Shown here in pieces: positions 1 to 64,000 of a stretch of 64,000 bases of DNA. The DNA is from Haematobia irritans (Eukaryota > Arthropoda > Insecta > Diptera > Muscidae). The stretch is taken from assembly GCF_050003625.1 (NCBI RefSeq), contig NC_134397.1, positions 278,622,070 to 278,686,069 of the forward strand, read 5' to 3'. Within the stretch, counting starts at the first letter, position 1, and every line of letters begins with the position of its first letter. A program made the translations under genes and the position numbers. The notes under the pieces were generated by a model. That model was not told the DNA's origin and made no database searches. It worked only from the letters and a program-made list of their open reading frames with translations.

Positions 1-58
1 AGTCGCGCCGGTATTGCCAGATTGTAATTGATAAAGTGACGCTTCTTCGATTCACACA

Positions 59-195
59 GGCCATAAAAAGGAAACGGGCAGCACTCAGTGATAAGAGAGA
101 AGTTCACCACTGTGGTATCACAATGGACTGAAAAGTCTAAGTGAGCCTTAAATATCGGGCTGCCACTATACCTAACCTAACCTAACCTAACCTAA
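59..195 (+). repeat. 5'-truncated tRNA-derived SINE with (CCTAA)n tail
   Basis: This is the 3' part of a SINE family found five or more times in the window. It has the 'gcagcactcagtgataagag' body and the 'ctaagtgagcc...gggctgccac' segment, and it ends in four CCTAA units. The tRNA-derived head is missing here; it is present in the copy at 9051-9886. Confidence 0.75.
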
Positions 196-1460
196 GGGCA
201 TATAGCTTTAGGTTACTGACGGATCAGGAAAATATTAACTTAAGGAGTCTGCTAATGTCTTTGACTGAGCAATCAGATTGGTTCTAAAACAGAAAATAAT
301 TATTTTGGGTTTTAACGGTTAAAGGTGAGTACTAAGTTCATGTTTAGTCGCTAAAATCAAAAATAAATCAGTAAAAATAGTATAAAATTATACATAGATG
401 TAGCAGCTAAAGGCCAGTATTAATTTGGCATTATCGCGCTAAATTGGCAATTTTTCACGGTTAATTTTCTTTCATAATTCATTTCACCAAAAATAAACAT
501 TTTCAATTTTTGTATTGGATCATTCCTCATCAAATTATAATAATATTTGCAACAAGAAGATATAATTTTATTCTGCAGATTTAGTTTTGATATTAGCGGC
601 TAAACTCGAACTTAATACCCACCTTAAACTCCAACTTAATACCAACCTTAAACTCAAACTTAGAACCCAGCTTATCAGTGCAGCGGAACGTCCCTTTTTC
701 CGAACGAAGATCGGGTTTCCACGGTTTCCACGGAGAAAATCCTTTTTCGTCATTATAGTATCAAACAACTGAATTTTGAATACTAAAAAGTCTGTAAGTT
801 TTTATAAAATAAATATTAATGAACTAAATCACTTTTTTCAATAAAATATGCTAATATTGAAGAAAAACACTCCAAACTTCTTTAAACTTTTACGAAAATG
901 TTCGGTTTCGGCTGATTATTGTTTTTTTGTTGCAGAACATCGGCTTCGGTAAAAAACCGCTTCGGTCGAGCTGCAGAGTGTACACATTAAAAAGTAAAAT
1001 TTTCGTGGCCAAATAATCGTCCATTCGAGTAACTGGACAGCGACAAAAAAAAAAAAGAAAGTAAAACATAATTCTTCAACGTAATTTTAAACAAAAAGGT
1101 ATATTTTTCCTTTTAGCGATATAGTAATGTATCCCATAATAATTTTGTGGGCTTATTATAAATTCGTTCATTAGAAAGAATTTAATGATTCATTTGATTT
1201 GAAAAAGGTTTCATTTGATTTGAAGAAGGATTCATTGATTCAAAATTCATTTGAATTGAAACTGCTATAATTCGAATAATATCAATTACCAGTATAGTTC
1301 TAGAATGCAGATGCGAGATTGTTGTTACTTTTTTAATATTTTGTTCCTATTGCTAAAATAAAATGTTTTCGTTTTTTAAATAGTACTGGTTTGTTTCTTT
1401 GATGTACTGGTTTTCAAATCTGTAAAGCATAATACCAACAAAACAATAATATTTCAAACA
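196..1460. other. AT-rich non-coding flank
   Basis: I see no credible gene. There is a short degenerate tandem repeat at about 600-667 (units like 'ccaacttaataccaacctta') and unclassified AT-rich sequence. Segments near 300-330 and 900-960 resemble other dispersed repeats in the window. Confidence 0.4.
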
Positions 1461-1464
1461 TTGT

Positions 1465-2125
1465 AATTTATTGCATTATGACAGAATAAACAATTTAGTT
1501 TACATTTAGTCTAGGTACATGTATACATATATTAATCTGTCTGTAACTTATAGCGTGATCAATATTCTAAATGAATAAAAATTAAATAATGTCCTAACGA
1601 CATGTACACACGATTTAACACCTTCATTTACCAACTTAAACAAATATTCATTGTGACGCTTATTTTTATTTATTTGCTGTTGCGTTTCAAATGAATACCA
1701 TACGCAAATATACATACAATGGCTGTGCAAACATACATGTGTACATATTTCTTTGTCCTATTTATGATCAAGGTATATTCCTACATTACAATAGGATCTA
1801 ACTTAGTTTAAATATTAAATTGGTTGAGTTAAAATCATGTATGGGTAATTGACGTTCGAACACAGATAAAATAAATGCAATTGGGTTTAGAATATTACAT
1901 GAATTGAAGATGTACTTTTCTACAAAAACAAGATATGTATATGGGGAACCCTAGAAATTGGCGACTTAATTAACTAAAGTGAACAATAATTTGAAATTGA
2001 AGCTTTTTTAAGTTATTGTCAAACACATTATTAATAAACAGATTTGTTTCGTCTAAAGTTTACTAAGCTCCTTTTTGCGCGATCTTGTGGGAAGACTTGT
2101 AAAATCCTTCCCAAAATGTGGAAAT
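1465..2125 (-). other. Probable 3' UTR of the sideroflexin gene
   Basis: This follows the sideroflexin stop codon on the minus strand. Candidate AATAAA signals on the minus strand lie at about 1665-1674 (two overlapping copies) and about 1467-1472. The true cleavage site cannot be told from sequence alone. Confidence 0.4.
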
Positions 2126-5100
2126 TTACAATCCCTTGTTGAACCATACTTCGGTTAGAGCTGGATTCTTCTTTTTGATTTCATCCTTTACTTCGGGCTC
2201 TAAACTGTCAACCTAGAATTTTTGAATAAAAGAAAAAATGTATTACTTTTTAGAACATGATATTAATAAGTGACATACATTAATGGCAGCTCTTTGACTA
2301 AAGAACGCACAACCCATAGGGGTGGCAAAGATCAATACAAAGCCACAGAAAAGTGTTTGAATGGGAGCGCTAGCCTTGGGGAACCGTTTCAAGAAACCGC
2401 CTTTTTCCAATTTGTTAATAAGCAAAGGAGTTAACACTAAAAAGAAGACATATTAACGAATTAGTTGTATTTCTATAGCACTGATATTATTATTATTATC
2501 TTTTATTTGTACTTTGAAGCCTTAAAGGCCAATTGAGGTAAATTACAATAAATATACTAAAGAATAACTCGCTGAAACAAAGCTTTACTTATAGTCTAAA
2601 ATGGTTAAAGGTATGTAATTAAAGTGATCACAAATATAAACTTCTTAAGTCTAAAAAAATATAAAATTTTATAATTTTCAATAAAAAAAAACTACTCCTG
2701 CATTTATTATTATTTTTTGTTTTTTTTTCTTTTTATATTCGAAATATCTTGATTGTAGAATAATACAATTGATTGTAGAATATTGCTAGTACATTTTTTT
2801 TGATTGTATAAGTCCAAATAAAATAAAATGGTATTGTCGTGTAGCCTGATTGCCAAATATCCTATTCTTCCTTCAACATTGTATTTCATGAAAATTGGTT
2901 AATAATAGCGACCGAAATACTGCGAATAACAAATACATGGACAGACGGACGGACAAACCGACTCTGAAGGTGATACTGAGTCGATTGGATTGAAAATTTA
3001 TGATAAATAAATTAAAAACTCAAAAGTTTGCACAAAAATTGTGCCCACAACCACGAAAATACGAAATTTAATTTTGTGTAGCTGTGCTCTTTACGAACAA
3101 CACCTAAGTCAATGCCGGAACTGCACTCTCAAAAAGATCGCTTCTGTAACATATACTCCCAAACACATTCTGCTTCAAGCATACATATATATTTTCAGGA
3201 TTGGTCCAAACAAAATATTGTTAGTATTGTTCAAACATATTATGTTTCACCCTAGGCATACACCGGTAGAAAAAAAAAAACTATTAATGCAATTTTCTTT
3301 GTATGTATACTTTTTTAAGGTGCCAATTGGTTACTTCCATTTTTTTACTTGCAGCATACTCTCTCGGTCTGCCTTTCTAATCACATATATGTTTATAGGC
3401 AATTTCTAAAATAATATATGTTTGCTTGCATCAACACATATTATATTTAAAAAAATTTTATGTCCCAACATAATATGTTCTAGCATATAAGTCGCAAACA
3501 TTTTATGCTAGTTTATGAACATTATATACTTGTACTTAAAAATAATGTGCTAACAGTTTGAGTTATAAACATATAATTTCTACACCCAAACCCATGAAAA
3601 ATAGTTTTTTCGTCCGTGTGACTCTTTACGAAAAAATCAAAATTGTTGTTTTAGATTTCAGCTTAAAACTATGCATTGACTAAACTACAAGTGTAGCTTA
3701 ACCAACAGAGGAAAAGAATGTTTGTCAAATTTATATGGGCAAAGCCCTATAAATCAAAACGAAATGTCAGAAAATTAATTTTTAGAACTGAAACCTCTTT
3801 TTCACGGAGAGAAACGAATCATGTATCTGAGTCTATTGTTCATGGTTATCGCAAAATGTTCTTTTTGGATCCGGAAGTGGTGCAAAATTGACGTAGAAAC
3901 GATGGGCTTGTCATGGGACGGAAGTCCTCCATTTCAACAGCCGTTGCACTGAATTTGCATCACTTCTTTAGGTGTGATTCGAATTCAATGTTTTGGTTGT
4001 GAATTAAGAAATTTTGTGATATTTTGTCAAATAAATAATTTTTAACATTTTTGTATGAGTTTTAATGCATTCTTACGCTTGTGTGGAACGTTTGGCATCA
4101 AATATTTTCAAAAATTCGCAATTTTTTCAAATTGGATTTAGCATTTTTTTAGACAAATTTTAAATGATTTGTATCATTTTATGAATTCTTACTCCGTTTT
4201 TAACCTTTTTGAAACAAAAAAGTTAAAATTGCCCATTAAAAGTATGAAAAAAACAAGTTATAAAAAATTGAATTAAAAGAACTTCCTGGGAAGTTAAAAT
4301 AAAGAACATCATTGGGAGTGCATCTTCTGGAAGTGCTTTTAAAGTTGTGCCTTTGGAAGAACTTCCAAATTTTTTTGCTGGGTAGGTCTTTACCTTTCTT
4401 CTTTAGTCTCTCTTCATTATTCGGAAGTTTCCAAACATATATATGTTTATATAAAATTTCTAATTTAATATATGTTTGCATCCAAAGACATAATATTTAA
4501 GAAAATGTAATTCCCAAACATAATAGTTCTAACATATTAACATATACATATGTCCGAAACATGCTATACTAGGTTATGAACATGTTTGCACATAAAAATA
4601 ATTTAAGTACCAAACATATAATTTGTACACCGAAACATATGTAACTACAGTATTCTTCGTACATGTATGAGATGAGATCTGTCACCGAAAGAAAGTCGTT
4701 ACTACGGATTTCAAAGTCTAGAGTTTAATTAAAATGAAACAGCTTCAAACTCTGATATTCCAGCAATTATCAGGTCTATTGATTATTTTCCTCTTGGAAT
4801 ATAAAAATTAAGTTTTTCCGATAAATTATTCGAACTTACCCATGCCAGGTGTAGCCATAGCTATTCTACTGGCAACGACAGCGGTAATGCCTACTGCGGC
4901 AGCCTTCTTGGATATGCCCATTTCATTATTTTGTTCATCCAAGAGAGTGACACCATTTTTCAACTCTCTAAAAGAATGGATAATATGTAAGAAGATGCAT
5001 TTTTTCATTGCGGTACTGTACTTACTGCAAACGCATCATGGGGACATTGATGCAATTGGCAGCAGCGACAGCGGCCAAAGGAACCAAACGGCCAATTAAA

Positions 5101-8100
5101 GGATTTAGGTTCTGGAAAACAGTGAAAAAAAATGTTATTTATATTTTAGCTTATCAAAATTGAAATATATGTATAAAAAAAGTTTTAATGAAAATAAACA
5201 TCAAAACCGAGCATCAATATTCCTCTTGTGGTAAGGACAATACTTTCTTGCCCTAAGATATTCTTTCGTAGGAAAGTATTATATTTGTGTTTAAATTATT
5301 CGCTCTTTTTCTATAGACTTGGACACCTACCTTGACAATTCTGTTAAGGGATAAAGCGGTTGTTAAAGCACCACCTGTAGCTAAGATGTACGACGTAACT
5401 AATTGCCTGCAAAAAAATTGATAAGAAAATATTTTATGACCATATAAATTAGTAATATTCATCTGATTTCGAATTTCACACAGAAAAACAAAGTTAACTA
5501 TTTTATGCGACAAATGAATTAAATTATATTCCATTTTTTAGATGTTCAGAATGCGTTGTTAAAATAACGAGAATTTACGGACATTTGTTGGGATTTTTAA
5601 CCACCATTCACGAAATTCTTACTTCGACAAAAATGAACTAAACTTAAAGAAAAAATCATTGGCACCAAATCAATGTATTAACCACAGTGTAGTTCAGTCT
5701 TACTAGTTTTGAGGAGTGGATGAACGATTTTAACAGATGTGCTGAAAATCGTACAATATAAAAATAAAAAGGTGACGGCACACAATCATCGATGATATTA
5801 TACGGATTTAAAAAAATCTTTAGGTACTCGATTACTGGCGACATATCATGTTAAATCGCGATGGTTTTTTGATAAATCTCATAAAAAAAATGTTGAGTTT
5901 TTCTGTCAAAATTAAAGATAATACTGGCATTTGCCAATGTCGATAAAAATATGGCAAATAAAAATATGTATATATGTACATTTTCATAACTTGATAAGAT
6001 TTTCTAACCTAACCTTGAGTCACTTTTCATTGGGTAAGATGTATAATAATTATATACAATTATGGGATAAATGGTCCCACTCCGAAAAACCATGTAATTA
6101 GTAAGAAAAATTGCATATCCACCATTCTAGAACAAATAAATATAATACATGTTATTTTATAGTCTTTCTAATATTTTTTCTTTAAATGTTTATCCCTCCG
6201 TTAGTCTTTAACTAGGATGAATTGTCCTTCATAATTTTAAATGAACTGTGTTTGCATCATATTAGGTTAATATTATTATAATGTAGTAGTAGTGTTAGTA
6301 GTAGTTGTTTTACTTTATGGATATATTTAATAACGTTTAATTTTAATTTTTTTGTGTAAAAACTAATTACTCGAAAACTTACTCTTTTGAGATGGGTGTT
6401 GAACCCGAGCGATTTGTGTAGTTCACTACAGCGTTGAATGTTTGATTGACCCATTGCCAGAAGACTACAGCCGGTGTTGTTTTGTAGAAGGAAAGCATAC
6501 CTGAATTGAATAAAAGTAAAATTTGTATAAATACACTGAAAGAAAACATTGCTGGCAATTGCCAATGACCTTTTTAGTGTTTGTGATAACGTGCTTCTTT
6601 ATAGTAATTATATCTCAAGAAATCCATTACATTTTTCGAAAAGTTTTGAAGCTCTCCTTTCTTCTATTTGTGCCCTTCTATTCTATTCGTCAGAAAATTG
6701 TGGATATTTAGCACAATTTCATGGGAACGGAATTCAATTTTTCGATTCTTCTCGCTATTGAGAAAAAAAATTCTTCCTGATCCAATCAAGAAATTAATTG
6801 ATCCATAGATTTTTTAATTGAAGTTGCTTCATTCGCGAAAACGGTAGTATCAAACACAGAATCAATTAAAAATAAAAAAATATGCTTGATTACAAAATTA
6901 ATTGATTTCTTCGATACTTCCAATTAATTTTTTAATTGGTTCAAAAAAAATTAACTGAATTTGGTAGGATACATCAATAATTTTTTTAATTGAGGCAATT
7001 ACTTATTTGTTGTATTTTTACTAATTCATTTAACTTTAAAGATTTTATACTTTCTTATGAATTTTTCGATTGTAACAACAGTGATTTTTTTCTTATGATT
7101 TGGGCTACTCTAATTATTTTCGAATAAAATTTTCAATAATAGTTTTATTTATTATATTTATTTAATTAAAATAATACTTGGGATAAATAATATTTTCAAT
7201 TAAAAACTTTAAACTTTTAAATAATAATTTCTTTCTCCTTGAAAGCCCATTTTAGAACAGATCTAAAAATAACCAAAAATAAAGAGTAAGAAGGTCGTAC
7301 AAAAAAATTTAACAATAATTTCTTAAATAGCTTTATTTTTCAAATTGATTAAAACATTAATTATCTGTTAATTTTTTAATTGACTACGTTTTCAACTTCT
7401 ATTAACTTTTAATTTGAATTATTTTGTTGATATTTGTTGTCCTTTGAAGAAACATATTACATATCATAAATTCCCCATACTAAAATCTGGGCCGTCATTT
7501 ATTGAACCATGTTTCTTTGAAATATCGATAAGTATTTAACCCTTATTCTGTAGTAGTGGGTCAAAATTGCCCAAACCATTTTTATATGGTTATATTTTTT
7601 TATATGATCATTATTTCGACTTGAAACTTCTTAACTTTCATTTTTATAAGAATGTTATTCTAAAGAATTAGTTCAGTTTAAAGATCTGTTTAGCTTAGCC
7701 CTTTAAAAAAGTTCCGTATTCTGTATTAGTGGGTCTAAATTATAAATTTATGTTGGGCAAATTTGACCCACTAATACAATATGCGGTATTTTATTTAAGT
7801 ATAGGGTAAGGGTTAAGGGGCTGGAGCAACTTGGAATTTATGTTTTGTAAATCTTTGGATTAAATATTCCATATACATATATAAAAGAAAAATTCAAGAG
7901 AACAGAATTCAATTCAGGGGACGAATGGCTCTCAGAGGATTTACACAGAAAAAATTCCTGTAGTAAGAGGTAGTTTTCCAATAAAACAGTTTCCTTTTTA
8001 AAGTAAAAAAAATAATGCCTACATTTTGTTGCTAGACAATATTAAGATATTAAAATATTTGTTTTTCCAAGTGCTCCAAATAAAAATGTTTCAAAAACTT

Positions 8101-10367
8101 TTTTTTGTATAATCGTCATTTTATGGTGGTCGGACCAACTACATTTTTTTGACAAATGCATTGCACATACAATATGTCTGTATAATATATATGTATGTAC
8201 GTAAAAGTATATCAGGTATTAAATAACTTAAAAGATAACAAAGTCATCAGAGGGCAGAATACCACACACATCGGTACGACATAACACTATCATATTGAAT
8301 GTACACTAAAATTCTCGTTCATTGAACTTGGGCATGATCTTGAAATGTTATTTAAATAAACGGAAATATTGTAATTCATTCATTAATTTTATACATTTCA
8401 CTGTAGATTCCTAGTACTTTCAGAGAGTGGATACAAAATCCGAATTGTAATTGTCCCAATTAACATTTTAATTAAATAAAAAATTATATATAATTGAAAA
8501 TTTTATAATTAGTTTCATAAAATTTTGAAATTATAATAGAATGTACAAATTCATATAAAATAACAAGACAATTATTTCAGCTAAAGGAAAATAATTATAA
8601 ATATTTAAACATTAAATAATTGAAAGCCTTAATAAAAAAAAAACATAAATTGTGTTTTGCGACCCAAATCAGTTAAAGTTTTAATGGAACCAATTAAAAA
8701 ACTAATTGAAAGATCCGAAGAAATCAAATAAATTTTTAATCAAGTATATTTATTTACTTTTAATTAATTCTGTGATTGATACTATCATTTTCGTGATTTA
8801 ACCAATTTCAATTAAAAATATAATTGCATCAATTAATGTCGTAATTGAATAAAAAAAAATGTTTTCTGTTTATAACCAATTGTACTTTGGTCAATAAAAA
8901 ATATTTCTAAAAAATACGATCTAAAGCTTGAGAACTTCTTTTCTATTTGATACAAGAGTGATCGAATAAAATCAAATTATTTAAAACATCGAAAAAGTAT
9001 TCGGAAAAGTGCGAACGTCGTCCACAAAAAGTATGACATTTTCCATAAGTTAGGTTAGGTTAGGTTATGTGGCAGCCCGATGTATCAGGCTCACTTAGAC
9101 TATTCAGTAGAGGTGTGCACGTGACACGAAATTGTTGACGGCTACGGCGTCAGTGTGCGTGAGCGTGATTAACCAATCAAATGTCGTGCGTGAGCGTGAG
9201 TCACGAAAATAATATAGTCGTGAGTGTGCGTGAGTAACGAATTTCGGAAAAACACGCTCACGAAAATAATCCCGCTTACGAACATAAAATGCCTACGAGT
9301 TGAATTCATATATAATGGTAGTGACATCCTAGGTGTTAACGTGTTTTATAACGCTCTCGATTTTAATATACTCATGTTTTTAGTCAGGTTCTATAGGTAA
9401 AATACTCATAAAATTATTCGTGAGTCACGAGGTTTTTCGTAAGTTACGACATTTTTCGTGAGTCACGATATTTTTCGTGAGTCACGACATTTAAAAGATT
9501 TTCGTGCGTGAGTACAAATTTTCTTTTCGTGAACGTGCGTGAATAATATTTCTCCGTCGTGAGTGTGCGTGAGCAAAATATTACTCACGTGCACACCTCT
9601 ACTATTCAGTTCATTGTGATACCACATTGGTGAACTTCTCTCTTATCACTATGTGCTGCCCGATTCCAAGTTAAGCTCAATTTTTATAGCCGAGTCCGAA
9701 ACGTCGTTCCACATTGCAGTGAAACTACTTAGAGAAGCTTTGAAACCCTCAGAAATGTCACCAGCATTACTGAGGTGGGATAATCCACCGCTGAAAAACT
9801 TTTTGGTGTTCGGTCGTAGCAGGAATCGAACCCACGACCTTGTGTATGCAAGGCGGGCATGCTAACCATTGCACCACGGTGGCTCCATAAAAAGCACAAA
9901 CTAGTTTCGTAGAATGTGTGCAATGTATTCATTAAAAGCACGAAAGTTTTTATTAAAATATGAGAAAATCATTTCGGCAAAAGATAGCAATATTTCATTC
10001 TTTTTTTGAAAAATAAGTAAAGTTGACTTAAATAAAGAAATCACTTGTACTTACATCCTGTAATCAATGTGTTCATGGGCACTTGTGCCGACATGCGACC
10101 GATTATTAAAGATTTCTCTCCAGTTTCAGGATGAAAGGCGGAATCATACAAATATTTAGCTCTCCACAGATCTTCGACATTTTTCACTTCTGGTACAGGC
10201 TTGCCAGCACGGTAGTCGGTCACAATACGTTTTGCTCGCTCCAGTTCATCATTGGTGGCCAATAAATTAAGGGGATTTGTCAAGAGGAAGAAATGTTTAG
10301 CACGATTCATATAAGTGCTTTGATCATACTTGGGCTGATCGATATCAACTTTGGCTATGTCCGACAT
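2126..10367 (-). CDS. Sfxn1-3: Sideroflexin (SFXN1/3 type), 7 coding exons
   Basis: Sideroflexins are multi-pass carriers of the mitochondrial inner membrane; SFXN1/3 import serine for one-carbon metabolism. Coding exons, 5' to 3' on the minus strand, are 10367-10055, 6500-6383, 5406-5331, 5111-5026, 4967-4840, 2436-2279 and 2212-2126. Every junction is GT/AG and the joined frame is open for 322 codons including the stop, giving 321 aa, close to the usual length of about 320. Visible family marks are [18 protein letters not shown] with [10 protein letters not shown] in exon 1, FWQWVNQ and [11 protein letters not shown] in exon 2, [11 protein letters not shown] in exon 4, [13 protein letters not shown] and [10 protein letters not shown] in exon 6, and the C-terminal FNKGL. 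The FLKRFP and APIQ region favours SFXN1/3 over SFXN2. The ATG at 10367 starts [11 protein letters not shown]. Intron 1 is 3.55 kb and full of transposons. No coding lesion is seen. Confidence 0.95.
3110..3625 (+). repeat. 'catatatgtttata' interspersed repeat (MITE-like)
   Basis: The family starts with '...tcaaaaa.atcgcttctgta', contains several near-palindromic 'aaacatattatgttt'-type blocks, and ends near 'gttttttcgtccgtgtg'. Other copies or parts lie at about 4430-4680, 11403-11600, 20935-21115, 23885-24235, 27180-27420, 47568-47835 (inverted) and 58849-59125 (inverted). No coding capacity; exact ends uncertain. Confidence 0.6.
3850..4382 (+). repeat. 5'-truncated copy of the 'cccagcaaaaaaa' MITE
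   Basis: It shares 'atgttctttttggatccgga' and the terminal 'tttttttgctggg' with the fuller element at 57229-57604. Its left inverted end is missing. A third, more diverged partial copy lies at about 22650-22840. Confidence 0.55.
6772..6975. repeat. AATTAATTTTTTAATTG-rich palindromic repeat
   Basis: This segment is built from repeated, mostly self-complementary 'caattaattttttaattg'-like blocks with a conserved 'gatagtatcaatcacag'-like core. Related copies are at about 8646-8880 (inverted relative to this one), 23640-23855 and 54541-54830. It is non-coding and probably a MITE, though no clean target duplication was found. Confidence 0.5.
7540..7812. mobile_element. piggyBac-like MITE with TTAA target duplication
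   Basis: The 273-bp element is flanked on both sides by TTAA (7536-7539 and 7813-7816). Its ends are inverted: CCCTTA at the left and TAAGGG at the right. An internal 'agtgggtcaaaattgccc' is matched in inverted form by 'gggcaaatttgacccact'. TTAA duplication plus CCCT termini is the piggyBac-superfamily signature. No open frame is present, so it is non-autonomous. It sits in sideroflexin intron 1. Confidence 0.75.
8646..8880. repeat. Inverted copy of the AATTAATTTTTTAATTG repeat
   Basis: The reverse complement matches the repeat at 6772-6975, including the 'gtgattgatactatcat' core. The two may be arms of one larger insertion, but I could not confirm this. Confidence 0.45.
9108..9601. mobile_element. 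hAT-type MITE nested in the SINE
   Basis: The 494-bp insertion has inverted ends TAGAGGTGTGCACGTGA and TCACGTGCACACCTCTA. It is flanked by an exact 8-bp direct repeat CTATTCAG (9100-9107 and 9602-9609). Eight-bp duplication with TAGAGGTGTGCAC-like ends is typical of the hAT superfamily. The interior is a dense series of 'cgtgagtcacga' palindromes with no reading frame. Confidence 0.85.
9812..9886 (-). repeat. tRNA-like head of the SINE (pol III promoter boxes)
   Basis: The reverse complement reads as a tRNA relative with both internal pol III boxes. It lacks a convincing complementary acceptor stem and runs directly into the SINE body, so it is a SINE promoter and not a functional tRNA gene. 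Confidence 0.7.
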
Positions 10368-11667
10368 TGTGATTTTTGTTTTTGTGGCGGACTAGTGGAA
10401 CCGTAAATTAATCTGTAGGAAAGATAAAGCATAATAAACGTTTTTAAAAGAAAGGCATAGATTTTTACAAAAACATATAAAAGATTATATAATACGAAAC
10501 ACCCCGTTATATGTTTTTTTTTTTTTTTTTTTTTTTAATTTTCACATTGAACTTAAAACATACTTTTACCCACAAAATAATCGAAGTGGGAGTTGAGAAA
10601 TTGGACAACGTCATACTAAATGTTGCATCTACGGCGCTCGATATATGCAGGATAGTTTTGTTTTTAATTTGTAAAATTCTTCATGAAAAACTCACAAATG
10701 ATGTTCATTTTTAAGTAATTAATAATGAGCAACATTTGCTCGATTTTCTATCCAATTTTCTGACAGTAATACTGCTCATTTTCATATGAGCAGAACTTTG
10801 ATTGTCGGTATTTGCTTAATGGCATAGGCGTAGCTAAAGGGGTTTTATGGGTTTCCATCTCCCCCTACCAAATACCATGCAGTATTTATTCAAACCATGA
10901 TTATATATCATTGAATTAATATTCTGGTTTCTTTCCATATATAAGAATTTATTTTTTCTCTTTTTGAGGTATCTTCACAATGAGCACACATTGTAGCTTT
11001 TATCCCCTACGAAAATGTTGCTAGCTACGCCAATGTTTAATAGATAATTGTGACAAATAAAAATAAAAATTCAAAATAAAATTTTTTATACCAAAAATTT
11101 TGAATTTTTCAATTTGCTTTAAATTTATGACACAAAAGTATCGAAATAAATTGTCCTCATAATTCTTGCGGACCGTATCATATTTCGAAGCATACATCGA
11201 TCACTTCCAGATTTTCTCTATTTTAAATTTCCATCTTGTTGAACTTGTTGTTCAACAAGTGAGAAATTTAATTCAATTTGACTGACAATCAAAGTTTCAA
11301 TATAGCGACTGACATTTTTGTTTTTATAATACTAAAACTACCTTACTAAATCTGCCTTGAGTAATATCTTCTTATTGAACAAAAATATCATAAATGACAA
11401 GTACACCCTCAAAAAAAAAAAAAAAAATCGCCGCTGTAATATACTCGTATACTCCCAAACATATTCTGCTTCAAGCATATATATAATTTGACAATGTATT
11501 CAAACAAAAAAATTTTTGCACTGTGCAAACATATTATGTTTCACCCTAAGCATATCTTTTTTAAAGGTCCCAAATGGCCGATAAGCAATCATGAACGTTT
11601 ACTCAGCAACCTATACTTTTATTTGTTCTAATTACACTTGCAGTTTTATATATCTTTCGTTATCTAT
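10335..11667 (+). repeat. Copy 1 of a 1333-bp tandem duplication
   Basis: Sequence from 10335 recurs in direct orientation from 11668. The unit starts inside sideroflexin coding exon 1 (codons 1-11) and carries the 5' leader, the upstream acceptor, a poly-T run, intergenic DNA and a 'catatatg' family fragment. A two-base 'ct' microhomology is at the junction. The copies differ at only a handful of positions. Copy 1 keeps the empty target sites of the two elements inserted in copy 2 (10849-10857 and 10904-10905). Confidence 0.9.
10368..10412 (-). promoter_or_regulatory. Sideroflexin 5' UTR end and upstream splice acceptor
   Basis: Reading the minus strand, a pyrimidine-rich 'ctttcctacag' ends at 10413. 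It is followed by 45 bases of leader and then the ATG at 10367. This looks like a real acceptor, implying a non-coding first exon further upstream (higher coordinates). The site is copied in the duplication near 11700-11750. Confidence 0.5.
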
Positions 11668-11747
11668 CTGATCGATATCAACTTTGGCTATGTCCGACAT
11701 TGTGATTTTTGTTTTTGTGGCGGACTAGTGGAACCGTAAATTAATCT
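11668..11747 (-). pseudogene. Duplicated 5' fragment of sideroflexin exon 1
   Basis: The minus strand repeats the upstream acceptor (ctttcctacag), the leader and the first codons [11 protein letters not shown]. It then leaves homology and cannot continue the protein. If the real first exon lies upstream of 21 kb, this decoy acceptor and ATG sit between it and the functional exon. Confidence 0.7.
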
Positions 11748-12439
11748 GTAGGAAAGATAAAGAATAATAAACGTTTTTAAAAGAAAGGCATAGATTTTTA
11801 CAAAAACATATAAAAGATTATATAATACGAAACACCCCGTTATATGTTTTTTTTTTTTTTTTTTTTTTTAATTTTCACATTGAACTTAAAACATACTTTT
11901 ACCCACAAAATAATCGAAGTGGGAGTTGAGAAATTGGACAACGTCATACTAAATGTTGCATCTACGGCGCTCGATATATGCAGGATAGTTTTGTTTTTAA
12001 TTTGTAAAATTCTTCATGAAAAACTCACAAATGATGTTCATTTTTAAGTAATTAATAATGAGCAACATTTGCTCGTTTTTCTATCCAATTTTCTGACAGT
12101 AATACTGCTCATTTTCATATGAGCAGAACTTTGATTGTCGGTATTTGCTTAATGGCATAGGCGTAGCTAAAGGGGTTTTATGGGTTTCCAATGTGTGTGA
12201 AGATAAATTTTAAAATTTAACTTTAACAGAGCAATTTTAACAGGTTAACAGAGCTATGTTAACGGTTAACAGAGCTCTTTTATGTAAAAAAATTGGAAAT
12301 TTGAATTTAATTTTAGATTAAAACTTAAAAAATGGCGTTGTATGTGCATTAAATTTAAAAAACAACTCAATAATAATAGAAAACACAATGAGTAATAACT
12401 AACTTAAAGGAATATTGGGAGTATATATCTCAGAACTGT

Positions 12440-15400
12440 TAAAGAATGGCTGGTTGCAAAAATAAGTGGTAATAAATTGATTTGTTTAAAGTATGAAATT
12501 GGAGATAGATAGATTGATAAAACTGGTACCACATATAGCTCTCGTCGAGTGCTATCAGAAAGTACAAGAGTTATATTCCAAATTCATTTCAGATGCGAGA
12601 AATTTTGAAATTTTAGAAATCTGGAATGGCCCACTGTGCTGGAATGGAAAAAGATAGGTTAATGAAACTGGTACCACATATAGCCCTCGTCGAGAGCTAT
12701 CAGAATATATACGTGTTGTATTCCGAATCCATTTCAGATTCGAGCAATTTTGAATGTAAAGTTAAATGATAAAAATCTAAAGTGGCCCACTGTGCTGGAT
12801 TACAAATAGATAGGTAAATGAAACTGGTACCACATATAGGCCTTTTTGGGCGCTATTAGAATCTACAAGAGTTATATTCCGAATCCATTTCAGATTCGAG
12901 AAATTTTGACTCTAAAATTAAATTTTAAAAATCTAAAATGGCCCACTGTACTGGAATGGAAAAAGATAGGTCAATGAAACTGGTACCACATATAGCCCTC
13001 GTCGAGAGCTATCAGAATATATAAGCATTATAATTCAAGTCCATTTCAGATTCGAGAAATTTTGATTCAAAAGAAAAATTTTATAAATATGAAATGGCCC
13101 ACTGTGCTGGAATGGAGAATGATAGGCCACTGAAACTGGTTTCACATATAGCCCTCGTCGAGAGCTATTAGAATGTATAATCATTACATTCCAAATTCAT
13201 TTCAAATTCAAGAAATTTTGAAATTAAAATTAAATTTAAATTTCAAAAATATAAACTGGCCCACTGTGCTGGACACGAAAAAGATAGGTCAACCAAACTT
13301 CTACCACAAATAGCCCTTGTCGAGTGCTATAAGAATCTATAGGCATTATATTCCGAATCCATTTCAGATTCGAGAAATTTTGAAATTAAAGTTAAATTTT
13401 AAAAGTCTGAAATGGCCCACTGTGCTGTGGAATGGGGGAAAGATAGGTCAATGAAACTGGTACCACATATAGCCTTCGTCGAGAGGTATCAGAATATATA
13501 ATTGCTATATTCTAAATTTATTTCGAAATATTGTCAAAATTAGAAATAAAATAGACATATTTTCCTTTTGAAATTTACCTCTGTGACTGCGTAGCAAAAT
13601 GTGTTAAACCTCGCTGTTATTAATATAACATAACATACTTTACTCTGAGAGCCGCTCTCTTGATTCGACTCTCAACAGATATTGTGAAAATAACATAGCA
13701 GTGTCTCACTATTAACTCAAGTATTTTTGAAATTAAATTTTAAAATAGAAAAACTAAATTTTTTCAAAATCGTAAAAAGATAGGCGAATGAAATTAACGT
13801 CAATAATAGCTCTTATCTAGACCTATCAGAATATATAAGCATCATATTACGAATCCATTTCAGATTCGAGAAATTTTGAATGTAAAGTAAAATTGTAAAA
13901 ATCTCAAATGACCCACTGTGGTGGACACGAACAAGATAGGTTAATGAAACTAGTACCATATATAACCCTCGTCGAGAGCTATTAGAATATATAAGCGTTA
14001 TATTCCAAATCCATTTCAGATTCGAGAAATTTTGAAATTAAAGTTAAATTTTAAAAATCTCAATTGGCCCACTGTGCTGGAATGGGGAAAGATAGGTTAA
14101 TGAAACTGGTACCACATATAGCCCTCGTCGAGAGCTATTAGAGTATATAGGGGTTATATTCCAAATCCATTTCAGATTCGAGAAAATTTGAAATTAAAGT
14201 TAAATTTTAAAAATATGAAATGGCCCACTGTGCTGGAATGGAGAAAGATAGGTCAATGAAACTGGTACCACATATAGCCCTCGTTGAGAGCTATCAGAAT
14301 TTATAAGCACTATATTCCAAATCCATTTCAAATTCGAGAAATTTTGACTCTAAAATTAAATTTTAAAAATCTAAAATGGCCCACTGTGCTGGAATGGGAA
14401 AAGATAGGTTAATGAAACTGGTAGTACAAACAGCCCTCGTCGAGAGCTATCAGAATTTATAAGCATTATATTCCAAATCCATTTCAGATTCGAAAAATTT
14501 TGAAATTAAAGTTAAATTTTAAAAATCCAAAATGGCCCACTGTGCTGGAATGGAGAAAGATAGGTCAATGAAACTGGTACCACATATAGCCCTCGTTGAG
14601 AGCTATCAGAATATATAAGCATTATATTCCGAATAAATTTCAGATTGGAGAAAGCGTGAAATTAAAGTTAACTTTTAAAAATTTAAATGGCCCACTGTGC
14701 TGGACACGAAAAAGATAGGTTCATAAAACTGGTACCACTTATAGCCCTCGTCGGGAGCTATCATAATATGTAAGCATTATATTCCGAATCCATTTCAGAT
14801 TTGAGAAATTTTGAATGTAAAATTATATGATAAAAATTTAAAGTGGCCCACTGGCCGGACTGCAAATAGATAGGTAACTGAAACTGGTAGCACATATAGT
14901 CCTCATTGAGTACTATCAAAATATATAATTGTAATATTCTAAATTTATTTCGAAATATTGCGAAAATTAATAAAAAAAATAGACATATTTTCCTTTTAAA
15001 ATATACCTCTGTGACTGTTTAGCAAAATATGTTATCCGTCGCTATTATTAAAATAACATAACATAACATACTTTACTATGAGACTCGCTCTCTTGTTTTG
15101 TTTACAGATTCGACTCTTAACAGATGTTGTAAAAATAACATAGCAGTGTCTCCCCATTACCTCATGTATTTTTGAAGTTAAATTTTAAAATAGAAAAATT
15201 CAATTTTTTCAAAATCGTAAAAAGATAGGCGAATGAAATTAACGTCAATAATAGTTCTTATCTAGATCTATCAGAATATGTAAGCAGTATATTCCGAATC
15301 CATTTGAGATTGGAGAAATTGTGAATATAGAGTTAAATTTTAAAAATCTCAAATGACCCACTGTGGTGGACACGAACAATATAGGTTAATGAAACTAGTA

Positions 15401-16260
15401 CCATATATAACCCTCGTCGAGAGCTATTAGAATATATAAGCATTATATTCCAAATCCATTTCAGATTCGAGAAATTTTGAAATTAAAGTTAAATTTTAAA
15501 AATCTCAAATGGCCCACTGTGTTGGAATGGGGAAAGATAGGTTAATGAAACTGGTAGTACAAATAGCCCTCATCGAGAGCTATCAGAATTTATAAGCATT
15601 ATATTCCGAATCCATTTCAGATTGGAGAAATTTTGAATGTAAAGTTAAATTTTAAAAATCTCAAATGACCCACTGTGGTGGACACGAAAAAGATAGGTTA
15701 ATGAAACTAGTACCATATATAACCCTCGTCGAGAGCTATCTGAATATGTAAGCATTACATTCCAAATCCATTTCAGATTCGAGAAATTTTGAAATTACAT
15801 TTTGAAATTAAAGTTAAATTTTAAAAATCTCAAATGGCCCACTGTGTTGGAATGGGGAAAGATAGGTTAATGAAACTGGTAGTACAAATAGCCCTCGTCG
15901 AGAGCTATCAGAATTTATAAGCATTATATTCCGAATCCATTTCAGATTGGAGAAATTTTGAATGTAAAGTTAAATTTTAAAAATCTCAAATGACCCACTG
16001 TGGTGGACACGAAAAAGATAGGTTAATGAAACTAGTACCATATAAAACCCTCATCGAGAGCTATCTGAATATGTAAGCATTACATTCCAAATCCATTTCA
16101 GATTCGAGAAATTTTGAAATTAAAGTTAAATTTTAACAATATGAAATGGCCCCCTGTGCTGGAATGGAGAAAGATAGGTCAATGAAACTGGTACCACATA
16201 TAGCCCTCGTTGAGAGCTATCAGAATATATATTTGCTATATTCTAAATTTATTTCGAAAT
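12440..16260 (+). repeat. About 156-bp tandem array, left arm of the foldback element
   Basis: Successive 'gatagg...aatgaaactggtacc' starts at 12653, 12809, 12965, 13121 and 13283 give a period near 156 bp. Each unit has 'gccctcgtcgagagctat', 'tccatttcagattcgag' and 'tggcccactgtgctgg'. A distinct segment containing 'acctctgtgactg' interrupts the array at about 13500-13740, 14930-15190 and 16235-16318, giving a higher-order period of about 1.3-1.4 kb. Confidence 0.85.
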
Positions 16261-16319
16261 ATTGTCAAAATTAGAAATAAATTACGACATATTTTCCTTT
16301 TGAAATTTACCTCTGTGAC

Positions 16320-17295
16320 TGAATTTTGCTGAAACTTTATTTCTATACAGAAAATTTTGCCAAAATTTTATTTCTATAGAAAATTTTGTCAACATTTTAT
16401 TTCTATAGACAATTTTGCCGAAACTTTATTTCTATATAGAAAATTTTGCCAAAATCATATTTCTATAGCAAAATTTTATTTCTATATAAAAATTTTGTCA
16501 AAATTTTATTTCTATAGACAATTTTGCCGAAACTTTAATTTTATTTAGAAAATTTTGCCAAAATTATATTATATCTATAAAAAATTTTGTCAAAATTTAC
16601 TTCCGTAGGAAATTTGTTCTTTTTTTCTATAGAAAATTTTGTGAAAAAAAAATTTTAATAGAAAATTTTGTACAAATATTTTATTTCTATAGAAAAATTT
16701 TCAAGATTTCTATAAAAAATTTCGTAAAAATTTTATTTCTATAGAAAATCTTGTCAAGATTTTATTTCCATTAAAAAAAAAATTGTGAACATTGTATGTC
16801 TATACAAAATGTTTGCAAAATTTTATTTGTTTAGACATTTTTTGCAAAATTTTATGTCTATAGAAATTTTTTTCAAAATTTTATTTCTATAGACAATTTT
16901 GTCAAAATTTTTTTCCATAGAAAAATTTTGTCAAAATTTTTTTCCATAGAAAAATATTGTCAACATTTTTTTCTAAAGAAAAATTTGTCAAAATTTCTAT
17001 AAAAAATTTCGTAAAAATTTTATTTCTATAGAAAATCTTGTCAAGTTTTTATTTCCATTGAAACAAAATTTGTGAACATTTTATGTCTATAGAAAATGTT
17101 TGCAAAATTTTATTTCTATAGAAAATTTTGTCAACATTTTATTTTTATAGACAATCTTGTCAAAATTTTATTTCTATAGAAAATTTTGTCAAAATTTTAT
17201 TTCTATAGGAAATTTTGTCAAAATTCTATTTCAATGGAAATCGATGTCAAAATTTTATTTCTATAATTTTGCCGAAACTTTTTTTCTATATAGAA
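16320..17295 (+). repeat. 29-bp minisatellite forming the foldback loop
   Basis: A degenerate tandem array of 'atttctatagaaaattttgt'-type units of about 28-29 bp. It contains the palindrome TTTCTATAGAAA. The same minisatellite family occurs at 41157-41720 and, inverted, at 48388-49070. The 63-aa frame here is only a translation of the repeat. Confidence 0.8.
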
Positions 17296-19130
17296 AATTT
17301 TGAATCTGAAATGGATTTGGAATATAACGCCTATATACTCTAATAGCTCTCGACGAGGGCTATATGTGGTACCAGTTTCATTAACCTATCTTTCCCCATT
17401 CCAGCACAGTGGGCCAATTGAGATTTTTAAAATTTAACTTTAATTTCAAAATTTCTCGAATCTGAAATGGATTTGGAATATAACCCCTATATACTCTAAT
17501 AGCTCTCGACGAGGGCTATATGTGGTACCAGTTTCATTAACCTATCTTTCCCCATTCCAGCACAGTGGGCCAATTGAGATTTTTAAAATTTAACTTTAAT
17601 TTCAAAATTTCTCGAATCTGAAATGGATTTGGAATATAACGCTTATATATTCTAATAGCTCTCGACGAGGGTTATATATGGTACTAGTTTCATTAACCTA
17701 TCTTGTTCGTGTCCACCACAGTGGGTCATTTGAGATTTTTACAATTTTACTTTACATTCAAAATTTCTCGAATCTGAAATGGATTCGTAATATGATGCTT
17801 ATATATTCTGATAGGTCTAGATAAGAGCTATTATTGACGTTAATTTCATTCGCCTATCTTTTTACGATTTTGAAAAAATTTAGTTTTTCTATTTTAAAAT
17901 TTAATTTCAAAAATACTTGAGTTAATAGTGAGACACTGCTATGTTATTTTCACAATATCTGTTGAGAGTCGAATCAAGAGAGCGGCTCTCAGAGTAAAGT
18001 ATGTTATGTTATATTAATAACAGCGAGGTTTAACACATTTTGCTACGCAGTCACAGAGGTAAATTTCAAAAGGAAAATATGTCTATTTTATTTCTAATTT
18101 TGACAATATAAATTTAGAGTATAGCAATTATATATTCTGATACCTCTCGACGAAGGCTATATGTGGTACCAGTTTCATTGACCTATCTTTCCCCCATTCC
18201 ACAGCACAGTGGGCCATTTCAGACTTTTAAAATTTAACTTTAATTTCAAAATTTCTCGAATCTGAAATGGATTCGGAATATAATGCCTATAGATTCTTAT
18301 AGCACTCGACAAGGGCTATTTGTGGTAGAAGTTTGGTTGACCTATCTTTTTCGTGTCCAGCACAGTGGGCCAGTTTATATTTTTGAAATTTAAATTTAAT
18401 TTTAATTTCAAAATTTCTTGAATTTGAAATGAATTTGGAATGTAATGATTATACATTCTAATAGCTCTCGACGAGGGCTATATGTGAAACCAGTTTCAGT
18501 GGCCTATCATTCTCCATTCCAGCACAGTGGGCCATTTCATATTTATAAAATTTTTCTTTTGAATCAAAATTTCTCGAATCTGAAATGGACTTGAATTATA
18601 ATGCTTATATATTCTGATAGCTCTCGACGAGGGCTATATGTGGTACCAGTTTCATTGACCTATCTTTTTCCATTCCAGTACAGTGGGCCATTTTAGATTT
18701 TTAAAATTTAATTTTAGAGTCAAAATTTCTCGAATCTGAAATGGATTCGGAATATAACTCTTGTAGATTCTAATAGCGCCCAAAAAGGCCTATATGTGGT
18801 ACCAGTTTCATTTACCTATCTATTTGTAATCCAGCACAGTGGGCCACTTTAGATTTTTATCATTTAACTTTACATTCAAAATTGCTCGAATCTGAAATGG
18901 ATTCGGAATACAACACGTATATATTCTGATAGCTCTCGACGAGGGCTATATGTGGTACCAGTTTCATTAACCTATCTTTTTCCATTCCAGCACAGTGGGC
19001 CATTCCAGATTTCTAAAATTTCAAAATTTCTCGCATCTGAAATGAATTTGGAATATAACTCTTGTACTTTCTGATAGCACTCGACGAGAGCTATATGTGG
19101 TACCAGTTTTATCAACCTATCTATCTCCAA
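17296..19130 (-). repeat. About 156-bp tandem array, right arm of the foldback element
   Basis: This is the inverted counterpart of the left array. It carries one copy of the 'acctctgtgactg' spacer segment (about 17870-18115). It is shorter than the left arm, which has extra units on its inner side. Confidence 0.85.
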
Positions 19131-19495
19131 TTTCATACTTTAAACAAATCAATTTATTACCACTTATTTTTGCAACCAGCCATTCTTTAACAGTTCTGAG
19201 ATATATACTCCCAATATTCCTTTAAGTTAGTTATTACTCATTGTGTTTTCTATTATTATTGAGTTGTTTTTTAATTTTAATGCACATACAACGCCATTTT
19301 TTAAGTTTTAATCTAAAATTAAATTCAAATTTCCAATTTTTTTACATAAAAGAGCTCTGTTAACCGTTAACATAGCTCTGTTAACCTGTTAAAATTGCTC
19401 TGTTAAAGTTAAATTTTAAAATTTATCTTCACACACATGGGTTTCCATCTCCCCCTACCAAATACCATGCAGTATTTATTCAAACCATGATTATA

Positions 19496-20428
19496 AAGGG
19501 TGATTTGTTAAGAGCTTGATAACTTTTTTAAAAAAAAAAACGCATAAAATTTGCAAAATCTCATCGGTTCTTTATTTGAAACGTTAGATTGGTCCATGAC
19601 ATTTACTTTTTGAAGATAATTTCATTTAAATGTTGACCGCGGCTGCGTCTTAGGTGGTCCATTCGGAAAGTCCAATTTTGGGCAACTTTTTCGAGCATTT
19701 CGGCCGGAATAGCCCGAATTTCTTCGGAAATGTTGTCTTCCAAAGCTGGAATAGTTGCTGGCTTATTTCTGTAGACTTTAGACTTGACGTAGCCCCACAA
19801 AAAATAGTCTAAAGGCGTCAAATCGCATGATCTTGGTGGCCAACTTACCGGTCCATTTCTTGAGATGAATTGTTCTCCGAAGTTTTCCCTCAAAATGGCC
19901 ATAGAATCGCGAGCTGTGTGGCATGTAGCGCCATCTTGTTGAAACCACATGTCAACCAAGTTCAGTTCTTCCATTTTTGGCAACAAAAAGTTTGTTAGCA
20001 TCGAACGATAGCGATCGCCATTCACCGTAACGTTGCGTCCAACAGCATCTTTGAAAAAATACGGTCCAATGATTCCACCAGCGTACAAACCACACCAAAC
20101 AGTGCATTTTTCGGGATGCATGGGCAGTTCTTGAACGGCTTCTGGTTGCTCTTCACTCCAAATGCGGCAATTTTGCTTATTTACGTAGCCATTCAACCAG
20201 AAATGAGCCTCATCGCTGAACAAAATTTGTCGATAAAAAAGCGGATTTTCTGCCACTGATTTTGGTAATAAAATTCAATGATTTGCAAGCGTTGCTCGTT
20301 AGTAAGTCTATTCATGATGAAATGTCAAAGCATACTGAGCATCTTTCTCTTTGACACCATGTCTGAAATCCCACGTGATCTGTCAAATACTAATGCATGA
20401 AAATCCTAACCTCAAAAGAATCACCCTT
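19496..20428 (-). mobile_element. Tc1/mariner-superfamily element, internally deleted
   Basis: The 933-bp element is flanked by TA (19494-19495 and 20429-20430) and ends in the inverted repeat AAGGGTGATT...AATCACCCTT. Duplication copy 1 has the uninterrupted site (10904-10905). It encodes a broken transposase on the minus strand. It sits in copy 2 only, so it arrived after the duplication. Confidence 0.9.
19603..20313 (-). pseudogene. Truncated mariner-type transposase
   Basis: The minus strand begins with MNRLTNEQRLQIIEFYYQNQ near 20313. It then jumps frame into AENPLFYRQILFSDEAHFW, so the DNA-binding helix-turn-helix region and linker have been deleted. The catalytic part is intact in an open frame of about 217 codons: SDEAHF (first Asp), QQDGATCHTA (second Asp) and RSCDLTPLDYFLWG (third Asp). 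I count 36 residues between the second and third Asp. It cannot make a working enzyme as it stands, because the N-terminal domain is gone. The 217-codon frame opens with GTG rather than ATG. Confidence 0.85.
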
Positions 20429-21193
20429 TATATCATTGAATTAATATTCTGGTTTCTTTCCATATATAAGAATTTATTTTTTCTCTTTTTGAGGTATCTT
20501 CACAATGAGCACACATTGTAGCTTTTATCCCCTACGAAAATGTTGCTAGCTACGCCAATGTTTAATAGATAATTGTGACAAATAAAAATAAAAATTCAAA
20601 ATAAAATTTTTTATACCAAAAATTTTGAATTTTTCAATTTGCTTTAAATTTATGACACAAAAGTATCGAAATAAATTGTCCTCATAATTCTTGCGGACCG
20701 TATCATATTTCGAAGCATACATCGATCACTTCCAGATTTTCTCTATTTTAAATTTCCATCTTGTTGAACTTGTTGTTCAACAAGTGAGAAATTTAATTCA
20801 ATTTGACTGACAATCATAGTTTCAATATAGCGGCTGACATTTTTGTTTTTATAATACTAAAACTACCTTACTAAATCTGCCTTGAGTAATATCTTCTTAT
20901 TGAACAAAAATATCATAAATGACAAGTACACCCTCAAAAAAAAAAAAAAAATCGCCGCTGTAATATACTCGTATACTCCCAAACATATTCTGCTTCAAGC
21001 ATATATATAATTTGAGAATGTATTCAAACAAAAAAATTTTTGCACTGTGCAAACATATTATGTTTCACCCTAAGCATATCTTTTTTAAAGGTCCCAAATG
21101 GCCGATAAGCAATCATGAACGTTTACTCAGCAACCTATACTTTTATTTGTTCTAATTACACTTGCAGTTTTATATATCTTTCGTTATCTATCT

Positions 21194-21514
21194 TCGTCGC
21201 CATCTTAATATTTTTTCTCTACTTTCACTCACTCTCTCTGACGTATCTAAAGGAAAAATTCCAGAATTGCAAAAAATGGAAGCGGATATCAAGGTCCGCG
21301 CATTTGTGATAAAATTTACTAATTTTAAGAAACGCTGAACTTTTTCGTGGGAATTACATATCTTGTAGATCTTTATGCTTCATTTCCCTTTTTTAGTTCA
21401 TTTAACTAAAAAAATTAATAAAGTCAAAGAAACTTTATCGGAGGAGACAAAACACAATTTAGCAAGACAGGCCTTTGCAAGTATAGTTCAGTTGCTCATG
21501 TTTAAAATAAAATA
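21194..21514. other. Unclassified sequence after the duplication
   Basis: There is a pyrimidine-rich stretch ('actcactctctctgacg') and no convincing gene. The two 64-codon frames here overlap repeats and have no recognisable features. Confidence 0.3.
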
Positions 21515-21515
21515 C

Positions 21516-21985
21516 TACACCCAGAAAAAAGGGGCTCTAATGCCAACTGAACTTTATTTTAGTTCATGAAGATTAATTGATTTTAGTTAAATTTTGCACA
21601 ATATGAGTAAATGTTCCTTATTTGAATAATTTTTTGCTAACTTTAATGACGTGAACTAAAAATAAGAAAAAAAATTGTATACAAATATAGTGCACAATTT
21701 TACTAAAAAATAAAATAGTTCATATTTTCCTAAAATGGCAGAAGTTTGCTTAAATTGAGTTCATAAGTCTCTCAAATGAGTAAATTTTACTAAAATTATA
21801 CCTGTCATGAACTTCGTATAGCGCTAAAGACATTTTAACAATTTTTAAATCCAATTTTTTCTTTCAACATATGAAATTTTCTTCAATTTGACAAAAATTA
21901 TTAACCTCTTTGTAACATGTTGCAATTAGAAAACTATTTTAGTTAAAATTTTCTAAAATAAACTTTTTCACTTTTTTTGGGTGTA
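21516..21985. mobile_element. TA-flanked MITE with CACCCA ends
   Basis: Ends are TACACCCAGAAAAAA on the left and TTTTTTTGGGTGTA on the right, so the inverted CACCC is bordered by TA on each side. The interior matches the 'tgaacttcgtatagcgctaa' MITE family seen at about 32150-32754, 33359-33801 and 62111-62606. There is no coding capacity. Confidence 0.65.
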
Positions 21986-22303
21986 TACAGTTACGTTTTT
22001 TGCTTGATGGACTTTATTAATGTATGGGCCTATTATGTATGCTAACAATTAGGGCAAACAAAATCCAAAAGAAAAAAGGGGAAAGTTACATTTATTGTAT
22101 TTATGACGTTTTAATATATATTATATAAAGTACATATTTTTTCAGTATCGAAAAATATGTATAAATCATATATAAAATAAAAATTTTCAATAACATAATG
22201 CATTCATTAGTACCCCCTCAAAACCAGTATTTTTTTTTCAGTTATGAACTTTTTTCATACAATTTACGAATTCCGTGTTTGGAAAATTTTTGTGAACACT
22301 ATT

Positions 22304-22352
22304 CTGAGCACGGCCGGGGCCTTGGCCACCTAATGGCCCCGGACGTGCTCAG
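22304..22352. other. GC-rich 18-bp hairpin in AT-rich DNA
   Basis: Arms ctgagcacggccggggcc (22304-22321) and ggccccggacgtgctcag (22335-22352) are inverted complements with one mismatch. The loop is 13 bases. The surrounding DNA is strongly AT-rich. Role unknown. Confidence 0.75.
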
Positions 22353-22649
22353 TTTTGGGGCAGTTCTTGGTCATAGAAGATAGTTTTGGATAACATAGGA
22401 AGTTCTTTTAACTCAAATTTAATTATTTCGCTCTTTTCATATATTTAATGGGGATTTTTTTTTTTTTAATTTGTCGAAAAATATATTTAAATCCATTCTA
22501 GAAAAATTGAGAATGTTTGAAAATATTTGTGGTCAAATGTTTGAGACAAGCACTAGAATGCATTAAAAAAAACATAAAAAAGAAATATAAAAATATTTAG
22601 TTGTTATTATTTATATCACCATTTTTTTGCAATTCACAACCAAAACAAT

Positions 22650-22840
22650 GCATTCCTTTTTTGGCGAAAAGTAGCAAAATTTTCTTTTTGGATCCAGAAT
22701 TGGTGCAAAATTGGCGCAGAAGCGATGAATATAACATAGGATTTCCACCATTTCAACAGCTGCATCACTTCTTTAGATGTGCTCCGAATGCATTGTTTTG
22801 GCTTTTTAACAGGGTATATATGCATAGATTTAAATTTTAC
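22650..22840 (+). repeat. Diverged copy of the 'cccagcaaaaaaa' MITE interior
   Basis: It shares 'ctttttggatcc.gaa.tggtgcaaa' and 'ccatttcaacagc' with the elements at 3850-4382 and 57229-57604. No ends were identified. Confidence 0.45.
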
Positions 22841-23639
22841 ATTGTATTTCAACAAATTCATTTGGCCATAAAAATTGTATGTGTTGTTATCAGACTAACA
22901 CAAAAATAAGTACTAATAAATACTAATTATAGTAAAATTGTTATTATTTAAAATTGAGTTTAATCGAAAATTGTATTAACAAATATAGCGGCATGAAAAC
23001 ATTTTCGATTTTTGACAAAATTATCACATTTTAATCAGTTGACATAACTTTATCTACAATGCTCGTAATATAATAAACAGAAATGTTTTGTATATCTAAC
23101 TGGAAATCTAATTAAATGAATGTTAACTCAATCGTATTTATTGTAGATTGTGCAGCAGTATGTAGATAAATTATATAAAAATGGAACTTGCAATTGGTAC
23201 TGAAGTTTGGCGTTAATTAGTGTATAAACACATACATGCGAACAAGTTGACGATACAATTTGTCATCAATAAACCGGCATTAATAGATTTTTAAACATTC
23301 CTCTTGGTAACAGTGTTGACAGAATTTTCCAGGCTCTTGTCCTCAAATTTGGATGCCTTTATTCCCAAAAATCCTCATTTTTAGAATTAATCACAAAAAT
23401 GCCCAATACATTTTTGACAAGTTTTTATGAAAAAATAAAGAACTAGGCTCTGCTGTAGAATATCCGTAATAATTTTTTAAAATTAGAAAAAAATATAAAA
23501 CTTTTATTATGCCAGTTTGCGATGTACAATAAGATCAAGATTTCAAAACGGGTGATCAAAATATCATCCGCGAGAATCATCAAATTTTTATCTTAAGAAA
23601 ATTCCACATAAAAAAATTTCACGAAATTTTTTCCAGTTA
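22841..23639. other. AT-rich sequence with no visible gene
   Basis: I see no long frame, RNA gene or clear repeat boundary in this stretch. Confidence 0.3.
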
Positions 23640-23855
23640 AAATCTTAATTGAGTTTTAAAAAATATTCAATTAAAAATTTAATTGATTCAACAAATTTTT
23701 TTAATTGAAACAAAAATCAACCACACAAATTAATAGTATCAATTAATTTTTTAATTGACTGCCAATTAATTTTTTAATTGATACTATAATTTCTGTGATT
23801 GAAGACATTTCAATTAAAAAATTAATTAGATCAATTCATTTCAGATTTTTTTTTG
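23640..23855. repeat. AATTAATTTTTTAATTG palindromic repeat
   Basis: Same family as 6772-6975 and 54541-54830, with several 'caattaattttttaattg' blocks. It is followed directly by a 'catatatg' family element (about 23885-24235). Confidence 0.5.
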
Positions 23856-24240
23856 TGTGTCAATGTGAAGACTTTGTTAATCATCACCCTCTAAAAAATC
23901 GCTTCTGTAACATATACATTCTGCTTCAAGCACATATAGTTTCAGGATTGGTCCAAACAAAATATTGTTTAATTAAAAATGTTCTTTATGTGTTTGCATT
24001 TTTAAAGCGCCAATAGGTAATTCCATTTTTTTACGTCTCTCTTTCTATACACATATATGTTTATAGGCAATTTATAAATTAATGTATGTTTGCATCGACA
24101 CATATTATATTTAAAAAAATGTTATGTCCCAAACATAATATATTGTTACATATTAACATATCTGTCGCAAACATGTTATGCTAGTTTATGACCATTATAT
24201 GATTTATGACCTTTATAAACCACATAGTAGTCAGGGTATA

Positions 24241-25483
24241 AAGGGTTATACGGCCAAAATTTGGTCAATATAAACTTGACGTATTTCTTTCAATTTTGCA
24301 TTTAAAAAACCTGAACACCCCTCATTTTGAAGGTGTGTGTGTGTAGAATGTTGCTCCTATTTTGATTTTGGAATTCACTCTTCAGTTGTCAAAATGCCGT
24401 CCAAGCAAGAAGAGCAGCGTATCAAAATTTGGCTCGCGCATCGCGAAAATCCGAGCTACTCGCACGCAAAGCTGGCAAAATCGCTAAAAGTTGCCAAATC
24501 AACCGTTACAAATGTAATTAAAGTTTTTGGGGAACGTTTGTCGACAGCCAGGATGTCTGGATCGGGGGGAAATCGAAAACCGGAAGCCGCTGAGACGACA
24601 AAGAGAGTTGCCGGTAGTTTCAAGCGAAACCCTAACCTCTCTCTCCGAGATGCCGCAAATAAGCTGGGTGTATCGTCTACAACCGTGCATCGAGCCAAAA
24701 AACGAGCCGGACTATCGACTTACAAGAAGGTAGTGACTCCAAATCGCGATGATAAACAAAATACGACGGCCAAAGCGCGATCCCGGAGGCTGTACACGAC
24801 GATGCTGACGAAGTTTGACAGCATGGTAATGGACGACGAAACCTACGTCAAAGCCGACTACAAGCTGCTTCCGGGACATGAGTTTTATACGGCAAAAGGA
24901 AGGGGAAAGGTAGCAGATATTTTCAAGCACATAAAACTGTCAAAGTTCGCAAAGAAATATCTGGTTTGGCAAGCCATCTGTACCTGTGGCTTGAAAAGCA
25001 GCATTTTCATAGCTTCCGGGACTGTCAACCAATAAATTTACGTGAAAGAATGTTTAAATAAACGTCTGCTGCCTTTCCTGAAGAAACACGGTTGTTCCGT
25101 ACTGTTTTGGCCGCCAACAACGTGCAGGTGGTTCCCAAGGACAAGAACCCTCCCAACACGCCCGAGCTCCACCCAATTGAGAAATACTGGGATATTGTCA
25201 AGCGGAACCTAAAGAAGACCAGAAAAAACTGCTAAGCAGCAGTTCAAGGCAAACTGGCTTTCTGCGGCGAAGAAGGTGGACAAGGTGGCTGTACAAAATC
25301 TGATGGCAGGTGTCAAGCGTGAGGCCCCGCAATTCGGATTTGGAAAAGCGAAAGCCTAACTGAATATTTTTCCTGAATTTTATACTAATTGAACTTGAAA
25401 AAGTAATTTAATTTGATTTTTTAAATAAACGATTTCACCGATTTACACGCGTAAATCGACGAAATTTTGACCGTATCACCCTT
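24241..25483 (+). mobile_element. Tc1/mariner element (DDxE type), inactivated
   Basis: The 1.24-kb element is flanked by TA (24239-24240 and 25484-25485). Its inverted ends are AAGGGTTATACGGCCAAAAT on the left and, reverse-complemented, AAGGGTGATACGGTCAAAAT on the right. It carries a plus-strand transposase pseudogene. Base composition is visibly richer in G and C than the surrounding DNA, as expected for an imported coding unit. Confidence 0.9.
24394..25359 (+). pseudogene. Tc1/mariner transposase with stop, deletion and frameshift
   Basis: The protein starts MPSKQEEQRIKIWLAHRENP and has two helix-turn-helix-like segments (about residues 15-45, with AKLAKSLKVAKSTVTNVI, and about residues 85-105, with SLRDAANKLGVSSTTVHRA). 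The first catalytic Asp lies in MDDETYVKADY. An in-frame TAA follows GTVNQ at 25033-25035. Reading then resumes as IYVKECLNKRLLPFLKKHG until 'LFW', where the second-Asp region is deleted. A frameshift leads to PELHPIEKYWDIVKRNLKK, with Glu as the third catalytic position, and the C-terminus FGFGKAKA. At least three lesions, so inactive. Confidence 0.88.
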
Positions 25484-25487
25484 TAAT

Positions 25488-26525
<1,038 letters not shown>

Positions 26526-26928
26526 TCTACTTTTCTTACCTGTTTTATTAAAACTTCGTTAATTGTTAAAATTATTATACAATCTTTCGAATTACATTAT
26601 TAGACTTTGACGGGGAACTACATAAAATACAAATATAAAATTAAAATTTTAACAAATAAACAAAACATCTGTTTTTTTTTATAAAAACTAATTGCCATCT
26701 AATCTCTTTCGGTTTGGCCAATTCATGCCAATTTCTATGGAGGATTATACGGCAATATTCGTATAGAACCCATTTCTCACATGAAAACCGAGATGATAAT
26801 TTTATTCATATTTTATTCCTTCTCCATAAGTCCCACTTTTTACTTGCTACCTTTCGACCTTGATGAGTATTTGTAGGTAAAAACTGGGATTTAGAAAAAA
26901 GTAATAGATAGTAATTTTAATAAATTAT

Positions 26929-27564
26929 ATCATTATTTAACTGAATGGATCACAAATACATTTAAAATCAATTAAATTCAATTTTATTATTATATAATTT
27001 TATTTTGAATTTTTCAGAACTTCATTATTTTAAATTTAGGTACATAACNNNNNNNNNNNNNNNNNNNNNNNNNNNNNNNNNNNNNNNNNNNNNNNNNNNN
27101 NNNNNNNNNNNNNNNNNNNNNNNNNNNNNNNNNNNNNNNNNNNNNNNNATCGCTCCCTGTTAAATAGCGCTCCAAGCTACTAAACACATATATGTTTATA
27201 GGCTATTTCTAAATTAATATATGTTTGCATCCAAGCATATTATATTTACAAACATTTTATGTCCCAAACATAATATGTTCTAACATATTAACATATATGT
27301 CCCAAACATGTTATGCTAGTTTATGAACATTATATGCTTGCACTCAAAAATATTGTGTTTAAAAATTTGTGTTCCAAACATATAGTGTTTATAGCCAAAC
27401 ATATGAAAAACAGTCTTTTTCATACATAACTTCTCCTTTCTTTTATCATTATTTAACTGAATGAATCACAAATACATTTAAAATCAATTAAATTCAATTT
27501 TATTATTATATAATTTTATTTTGAACTTTTCAGAACTTCATTATTTTAAATTTAGGTACATAAC
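26929..27564. repeat. Direct repeat flanking an assembly gap
   Basis: Sequence 26929-27048 recurs at 27444-27564 with only a few differences ('gaatggatcac' against 'gaatgaatcac'). The short 'acataacttctcctttcttt' also occurs twice, near 27424 and 27559. The gap and a 'catatatg' family element (about 27180-27420) lie between the copies. Confidence 0.85.
27049..27148. other. Assembly gap (100 N)
   Basis: Exactly 100 undetermined bases, a conventional placeholder, so the true length is unknown. Confidence 1.
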
Positions 27565-28690
27565 TTCTCCTTTCTTTTAGAACAGGAGTACAAAATCAAT
27601 AAATATGTAGTTCAGTGAACTAGACAATTTATTAGCTTATACAGATACATTTACGGGTGTAGCATTCGTCTGTTGTCAAGATAGAAATTTCATAATTCTT
27701 CTTTATATCTGGTCAATCCCATTAAAAATGTTAATCCAATATGAATTCCAAATAACACATGGTGTTAAACGGACTATTGAGATGTACTGCAAACTTTTAT
27801 TTATTTATTTTATTTTTATTTTTATTATGTAATTTGAAGACACAGAGCGGCCAATTTATATAAACTACAAAGGACTAATACAGTGGGAAACGCATATAAG
27901 AAAGTCAGAAAAATCCCGCAATTTTTTTATTATATGTGATTTTTTTCTTATAGACAATTATTGCATATCAGAAAAAAGTTTCCTTTAAGCATATATATTT
28001 AAAAAAGAAATTTCTTTCTTATAGGAACACAAAAATCTCCTTTAGAAAGAAGTAATAAAATTTCGGTTTATGTTTTTATTAAAAAATTTGAAAATTTATG
28101 AACTCCAATTTGAACAATTGAACTCCAATTTGAACAATTTTTTTAAAATTGTGTATATTTTATTATATACACAAAATTTTAAAAAATTCAGTCAATATGT
28201 AGTTGTTAAAGTTGTCTAGTTTTATAGTATTTTGTGATACCACTAGTTATCTAATTACTTAGCTATGATTTTAAATAATCTTATTTTATTAAAAACAAAA
28301 GTATAGAAGGATATATAATAAAATACACAAAACTAAAAAATTCTACACATTAAAGAAGATTCTTATAGGAAATTTTTATAACGTGATTTTCATTTATAAG
28401 TTCTCTTAAGTTTTATGTCTTAAGGTAAGTAATATGTTCGCTTTTCGAGTTGAAATTTTCGCGGTTACTTTATTAAAACAGTGCAATATAAAGCATTAAC
28501 TCAATTGATGCGCAGTTTTTGTTCCTCTAAATTTCGGCAAGACTTTATGGGAATATGTTTGTTTTCATTTATAATTTTGATTATTTCAGGAAAAGTAATC
28601 GCGAAGTTAAGTGATTTTCAACTCGAAAACCGAACATAGTACTCACCTTTAAATAAGACACATTCTGAGGTCTCGTGGAAATATTTAATA
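27565..28690. other. AT-rich sequence with no visible gene
   Basis: A TTTATTTATTTTATTTTTATT run near 27800 is followed by 'gacacagagcggccaattta', which resembles a block near 2510-2540 ('ggccaattgaggtaaatt') and suggests another dispersed repeat. I see nothing coding. Confidence 0.3.
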
Positions 28691-28923
28691 TAGGTTAGGT
28701 TAGGTGGCAGCCCGATGTATCAGGCTCACTTAAACTATTCAGTCCATTATGACACCACATTGGAGAACTTCTCTCTTATCACTGATGCTGCCCGATTCCA
28801 TGTTAAGCTCCTTTTTATACCCGACTCCGAACTGCTTTCCACATTACAGTGAAACCACTTAGAGAAGCTTTGAAACCCTCAGAAATGTCACCAGCATTAC
28901 TGAGGTGGGATAATCCACCGCTG
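28691..28923 (-). mobile_element. SINE copy, head missing
   Basis: It matches the family from the TTAGG tail (28691) through 'gaggtgggataatccaccgc'. The tRNA-like head is absent, as expected for 5' truncation of a retroposed element. Confidence 0.75.
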
Positions 28924-29509
28924 CCTATATGACACTAAACCCAATTTATTTCTGTATTCAGAATTATTAAGTTTTGAGAATTTGTTCCTGACTTTCATAA
29001 TTTTTTGCGTACGTTTGTTAAATGAACTAAAAAAAGGGGGAAAATATACACAAATGAAACATACAAATTTACTAAATCTGTGTATCCCAAAATCTCAGTA
29101 AATCAAATATTTTTCCCCTCCTTAAGAAAAATATGCCTTACTCAAAAGACATATGCCTTCAGCGGAGGCACGCATGTTAAAAAGATTCGTGTCCTAAATT
29201 TAAATGAAAAAAAAATTTAAAGCAATTTCTTTTAACTGAAATGTCTATATTTTAAACAATACACATGTACTTCAATATTTTGTCAGTGAGTTCTAATTAT
29301 GTTATATTTATTTTAGTGTGAACAATCCATTCCATAGCACTTTAATTATTCTCCACTTCTGTAACGACCCTCGTTATTTCCATGAGGGATGAACAGTGCT
29401 GCCGCTAGTGAAAAATTGAGTGAAGTAGATTTTGGAAAAATGTGGAGTAGATTGAATAAAATTGAAGTAGCATACATTTTTGAAAACAAAACAATAGAAT
29501 TCATTTTAT

Positions 29510-30150
29510 TATACCCTCCACCATAGGATGGTATCACAATGGACTGAATAGTCTAAGTGAGCCTGATATATCGAGCTGCCACCTAACCTAACCATAGGAT
29601 GGGGGTATATTAACTTTGTCATTCCGTTTGTAACACATCGAAATATTGCTCTAAGACCACATAAAGTATATATATTCTGGGTCGTGGTGAAATTCTGAGT
29701 CGATCTGAGCATGTCCAGCCGTCCGTCCGTCTGTTGAAATCACGCTTACTTCCGAACGAAAGAAGCTATCAACTTGAAACTTGGCACAAGTAGTTGTTAT
29801 TGATGTAGGTTGGATGGTAATGCAAATGGGTCATATCGGTCCACTTTTACGTATAGCCCCCATATAAACGGACCCCCAAATTTGGCTTGCAGACCCTCTA
29901 AAAGAAGCAAATATCATCCGATCCGGCTGAAATTTGGTACATGGTATTAGTATATGGGGCCTAACAACCATGCGAAAATTGGTCCACATCGGTCCATAAG
30001 TACATATAGCCCCCGTATAAACCGATCCCCCGATTTGGCTTGCGGAGCCTCTAAGAGAAGCAAATTTCATCCGATCCGGCTGAAATTTGGTACATGGTGT
30101 AAGCATATGGTCTCTAACAACTATGCAAAAATTGGGCCACATCGGGTAAT
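29510..30150 (-). repeat. Dispersed repeat with 'taccctccaccat' end, interrupted by a SINE fragment
   Basis: This has the 'ataccctccaccatagg' end and 'cgtccgtccgtctg', followed by about 150-bp units containing 'agcccc.tataaaccgatcc' and 'ccgatccggctgaaatttgg'. It is the inverted, shorter relative of 48150-50500. Frames of 60-108 codons here are repeat translations. Confidence 0.65.
29532..29591 (+). mobile_element. 60-bp SINE fragment with 11-bp target duplication
   Basis: The 60 bases from 'tatcacaatggactga' to 'cctaacctaa' are the extreme 3' end of the SINE. They are flanked by exact copies of CCATAGGATGG (29521-29531 and 29592-29602). The insertion lies inside another repeat. Confidence 0.85.
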
Positions 30151-30548
30151 AATTCAATGATTGAAACCGCTATGTTAATCGTAATTAGAGGAATAGGAAA
30201 AACAATTAGGTAATATGGGGAAAAATTTTTAAATTTGAAGAAGAACAAAAAGTGAAGCAGATTTTTGGAAGAAGGAGTGACGAAGTAAATTTTGTGAAAA
30301 TGAAGCAAAATACTTCGATTGAAGTAGTAGCGGCAGCACTGGGGATGAATTGTTCAGAGATTACCTTGAAACGCTCTTTGCAATCCACAAGTTGATTTTG
30401 TTTTTATACAACCGTAAACTGTTCCCGTTGTGATGGTCTCTGAATAAAACGATGATTTCTTGGGCTGATTGGGTAAAGTGTAGAACTAAACTACAATTTT
30501 CTCGATTCTATTTGCCAAGCCAAAGACAATTTAATCTACTGATTACGA

Positions 30549-31004
30549 TTATTTCTTCACATCAAAATTCAGGGAAAGCACAAACAAAACAGTCCAGGTC
30601 CATAACGATGAAAGTTCACATTTCAAGTTCACAATGAACATTGTTGGTGAGGAGGATGAACATAACATAACATTTTGGACATTGTATATTCGACGCCGCC
30701 GCGAGGCATACGTCTGTTTAATTTGCTTTCTTTCATTGTTTGTGCGGCGGCAGTAGCTTGGGAAGAGCAAAGCGTTTGGTAGCATTCGAATTATGCGAAG
30801 TAAATAACGCGTACGTAATACGGCTATTGACTGGTGAAAAATATTGCGAGCTATGTTGCCGCTGATGGGGTGACTGAGGGATGGATGAATGGATAGATGG
30901 GGGCTGACTGGATAGATGATGGTGGTGGCGGTGGTGTTGGCAGAGTACACATCACTTAGTTTTTTGTTCTTATCAACATCGCATTCATTATTGTTTTTTG
31001 ACAT
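30549..31004 (-). CDS. Unrecognised 151-codon open frame, doubtful
   Basis: From the ATG at 31004 the frame reads MSKNNNECDVDKNKKLSDV, runs for about 151 residues and ends DVKK. The region (about 30550-31550) is less AT-rich and freer of repeats than its neighbours. However, the frame shows no domain, signal peptide or membrane pattern, has Ser, Thr and Arg runs, and no splice partner was found. It could be part of an untranslated exon, promoter DNA or chance. The frame can be opened further to 31142 only with a non-ATG start. Confidence 0.15.
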   Translation of the reverse strand: MSKNNNECDVDKNKKLSDVYSANTTATTIIYPVSPHLSIHPSLSHPISGNIARNIFHQSIAVLRTRYLLRIIRMLPNALLFPSYCRRTNNERKQIKQTYASRRRRIYNVQNVMLCSSSSPTMFIVNLKCELSSLWTWTVLFVLSLNFDVKK

Positions 31005-31142
31005 GGACAATTGCGGCGACGAATAATAAAAATCACTTGTTACATAACGCACAAGACTCTTGAAATAATAATCGAATCGACTAAACCACAATAAAATAAT
31101 AAAAAAATATATTGAGTTATAGACTTGTACTATCAATTTCAA

Positions 31143-32149
31143 TTTTAATTTGCTTGGTTACTTGTTATGAGATGTAGCCGTTCATTCTACATCTACGACA
31201 TTTTTGTTATTGTCACAGCCCTCTTTCGAATGGGGCGTAAAACCAGCTGGTTTGGCGATGTTGAACGTTAAAATTTCTTCATACTTTCATCCTCATACTC
31301 AATTGAACAGACACATACAAAAAACACAATATTTCTTTTGAACACTTTATTCCTTCTTTTTGTCTTGCACATTTTTTACCTTCTAAATTCAACGAGCTAT
31401 TGAGATGGAGTAAATGCGCGCGTCCCCTTAACTTTCGACCGGTTTGCTTTGGCAGTAGGCTGACAACTGAATAAAAAGGTTTGATGAAAATTATTATCTG
31501 ACAACAGCTTTAACTGTTCGCTCTCTTGCTCCACATATTTGGGGGGAGAGCAAACAGAGCACATCGAAAAAAGCTAAGTCAACATTTTTTGTACGAAAAG
31601 CTTAGCTACCATTATTTGGAGAACTTTTTGTTCCTCTTACCTCCCCTATTTTCACAATCTTTTAATACTACTCTCATCTTATTCTCATATTGTTGTTGTT
31701 GTTTTTTTTTTGGAGAATGTTTACGTCAGATAAACAATGGGGCCACAGTATTTTGCTGTGGGTGCTGAGAAAATTGTGTATAAATATGTATATATTTTGG
31801 AAACATTACTAGTAAGGCCAGTCGATGCTGTTGATTTTTTAAATATAAAATATTTTTAAATATATTTAATATATTAATAAAACATGTAGTTTATTGAAGA
31901 AAAAAATGCACATATATAAATAAAAATAAACGTGAGTTAACAGTTCTAATTTTTAAGTAAAAGGTTTAAAATATGTAAGATTTGTCCAAATGAATGAAAA
32001 AGTTCAATAAAATCATTCCATATATGATTTCAATTCAGTTAAATTTTTCATTCTGAAGTATAGTGGTACATAAATATAGGAAAATGTTTTTTAAAATATG
32101 TAATGGATTCTACCTAATTTCTACGAAAATCACATCGTTGAAACAAATA
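31143..32149. other. Sequence with no assignable gene
   Basis: The first 350 bases are of moderate GC content ('gcgcgcgtccccttaac' near 31415), the rest very AT-rich. I see no gene. A promoter or untranslated exon is possible but unsupported. Confidence 0.3.
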
Positions 32150-32754
32150 AAAATGTCTTTGGCGCTATACGAAGTTCATTTTAACTGAAAGAAGGGTTCA
32201 TTTTAACTGAAAGAAGGGGTCACTTTTTTCCACAAAAGGTTAGCATCGAATGTTACCTGATAATTGAAGATTCCAAAATGAAGATGAATAGAAGGGTTGT
32301 TATTCTGTTGGTGTTTTGGAGAAAGTTTCCTTTAACAATTTTTTGTTTACGTTAGTTAAATTAACTAAAACCGAGGAAATTAATATACCCAAATGAAGCT
32401 AAAGATTAACTAAATTCGTGTCTTCCAAAAAATAGTTAAGAATTTCTTTAAATTTGTACTTTTTACCAAAAATGCGTCCATCATGAACTTCGTATGTCAC
32501 TAAAGACATTCTTGCAATTTTGAACTCCAAGTTTTTCCTTCAAACTAAAAATGTTTCTTTAACAAGTGAAAAGACTTAATTATGTCTAATAAATTTTCTT
32601 GAATTTGTCGAAATATATTTACTTATTTTTATGACATCGGCGTGATGCCAACGGTTGTAATACAGTTTAGTTAAAATTTTCTACAAATATTCAAAATTTT
32701 CTAAAATTAACCGAAAGTTTTCTTCCTGGTGGGTTCACTGTTTTTTCAGTGTAT
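32150..32754. repeat. 'gaacttcgtat' MITE family copy
   Basis: It shares 'atgaacttcgtatg.cactaaagacatt', 'caatttgtcgaaa.atattta' and the 'ggttcactgttttttcagtg' end with 33359-33801 and 62111-62606. The left end is disordered, with a duplicated 'cattttaactgaaagaaggg'. Confidence 0.55.
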
Positions 32755-33284
32755 ACACAAAAAAGGGTATCGATTACAGTTCGATACAAGAAATATAGCA
32801 AAATTTCCTACTTCTTAGAACGAGTGAACTAAAATATTTTTCTATGTAAGGAAGTCAGATTTATCATTTTATAAGAAATTTTACTAAAGTTAAAGAAACT
32901 CGGGTTTAGTTCGGGGTTTGTTCATTGTTATCAGTGAATAAAACTTTCTTGTTCAGTTGTAAATACTTATACCCCGCGAAGAAATCAGTATTAGTAAAAT
33001 TCTATGTTTTATTGTAGTCAATGAACTATTCCTAACTGCTTTAAGTTTAGGATTTTTTTCTGAAACAAGTAAATTTTATTATTTCACACAAAAATTTAAC
33101 TTAATGGAAATAAAATGGCTAAACTAAATTTTTGAACATTTTTTCCTTTAGTTTCGCAAGCACATTTTCCTGGGTGTTGTAGAATCTTTTAAAAACAGCA
33201 GGACTTTCCTATCTCTATTTCCTCCTCTTCCGATTTCTGTTCTTGTGTTTCACTTATTACAAAAAATTGTATTAAAGTACTGCC

Positions 33285-33358
33285 GTTAGGTTAGGTATTG
33301 TGTTAGCCCCATTGGTTGACTTCTCTATTTCCACTGAAGAGGGAACCCCCTTTTTATA
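33285..33358 (-). repeat. SINE 3' fragment
   Basis: A TTAGG-tailed fragment with 'agccccattggttgacttct' resembling the SINE 3' region. It abuts the MITE that follows. Confidence 0.45.
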
Positions 33359-33801
33359 CACTCAAAAAAATGAACCCTCTATTTCCTTTACTCTAATATT
33401 TTTTTCCGTGCGTTAGTTAAATGAACTAAAAAAATGGGAAAAAATATACACAAATGAAACATAAAGATTTACTAAATTCGTACTTCGCACAAAATAGTTC
33501 ATTATTTCTTGAAATTTGTAAATTCTACTACAAATGCGCCCATCTTGAACTTTGTATGACACTAAAGACAATTTTGAACTCCAATTTTTTCCTTCAAACT
33601 ACAAAATTTGCTTTAACAAGTGAATCAAATTAATTATGTGTAATAAAGTTTCTTCAATTTGTTGAAAAATATTTACTTATTTTTGTGATGTCGGCGTGAT
33701 GTCAGAGTTTGTAATACTGTTTAGTTAAAAATTTTTAAAAATAGTCTAAATTTTCTAAAATTAACCAAAATTTTTTTTCCTGGTAGGTTCACTGTTTTTT
33801 T
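33359..33801. mobile_element. MITE with CACTCAAAAAAA inverted end
   Basis: The left end is cactcaaaaaaatgaaccct, the right end 'ggttcactgtttttt'. The interior matches the family at 62111-62606, including 'cttgaactttgtatgacact'. It has no coding capacity and no clear target duplication. Confidence 0.6.
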
Positions 33802-33852
33802 AAGTTTAGCTGAGTCCGAACGGATTTTCACATTGCGGTGAAACCACTTAGC

Positions 33853-34125
33853 AAAAAGTTTTTCAGCGGTGATTTATCCCCTCTCAGTAATGATGGTGAC
33901 ATTTCTGAGTGTTTCAAAGCTTCTCTAAGTCATTTCACGGCAATGTGGAACGCCGTTCGGACTCGGCCATAAAAAGAAGGTCCCTTGTCATTGAGCTTAA
34001 CATGGAATCGGACAGCACTCAGTGATAAGAGAGAAGTTCATCACTGTGGTATCACGATGGACTGAATAGTCTAAGTGAACCTGAAATATCGGGCTGCCAC
34101 TATACCTGACCTAACCTATCCTACC
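33853..34125 (+). mobile_element. SINE copy, head missing
   Basis: It runs from 'aaaaagtttttcagcggtg' through the full family body to 'ctgacctaacctatccta', a decayed CCTAA tail. A short inverted SINE fragment (about 33807-33852) abuts its 5' side. Confidence 0.75.
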
Positions 34126-34889
34126 TTATAAATAATTGTACCATAATTCCTACTCTGCGCTTGTAGAAGTATTCGAAAAATTGCTAGTTCTCCTATCCGC
34201 TATAAAACGAAAAGATTTGGTGAAATCGGTGTACAGTTTATTTCTTCATTCAATATAAATATATTAATATACTTGCAAAGTTATATTAGAATGGGAAACG
34301 TCGATTATAATTTCAAATCAAAATATAATTAATTGACTACATAATCAGAACTTACTTGCAAGACCATTACGAGAACGTAACACTGTGTTGTGTTTTCATG
34401 GGCTACATTCAAATTCCTATAAGAATCTTAGTTTGTGTGTTATCACTAAAATGTGCGCGAGAGAGATTTACTTTGACAATTGAATGTCAAGGGCCCCGGA
34501 GATGGTTTGTCGCCCAATTGGAATGAGACAAAGATTGAAACAAATAAGTAATACACTCTCCGGCACTCTCGCATAGGTGGGAATGCCGAATACACAGATA
34601 AAAATTTGTTAACATGCATGGCTATTCCAGCTTATAGGTCATTTTCGTTTGGGGTCTCAAAGGGACCATATTATATAATACAAATTGATGTCAATAGTTA
34701 CCGTAATCTCAGGCAAGATTTTAAATAAAATATTTACCATTGTTGTATTATTAAATTGCAATGACTTCCTTGCAGAAACATTGACAACTTATTCGTTGGC
34801 ATTAAATAAAAACAATTCCTCAGAGAACTCTTGTTTTCTAATCCAAAACATTAAAAAAAAATTATTTGTCTTTCCTTCGAAACATAAAA
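34126..34889. other. Intergenic sequence
   Basis: No gene seen. Composition is mixed and no repeat of the listed families is obvious. It probably lies between the end of the exchanger transcript and the repeats to the left. Confidence 0.3.
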
Positions 34890-37800
34890 AATTTATTTAT
34901 ATGTACATATATTTATTTGTGAATCTTCCTAGTACAGCAATACATATGTCTTATAACTTTGCTAGAATCAGTTTTGTTACAATAATTTTAGACTAACAAA
35001 GTTTTTTGTTGTCAATGCTGTTTCATTCAAGCCAAACAATGTTCATTAGGAAGAAACATTGCAATGGGTACAATAAATAAACATTTATGCCTTTAAGTGG
35101 ACAAATTTCAAAAGAAATCATTACATAAGGAAAATGCGTTGCTCTTAGTTTGTTTTGTAAGATTTTTATAAGATTTTGGATATATATGTAGGTACCGTTA
35201 ATAGATTTTAAAAACCCCCATCCCAATTCCAAATTATTTCCATGGATGAAAAAATAAAACAACGTTGCATATGTATTTGTTTGGGTAAGTGCAAGCTGTA
35301 ATGATTGATCATTGTTATTGTTGTTTGGTATTGTTTTGTTTATATTTTATTAATATTTTTCATTTAATAAACTAACATAACATCAACAGTAAACATTATA
35401 CATTATACAATATCGTGTCCTTCTTAATTGTTTATTTTTTCATTGGTTTGTTATTTATCTGCAACGATTATAATTTTAAATTAATGAGTTGTTATTCTTT
35501 AAACATAATATTATGGGTTTTTTCCTCTTCATTTTGGTTTGCTTTGCTCATTTGTTCATCCTAGTTATCATCATTGTATTTACTAAGATTCTTCTTTTGC
35601 TTCCGATAAATAAATCTTTTGTTTTCTATATGTTTGTATGTAAATGTTGCTATGTGAGTATGTATGTATATTTTAGTTTAGTGTTTCCATTAAAATTATT
35701 ACTGAGATATAGGAATAATACACATTGACAATTAAAGTAAATAAAACAAATTAACATAGTATCAACAGATAGTTGCATTTACTCATTAATATAATTAGCT
35801 AACAGTATTTTTTTCTAAAGAGTTCTTATAAGATTTGTTATTGTTATATACACAGTCTTACACAAGTTTACATGCGCTTTAAGAAATTGTATTTTCTTTA
35901 ATTAATAAAATATAATAAAATATGCATATATATGCTTTAGATTTTGTAAATTAATTTGAAAAACAAAGTATTTGTCAATTTTCAAGAAGATTTTTTTAGT
36001 CTGGATTATAAACAACAACAAGAAACATGTTTAGTTATAAGGTAAAAACTTCAAGAGTATGTATACTTATGTGAGACTGTGTAGGTAGTAGGTTAGGTTT
36101 GGGGTCATTACATAGATTTGTCATTTTGATTTAACATGTTTACCTGTGTATAAATATAGACGTATGTATGTATAGGTATTTATTGTATGCATGTTTAGGC
36201 TTTTATGTTACGGTGTATATTTACACAGACATGGGGTGGGTATTGGTTCATATAATAATGTTTGTAGGGTTTTAAAATACGATAAACAAGACTCTTTTTC
36301 CAGAGCAAGGACTTCCACCCTTATAATGAACATATTTCAAAGAATAGTGGGTGAAAGTTCCTTTGTGGAGATTCTGTTAATTTACAGAGTGACGAATAAA
36401 ATGCGAAATAAATGTTAGATCGTTAGCATACCAGTTAAAGTAATCCATTCGCATATGTAAAACAAGCAGAATGAAACGAAGTGAAGACAAGCAATACATT
36501 TTTCTGTAAAAAAACGTTCTAATTGTATTTCTTACCCGTCAGAACAGTGGCTTACAGTTTTGAATTATAAGTTTTTGTCATTCGAATTGCGAAAACGAAA
36601 ACCAGAAGAGCAGGTATACCAGAGATCTTTCTGTGTGTGGGAGAATCGCTTCTCCCGATAAAGAGAAAGAAATAGTTCAATATTTAAAAAAAAAAATCGA
36701 AAACATAAAAAAATTTATAATTAATTTCACAGTTTACGACAGGAATCTCTAAGGATTTTAAAAAGAAATGTTAAAATTAGAATATTCGTAATATTATGGA
36801 TAATTGTTCTATATTATATAACTATAGTTTTGTAAGTTTTCAATATGTAGGGAAGTTTATAATGTAGCTTGAATTATTCGGAAGATGTTATTGATCAAAT
36901 TTTATTTCGAAGACAGAGAAGAAGAGGAAAGACTGTTTTCATAATAGGTATTTACTAGCATAAATTTGTTATCATTTAACGAAGAATATATTCGAAATGT
37001 AGAATTATCAACAATATTTTTATATTAAGTATACAGCTGTGATTAAATCTTATAATGATTTTTTTTCTATTTTATATATATGAGCAAATTAATTTTGGAT
37101 TTAATATCTAAGGAGAGAGATGGGTAAGGAAGAGAAAAATGTATGTAAAACATAAACACAATATTTTAGTAATATTAGGTTTCATCGTTAATAATTACAA
37201 TATTATTTATTATATAAATTTGTTTTTAATATGTGTGTGGATAATTTCTTGTTACAATTATTTTTATTATTATTGTTATATTTGATTGTTTTTTTAAATA
37301 TAACACAAAAATATTTATAAATTTATAAGTTTTAAGTGTATATGTTTGTGTCTTTATAATGTGTTTTATGTTTTTGGTTTGCTTGTCACTTTGTATATGT
37401 AAAATTAATATTAATAGTAGTAGAGTACATAATTATTGTTACCAGTTGATTTTGTTTTTAATTTCCTTTAATAAATGGCATTTGCTCTTTTTTAACAAAT
37501 AAGAAATAATTTAGCATATTCTTCCTATTATTTAAATATTAGACATAGAGATTCTCTTAAGTATTTCTTTAATTTTAATTAAAAAAATAAAATTTAACAA
37601 ATTGCTTTAAACATAGAATCCTAATTTGTCCATATTTTAAAAATTCTGTGTTGGTTTTCAAATATGTAATATTGTTTGTTTATGTATAAATGTGTATTAA
37701 AATTAGTTGTTTTTATTTTATTATTACTTTAAAACTAAAAGCATAAAACATGAAATTGACTTTATTGGAAAAAGTTGAACTTGTTTAGGTTCAGTTTTTA

Positions 37801-40335
37801 ATTAACACTGAGTCAAATTGACATGAAATTGTTTTTATTATTTTTTTATATAAAATAAAATGAATTAATTATTACATACATTAGTCTTAGAAAAATGTCA
37901 ACAGCTATAAATGACCGTTAGAGAAATAAAATTATGTAATTTAATTAAAACTTATCATTAAAAACTAAACAAATTTCAGATAAATTAATACTAAGTTATA
38001 TTTTCCTAAATAGATGCAGTGAATACTTAAACAAATGTGTATACAATTTTAAGTTCGTTTATAATAAAAAAACTCGTTCTTCCAAGACGAAGTATTGCAC
38101 TCTAAACCAATCTATTCATCATAATTGTGCAGCATTCACAATTATTATGTTACAGATTGTGTTTATTCCAACATATAACATCTTGACCTTTTTTGTTTTG
38201 TTCTGGACTGAAGTTAGTAAATTTGCTTGTAATAAATTAAATTAAGATAGAACAAATAACACAAAATTAAAAAATAACCTAAAATTCAGTTAGAAATAAT
38301 ATCCTTTCTCGAAATGGTAATAATATAGTTTTTCTGTTTATATTTATTTTATATCTAAAACTTGTGAAGTTCTAGCTTTATTATATTTTTGAGTATTTTG
38401 TTTTAATTTCTTTAATTATATTAACGAAAATTCGTTGCATTTTATTGTTAATTCTTTTGTTTGCATTTTTTATTTATGCTCTTTAGAAAAGAAACCATTT
38501 TACATTTATTTCTTTGGTTCTTTTAAAGTATACTGCAAGTAATGCACTTTACAAATAATTTACATTTTTAAACAAATGGGCGGAGGGAGAAATCAAAGCA
38601 TTTACGTTCTCCAAAATAAATCCCATAAACATGTGTAAAGAGATTTCAACTCAACATGTTGTAACAATATTGCAGTGTTGATTCAACATTGTAATGTTAA
38701 TACAACATCGAAATGTTAGTACAAAAATGTAATATTCATATAATGTCTAAAAAACTCAAGCAGAGAGTAATGATTGAAATCTTGCTGAGTGCACATAGGC
38801 TATCCTCAAACGTTTATGTTATTGGGAATTTAATATAAGTGTAATATTTGCCATGTGTGTCTTCGAATGAGAGAACCAAATATGACTAAAACAGTACACA
38901 CTATAGACTCGTAATTTTTTAATAAATAAAATATCTAAATAAAAACAACCCAATAATTTTAATAGTTATTGCCAAAGTAGTTTTTTTATGGTAAACTACT
39001 TTTTTTTTTGGAAATTAAATAGAAGCTCTAAATATACAAAGACATTGTAGGGTATTCACATTAAACTTCGGAAATCCGCTTTAACTAAATTTCAAATCTT
39101 AAAATATGAACATTTTAAGTGTAATGTGTAAGGCCTATTGGAGTATAAGTACACTACGAACTATTATTAATCCCATTCTTACTGAATGTAACTATTTGAA
39201 AAGTGCACGCTTTTGAAAATAAATAAAATAAAATAGTGATAAACAAGAAAATAAATAAAGAATAACATATAATTATGATTATGTCTGCCTTTTTCATTTA
39301 TTCATTCAATTTCGGTTTATATGCAAATGCTCCGCATTATTGTGTTTTCCTTTTATTTTGAAATAAAAAAATAATATTTATTTCTATATATAGATATAAA
39401 TATTATTTTTCAGGTTGTCGATATTTAAATATTAAAGCTTATTATAATTTGTTTTTTCTATAGGGGTATTAACTATTTTGTTGTGGAAAATAAAAGAAAT
39501 GTATGTGTATATATACACGAAAACAACAAATGAATAGGCTAAATTATTCAATATAATAATATTTTTATACTGATTACTAATAATTAAATATATATTTTTT
39601 TAGTTGGATTTGATTTCATGTTTCAGTTAAAACTTTTTTTCAAATTATTAAAAAAGCATAAGTTGTTGATTATTTGTTTAAATATTTTTTTTTTTTTTTG
39701 GTTTTCTAAAAATTATATTCCTAACTACAGTTTACTCTTGGTTTTATAATTTTCTCTTTCATTATTATTATTGTTGTTATTATTATTATAATTATGTCTT
39801 TTACTTCTTTTAATTTGTGGTGCGTTGTAAAAAATGTAAAATATGCTAATATTTTGTTGTTGTTGTTAATATTATTGTTATTGATGCCTACTTTTATTCC
39901 GTGAAGAATTTCATTCGTTAAATGCTGTGGTTTAATGTTAACATTCCTACAAATCTAACTCATTCGTTTCGCGCCATCTTGATCTTCGCGCAATGTTGAT
40001 CTCCGAATTGTAACTCAAATGAATGATGTTATTCACGAATTTCTACCTTAGAGTGGTGCAATATTTTATACCTTTTTGAATTGTCTCTCTATAACTTTGT
40101 TTGATGATTATTAGTTGCTTGTCTATATGTATGTATATACTCGTATGCATGTAGGGTGGTGACTATCGTTATTTTTGTTTTGCTTAGTTTAATTCGCTTC
40201 TTCCCAAATCTACTAGTGGGGAGTTTAGATTTGTTTCGAACCAAAATGAAACTCTGAAATATTGGTTGGGATACACTGGATTTGTTTAAGACTCCGTAGT
40301 TTGTAGTTTTCCATATACATGAACAGCGTGATAAT
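34890..40335 (-). other. Candidate very long 3' UTR of the NCKX gene
   Basis: About 5.4 kb directly downstream of the exchanger stop codon. It is extremely AT-rich and has many T-rich, TTG and TTA micro-repeats. In contrast to everything around it, I found none of the interspersed repeat families in it. Minus-strand AATAAA signals occur many times, one of the last near 34892. Long transposon-free AT-rich 3' UTRs are common in neural fly genes, so this reading is an inference. Short frames here (for example 35489-35728 and 36191-36418) look like chance. Confidence 0.4.
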
Positions 40336-43300
40336 TCAGTAGTCACCTGAAATTGAAAAAAAATAAAATGATTGTAATTAGTTTAATATTTAAATTAATT
40401 ATTTTTTGTTTGTCCATGCAGAATTAAGCCTTATGTAGTTGTAACTGTTCCCCATATACTAGGTAGTATTTGCTTATTAAAAATGTAACTCCTATGTTCA
40501 GTTTTCAAGCTGAAAACCAGCTTGTTTTCACGGTTCCCTTTTTTTTAATTAATTAATTTAGAAATATAAAATTATTTGCAATCAATTCATTGGATCTTTT
40601 CCATCCATTATTTGGCAAGACTCGATCAAAATATAATCGTCTTCATAAATATGTTTGCACTTTTAATTTAGTGTTTTAGTGAAAAAATTTAACTGAATTG
40701 AATTCATATATGGAATGATTTTATTGAACTTTTTTCATTAATTTAGACAAATCGACTCCGGCCCAACCAAAATTTTAAAACACTTTATATTTTTGTAACT
40801 AACAATATATTTAAGAAATTTGAATTAATTGAAATCTTCAATCGATAAATGACTGTAATTTGATATAGCTGATAATACATATCCTTGAGCGCATAGAAGC
40901 CTCCACATTCATTCGGTTTGACTTAAATGTGTATCGTAGGCTTACTTTGGGGCTACAAAATCAAATTAGTACGTTTTTATAGATATCGGCCATTTATACC
41001 CAGTGCCACACTTTGGGTGTATAAATTTCCCTTATATTGTAAATGCGTCGAATTTTGTTTTAATGATTTAGTTTGCATCAACAAGGGAAAGTTACTACTA
41101 CTTCAATCGACTTTAACGAAATGGACTAACACGAAAATTAAAAAATATTGAATATATAGAAAATTTTGTCAAAATTTTAGTTCCATAGAAAAATTTGTCA
41201 AAATTTTGCCAAAGTTTTATTTCCATAGAAAATTTTGTCAAAATTTTGCCAAAGTTTTATTTCCATAGAAAATTTTGTCAAAATTTTAATTCTATGGAAA
41301 CCTAAAAATTTTAAATTTTATTCCAATAGAAAATTTTGGCAAAAATTTTGTTACAAAAGTTCCATAGAAAAATTTGCCAAAGTTTTATTTCCATAGAAAA
41401 TTTTGTCAAAATTTTACCAAAGTTTTATTTCCATAGAAAATTTTGTCAAAATTTTAATTCTATGGAAACCTAAAAATTTTAAATTTTATTCCAATAGAAA
41501 ATTTTGGCAAAAATTTTGTTACCAAATGTTTTTTCTGTAGAAAGGTTTGTCAAATTTTTTTCTATAGAAATTTTGTCAAAAATTTATTTCTATAGAAAAT
41601 TACAAAATTTTATTCTAAAAAAAATAAATAAATAGAAATTTAGTTCTAAAAAATTTAAATTTTATTCCTATAGAAAATTTTGTAAATTTTTTTTCTATAG
41701 AAAATTTTGTCAAAAATGTATTTAGTTTTGTTTTGTTATTGTTGGTTTCTACTTCAATAATTTTGTTGTTTTTGATTTCAGCTTAAAACCATGCATTGAC
41801 TAAACTACAAGTGTAGCTTAAGCAACAGTGGAAAAGAATCATCAACCAATTATCAGAATAAATTCAGGCAGTTAATAAACCCAAAATGAACCTTCCGAAA
41901 AAAGGTTTATGACAGTCGGCCTTTGCCGAAATAAATTTGTACAAACATATCTCTTTTCCTTTGCCACTGTCAAATCATCTAATATGAACTAAAATAAAGT
42001 TGAATTGGCTTTAGTGAAATAGAGAGTTCACTTGTTTTTGAGTGTACGTTTCATGAATTCGTAAATTAGAACATGGGAAAATGTATATCTGGATTTAACA
42101 CGGGGAACAATTCCAGAATTGTCGCGCAAATCAGACTAACGCACATATTTCATTGTATTCGGGAAGCAAATTTCATCCATCAAACTTAGTGTATCCGGTC
42201 ACATCTTATGTTTAGTAATTATACCCTGCGCCACACTGTGGAACAGGGTATTATAAGTTAGTGTATATATATATTTGCAACACCCAGAAGGAGACGAGAT
42301 AGACACATGGTGTCTTTGCCAAAAATGCTCAGGGTGGGCTCCTGAGTCGATATAGCCATGTCCGTCTGTCCGTGAACACATTTTTGTAATCAAAGTCTAG
42401 GTCGCAGTTTTAGTCCAATCGACAAATTTGGCACAAGTATGTGTTTTGGCTCAGAATAGAACCCTATTGATTTTGGAAGAAATTGGTTCAGATTTAGATA
42501 TACCTCCAATATATATATTTCGCCCGATATGGACTTATATGGCCCCAGAAGCCAGAGTTTTACCCTAATTTGCTTAAAATTTTGCACAAGAAGAACAATT
42601 AGTACTATAGTCAAGTGTGCCAAATTTTATTGAAATCGGTTCAGATTTAGATATAGCTCCCATATTTATCTTTCGCCCGATATGGACTAATACTGTCCCA
42701 GAAGCCAGTGTTTTACCCCAATTTGGTTGAAATTTTGCACTAGGAGCACAATTAGAAGTGTAGTCAAGTGTGCTAAATTTTATTGAAATCGTTCGCCCGA
42801 TTTACAATCATATGACCACAGTGGCCAATCTTTTACTCCGATATAATTGAAATTTTGCACAGGGAGTAGAATTAGCATTGTAGCTATGCGTGCCAAATTT
42901 GGCTGAAATCGGTTCAGATTTAGATATAGTCCCATATATATGTTTTTCCGATTTCGACAAAAATGGTGAAAATACCAACATTTTCCTTGTAAAATCGCCA
43001 CTGCTTAGTCGAAAAGTTGTAAAAATGACTCGAATTTTCCTAAACTTCTAATACATATATATCGAGCGATAAATCATAAATAAACTCTTGCGAAGTTTCC
43101 TTAAAATTGCTTCAGATTTAAATGTTTTCCATATTTTGTGTTCCACCCTAGTGAATTAGCCAACTTAAATTTTGAGTCTATAGATTTTGTAAAAGTCTAT
43201 CAAATTCTGTCCAAATCGAGTGATTTGGACATATATAGCCCCCAACACATTTGACGGATGTGATATGGTATCGAAAATTTAGATCTACAATATAATATAG

Positions 43301-46300
43301 TCGGCCCCGCCCGACTTTAGACTTTCCTTACTTGTTTTTTTTTTTTATTCCTATAAGTGGTGGTACATGAAAATAAATACTACATTTATACTTACTTGGA
43401 CATTCAGGTGGATTCATGTAACCGAAGACATTTAATTCATACAGAGATGCTAACGTTATGAATAACAGGTACCACACCATCAGGATGATGCCGAGGCGTT
43501 TGTCTAATTTCCAGCCATTCAAATGAGTCGAAAGTATCAAAAATATCACCGTGGAAAATAGGGAAATGGTTGAATAGGTTAAACCTGCAAATTCAAGATA
43601 AACAAGAGAAAGAAAAGAAGAGAAAAAAACAACAACAATTAAAATGAGATTTGCACTGGTGGCAGAGTATTGTCTGTTCTGAGTATTGTTCCGAGTGTGG
43701 GTGTGTGTGTTTGTTAAATTAATTTCAATTCAATTAAATTGTTCTATTGAGTATGTAATTAAATTAAAGGCGATTACTACAGAACTGGTGAACTGAAGGT
43801 CTAACTGCAACCTCTACTAGTAACATTTAATGAACATAAGATAATAACTATGTCTTTGGGTTGAGAGAATGTATGTTAATGCTGATCTAATAATATAAAC
43901 TAAATTAAGTATTGCAGATGTGTAATTAAACATATCCATTGTCATTTGTAGGTGGATCGTTGTAACATGGGAAATGGATTGCGCGGTTTTGTAAATTATA
44001 TTTTAATACAAATTGTTAAAATCTTAATGAAATTTCGTTAATGTAATCTCTAGAAGGGAGTACAATGTGACCGTTACAAAAAGTTCTACAAAAGTTGTCA
44101 CACAAGGATCGTTTATATGGTGAAGTCTTTTCAAAATGTTTTTATTACATAAAACATTCCATGAAAGAATAAAAAAACAAAAATTCAACATAAAATTTAA
44201 TAAAATATAAATACATATCATTAAACTATTAATTTTGAAAGTTTAAGATTTTTTAAACTTAATTCCTGTATTTTATTAATCCAATCTTCCATATCGATAT
44301 CAAGTCAATTTAATTTTAAAGATGTGAGGGAAAATGCAATTAACCAGAAAAGATTGTTTTTTTTTTTTTGAGTTAGTCTTTATGAAATTGTTTTTACGTC
44401 CCGGAAAAGAATAAACGTTTATCGCAAAAGGTATAACATATACTTTTCTTCCAAATAAAGCAAAAAGCAAATGAGAAACGAATTTATTTTTGGCGTGTGA
44501 TAACATAGATACGCTGTTTTCATCTTTCAACCTTTTTTTATTTAATTTTCGGAATCTTCCGGCCATATCTGGAATATATGTAAAAAAAAAAACTTTGGTC
44601 GAATCAGGGATCGAACCCACGACCCTTGGCATGCAAGTCGGACGTAGCAACCATTGTTCCACGGTGCCCAACTAAATGTATTTTTCTGTTAAATAAACTT
44701 TGTTTAATCGGCTCGTGGGCGCCGCAAGCTATGCTATATAAATATAACTTATATAGGTAATTGTCTATTGATGACAATAACGGCTACATAGCTCAGTGGA
44801 TACACGCAAAGAAAAAAAACGTTTGGAAAACGTGTACCGAAAACGTTTTTCTTTTGTTAGAGTTTTTTGAATTGCTTCGAAAATTTTAAACTTTTATCAC
44901 CAAAAAAATTCGTTTGTTACAAAATTTTTATTTTTTTCAATAAAAAAAGTTATTTTTGAAATAACAACACAGTCCATTTCGTTTATATCAAACACTGTTC
45001 TTTTCTGACTTTAGGTCTTTAATAAGACACATTTTACAGTTCAAAATTTAATATACTACAATGTAATGTTGAACATTTTTTCGGAATCTTCCGAATATAT
45101 TGGAATATATGTAAAAAAAAACAAAAGCAAAAAAAAAAACTTTGGCCGAAGCAGGGATCGAACCCACGACCCTTGGCATGAGAGTCGGACGTAGCTACCA
45201 CTGCTCCACGGTGCCAAACTAAATGTATTTTCCGGTAAATAAACTTTGTTTATTCGGTTCGTGGGCGCCGCAAGCTATGCTATATAAATATAACTTATAT
45301 GGATATTTATCTATTGATGACCATAACAGGTACATAGCTCAGTGGTTAGTGTGTTGGCTTACAATGTGCATGGTCCGCGGTTCGATTCTCCGTCCAGGCG
45401 AAAGGTAAAAAAAATTTTAAAAATTTATAAAATCGTATAATTTCTTCTACATTGTTGGTATTACAGAAAAAGGTGTTAAGAACTAAAAATCCTCGTGGAT
45501 GTGAGAAAGATGTGAGGGACAATGCAATTAGCAAGAAAATAATGTTTTTATGAAATTTATGAAATTGTTTTTACATCCTGGAAAAGAATAAACGTTTATC
45601 ACAAAAAGTATATACTTTTCTTCCAAATACACTTCCTTACAGCGAAAAGCAAATGAGAAACGAACTTTGTTTGTCTAAAATTTCGTTTGGGAGGAAAGAA
45701 TTATTTTTTTGCGTGTAGTGTTTTGGCTTACAAATTGCATGGTCCGCGGTTCGATTCTCCGTCCAGGCGAAAGTTAAAAAAAAAACAAGTAAGTAAAGTC
45801 TAAAGTCGGGCGGTGCCGACTATATTATACCCTTCACCCCTATGTAGGCCAAAATTTGTGTTACCATCTCAACTACTTCACATTTGCTGGAAGCTATATA
45901 ACATAAAGGAGACAATTTTTTTACTTCTACAAAATCTCTAGAATTAAAATTTAAATCGACTAACGCTATCCAGTTAATTGGAGGACACTTCCATTGAAAA
46001 TGGGTCTAAAATGTGTAACAGTCTACCATATTTCCCCAACTCTGGTGTACGTATATATGGGAGCTATATATAATCTGAACAGATTTTGACTAAATTTGAC
46101 ATGTATAGTTAGAATAATAATTCTGCTATCTATGCGAAATTTCACGTAAATGGCAGTATAACGGAAGATATATATGGGAGCCATATCTAAATCTGAACCG
46201 ATTTCAACCAAATTTGGCACAATAACCGATACTACCAAACGTACTCCTTGTGCCAAATTTGAAGCAAATCACGGCAAAACCCTGGATTTTGAGGCCATAT

Positions 46301-49300
46301 AAGTTAAAATCGGTCGAAAGATATATATGGGAGCTATATCTAGATCTGAATAGATTTTGACCATATTTGGCACATACAATAGTATCGTTAAAAGTACCGC
46401 TTGTGCAAAAATTGAAGTAAGTCAGGGTAAAACTCTGGCTTTTGAGACCATATAAGTCCAAATCGGGCGAAAGATATATATGTGAGCTATATCTAAATCT
46501 GAACCGATTTTAACAAAATTTGACACACTTAATGATACTATTAAACGTACCCCTTGTGCAAAATTTGAAGCAAATCACGGCAAAACTTTGGCCTCTGTGG
46601 TCATATGAGTCTAAATCGGACGAAATATATATATGGGAGCTATATCTAAATCTGAACCGATTTGGCTGATATTTTGCAAGATTTTCGAGATTTATAAAAT
46701 ATTTGGATGTACGGTATTTCAAGAAAATCGGTTGATAAACACGCTAACTATGATCAAATCGGGGATAAATATATATGGCAGCTATATCTAAATCTGAACC
46801 GATTTTTTCCAAAACCAATAGCGATTGTCTTCGTCCCAAGAAACGGCCCTGTGCCAAAATTGAGGACGATCGGACTTAAATTGCGAGCTGTACTTTGTGC
46901 ACAAAATTACATATACAGACAGACGGACGGACAGACAGACAGACGGACATCGCTAAATCGACTCAGAATTTAATTCTAAGCCGATCGGTATACTAAAAGA
47001 AGGGTCTATGACCACTATTTCTTGGCGTTACATACAAATGCACAAACTTATTATACCCTGTACCACAGTAGTGGTGAAGGGTATAAAAATTAAATTTATA
47101 AAATCGTATAATTTCTTCTACATTGTTTGTATTACAGAAAAAGGTGCTAATAACTAAAAAACTTCGTGGAAGTGAAAAAGATGTGAGGGAAAATGCAATT
47201 AGCCAGAAAAGATTGTTTTTTGAGTTAGTCTTTATGAAATTGTTTTTACGTCATGGAAAAGAATAAACGTTTATCACAAAAAGTATATACTTTTCTTCCA
47301 AATACACTTCCTTTCAACGGAAAGCAAATGAGAAACGAACTTTGTTTGTCTAAAATTTCGTTTGGGAGGAAAGAATTATTTTTTTGCGTGTAGTTTCTGT
47401 GAAAGACAACTTTTGAATAGAAAGAAGCTATTTTCTTACAGCGCAAAATGGACGCGACATTTTTATTGGAGCTACCATTTATTTGTATAGCATCTTGAAC
47501 GTTGTGTATTTTCAGATCGGAATTTTAGATCAGAATTTTACATTACAGACTCAGAGTAATCCGTACACGGACGGATAAGACTGTTTTTCATATGTTTTGG
47601 TGTAAAAATTCTACGTTTGGAACAATTTGTTAGGGCATTATTTTTAAGTGCAAGCATATAATGTTCATAAACTGGCATAACATGTTTGCGACATATATGT
47701 TAGACATTTTAATGTTTGGGCCATAACATTTTTTTAAATACAATATGTGTGGATGCAAACATTTATTAATTTAGAAATTGCCTTTAAACATATATGTGTT
47801 TAGAAAGAGAGACCGAGCGAGTATGCTACACTCATAGAAAAAAATCTGCTAAAAACAGCAGTCGATGTCTGATGTTATATTTTTGTACTTCAGGGCCTAA
47901 TGAACAACCAAAGAACCAAAAGTAGTGTTTGGTATATTTTTGCCCTGTAATATACTTACAAGTTCCTAAATACAATCAGCAAACATTTTGTTTGCTGTTA
48001 TGCCTCAATTCGATAAATATTCAGATTTTTGGTCAAATACCATAGATATTCATAAAATATTGTTTTAATTATGTTAGGATAGCTCCTAAGTTGACATTTT
48101 TATTTGTTTTAGCCAAAATAAAACATGTTTTAGTGTAATCGAGCTTAAACAAGTATATACGGCCGTAAGTTCGGCCAGGCCGAATCTTATGTACCCTCCA
48201 CCATGGATTGCGTAGGAACTTCTACTAAAGGCTGTCATCCACAATCGAATTACTTGGGTTGCGATAACACTTGCCGACGGCAAGGTATCGTAAAACTTTT
48301 TAACACTGTCTTCTAAATTGTAAGTTAGCCCATACGGGGTATATATTAAACAAAAAAAGGCCGATTAAATACGTATATAATCTAGTTTGACAAAATTTTC
48401 TATAGAAATAAAATTTTGACAAAATTTTCTATAGAAATGAAACCTTGACAAAATTTTCTATAGAAATAAAATTTTGACAAAATTTTCTATAGAAATAAAA
48501 ATTTGACAAAATTTTCTATAGAAATAAAAACTTGACAAAATTTTCTATAGAAATAAAATGTTGACAAAATTTTCTATAGCAATACAATTTTGACAAAAAT
48601 TTCTATAGAAATAAAATGTTGACAAAATTTTGCATAGAAATGAAATTTTGACAAAATTTTGTATAGAAATAAAATGTTGACAAAATTTTCTACAGAAATA
48701 AATTTTTTACAAAATTTTCTATAGAAATAAAATTTTGACAAACATTTCTATGGAAATAAACTTTTGACAAAACTTTCTATAGAAATGAAATTTTAACAAA
48801 ACTTTCTATAGTAATAAAATTTGACAAAATTTTCTATGGAAATAAAGTTTTGGTAGATTACAAAATTTTCTATAGAAATAAAATGTTGACAAAATTTTCT
48901 ACAGAAATAAATTTTTTACAAAATTTTCTATAGAAATAAAATTTTGACAAACATTTCTATGGAAATAAACTTTTGACAAAACTTTCTATAGAAATGAAAT
49001 TTTGACAAAACTTTGTATAGTAATAAAATTTGACAAAATTTTCTATGGAAATAAAGTTTTGGTAGATTATTTTTGGCGATATGGACCAATTTTTGTGTAA
49101 TAAGTCATCGGCTATATATAACTAAAGACCGATATGGACCAATTTTTACATGGCTGTTAGAGGCCATATATTGACAAAATGTACCAAATTTCAACCGTAT
49201 CGGATGACTTTTGCTCCTCCAAGAGGTTCCGGACGTCAAATCTGGGGACGGTTTATATGGGAACTATATATAATTATGGACCGATATGGACCAATTTTTG

Positions 49301-52300
49301 CATGGTTATTAGAGGCCGTAAACTAACATCAGGTACCAAATTTCAACCGGATCGGATGAATTTTGCCCCTCCAAGAGGCTCCGGAGGTCAAATCTGGGGA
49401 TCGGTTTATATGGGGGCTATATATAATTATGGACCGATATGGACCAATTTTTGCATGGTTGTTAAAACCCGTATACTAAGACCACGTACTAAATTTCAAC
49501 CGGATCGGATGAATTTTGCTCCTCCAAGAGGCTCCGGTGGTCAAATCTGGGGATCGGTTTATATGGGAGCTATATATAATTATGGACCGATATGGACCAA
49601 TTTTTGCATGGTTTTTAGAGGCCGTATACTAACATCAGGTACCAAATTTCAACCGGATCGGATGAATTTTGCCATTCCAAAAGTCTCCGGAGGTCAAATC
49701 TGGGGATCGGTTTATATGGGGACTATATATAATTATGGACCGATATGGACCAATTTTTGCATGGTTGTTAGAGACCATATACTAACATCAGGTACCAAAT
49801 TTCAATCGGATTGGATGAATTTTGCCCCTCCAAGAGGCTCCGGAGGTCAAATCTGGGGATCGGTTTATATGGGACCGATATGGACCGATATGGACCAATT
49901 TTTGCATGGTTGTTAGAGACCATATACTAACATCAGGTACCAAATTTCAATCGGATCGGATGAATTTTGCCCCTCCAAGAGGCTCCGGAGGTCAAATCTG
50001 GGGATCGGTTTATATGGGGGCTATATATAATTATGGACCGATATGGACCAATTTTTGCACGGTTATTAGATACCGTATACTAAGACCACGTACCAAATTT
50101 CAACCGGATCGGATCAATTTTGCTGCTCCGGGAGGCTCCCCAAGCCAAATTTGGGGATCGGTTTATATGGGGGCTATACGTAAACGTGGTCCGATATGGC
50201 CCATTTTCAATACCATCCGACCTACATCAATAACAACTACTTGTGCCAAGTTTCAAGTCGATAGCTTGTTTCGTTCAGAAGTTAGCGTGATTTCCACAGA
50301 CGGACGGACAGCCGGACAGACGGACGGACGGACAGACGGACAGACGGACGGACGGACGGACATGCTTAGATCGACTCAGAATTTCACCACGACCCAGAAT
50401 ATATATACTTTATGGGGTCTTAGAGCAATATTTCGATGTGTTACAAACGGAATGACAAAGTTAATATACCCCCATCCTATGGTGGAGGGTATAAAAATAG
50501 CAGGAAATGTTTGATATTTCATTATTATTAACAGTTTTATCTACCAATGAATGCCTAAGGTGAAACACAATATGTTTGAACAATACAAACAATAGTTTGT
50601 TTAGACTTTTGGGTTGACCGGAGATTTAGAGAAAGTTGCAGGGAACTACAAAGGTTACAAAATGCTATTAAAGTCGCACAATGGTAGCAACACACCTTGC
50701 ACAGGGTCATGGATTCAATACCACTTTAGTTTGATATACACCCGTCTCGCGACTTAATTTCTTGAGGGAGTAGAAGGTGCAATTTCATCAAAATTGCCTG
50801 AAGCTAATACAAAAATTCCTAATTTTACTTCTTGAATTTACCGAATTTAGATCTCAAATCATCTGAAAGGTGTTATTTCGTCTGATTTTATTGCACACTG
50901 AGAAGAGAAATTTAAGATTCTTTCAGGAATAATGGACATATTAAATGTAACTTCAGGAAACGTAAATATCATTTAAACTGATTCTCTTAACCCTCTAATG
51001 CCCAATAGTTACGTAAAATCAGGAAGCTTTTAGTAAAACATGCGTTAAGACAACAAAAATGGGTAATATAAAAAGAAAACTTAGTAAAATCTGTTCAAGA
51101 GGCTTTGCAGCATATACTGAATTTTACCGCATAAATTTTTCTTGTTTCATTTTCTTGCTTTTGTGTCGTTAACATTAAATATTTAATCAGCTGGCAAAAA
51201 ATTGGGGCATTAGAGGGTTAAGGGAAGTCCACCTGAAATTCCCTATTTTATCAACTAACTCACTACGATGAGGTTTTTACATTTCTTCTATGATAGTGGC
51301 TATTTAATATTCTGCCCTGCCGAACATGTAAATCTAATGTACTTTGATTAATGTTTTGGTGCTATATTTAGTCTTTGATATATGTACAAACATGGTGGAA
51401 AGAAATAAAATAACAATATTTGTGGTCTTAAAACACGAAATTAATTCATCCCACTTTTATCTTTTTAAAACGTTTTTAATCAAGGAGAAAAACGTAAAAA
51501 TTAATTTATCCAAGCAAACAATTAATTGCTACAATTAATTTACGTATATGATTTATGTTTTCTAAATATTTTTTAGTGGAATAATTAAAATTTTAATAGA
51601 CATCTCTTTTTTAAAATTTAATTAAAATGTTGAATGAAAAAATGTCGATGATTATTTTTGCAGTGTATGCCAATTGATTTCGAACGCAATCTAATAGATG
51701 AGCATAACAAAACTACTTTTAATTATTTTTTGTGTTTTTTTTGTTTGGAAATTCAACAAGTGTCTGTCTTCTGTATATTGGTGGTTGTGTAAAGTGTTTG
51801 CATTTGCAAACAAATGTGCCATTGCGGTGCTATTTGTATTCTCTAAGTGTAGGTGAATCTTAGTCTTTTTGAAAGTGGCTGTGATGTTGGTGGTGAGAAA
51901 CTTTCTGGATATTACCTCATTTAAAGAGAACCCTTTCAGACAGATAGAAAAAATCACACAAAATTATTAAATCGAACATTTGAGTGTCCTCAGTTGTCCT
52001 TATGTCTTCCCGGTTGCTCTGGTGAAGCTCTTAAGAGTACCCACGTCACCCACTCACTAAAGCGCGTGTGCGCTGTACCACTTACCTTTAGAGATGACAT
52101 TGACGTGGGAGCCCGGCGCGATGATGGCCGTCTGTATAAACCACGGAAGACCTAAGCACACTAGGATATCAAAGACATTCGAGCCGATTGCATTTGAAAC
52201 GGCCATATCGCCATAGCCTTCTTTGATAACCGCTATTGAGCTTAGGGCATCGGGCACAGAAACACCAGCAGCAACGAAGGTAAGACCCATTACTGTATCC

Positions 52301-54025
52301 GGTATGCCCAGTGTGGATCCAATCACTGTGATCATCCACACCATGAAGTACGAATAGAATGAGATCCAGATCATGGAGATAAGGAATGTGAATGGATACC
52401 AATTGCGATACTGTTCGGTTCGACAGTCGGGCATTGTTTTCTGGCACATGAAGTGAATGGGGTAGACAACATACCAGGAAACCAGTGCTGGCAGACCACC
52501 CTCCGTTGGTCGTTCCAGGGGATTGGGGCGAGCCTCCTTGGTTTTGTCACTGGACTTGTAATAATCAGCAGCACCCCCTGCCGGTGCTTGTGGTTTGCCC
52601 ACCACTGGCTTATTCGCCGCTGCATCCGCTGAAGCACTTTGTGTTACCACAGACTCGGGCTGATCGGGATTATATCCCATGTTCTCTTGGCCTTGGCCGC
52701 CACTGAATTGACTCATGCCCCAATCATCAACAGGCGGTTGGGTGGCTCTAGCACTGGCTCCCACCGGATTGCTAGAAGCCTCATCGCCCCACGCAGAGTT
52801 GGGGTCCCAGCTTGCATTTGGATCGGTGTAATTTTGATAGTCAGGTTGCTGCTGTGTTCCTGATGTCGTAGAGGCGGCGTTAGGCTCTTGTGACAAATTA
52901 GTCTGCTGTTGACTGCCTTCTGTGTAAGTGGTGTCGGGTACATTTTTGTAAGTTACTAACGACGATTGTTCTTCTTTGGTTGGAAGCTTGAAAGGAAGAT
53001 TGAGAGACATAGCCCATCGCTCCAGTGGCGTATTAAAATGCAGGGCGACACAATACACGACGTAACACAGTAACATGACAACGGATTCAAACTGTAAGAA
53101 CAGAAGGGAAGAAGAATTTAGCCCGACTTCATTGTGGGATAAAACTCGGGAACACTTACGCAAGAAATGACATCATTGAAGATTATTATCAACATAACCA
53201 GAATGGACATGCAGTAGAAAAAGCAATCTCGTACCAAAGGCCACCAATTGAGCTGGCATACTGTTCCAGAGCACAAGGCACACACCGATATGACAAACAT
53301 TATGTTGAAGACAGCCGATCCAATAACTCCACTAATACCAATATCATCCTTGGCAAAGAATACACCAATGACCACAGTGGCTAATTCGGGTGCTGAACTG
53401 CCAGCAGCCATGAAAGTAGCACCAGCCACATCAGGGGACAATTTCAATTCTAAAAATAACAACAAAACATTCTTATGATAGGGATACAAATAGACACAAC
53501 CACAATGTACCTTCGCAAAGACGATCCAAACTGGCCACAAAATACTCATCGCAAACTATGGCCAGACCAAAGAAGGTGAAAACAGCAACCAGAATATGTA
53601 AAATTAAACCACCATGTCGTCTTCCCCATGGACCCATAAGAGTTGGAGGAAATTGTTCAATAGCTGGTGGTGTACAATTTTCACGCCTTGGGCGCCAGGT
53701 AGGGTGGGTATGTTTTGGAGCAGTATGGGTAGCTTCAGTTGTTGATAGAATGAACTACGAATGCAAAAATAAATCAGCATTAATGGCATTGATATTATTC
53801 CACAAAACTTACTTCTGTCTCCTCGCCTTCTACGCCAGTCTCATCCAATTGTTCTCCGGATTTTGCAGGCACTTCCTCATTTTGGCTTTCTTCGTTTGTG
53901 AGTGAAACTGCTTCATCAAGTTTGTTATCACCTTCTTTCGCCGAATAGACTGTAACGCAGTAGTATATCAGGAAGAGAATACCCATATTCCACATACGGG
54001 CTCTTCGACTTCTTCTGCTGATTAC
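40336..54025 (-). CDS. Nckx30C: K+-dependent Na+/Ca2+ exchanger (NCKX), 6 exons seen
   Basis: NCKX proteins in the plasma membrane extrude Ca2+ and K+ in exchange for Na+, notably in photoreceptors and neurons. Exons (minus) are 54025-53813, 53754-53511, 53449-53160, 53091-52086, 43584-43396 and 40346-40336. All junctions are GT/AG and the frame is open for 650 codons. The alpha-1 repeat (about residues 156-200) has GATFMAAGSSAPEL with the key Glu at 174. The alpha-2 repeat (about 515-568) has SVPDALSS (Asp 530) and GSNVFDILVCLGLPW (Asp 557), the aspartate that gives K+ dependence in NCKX2. A Gln/Pro/Ser-rich cytosolic loop spans about 275-450. Exon 1 contains MWNMGILFLIYYCVTVYSA, a plausible signal peptide from ATG 53995. 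The frame stays open back to an acceptor at 54025, so an upstream exon may exist. The final exon adds only three residues (SDY) before TGA. Confidence 0.93.
41157..41720 (+). repeat. 29-bp TTTCTATAGAAA minisatellite in the last NCKX intron
   Basis: Degenerate units such as 'atttccatagaaaattttgt' are repeated about 18 times, with a higher-order repeat of about 180 bp ('ttctatggaaacctaaaaat' occurs twice). Same family as the foldback loop (16320-17295). Confidence 0.8.
42229..43335 (-). repeat. Hairpin-headed dispersed repeat in the last NCKX intron
   Basis: On the minus strand it starts with 'aacaagtaaggaaagtct' and the hairpin head at 43299-43316, and ends near 'cagggtataa'. Inner blocks ('agatttagatatagctccca', 'ttgaaattttgcac.aggag') repeat about every 170 bp. 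Frames of 64-77 codons are repeat translations. Confidence 0.7.
43585..44299. other. NCKX intron 4, 5' part, no gene seen
   Basis: AT-rich intronic sequence with a short GT run ('gagtgtgggtgtgtgtgttt' near 43700). No coding, RNA or repeat assignment. Confidence 0.35.
44596..44671 (-). repeat. tRNA-like SINE head
   Basis: The reverse complement contains 'tggaacaatggttgctacg' and 'gggtcgtgggttcgatccc', which resemble pol III A and B boxes. A near-identical copy lies at 45137-45215. No proper acceptor stem is visible, so these are tRNA-derived and not tRNA genes. Confidence 0.6.
45330..45403 (+). repeat. Second type of tRNA-like SINE head
   Basis: It contains 'tagctcagtggttagtgtg' (A-box-like) and 'cgcggttcgattctccgtcc' (B-box-like). 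It recurs, less its first part, at 45718-45772. The ends do not pair as an acceptor stem, so it is a SINE promoter. Confidence 0.6.
45785..47088 (+). repeat. Hairpin-headed dispersed repeat with about 170-bp internal units
   Basis: It starts 'aacaagtaagtaaagtctaa' with hairpin agtcgggcggtgccgact (45804-45821), then 'attatacccttcacc'. It ends 'ggtgaagggtataaa', which inverts the 'tatacccttcacc' near the start. In between are tandem units with 'atatatatgggagctatatc' and 'gcaaatcacggcaaaac'. It is inserted in a tRNA-headed repeat. Translations of 70-88 codons are artefacts. Confidence 0.7.
47568..47835 (-). repeat. 'catatatgtttata' family element, inverted
   Basis: It begins 'cgtacacggacgg' and runs through the family's 'gcaagcatataatgttcata' block to the 'aaagagagaccgagc' block. 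Same family as 3110-3625. Confidence 0.6.
48388..49070 (-). repeat. 29-bp TTTCTATAGAAA minisatellite array
   Basis: About 23 units of 'attttctatagaaataaaat' plus 'tttgacaaa' in inverted orientation relative to 16320-17295. A block of about 180 bp is itself duplicated, ending twice in 'aataaagttttggtagatta'. Confidence 0.85.
49180..50200 (+). repeat. 153-bp tandem array with an open frame (not a gene)
   Basis: Units carry 'ggaccgatatggaccaattt', 'ccaaatttcaaccggatcgg' and 'caaatctggggatcggttta'. Because the unit is 153 bp, a multiple of three, a frame stays open across units. It gives overlapping translations of 245 and 230 codons (GGQIWGSVYMGAIYNYGP repeats). There is no start context, domain or splice site to suggest a protein. 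Confidence 0.85.
50501..52085. other. NCKX intron 4, part next to exon 4
   Basis: No gene or clear repeat family, apart from a short 'ggtgaaacacaatatgtttg' remnant near 50560. The 88-codon frame at 51691-51957 on the minus strand has no recognisable feature. Confidence 0.3.
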
Positions 54026-54540
54026 CTGCAAATGCAAAATAATTTCAGGTCCTTTAAATATTTGCTTTATATGGGGCACATGTCTCAATAGGAATAAAAT
54101 TTGTTTGGAACATCAATTCTTTTAGAACATTATCTGTGTAGATATTCATTTAGAAATTTAGAGTAAACGTTTAAACAAAAACTAATAGTAAACGTTTATA
54201 TGTTGCGATAAAGGGAAAGAAATAGAAATGAAAACCGAGAGAGTCGACGGAAGATATCTACACAAAACAGCGAGAAAATCAAATGAGAGCAATTGGTGGT
54301 TGCTGTGAAACTGCTTGTGTGTAGTTTCAGAGAACTGTGTTTGTATGAGTGCATTCGTTTTGGCAGTGCGCTTGACATGTAGTGAGGCTTCCTCAAAAAC
54401 TTCATATGCTTAAGTCTAAATATTATTTAATTAGAATATTAAAATGTGTATACGGAAAAAAGAGCGACAAAGAGAAACGATCTTTGGAAAAATGAGTATG
54501 TGTTCTGCTTGAGAGCAGCATTTTGTGTATGCACACAAAC
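54026..54540. other. Sequence upstream of the first visible NCKX exon
   Basis: The minus strand just upstream has a polypyrimidine/CAG acceptor context ('tttgcatttgcag'), so this is probably intron. No further exon was identified. Confidence 0.35.
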
Positions 54541-54825
54541 AATTTTTTTCTGATTCAATCACGAAATTAATTATACAATTAATTTTTTAATTGAAATATC
54601 TTTAATCACGGAAATGATAGTATCAATCACAGTTTTAATTGGACATTATAAAATACTTGATTAGATCAAATTTCAATTAATTTTTTAAATTTAATTTAAA
54701 AAATTACTTGATTAGATCAAATTTCAATTAATTTTTTAATTAAAAATGTAACTATTTGCAATTAATTTCTGAATTGACTTAGTTGCTTTGCTTCAAATAA
54801 ATTTTTAATTAAAAATTAAAAAAAT
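54541..54825. repeat. AATTAATTTTTTAATTG palindromic repeat
   Basis: Same family as 6772-6975, with an internal near-duplicate block ('ttgattagatcaaatttcaa' occurs twice). It abuts the 3' side of the mariner pseudogene. Confidence 0.5.
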
Positions 54826-56043
54826 GTCCATCATTTTTATTATTCAACATAGTTCCCTTCAAGAGCGATACAACGATTATAACGACCTTCCAATTTTTTG
54901 ATACTATTTTGGTAGTACTCCTTCGGGTTTGCCTCAAAATAGGCCTCAGTTTCGGCGATCATCTCTTCATTGCAGCCAAAAATTTTCCCTGCGAGCATCC
55001 TTTTGAGGTCTGAGAACAAGAAAATGTCGCTGGGGGCCAGATCTGGAGAATACGGTGAGTGGGAAGCAATTCGAAGCCCAATTTATGAATTTTTGCCATC
55101 GTTCTCAATGACTTGTTGCACGGTGCGTTGTCTTGGTGGAACAACACTTTTTTCTTCTTCATATGGGCCCGTTTTGCCGCGATTTCGACCTTCAAATGCT
55201 ACAATAACGACATATAATAGTCACTGTTGATAGTTTTCCCCTTCTCAAGATAATCGATAAAAATTATTCCATGCGCATCCCAAAAACAGAGGCCATTACT
55301 TTGCCAGCGGACTTTTGAGTCTTTCCACGCTTCGGAGACGGTTCACCGGTCGCTGTCCACTCAGCCGAATGTCGATTGGACTCAGGAGTGTAGTGATGGA
55401 GCCATGTTTCATCCATTGACACATATCGACGGAAAAACTCGAGTGTATTACGAGTTAACAGCTGCAAACACCGCACAGAATCATCAACACGTTGTTGTTT
55501 TTGGTCAAATGTGAGCTCGCGCGGCACCCATTTTGCACAGAGCTTCCGCATATCCAAATATTGATGAATGATATGAACAATCTTTTAGTCCTCTACTATC
55601 TCGATCAACTTCATTTTACGGTCATTCAAAATCATTTTGTGGATTTTTTTGATGTTTTCGTCGGTAACCACCTCTTTCGGGCGTCACTGCGTTCACCGTC
55701 CTCCGTGCTCATTTCACCACGCTTGAATTTTGTATACCAATCAATTATTGTTGATTTCCCTGGGCAGAGTCCGGAAACTCATTATTAAGCCAAGTTTTTG
55801 CTTCCACCGTAGTTTTTCCCTTCAGAAAACAGTATTTTATCAAAACACGAAATTCCTTTTTTTCATTTTTTTCACAATAACAAAAGTTGCTTCACAAAAG
55901 ACGCTCTATCTCACAAACTAATTGACTTACAGACGTCAAATTTTGACACGAATCATTTGAAGGTTGGTACTATATAAAAATAATATGCATTTAATACTAG
56001 CGACGCCATATATGTGTCAGACCGGGGACTTATCAGCCAACCT
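54826..56043 (-). mobile_element. Decayed mariner element
   Basis: On the minus strand the 5' end is ACAGGTTGGCTGATAAGTCC, reading from 56043, a known mariner-type terminus. The matching 3' terminus is not seen near 54826, so the 3' end is lost or buried in the adjoining repeat. It carries a transposase pseudogene. Confidence 0.8.
54853..55890 (-). pseudogene. Mariner transposase, frameshifted
   Basis: The minus strand reads in fragments across frames: KEFRVLIKYCFLKGKTTVEA and WLNNEFPDSA (N-terminal helix-turn-helix region), KLCAKWVPRELTFDQKQQRV with VSMDETWLHHYTPES (first catalytic Asp), VLFHQDNAPCNKS (second Asp; the usual His after Cys is Asn), then a shifted frame over the third-Asp region, and finally EAYFEANPKEYYQNSIKKLE with RYNRCIALEGNYVE before TAA. 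Several frameshifts make it inactive. The order and motifs are those of the DD34D mariner family. Confidence 0.85.
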
Positions 56044-56694
56044 GTTATACTGAGCACTTATTATATTCGTGTTAATTAGTTTCCTAAGGATGAATTTTAT
56101 TTATCAATTCACAGAGATGGATATGATTGATATGTGTACTCAAGCATTACCATATCTTAACCTATTAAATATGAATGTCTGTATAAAGGTATACTCGTGT
56201 CGTACAAAGACCCCAAAACAGGGGGTTAAAACCATTTCCTCTTAAATTGAACATTAAACAAAACATAAACGTATTTAGTTTTTCCATTTAAGTTTAAATC
56301 CCACACTTTTCTTTGGGGGATTCGTTTTTGTCTGTCCCATTGTTAGTGCGAACTATTGTCAGCTATCATCCTCTGAGGCATACGGTTAAGCATCATTGTG
56401 CGATGTTAGCTGACACGATGCAACCTCCTCCCACGAAAGAAAATTCCTCACTAGTGAGTGAAAGCGAATCAAACAAATCGGAACGCTAGACATGAAGACG
56501 CCGACTAGGAGAAGAACATGATGATGATACGTTGGTTGCTTGGGTGCTGTAAGATGTTTAATTTTTGGATTATTGAAATGTTGAAATGAAAAGAGGTTTT
56601 CAACAGCATCAATGCCAAGCATACATGCAAACTTATAGATAGACTTAATGATATGCAAACTCACACCGACACACAAGTGCCTTCTAAATCGTAA
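56044..56694. other. Unique-looking sequence between mariner and the small gene
   Basis: No listed repeat family. A 96-codon minus-strand frame (56386-56676) has no ATG start context, splice partner or recognisable motif, and I do not call it. Confidence 0.3.
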
Positions 56695-57105
56695 ATGAAT
56701 GGCATGCCCTTTAACGCATTTTCCCAGCAGCAGTTTATTTGGGATAATGAAAGAAATCTATGCAATTCAATATTGACTCTACCAAAGGACGTGTTCCAAA
56801 TGATAATGATCCTCCATGAGTATTCCAGACACCCCATCTCCCCAATTAAATCTCTCTATGAATATCTACAAGCAATTATACACAAACAAATATTTAATGA
56901 TTTGATTACATTTACATATCCCTCTCAGAGATATCCTGAATGTTGGTTCTCCATGCGTTTGAAAATTCGTAAGCTATAGAACAATATATAATGGAATAAA
57001 AATATTTCGATTTTAGATTTAGATGAAAAACGAAAACACTGCTTGAATGAATTGAATCTTCATGTGAATAATTTTATGGAAAATTTGTACAATTTGTCAT
57101 CTTAA
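56695..57105 (+). CDS. Unrecognised small two-exon gene, 120 aa
   Basis: Exon 1 is 56695-56968 from an ATG with an in-frame TAA directly before it. Exon 2 is 57017-57105. The 48-nt intron begins GTAAGC and ends cgattttag. Splicing removes a TAG that would otherwise end the frame and joins phase 1 to phase 1, extending it by 29 codons to TAA. The protein begins MNGMPFNAFSQQQFIWDNER and ends NNFMENLYNLSS. It is hydrophilic with alternating helical stretches, four cysteines, no signal peptide and no membrane segment. I do not recognise the family. An alternative acceptor (ttttcccag, near 56727) would allow an upstream exon. The gene is antisense to NCKX and would be nested in it if NCKX has exons above 57 kb. 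The predicted intron is near the lower size limit for flies. Confidence 0.5.
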
Positions 57106-57228
57106 TTTCCATCTTTAGTCATGTGCGAGTTATAAATTAGAATCCTTGGAGCAGGGCAAGCTTTTTTAGTGTAGTATTGCTGCATTATTTGAATTTGACC
57201 ATTACAATTGTTACGTTGAGTTTAATAC

Positions 57229-57604
57229 CCCAGCAAAAAAAGCGTCGCCAAACAAGTAATGAAAATGTTCTTTTTGGATCCGGAAGTGGTGCCAAATTGA
57301 CGAAGAAGCGATGAATTTAACATGGGCTTGTCATAGGACGGAAGTCCTCCATTTCAACAGCCGGTGCACTGAATTTGCCTTGCTTCTTTAGGTGTGATCC
57401 TAATTCAATGTTTTGGATGTAAATAAAAAAAATTCTGTGGTATTTTGTGAAATAAATAATTTTTATAATTTTTAATGGATTATAACGCCTGTCTGAAACG
57501 TTCCTTCCTGTGTAGTTAAAATAAAGAATATCATTGGGAGTACATCTTCTGGAAGTACTTTTAAAGCTGTGCCTTTGGAAGAACTTCCAAATTTTTTTGC
57601 TGGG
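57229..57604. mobile_element. MITE with CCCAGCAAAAAAA inverted ends
   Basis: The 376-bp element has cccagcaaaaaaa on the left and tttttttgctggg on the right. The interior has 'ttctttttggatccggaagt' and 'ggaagaacttccaaa', itself a palindrome. Truncated relatives are at 3850-4382, 22650-22840 and 57640-57720. It is non-coding and no target duplication is clear. Confidence 0.7.
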
Positions 57605-58244
57605 AAGTAAAGCTCTTTTATTATTTTGTTTTTAGTCTGATTAACTTCATTGTGAGGACATTTGTGGAAGTGATTTTAAAGTTGTGCCTATAGAACAACT
57701 CCCAAATGTGTTTGCTGGAAAAAAGTGTGAAACTACTTTTAGTTGCTTTATTAAAAATTAATTGAGTAATTATGTTGAAGTCTGAATTTTTTTATTCATT
57801 TTTATAAAATAAAACATTAATTGAACCTATAACATCAGTTTATTAATACCCCCAGGAAAATTGTCTTATTCATAACACTATAATAAAGTAATCAGTGATA
57901 GGCCAATAAATTAGGAAATATATCATTACATGTACTAAGGTGCACTACAACAAATGACGAAGTCAATGTAAATAACATCATTTGAAGAAGCCGCAAGTAG
58001 CGTCATTAAAAGAATTATTGACTTTGTATATGCACTGGAGAAAATATTATAAATATGAAAGATTATGCAACCTCAATTATAGGACACGACATTTACTCAA
58101 TACCAAGGACATTTTTTGTAAATAAAAATTATAGAAAATTTCATAATCTTTGCTCTAAAGAGATTTTTCTTTAAATTCAGGACATGAAATTATGAAATTC
58201 GCATTGAAGTCTTGAATTAAAAAAAATGTAGGCTATGGCAAATA
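57605..58244. other. Sequence with a partial MITE, otherwise unassigned
   Basis: 57640-57720 repeats the right part of the preceding MITE ('gttgtgcctatagaacaact'). The remainder is AT-rich, with no gene seen. Confidence 0.35.
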
Positions 58245-58310
58245 AAAACAAGTATATACGACCGTGAGTTCGGCCAGGCCGAATCTTATGTACCCTCCAC
58301 CATGGCTAGC
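58245..58310 (+). repeat. Head fragment of the hairpin-headed repeat
   Basis: It has 'aacaagtatatacgaccgtg', the perfect hairpin ttcggccaggccgaa (58269-58283) and 'taccctccaccatggc', matching the start of 48150-50500. The rest of the element is absent or unrecognisable. Confidence 0.7.
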
Positions 58311-58848
58311 TGTAATCCAAAATCACCCAAAATCACCCAAATTTGAACGGCATAAAACATTATAGATCTCGAACAATGCTTGAATACTTTTAGTTTATTC
58401 GCCTTAGATATCTTTGGGTGGTTCAAGTATTTTGACTATGTAGAAGTTATTGCCATCTTTGATTCACATAACTTATTGTTAATATGTTTATTAAATGATA
58501 AATTGTAAGTAATGTCTGTAATGATCCACGATCTCAATACTAGTATCTCCATATCAATTTAAGTTAGGCCTACCTAAAAACTAAAATTGTCGATTTGATC
58601 AAATTAATTTTCAAGTTCCACTTCAAACAATATTCCCGAAGAGCATCAATCATATCCTGCAGACATGGCCTGAAAGTATATCCGGGATATCATGTATATA
58701 TAGATAAAATAAAATTGGGCTCCTCGTTCCTGAGGAATGTACTTTTTCTTTGGATGTACGCTAATAATATCATTTATTGTATTTGTCATGTTTATTTATT
58801 TTATTTTATTAATACATTTATTATAATTACAAATTATAAAAAATAACT

Positions 58849-59125
58849 ACACGGACGAAAAATACTATTTTTCATTATATGTTTGGAACTCAAATTTTTT
58901 AACACAATATTTTTAAGTGCAAGCATATAATGTTCATAAACTAGCATAACATGTTTGGGACATATATGTTAATATGTTAGAACATATTATGTTTAGGACA
59001 TGAAATGTTTGTAAATATAATATGCTTAAATGCAAACACATATTAATTTGGAAATAGCCTATAAACATATATATGTGTTTAGAAAGAGAGACCTATGTTA
59101 CAGAAGCGATTTTTTTTTTGTGGGT
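58849..59125 (-). repeat. 'catatatgtttata' family element, inverted
   Basis: It runs from 'acacggacgaaaaatactat' to 'cagaagcgatttttttttgt', the full inverted extent of the shorter form of the family. Confidence 0.65.
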
Positions 59126-60012
59126 TTAGCAGCTAAGACAATCGGCTTCATATTTTTTCGCAAAATTTCAAAACTAAAACCCACTGTGCTGCACTGCAAA
59201 TTTTTCCATTATAATAACGACTGAATACATTGTCATACGATTTACTGTCGTCCATCAAGCATTCACAGAGATGTACTTCAAAACTTGCCGGTTAATAAGC
59301 ATGAAATGGAAATTGAAGGTAACAACACCTTAAAAGAGAAACAACCAGGGGGCCACACAAATGAAATTCGATCCCCATAACCCAGTTAGTTTAACCCTAT
59401 AGCTAGACCAGTACATCCACACTGTTTTACAGCACTTAGTAGTAGCTGCTGCTACAAGTCGGAGTCAACAAACTTAAAACCGCATTTTCCACATTCGCTT
59501 CAGACCAAAATACAATAACAACAATGGATCTAAACCAGATTAAATATGAGCAAGAACATCGATATAAAGAAAATGACAGCAAGTGAACAAAACAAAAATC
59601 ACAACAATTGGCAGACAAATGCAAGGATGACATCATAGAATTGACATCAACGACAACAATTGTTACAGACGAGAAACAAAAGGAATCTATTCAGGAAAAA
59701 ATATAACAACATCGTCTATCAGCCTACCAACCAAACATTCACACCAGAAACAATTACAGCAAATAAAAGATTTCTCTGCTTTTAGCGGCATCATAAGTGA
59801 CGAAGACAACAAACAAACAGCATATAATAGAGCCAATAGATGGGAACGGGGTACATTCCTACAAGAGAACTCTAACGTCTATCTGTCAAGAAGATTTTAT
59901 CCCTGTTACTACTGAATATGCATTATGCTTTGTGTAGAAGTTCGAAATGCCAACGATAACGATGTTATCATCTTTCTCCCAGTTATTAACACACCTACAC
60001 ATATGTATCCAC
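59126..60012. other. Moderate-GC sequence with no supported gene
   Basis: The stretch 59260-59950 is less AT-rich and lacks the common repeats. Only short frames are present, such as a 19-codon one starting MDLNQIKYEQEH near 59525. It may be a decayed element. Confidence 0.3.
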
Positions 60013-60020
60013 CGTTATTC

Positions 60021-60864
60021 CAGTGTTGCCAGGTTGGGGGTTTTCCCCCCAAATTTAGGGTTTTTTTACACGTTTAGGGGGGCTTTTAGGGGTAACATTT
60101 ATTTGGGGGTAAAAAATTATTTTAGACCCTATAGAGTGGAACAATTCTCAACAAAATTTAAAACAATTCTGGCATAAATTTTGAAAAAAAAATGAGGGAA
60201 GTCAACCCATGTTCTTAAATACAAGCAAGTATGTTAAGCAATGACATTCTGTTTTAAACGCATCTGTTGAAGGGACATTTTTAATATTTGATACAATTAA
60301 AAATAAATTAAGATAATGGTATTGTAACATTAAATTATTGGTCTCATAATTTCACGCCTACAATTTTAGCGAATAATGTATATATTTACTGAACTTTAAT
60401 TTTTGTTTAGTTTTTATTTCTATTAATTATATTTTATAAGCCGTTGTTTAAATTAATTTTATTTGAAAGATTTATACATTGAATTATATTGTTTTGTCTG
60501 CTCTTTATATTGATATACATTTTATTATTATACCCATAGAAAAATTACTTTCCTCAGGAACGAAATTTTAGACAAATAAACCCGAATTTGTGGATAGTGG
60601 TATAATGACGTTATCTACTGATTTTTATTTACTTCAAAAGAAATTTTGTTCTTCAGAAAAGAAAAATCTTTCAGTATATATATTTGTGTTAAATTTAATT
60701 TGCAAAGTGTATCACTGCAGGATTTTTTAACAAAATTTGGGACACCTTTTGGCTTATTAACATTCTTAAATTTTTTTGGGGGTTTTTGAAAAAAGTCTAG
60801 ATCAATTTAGGGGTTTTTTTCTTAAGATTTGGGGGGAAGAATCCAAAATCACCTGGCAATACTG
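60021..60864. mobile_element. hAT-type non-autonomous element
   Basis: The 844-bp element has inverted ends CAGTGTTGCCAGGT and ACCTGGCAATACTG. It is flanked by exact 8-bp copies of CGTTATTC (60013-60020 and 60865-60872). The subterminal 'ttttccccccaaatttaggg' and 'aagatttggggggaagaatc' are also inverted to each other. Eight-bp duplication and CAGTGTTGCCA-type ends indicate hAT. No transposase frame is present. Confidence 0.88.
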
Positions 60865-60872
60865 CGTTATTC

Positions 60873-62110
60873 ACCTCACTGAGTTTTCTCTCTGGCCACA
60901 AGAAGAGAACAGCAAACCTCACGATAGGGAATAAACGTAATTACTTACTTCGAGGTGGTGAGTGTATATGCTTTGATAAGACGAGGAAATAGAGTTAGGG
61001 ACAATAATGTAAGTCAAGCAAATCTGAAAATTGTATGCATATGAGCCATATAGTTACTTTAAAGATCACTTATATGAAGACAAGTAAGTTCGTATTTTAG
61101 TGTTATATCTGTAGTGATGAGAATAAATGAAGATACTTGTACTCAACTTTTTGAGATTTCAACAATTTACGAAATTGCAAAATGAACTAAAAGTAAAGAA
61201 ACAAAATCATTGGCGCCAAATCATGACAATTTTAAGCACACATTAGTTCATTCTTATTGTTATCGTACTAAAATTTTCCTATGCTCATATTGAATTTATG
61301 TGTACCGTCATTGTACCTAAGATTATTTCATAAATTATTTTTGAGACATATTGTAAACAAAATTCGACAAAAAGTAATAACATTTTACAACAAAAAATAT
61401 TTTTTGCAATAAAAATAAGTTAAATATAAGACAAGTTCAACTGTTGACTTTTTTCTATATAACAAAATAGAATAAAAGGCGACACTACCGGTAAATTGAT
61501 TGTTTCTGTTTAAACACCTTGAAATGAACCGGATTTATCTGCTATACAGGCATCATCATCTCTGTTGTTGCATTATCCTAATTCAAGAGTATTCAAATCA
61601 TATATTGTATGTGTGTATGGAAACCATTTGACACACACACATCTTCACTAACATTCACAGCAATCATTGCATTTCCCTTTAAGACTCGTACATCCTTACA
61701 TTGATCCACTCTGGCACTAACACAGCCAGAGTACTCTTCGCTGTTATTAAAATGTTGCTTCGTGAGTGGGCCACTCGGTCATAGTGTAAATGACATTCAT
61801 TGTGGCGTGGTGAGGTGGCTTTGAACGGCAACAATGTCGTTTACTCTCGGACACTGAGTTTTCACGACCCCAACAGACAATTCATATGAGAATATCATGT
61901 CTATATTAAAGCAAAAGTGAGATAAGTCAGAATTGTAAAAAGTAAAGGTTATCTTAAAACTTTATTGCTTCCATTGTAAAACTTAAAAGACGACATAAAA
62001 GGGAACAACATGTTATGTTAAGAAATTTTTGACTAATTAAACTCCAGTACATTTTTGCTGATCTTATTGTTAAAAAAAATTATGAAAATGGAATTAAACA
62101 TAAGCGCCCA
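60873..62110. other. Non-coding sequence, partly unique
   Basis: 61590-61870 has balanced composition ('gagtgggccactcggtcata') and lacks repeats; the rest is AT-rich. No frame or RNA gene is supported. Confidence 0.3.
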
Positions 62111-62606
62111 CACTCAAAAAAAAAAAACAAACAGTGACCCCACAAGGAAGGAAAATGTTGGTTAATTTTAGAAAATTTAGCTTAATTTACAAAAAAAAAT
62201 TAACTAAATTGTATTACAAACGCACGCCGATTTCACAAAAATAAATATTTTTCGACATATTCAAGAAAATTTATTAGACGTTACTATTTGTTTTCACTTG
62301 TTTAAGATAATTTCGTGGTATGAAGGAAAAAAATGGAGTTTAAAATTGCAAAAATGTCTTTAGTGCAATACGAAGTTCAAGATGGGCGCATTATTTGTAA
62401 AATTTACAAATTTTAAGAAATTGTGAATTATTATGTGGGATACACGAATTTAGTAATTCATTTGTGTATAACTTTTCCCCCTTTTTTAGTTTTGTCAAAA
62501 ATTATTAAAGTCAAGAAAACGTTCTCAAAACATAATAATCCCATGAACTAAAATAGAGTTGGCGTTGAAATATAGGGTTCACTTTTTTTGAGTGCACATT
62601 TTAGTT
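62111..62606. mobile_element. MITE with CACTCAAAAAAA / TTTTTTTGAGTG ends
   Basis: This is the most complete copy of the 'gaacttcgtat' family, about 495 bp, with both inverted ends. Subterminal 'cagtgaccccacaaggaagg' is on one side and 'gggttcactttttttgagtg' on the other. Relatives lie at 21516-21985, 32150-32754 and 33359-33801. No target duplication was confirmed. Confidence 0.7.
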
Positions 62607-62824
62607 AATTTTAAGAACAGTAATTTTTACCAATCTACCTCTTTTCTGCGAAGCGAAATGTTCGACCAACACAGTTTTCTTTTTGTTGTTAAAATTATTT
62701 TTTTTTTCAGGCTAAACAAAGTGCTTTGGAGACGATAGGGGCAAAGGGTACCATAAACAAAGATTTATTTGTCCTTAAAAGAGACAACTTAACACTAAAA
62801 GAAAACTGTGTTGATATAAAATAA

Positions 62825-63210
62825 CATTTTGTAGAAAAGAATTATTACTGTTCATGTTAGCCTGATATCGAAACAGGCGAATAACGTCCAAAGGCATGAT
62901 TTTAATTTACAATTAATTATTATTCGAAATTTATGGAAAAAGAAGATTAAGGAACTTGATGGAAAGCATTATTTGTTTTTGTGTACAGGTCAGGCACTTG
63001 TACAATCAAAAAAATATCATTTTGTAGGAAAGAATTATTACTGTTCATGTTAGCCTGATATCGAAACATTCGCCTGTTCACGTCCAAAGGCATGATTTTA
63101 ATTTATAATTAATTATTATTCGAAATTTATGGAAAAAGAAGATTGAGGAACTCGATGGAAAGAATTATTTGTTTTTGTGTACAGGTCAGGCATTTGTACA
63201 ATCAAAAAAA
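62825..63210 (+). repeat. 193-bp tandem duplication with a 9-bp micro-inversion
   Basis: 62825-63017 and 63018-63210 are direct copies with few differences. At the matched site the first has CAGGCGAAT (62874-62882) and the second its reverse complement ATTCGCCTG (63068-63076). No gene is involved. Confidence 0.9.
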
Positions 63211-64000
63211 TGTTACTTGTGCTAAGTCTGAATCATTGTTTACGAACACTAATTTTATGAAGTGCAAATTTTATTAAATTTAATGATTCACTACGAAGTT
63301 AATTTTCCCATGTGATCTCATCTTTTAAGGGTCTCTTTCAATTTGTTCGGTCAATGTTGAGATATGACATTTCTCTGTAAGCAAAGATTTCTCAAAAATC
63401 GATTTTTGTGCTTGCTCTAAATACGCAACACAGCGCATCAAATGTTTTCGTACATAGTATGTACGTGTGTGGGTGAGTGAATGTATGCACTACTGGTGAG
63501 TATATGTAGTATTAGCAACGACCTTAACGCAATGAATGAATGTGACTGATTGTCCCGAGAAGAAGAAGAGTGTCTGCATTGAGATATTTGAGAAAATGTT
63601 TTCACAAAAATAACAGTAAAATAGCTGCTGCAGCAAATTCTGTCGCCGTTGCTGCTGCTGCTCATCCTTACGTTGTTATGCCATGAGAAATGTGTAGATA
63701 AGGCATGGAAATATATGCTACAACAACCGATGAGTGGTGGGTGGTGATTACTGAGATGGAATGGCATTTGGAATACAATGGTTTAGGTCGTTCGATGTGG
63801 CCGATGTTCGTTCGAAATATCGATGCCACTTTGACGTCGAATTTGTCATCGCTCTCCCCGCGCACTTATTTGGGACAACCAGACAAAAGTTAAATGTCAA
63901 GGAATCGTATAGCAGTATTTCGATTTAAGAGTGAACTGTTACTTGTGACATTCTAATTTTCTTTACAATCCCCCACTCCAATTTGATTTAAAAGTTCTTG
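63211..64000. other. Non-repetitive end of the window, no supported gene
   Basis: A CAG/GCT-rich stretch lies at 63625-63665 and two overlapping minus-strand frames of 65-109 codons lie at 63438-63865. Neither has a domain or splice partner. An untranslated exon of a neighbouring gene is possible but unsupported. Confidence 0.3.

Follow-up and report, generated by a model that had tools for sequence, protein, structure and literature searches.

Structure of the Element

The window analysed here, a DNA stretch of 64,000 nucleotides, contains at positions 12191-19438 a foldback element of 7248 bp (Table 1). The original prediction, made from the letters alone, had described it as a 7.25-kb foldback with inverted ends, a 9-bp target duplication, and arms of about 156-bp units with a higher-order period of 1.3-1.4 kb; all of this is borne out, down to the exact coordinates. 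Both termini read ATGTGTGTGAAG, at 12191 on the forward and at 19438 on the reverse strand, and these are the sole exact matches in the window; with up to two mismatches, six window matches are found, which is not above chance expectation. The flanking target duplication, GGGTTTCCA, is exact.

Inverted repeats pair 12188-13521 with 18108-19441 and 13528-14335 with 17302-18109. In the arms, which Tandem Repeats Finder and the module map resolve into 156-bp units, spacer modules begin at element positions 1331, 2758, and 4062, corresponding to higher-order steps of 1427 and 1304 bp. That the arms are nearly identical holds for the outer ~2 kb, to which near-perfect pairing is limited: the outer ~1985 bp differ from arm to arm by three substitutions and one 8-bp gap, while the last 150 columns of the arm alignment contain 14 substitutions. 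It does not hold for their length, which is ~4.13 kb on the left and ~2.14 kb on the right, and the unpaired middle therefore comprises about 3 kb, one third of which is minisatellite. Compared with the minisatellite of the copy G000:C2:53915313-53927070, it shows 99.7% identity over 982 bp. The element interior contains no stop-to-stop ORF of at least 100 aa in the ORF list of the window, in agreement with the earlier statement that no transposase lies inside. As is characteristic of foldback elements, the inverted terminal repeats are long and contain tandem repeats, and the insertion sites carry target-site duplications.

Table 1: Features of the foldback element and its surroundings in the window.
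Feature	Position	Strand	Evidence or remark
Tandem copy of the target region lacking the insertion (empty site)	10335-11669	+	Alignment to the interrupted copy
Target-site duplication, 9 bp, GGGTTTCCA, left	12182-12190	.	Equals 19439-19447 exactly; single at empty site 10849-10857
Terminal module T, left, 313 bp	12191-12503	+	21 of the first 23 bp common to the second family
TTAACAGAGC repeats, ~3, 21-22 bp each, within left module T	12216-12282	+	Tandem Repeats Finder/module map
Seven 156-bp units, left arm	12500-13524	+	Tandem Repeats Finder, module map
Spacer module S copy 1, left arm	13521-13770	+	Module map
Eight 156-bp units, left arm; right-arm pairing stops near 14335	13774-14951	+	Inverted-repeat search, module map, arm alignment
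Spacer module S copy 2, left arm	14948-15215	+	Module map
Seven further 156-bp units, left arm, past the end of the right arm	15219-16255	+	Module map
Spacer module 3, truncated, left arm	16252-16321	+	Module map
29-bp minisatellite, loop	16332-17302	+	Tandem Repeats Finder, module map, alignment
Four 156-bp units, right arm	17294-17863	-	Module map
Spacer module S, right arm	17867-18109	-	Module map
Seven 156-bp units, right arm	18129-19129	-	Module map
Terminal module T, right	19126-19438	-	Tandem Repeats Finder, module map
Target-site duplication, 9 bp, GGGTTTCCA, right	19439-19447	.	Exact match to left copy

Empty Site and Age of the Insertion

The empty site is found within the same window, where the uninterrupted target is 100% identical over 108 bp. 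The tandem copy that holds it is 99.6% identical to 11668-12190, 100% to 19439-19495, and 99.5% to 20429-21193. Because this copy is only ~0.4% diverged, the insertion of the window element would be recent, as had been proposed. The apparent tandem duplication could represent two haplotypes assembled side by side, and adjacent copies with and without the insertion, at 99.5-99.6% identity, are what an assembly artefact affecting the arm-loop-arm order or the empty copy might leave behind; such an artefact is nevertheless highly improbable, given thirty other closed copies with the same inverted ends, 27 of them with exact duplications, and the same loop in two other copies.

Junction-spanning matches were obtained at 11 of the 21 sites tested. 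Ten were kept, at 83-100% identity, although three of these fall within the 29-bp minisatellite and carry little weight; the match at C1_20 was discarded, since it aligns only with its own flank and the element.

Distribution across the Genome

The search for the terminus with its duplications that the original prediction had called for was carried out on the 1.17-Gb genome. With the 30-bp terminus as pattern and up to two mismatches, 45 forward and 45 reverse matches, that is, 90 ends, were retrieved, against 0 places for the reversed pattern used as control. The ends pair into 37 elements of 2.5-16.8 kb. The 9-bp duplication is exact in 28 of the 31 closed elements, the exceptions being C5_176 (8 bp, offset), C2_104 (8/9), and C5:66747700-66750963 (no match), and the duplicated targets show only an A/T tendency with no GTATTAC-like consensus. 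That a satellite array was rearranged in place into a palindrome, with no transposon insertion, might be suspected from arms made of tandem repeats and from the ability of foldback repeats to seed satellites, as put forward in the description of Tetris (PMC4079207); exact target duplications, the empty site, and 37 same-ended pairs at different sites contradict it, however, and leave it hardly any credence.

The outer block T-U7-S is present, by our own count, at 38 of 43 readable ends, and the interior is variable. Middles fall into discrete types. The predicted 29-bp minisatellite loop is present in the window element and is not a family feature, occurring in three of the 21 copies with a readable middle, the window copy included; a stretch in C2_28.2 that is 82-84% alike over ~250 bp was not counted. 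Stop-to-stop frames of at least 120 aa were sought in 27 loci, and in the 22 closed elements only pieces of a mariner-like transposase (C1_20, C2_194) were found, frames in C4_138.14 being set aside as mere runs of N. Among elements closed later, C2_104 carries pieces of the same mariner-like protein and C1_134 a nested element of a second family; C3_28 has a single 123-aa frame with no Pfam match.

Possible Sequence Exchange between the Arms

The likeness of the arms had been attributed to a recent insertion or to continuing conversion. Ten of 21 elements carry private variants that their two arms share (18 in C2_78, 8 each in C1_20 and C5_176, 5 each in C2_28.2 and C3_166, 1-3 in five others); C4_138.14 was excluded from this count and from the 310-1330 comparison because of N. 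C2_78 is an old, diverged copy with 73 one-arm in addition to its both-arm variants, and the 152 one-arm variants of C4_138.35 are not taken as evidence, since its right arm is out of register (units missing). Terminus haplotypes A and B were also distinguished, 11 of the 30 typed elements combining one B end with one A or A-like end, and some haplotypes look recombinant between the two. The both-arm variants and the recombinant-looking haplotypes suggest that, in some copies, one arm has been converted by the other.

The window copy does not require it. Against the shared variants and recombinant-looking haplotypes of the family stand a single both-arm private variant in the window copy versus two on one arm, arms that match those of sister copies as well as they match each other, the ~0.4% divergence of the target duplication in which the empty site lies, and the retention of two distinct arm types in 8 of 22 copies. 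Continuing conversion is thus unlikely to be what keeps the arms alike, and a young insertion is preferred.

A Second Family and a Candidate Transposase

A second foldback family has 21 of the 23 terminal bp in common with the 156-bp-unit family and arms of unrelated 164-bp units. Beyond the ends no relation between the families was detected (local score 22 versus a shuffle maximum of 30), nor between the two units (18 versus 26). Exact 9-bp duplications flank both copies tested (2/2). Within one member, 20.6 kb long, lies an uninterrupted frame of 1138 codons, in which D, D, CxxH, and E follow in that order (by eye, 300 codons read); we take this order to be the Mutator-like (MULE) motif, with its arrangement of D2 and CxxH. 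The C-terminal part, known from a 99%-identical relative, has a Ulp1-like protease domain (match to Ulp1, PDB 1euv, E 6.2e-5).

Pfam assigned no domain, and no MULE domain, at E up to 10 to 300 residues of the catalytic region. A Pfam C48 match is present in P0001 and P0004 and absent from P0002 and P0003, P0005 has no meaningful match among solved structures, and the NCBIfam search gave no match; the predicted structure of the Ulp1-bearing homologue P0001 (mean pLDDT 34) was left unused. Two pieces of the candidate have 65 and 46 matches in the genome, of which three lie inside second-family pairs among the ends listed, namely one in the nested element and two in adjacent pieces of a single frame in the 20.6-kb copy.

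The 1138-codon frame is the best candidate transposase source. In answer to the suggested search for a Mutator/NOF-like transposase with the same ends, a Mutator-like candidate with similar ends was found in the related family; in the 37 pairs of the 156-bp-unit family, the sole transposase match is enclosed in a nested second-family element, and for this reason its action in trans on that family is something we infer.

Classification and Proposed Mode of Movement

The preferred reading is a foldback-type DNA transposon, non-autonomous and moving by cut-and-paste, probably with the enzyme of a related family (probability roughly 0.8). Insertion as a transposon is supported by the termini and their 9-bp duplication, by the unoccupied target in the window, by the large number of copies, each at a site of its own, and by the modular arms; the copies read contain no transposase of their own. 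A transposase encoded elsewhere, most likely in the related family with its common ends and its 20.6-kb member containing the Mutator-like/Ulp1-like frame, would recognise the last ~23 bp, excise the element, and reinsert it with a 9-bp duplication. Arms would lengthen and shorten through unequal exchange of 156-bp units and spacer-bounded blocks, arm sequence would sometimes be copied across the palindrome from one side to the other, and the middle would be replaceable.

MULE target duplications measure about 8-11 bp. Nine bp, the length found in both foldback families, is called usual for MULEs in the account of Tm1 (PMC3169594). The foldback type itself is known, and within it the 37 pairs would represent a new family. 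Its assignment to the Mutator superfamily is given as probable, since only the shared ends and the duplication length bear on it, and the pairs have no MULE-type transposase of their own. The element might instead belong to another superfamily with duplications of similar length, for example hAT, Merlin, or, like Galileo, the P superfamily, and share no more than a resemblance with Mutator-type foldbacks: Pfam detects no MULE domain, Ginger1 transposases also carry an Ulp1 domain according to PMC2836005, which deprives the C-terminal domain of diagnostic value, and Galileo, as described in PMC4168063, has foldback-like arms with ~140-bp tandem repeats in one copy. This alternative is nonetheless improbable, because the duplications reported are 4 bp for Ginger1 (PMC2836005) and 7 or 8 bp with the consensus GTATTAC for Galileo, because D2 and CxxH of the linked frame, judged by eye, are arranged in MULE-like fashion, and because Ulp1 domains like that of its C-terminus are also reported in PMC2836005 for Mutator elements, those of hydra, lancelet, and plants.

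Beyond the probable Mutator placement, a clan of giant foldbacks might be envisaged, in which the ~23-bp terminus alone would be the mobility signal and at least two families (156- and 164-bp units, unrelated arms, exchangeable loops) would be served by one fusion transposase, Mutator-like and Ulp1-like (SUMO protease), so that any satellite between two such ends would become a mobile hairpin. This proposal is tentative, at somewhat less than even odds.

Comparison with Known Systems

FB/NOF of Drosophila melanogaster has long inverted repeats made of tandem repeats and a 9-bp duplication, and most of its copies are non-coding; the likeness concerns these structural traits. Galileo, according to PMC3573991 and PMC4168063, likewise has foldback-like arms whose length varies among copies, and some of these copies contain direct repeats within the arms (~210 or ~140 bp), but it differs in its P-type transposase and its 7-8-bp duplications with the consensus GTATTAC. 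Tm1 of root-knot nematodes (Mutator/foldback), as portrayed in PMC3169594, is similar in its multi-domain composite inverted repeats, in duplications that for the most part measure 9 bp, in having both coding and non-coding groups, and in its Mutator-type transposase; it differs in a repeat motif of ~14 bp and in a transposase of the Phantom type with a FLYWCH domain, the portions of that account considered here making no mention of Ulp1.

Foldbacks are a long-known kind of element, and satellite DNA can arise from them, an argument made in PMC4079207 for Tetris, a foldback of Drosophila virilis and D. americana. Tetris as presented there is also non-autonomous, with a variable middle and long terminal repeats composed of an outer unique part and tandem units (~220 bp), its duplications are 8-10 bp, and Mutator membership has been suggested. 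The present family, compared by structure only, differs from it in the 156-bp unit and the spacer-bounded higher-order blocks, in length (pairs of up to 16.8 kb, that pair with a nested element), in number (37 paired copies versus three structurally complete Tetris), and in the candidate transposase of a related family. With these copies in one chromosome-scale assembly, discrete arm types and middles, a second family with near-identical 23-bp ends, and a candidate transposase, the growth of arms, copying from arm to arm, and the sufficiency of a short terminus become testable.

Anatomy and Target Site of the Window Element

The foldback element of the window (Table) is bounded by ATGTGTGTGAAG and its reverse complement, which are the sole exact matches of this terminus inside the window, and is flanked on both sides by the exact 9-bp direct repeat GGGTTTCCA. 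According to the module map, its left side is composed of a 313-bp terminal module (T), seven 156-bp units, a spacer module (S), eight units, S, seven units, and a truncated S; the 29-bp minisatellite follows and, in inverted orientation, four units, S, seven units, and T. The arms measure ~4.13 kb on the left versus ~2.14 kb on the right. The near identity of the arms claimed in the original prediction holds over the outer ~1985 bp, where three substitutions and one 8-bp gap separate the two sides, but not further inward, where they diverge into distinct unit variants. As had been proposed, no transposase is found inside, the element being devoid of any listed stop-to-stop ORF of at least 100 amino acids.

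The target is part of a tandem duplication of ~1.33 kb; two insertions, namely, the foldback and ~930 bp with a mariner-like frame, split its second copy. The duplication copies mismatch at 2/523, 0/57, and 3/766 positions, plus one gap. Since the uninterrupted copy has the 9-mer only once, the foldback was inserted after the duplication, whose copies are ~0.4% diverged, barring disturbance by conversion or mis-assembly, and the empty site agrees with the recent insertion that had been suggested. The duplication (10335-21193) could alternatively represent two haplotypes assembled side by side.

Features of the window around the foldback element
Feature	Position	Strand	Remarks
Foldback element	12191-19438		7248 bp
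First duplication copy, whole	10335-11669		9-mer once, at 10849-10857
Second duplication copy, interrupted	11668-12190 + 19439-19495 + 20429-21193		overall 11668-21193
Mariner-like transposase frame	19603-20274	minus	223 residues; in insertion ~19496-20428 adjoining the foldback
Minisatellite, loop	16332-17302
Minisatellite relative	41156-41598
Minisatellite relative	48386-49061		~80% identical
Perfect (TA)n microsatellite	25774-25940		83.5 copies

Frames of the same mariner-like protein occur inside three other family copies (C1_20, C2_194, and C2_104). Exons of a Na/Ca exchanger and of a sideroflexin, together with the kinds of repeats present, would point to a fly.

The Family in the Genome

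In the 1.17-Gb assembly (181 contigs), the 30-bp terminus pattern, with at most two mismatches, matches at 45 places in forward and 45 in reverse orientation, against no genome match for the reversed-pattern control. Pairing of neighboring ends at most 25 kb apart yields 37 elements, which range in length from 2513 to 16778 bp with a median of 8307 bp and add up to 311 kb, and leaves 16 ends unpaired. Exact 9-bp duplications are present at 28 of the 31 elements, out of 37 pairs, that are closed with sequence, which supports the predicted terminus with its 9-bp duplication. C5_176 has an offset 8-bp repeat, C2_104 has an altered terminus and a duplication agreeing at 8/9 positions, and C5:66747700-66750963 has no matching target duplication.

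In the sequence compared, a usable empty counterpart is available for 10 of 21 exact-duplication insertions, a count that leaves out one further discarded row and includes three matches that are weak because they are located in minisatellite. Three family insertions sit within minisatellite like that of the window loop. The copy at C3:160278245-160291047 has a near-identical empty target (96.7%, 122 columns; positions 104-224 of the extracted locus L016) a few hundred bases upstream; by comparison, that of the window copy lies at a distance of 1.3 kb.

Twenty-two elements were taken whole, one of them containing a 5000-base N run. By manual count from the module map, the outer block of T, seven units, and S is found at 38 of 43 readable ends, and the arm interiors vary in the numbers of units and spacers. 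The middles were typed in 21 of the 22, leaving out C4_138.14, whose middle was unread. The predicted minisatellite loop is real in the window copy, but most copies have other middles: it recurs in C5_70.03 and C2_53.9 (the latter 99.7% identical to that of the window over 982 bp), four copies have ~450 bp, two a ~240-bp relative thereof, eleven at most 50 bases, and C2_28.2 a sequence outside these types.

Termini fall into haplotypes A and B, plus some that are apparently recombinant. Of 30 typed elements, 11 combine a B end with an A or A-like one, the non-B end being apparently recombinant in three of them, and five have B at both ends; these counts rest on the best 40 of 105 and best 40 of 104 candidates and therefore do not give unbiased proportions.

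Since the partner arm is strictly nearest for 14 of 42 arms in region 310-1330 and for 10 of 44 in the first 310 bp, arm likeness is mostly that of a young family. Private variants common to both arms, present in 10 of 21 elements, require inter-arm copying, the origin of both arms from a single one, or a lineage that was not sampled; there are 18 in the old copy C2_78, eight each in C1_20 and C5_176, five each in C2_28.2 and C3_166, and fewer elsewhere. The eight A/B elements have at most one each, and the window copy has one, besides two single-arm variants.

A Second Foldback Family with a Coding Member

The window-family element C1:134853305-134870082, with duplication ACGAATTCT, encloses a foldback of a second family (C1:134859614-134867663, partly in the extracted locus L034) with its own exact duplication ATGCTTATA. 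Its arms consist of 164-bp units unrelated to the 156-bp ones, and agreement between the families is confined to the terminal 23 bp (21/23). A looser end pattern has 420 matches in forward and 390 in reverse orientation, and none in the reversed control; such wider-type ends thus far outnumber the 90 of the window family.

The nested loop encodes an Ulp1-like protease fragment, the C-terminal part of a protein, whose frame halts before a Cys-rich tail. It has a 99% match at C2:218516046-218516954, inside an unbroken 1138-codon frame enclosed by the second-family element C2:218511521-218532113 (exact duplication GTCGCATGT). In the 300 codons upstream of the matched part lie IDATG, CSDWS 79 residues on, and CYCH 47 past the D of CSDWS; VEGYF, 217 residues after it, is located in the piece of the nested copy. 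We interpret these motifs as the Mutator-transposase residues D, D, CxxH, and E, and in the 300 codons no Pfam domain was detected with an E value of 10 or less. Yeast Ulp1 (1euv) is matched by the C-terminal part with an E of 6.2e-5, and the match of this part to Pfam Peptidase_C48 falls just under the cut-off, which is passed by the homologues P0001 and P0004, with P0002 and P0003 giving no match; a Cys-rich finger terminates all four. PMC2836005 describes Ulp1 domains in hydra, lancelet, and plant Mutator elements and, according to a figure legend, aligns Mutator-transposase domains of the Ulp1 and PHD types; it likewise ascribes Ulp1 to Ginger1 transposases, so that the domain by itself does not settle the superfamily.

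Diverged relatives (36-52% identity) have unbroken frames of 871-1189 codons on contigs C1, C2, C4, and C5; those on C1 and C2 and at C4:58963154 have no nearby zero-mismatch end among the ends listed (through C4:88134843). The two protein pieces have 65 and 46 genome matches, none of them within the 37 window-family pairs apart from the nested one. For the Mutator-like transposase with the same ends that had been envisaged, there is a candidate frame in the second family, whose ends are similar, and none was found in the pairs of the window family itself.

Mechanism and Known Systems

The window family is most likely a non-autonomous foldback, mobilized in trans by a Mutator-like transposase recognizing its short terminus. 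Its anatomy, its insertion, its family membership, and the shared ends are directly visible in the sequence, and trans-mobilization and the superfamily are inferred. No description of it was found in the literature searched, outside which most subscription papers lie; this argues weakly for novelty, and we regard it as a new family within a known type of element. Tetris (PMC4079207) and Tm1 (PMC3169594) work like the window foldback, and Galileo (PMC4168063, PMC3573991) is a structural parallel from another superfamily.
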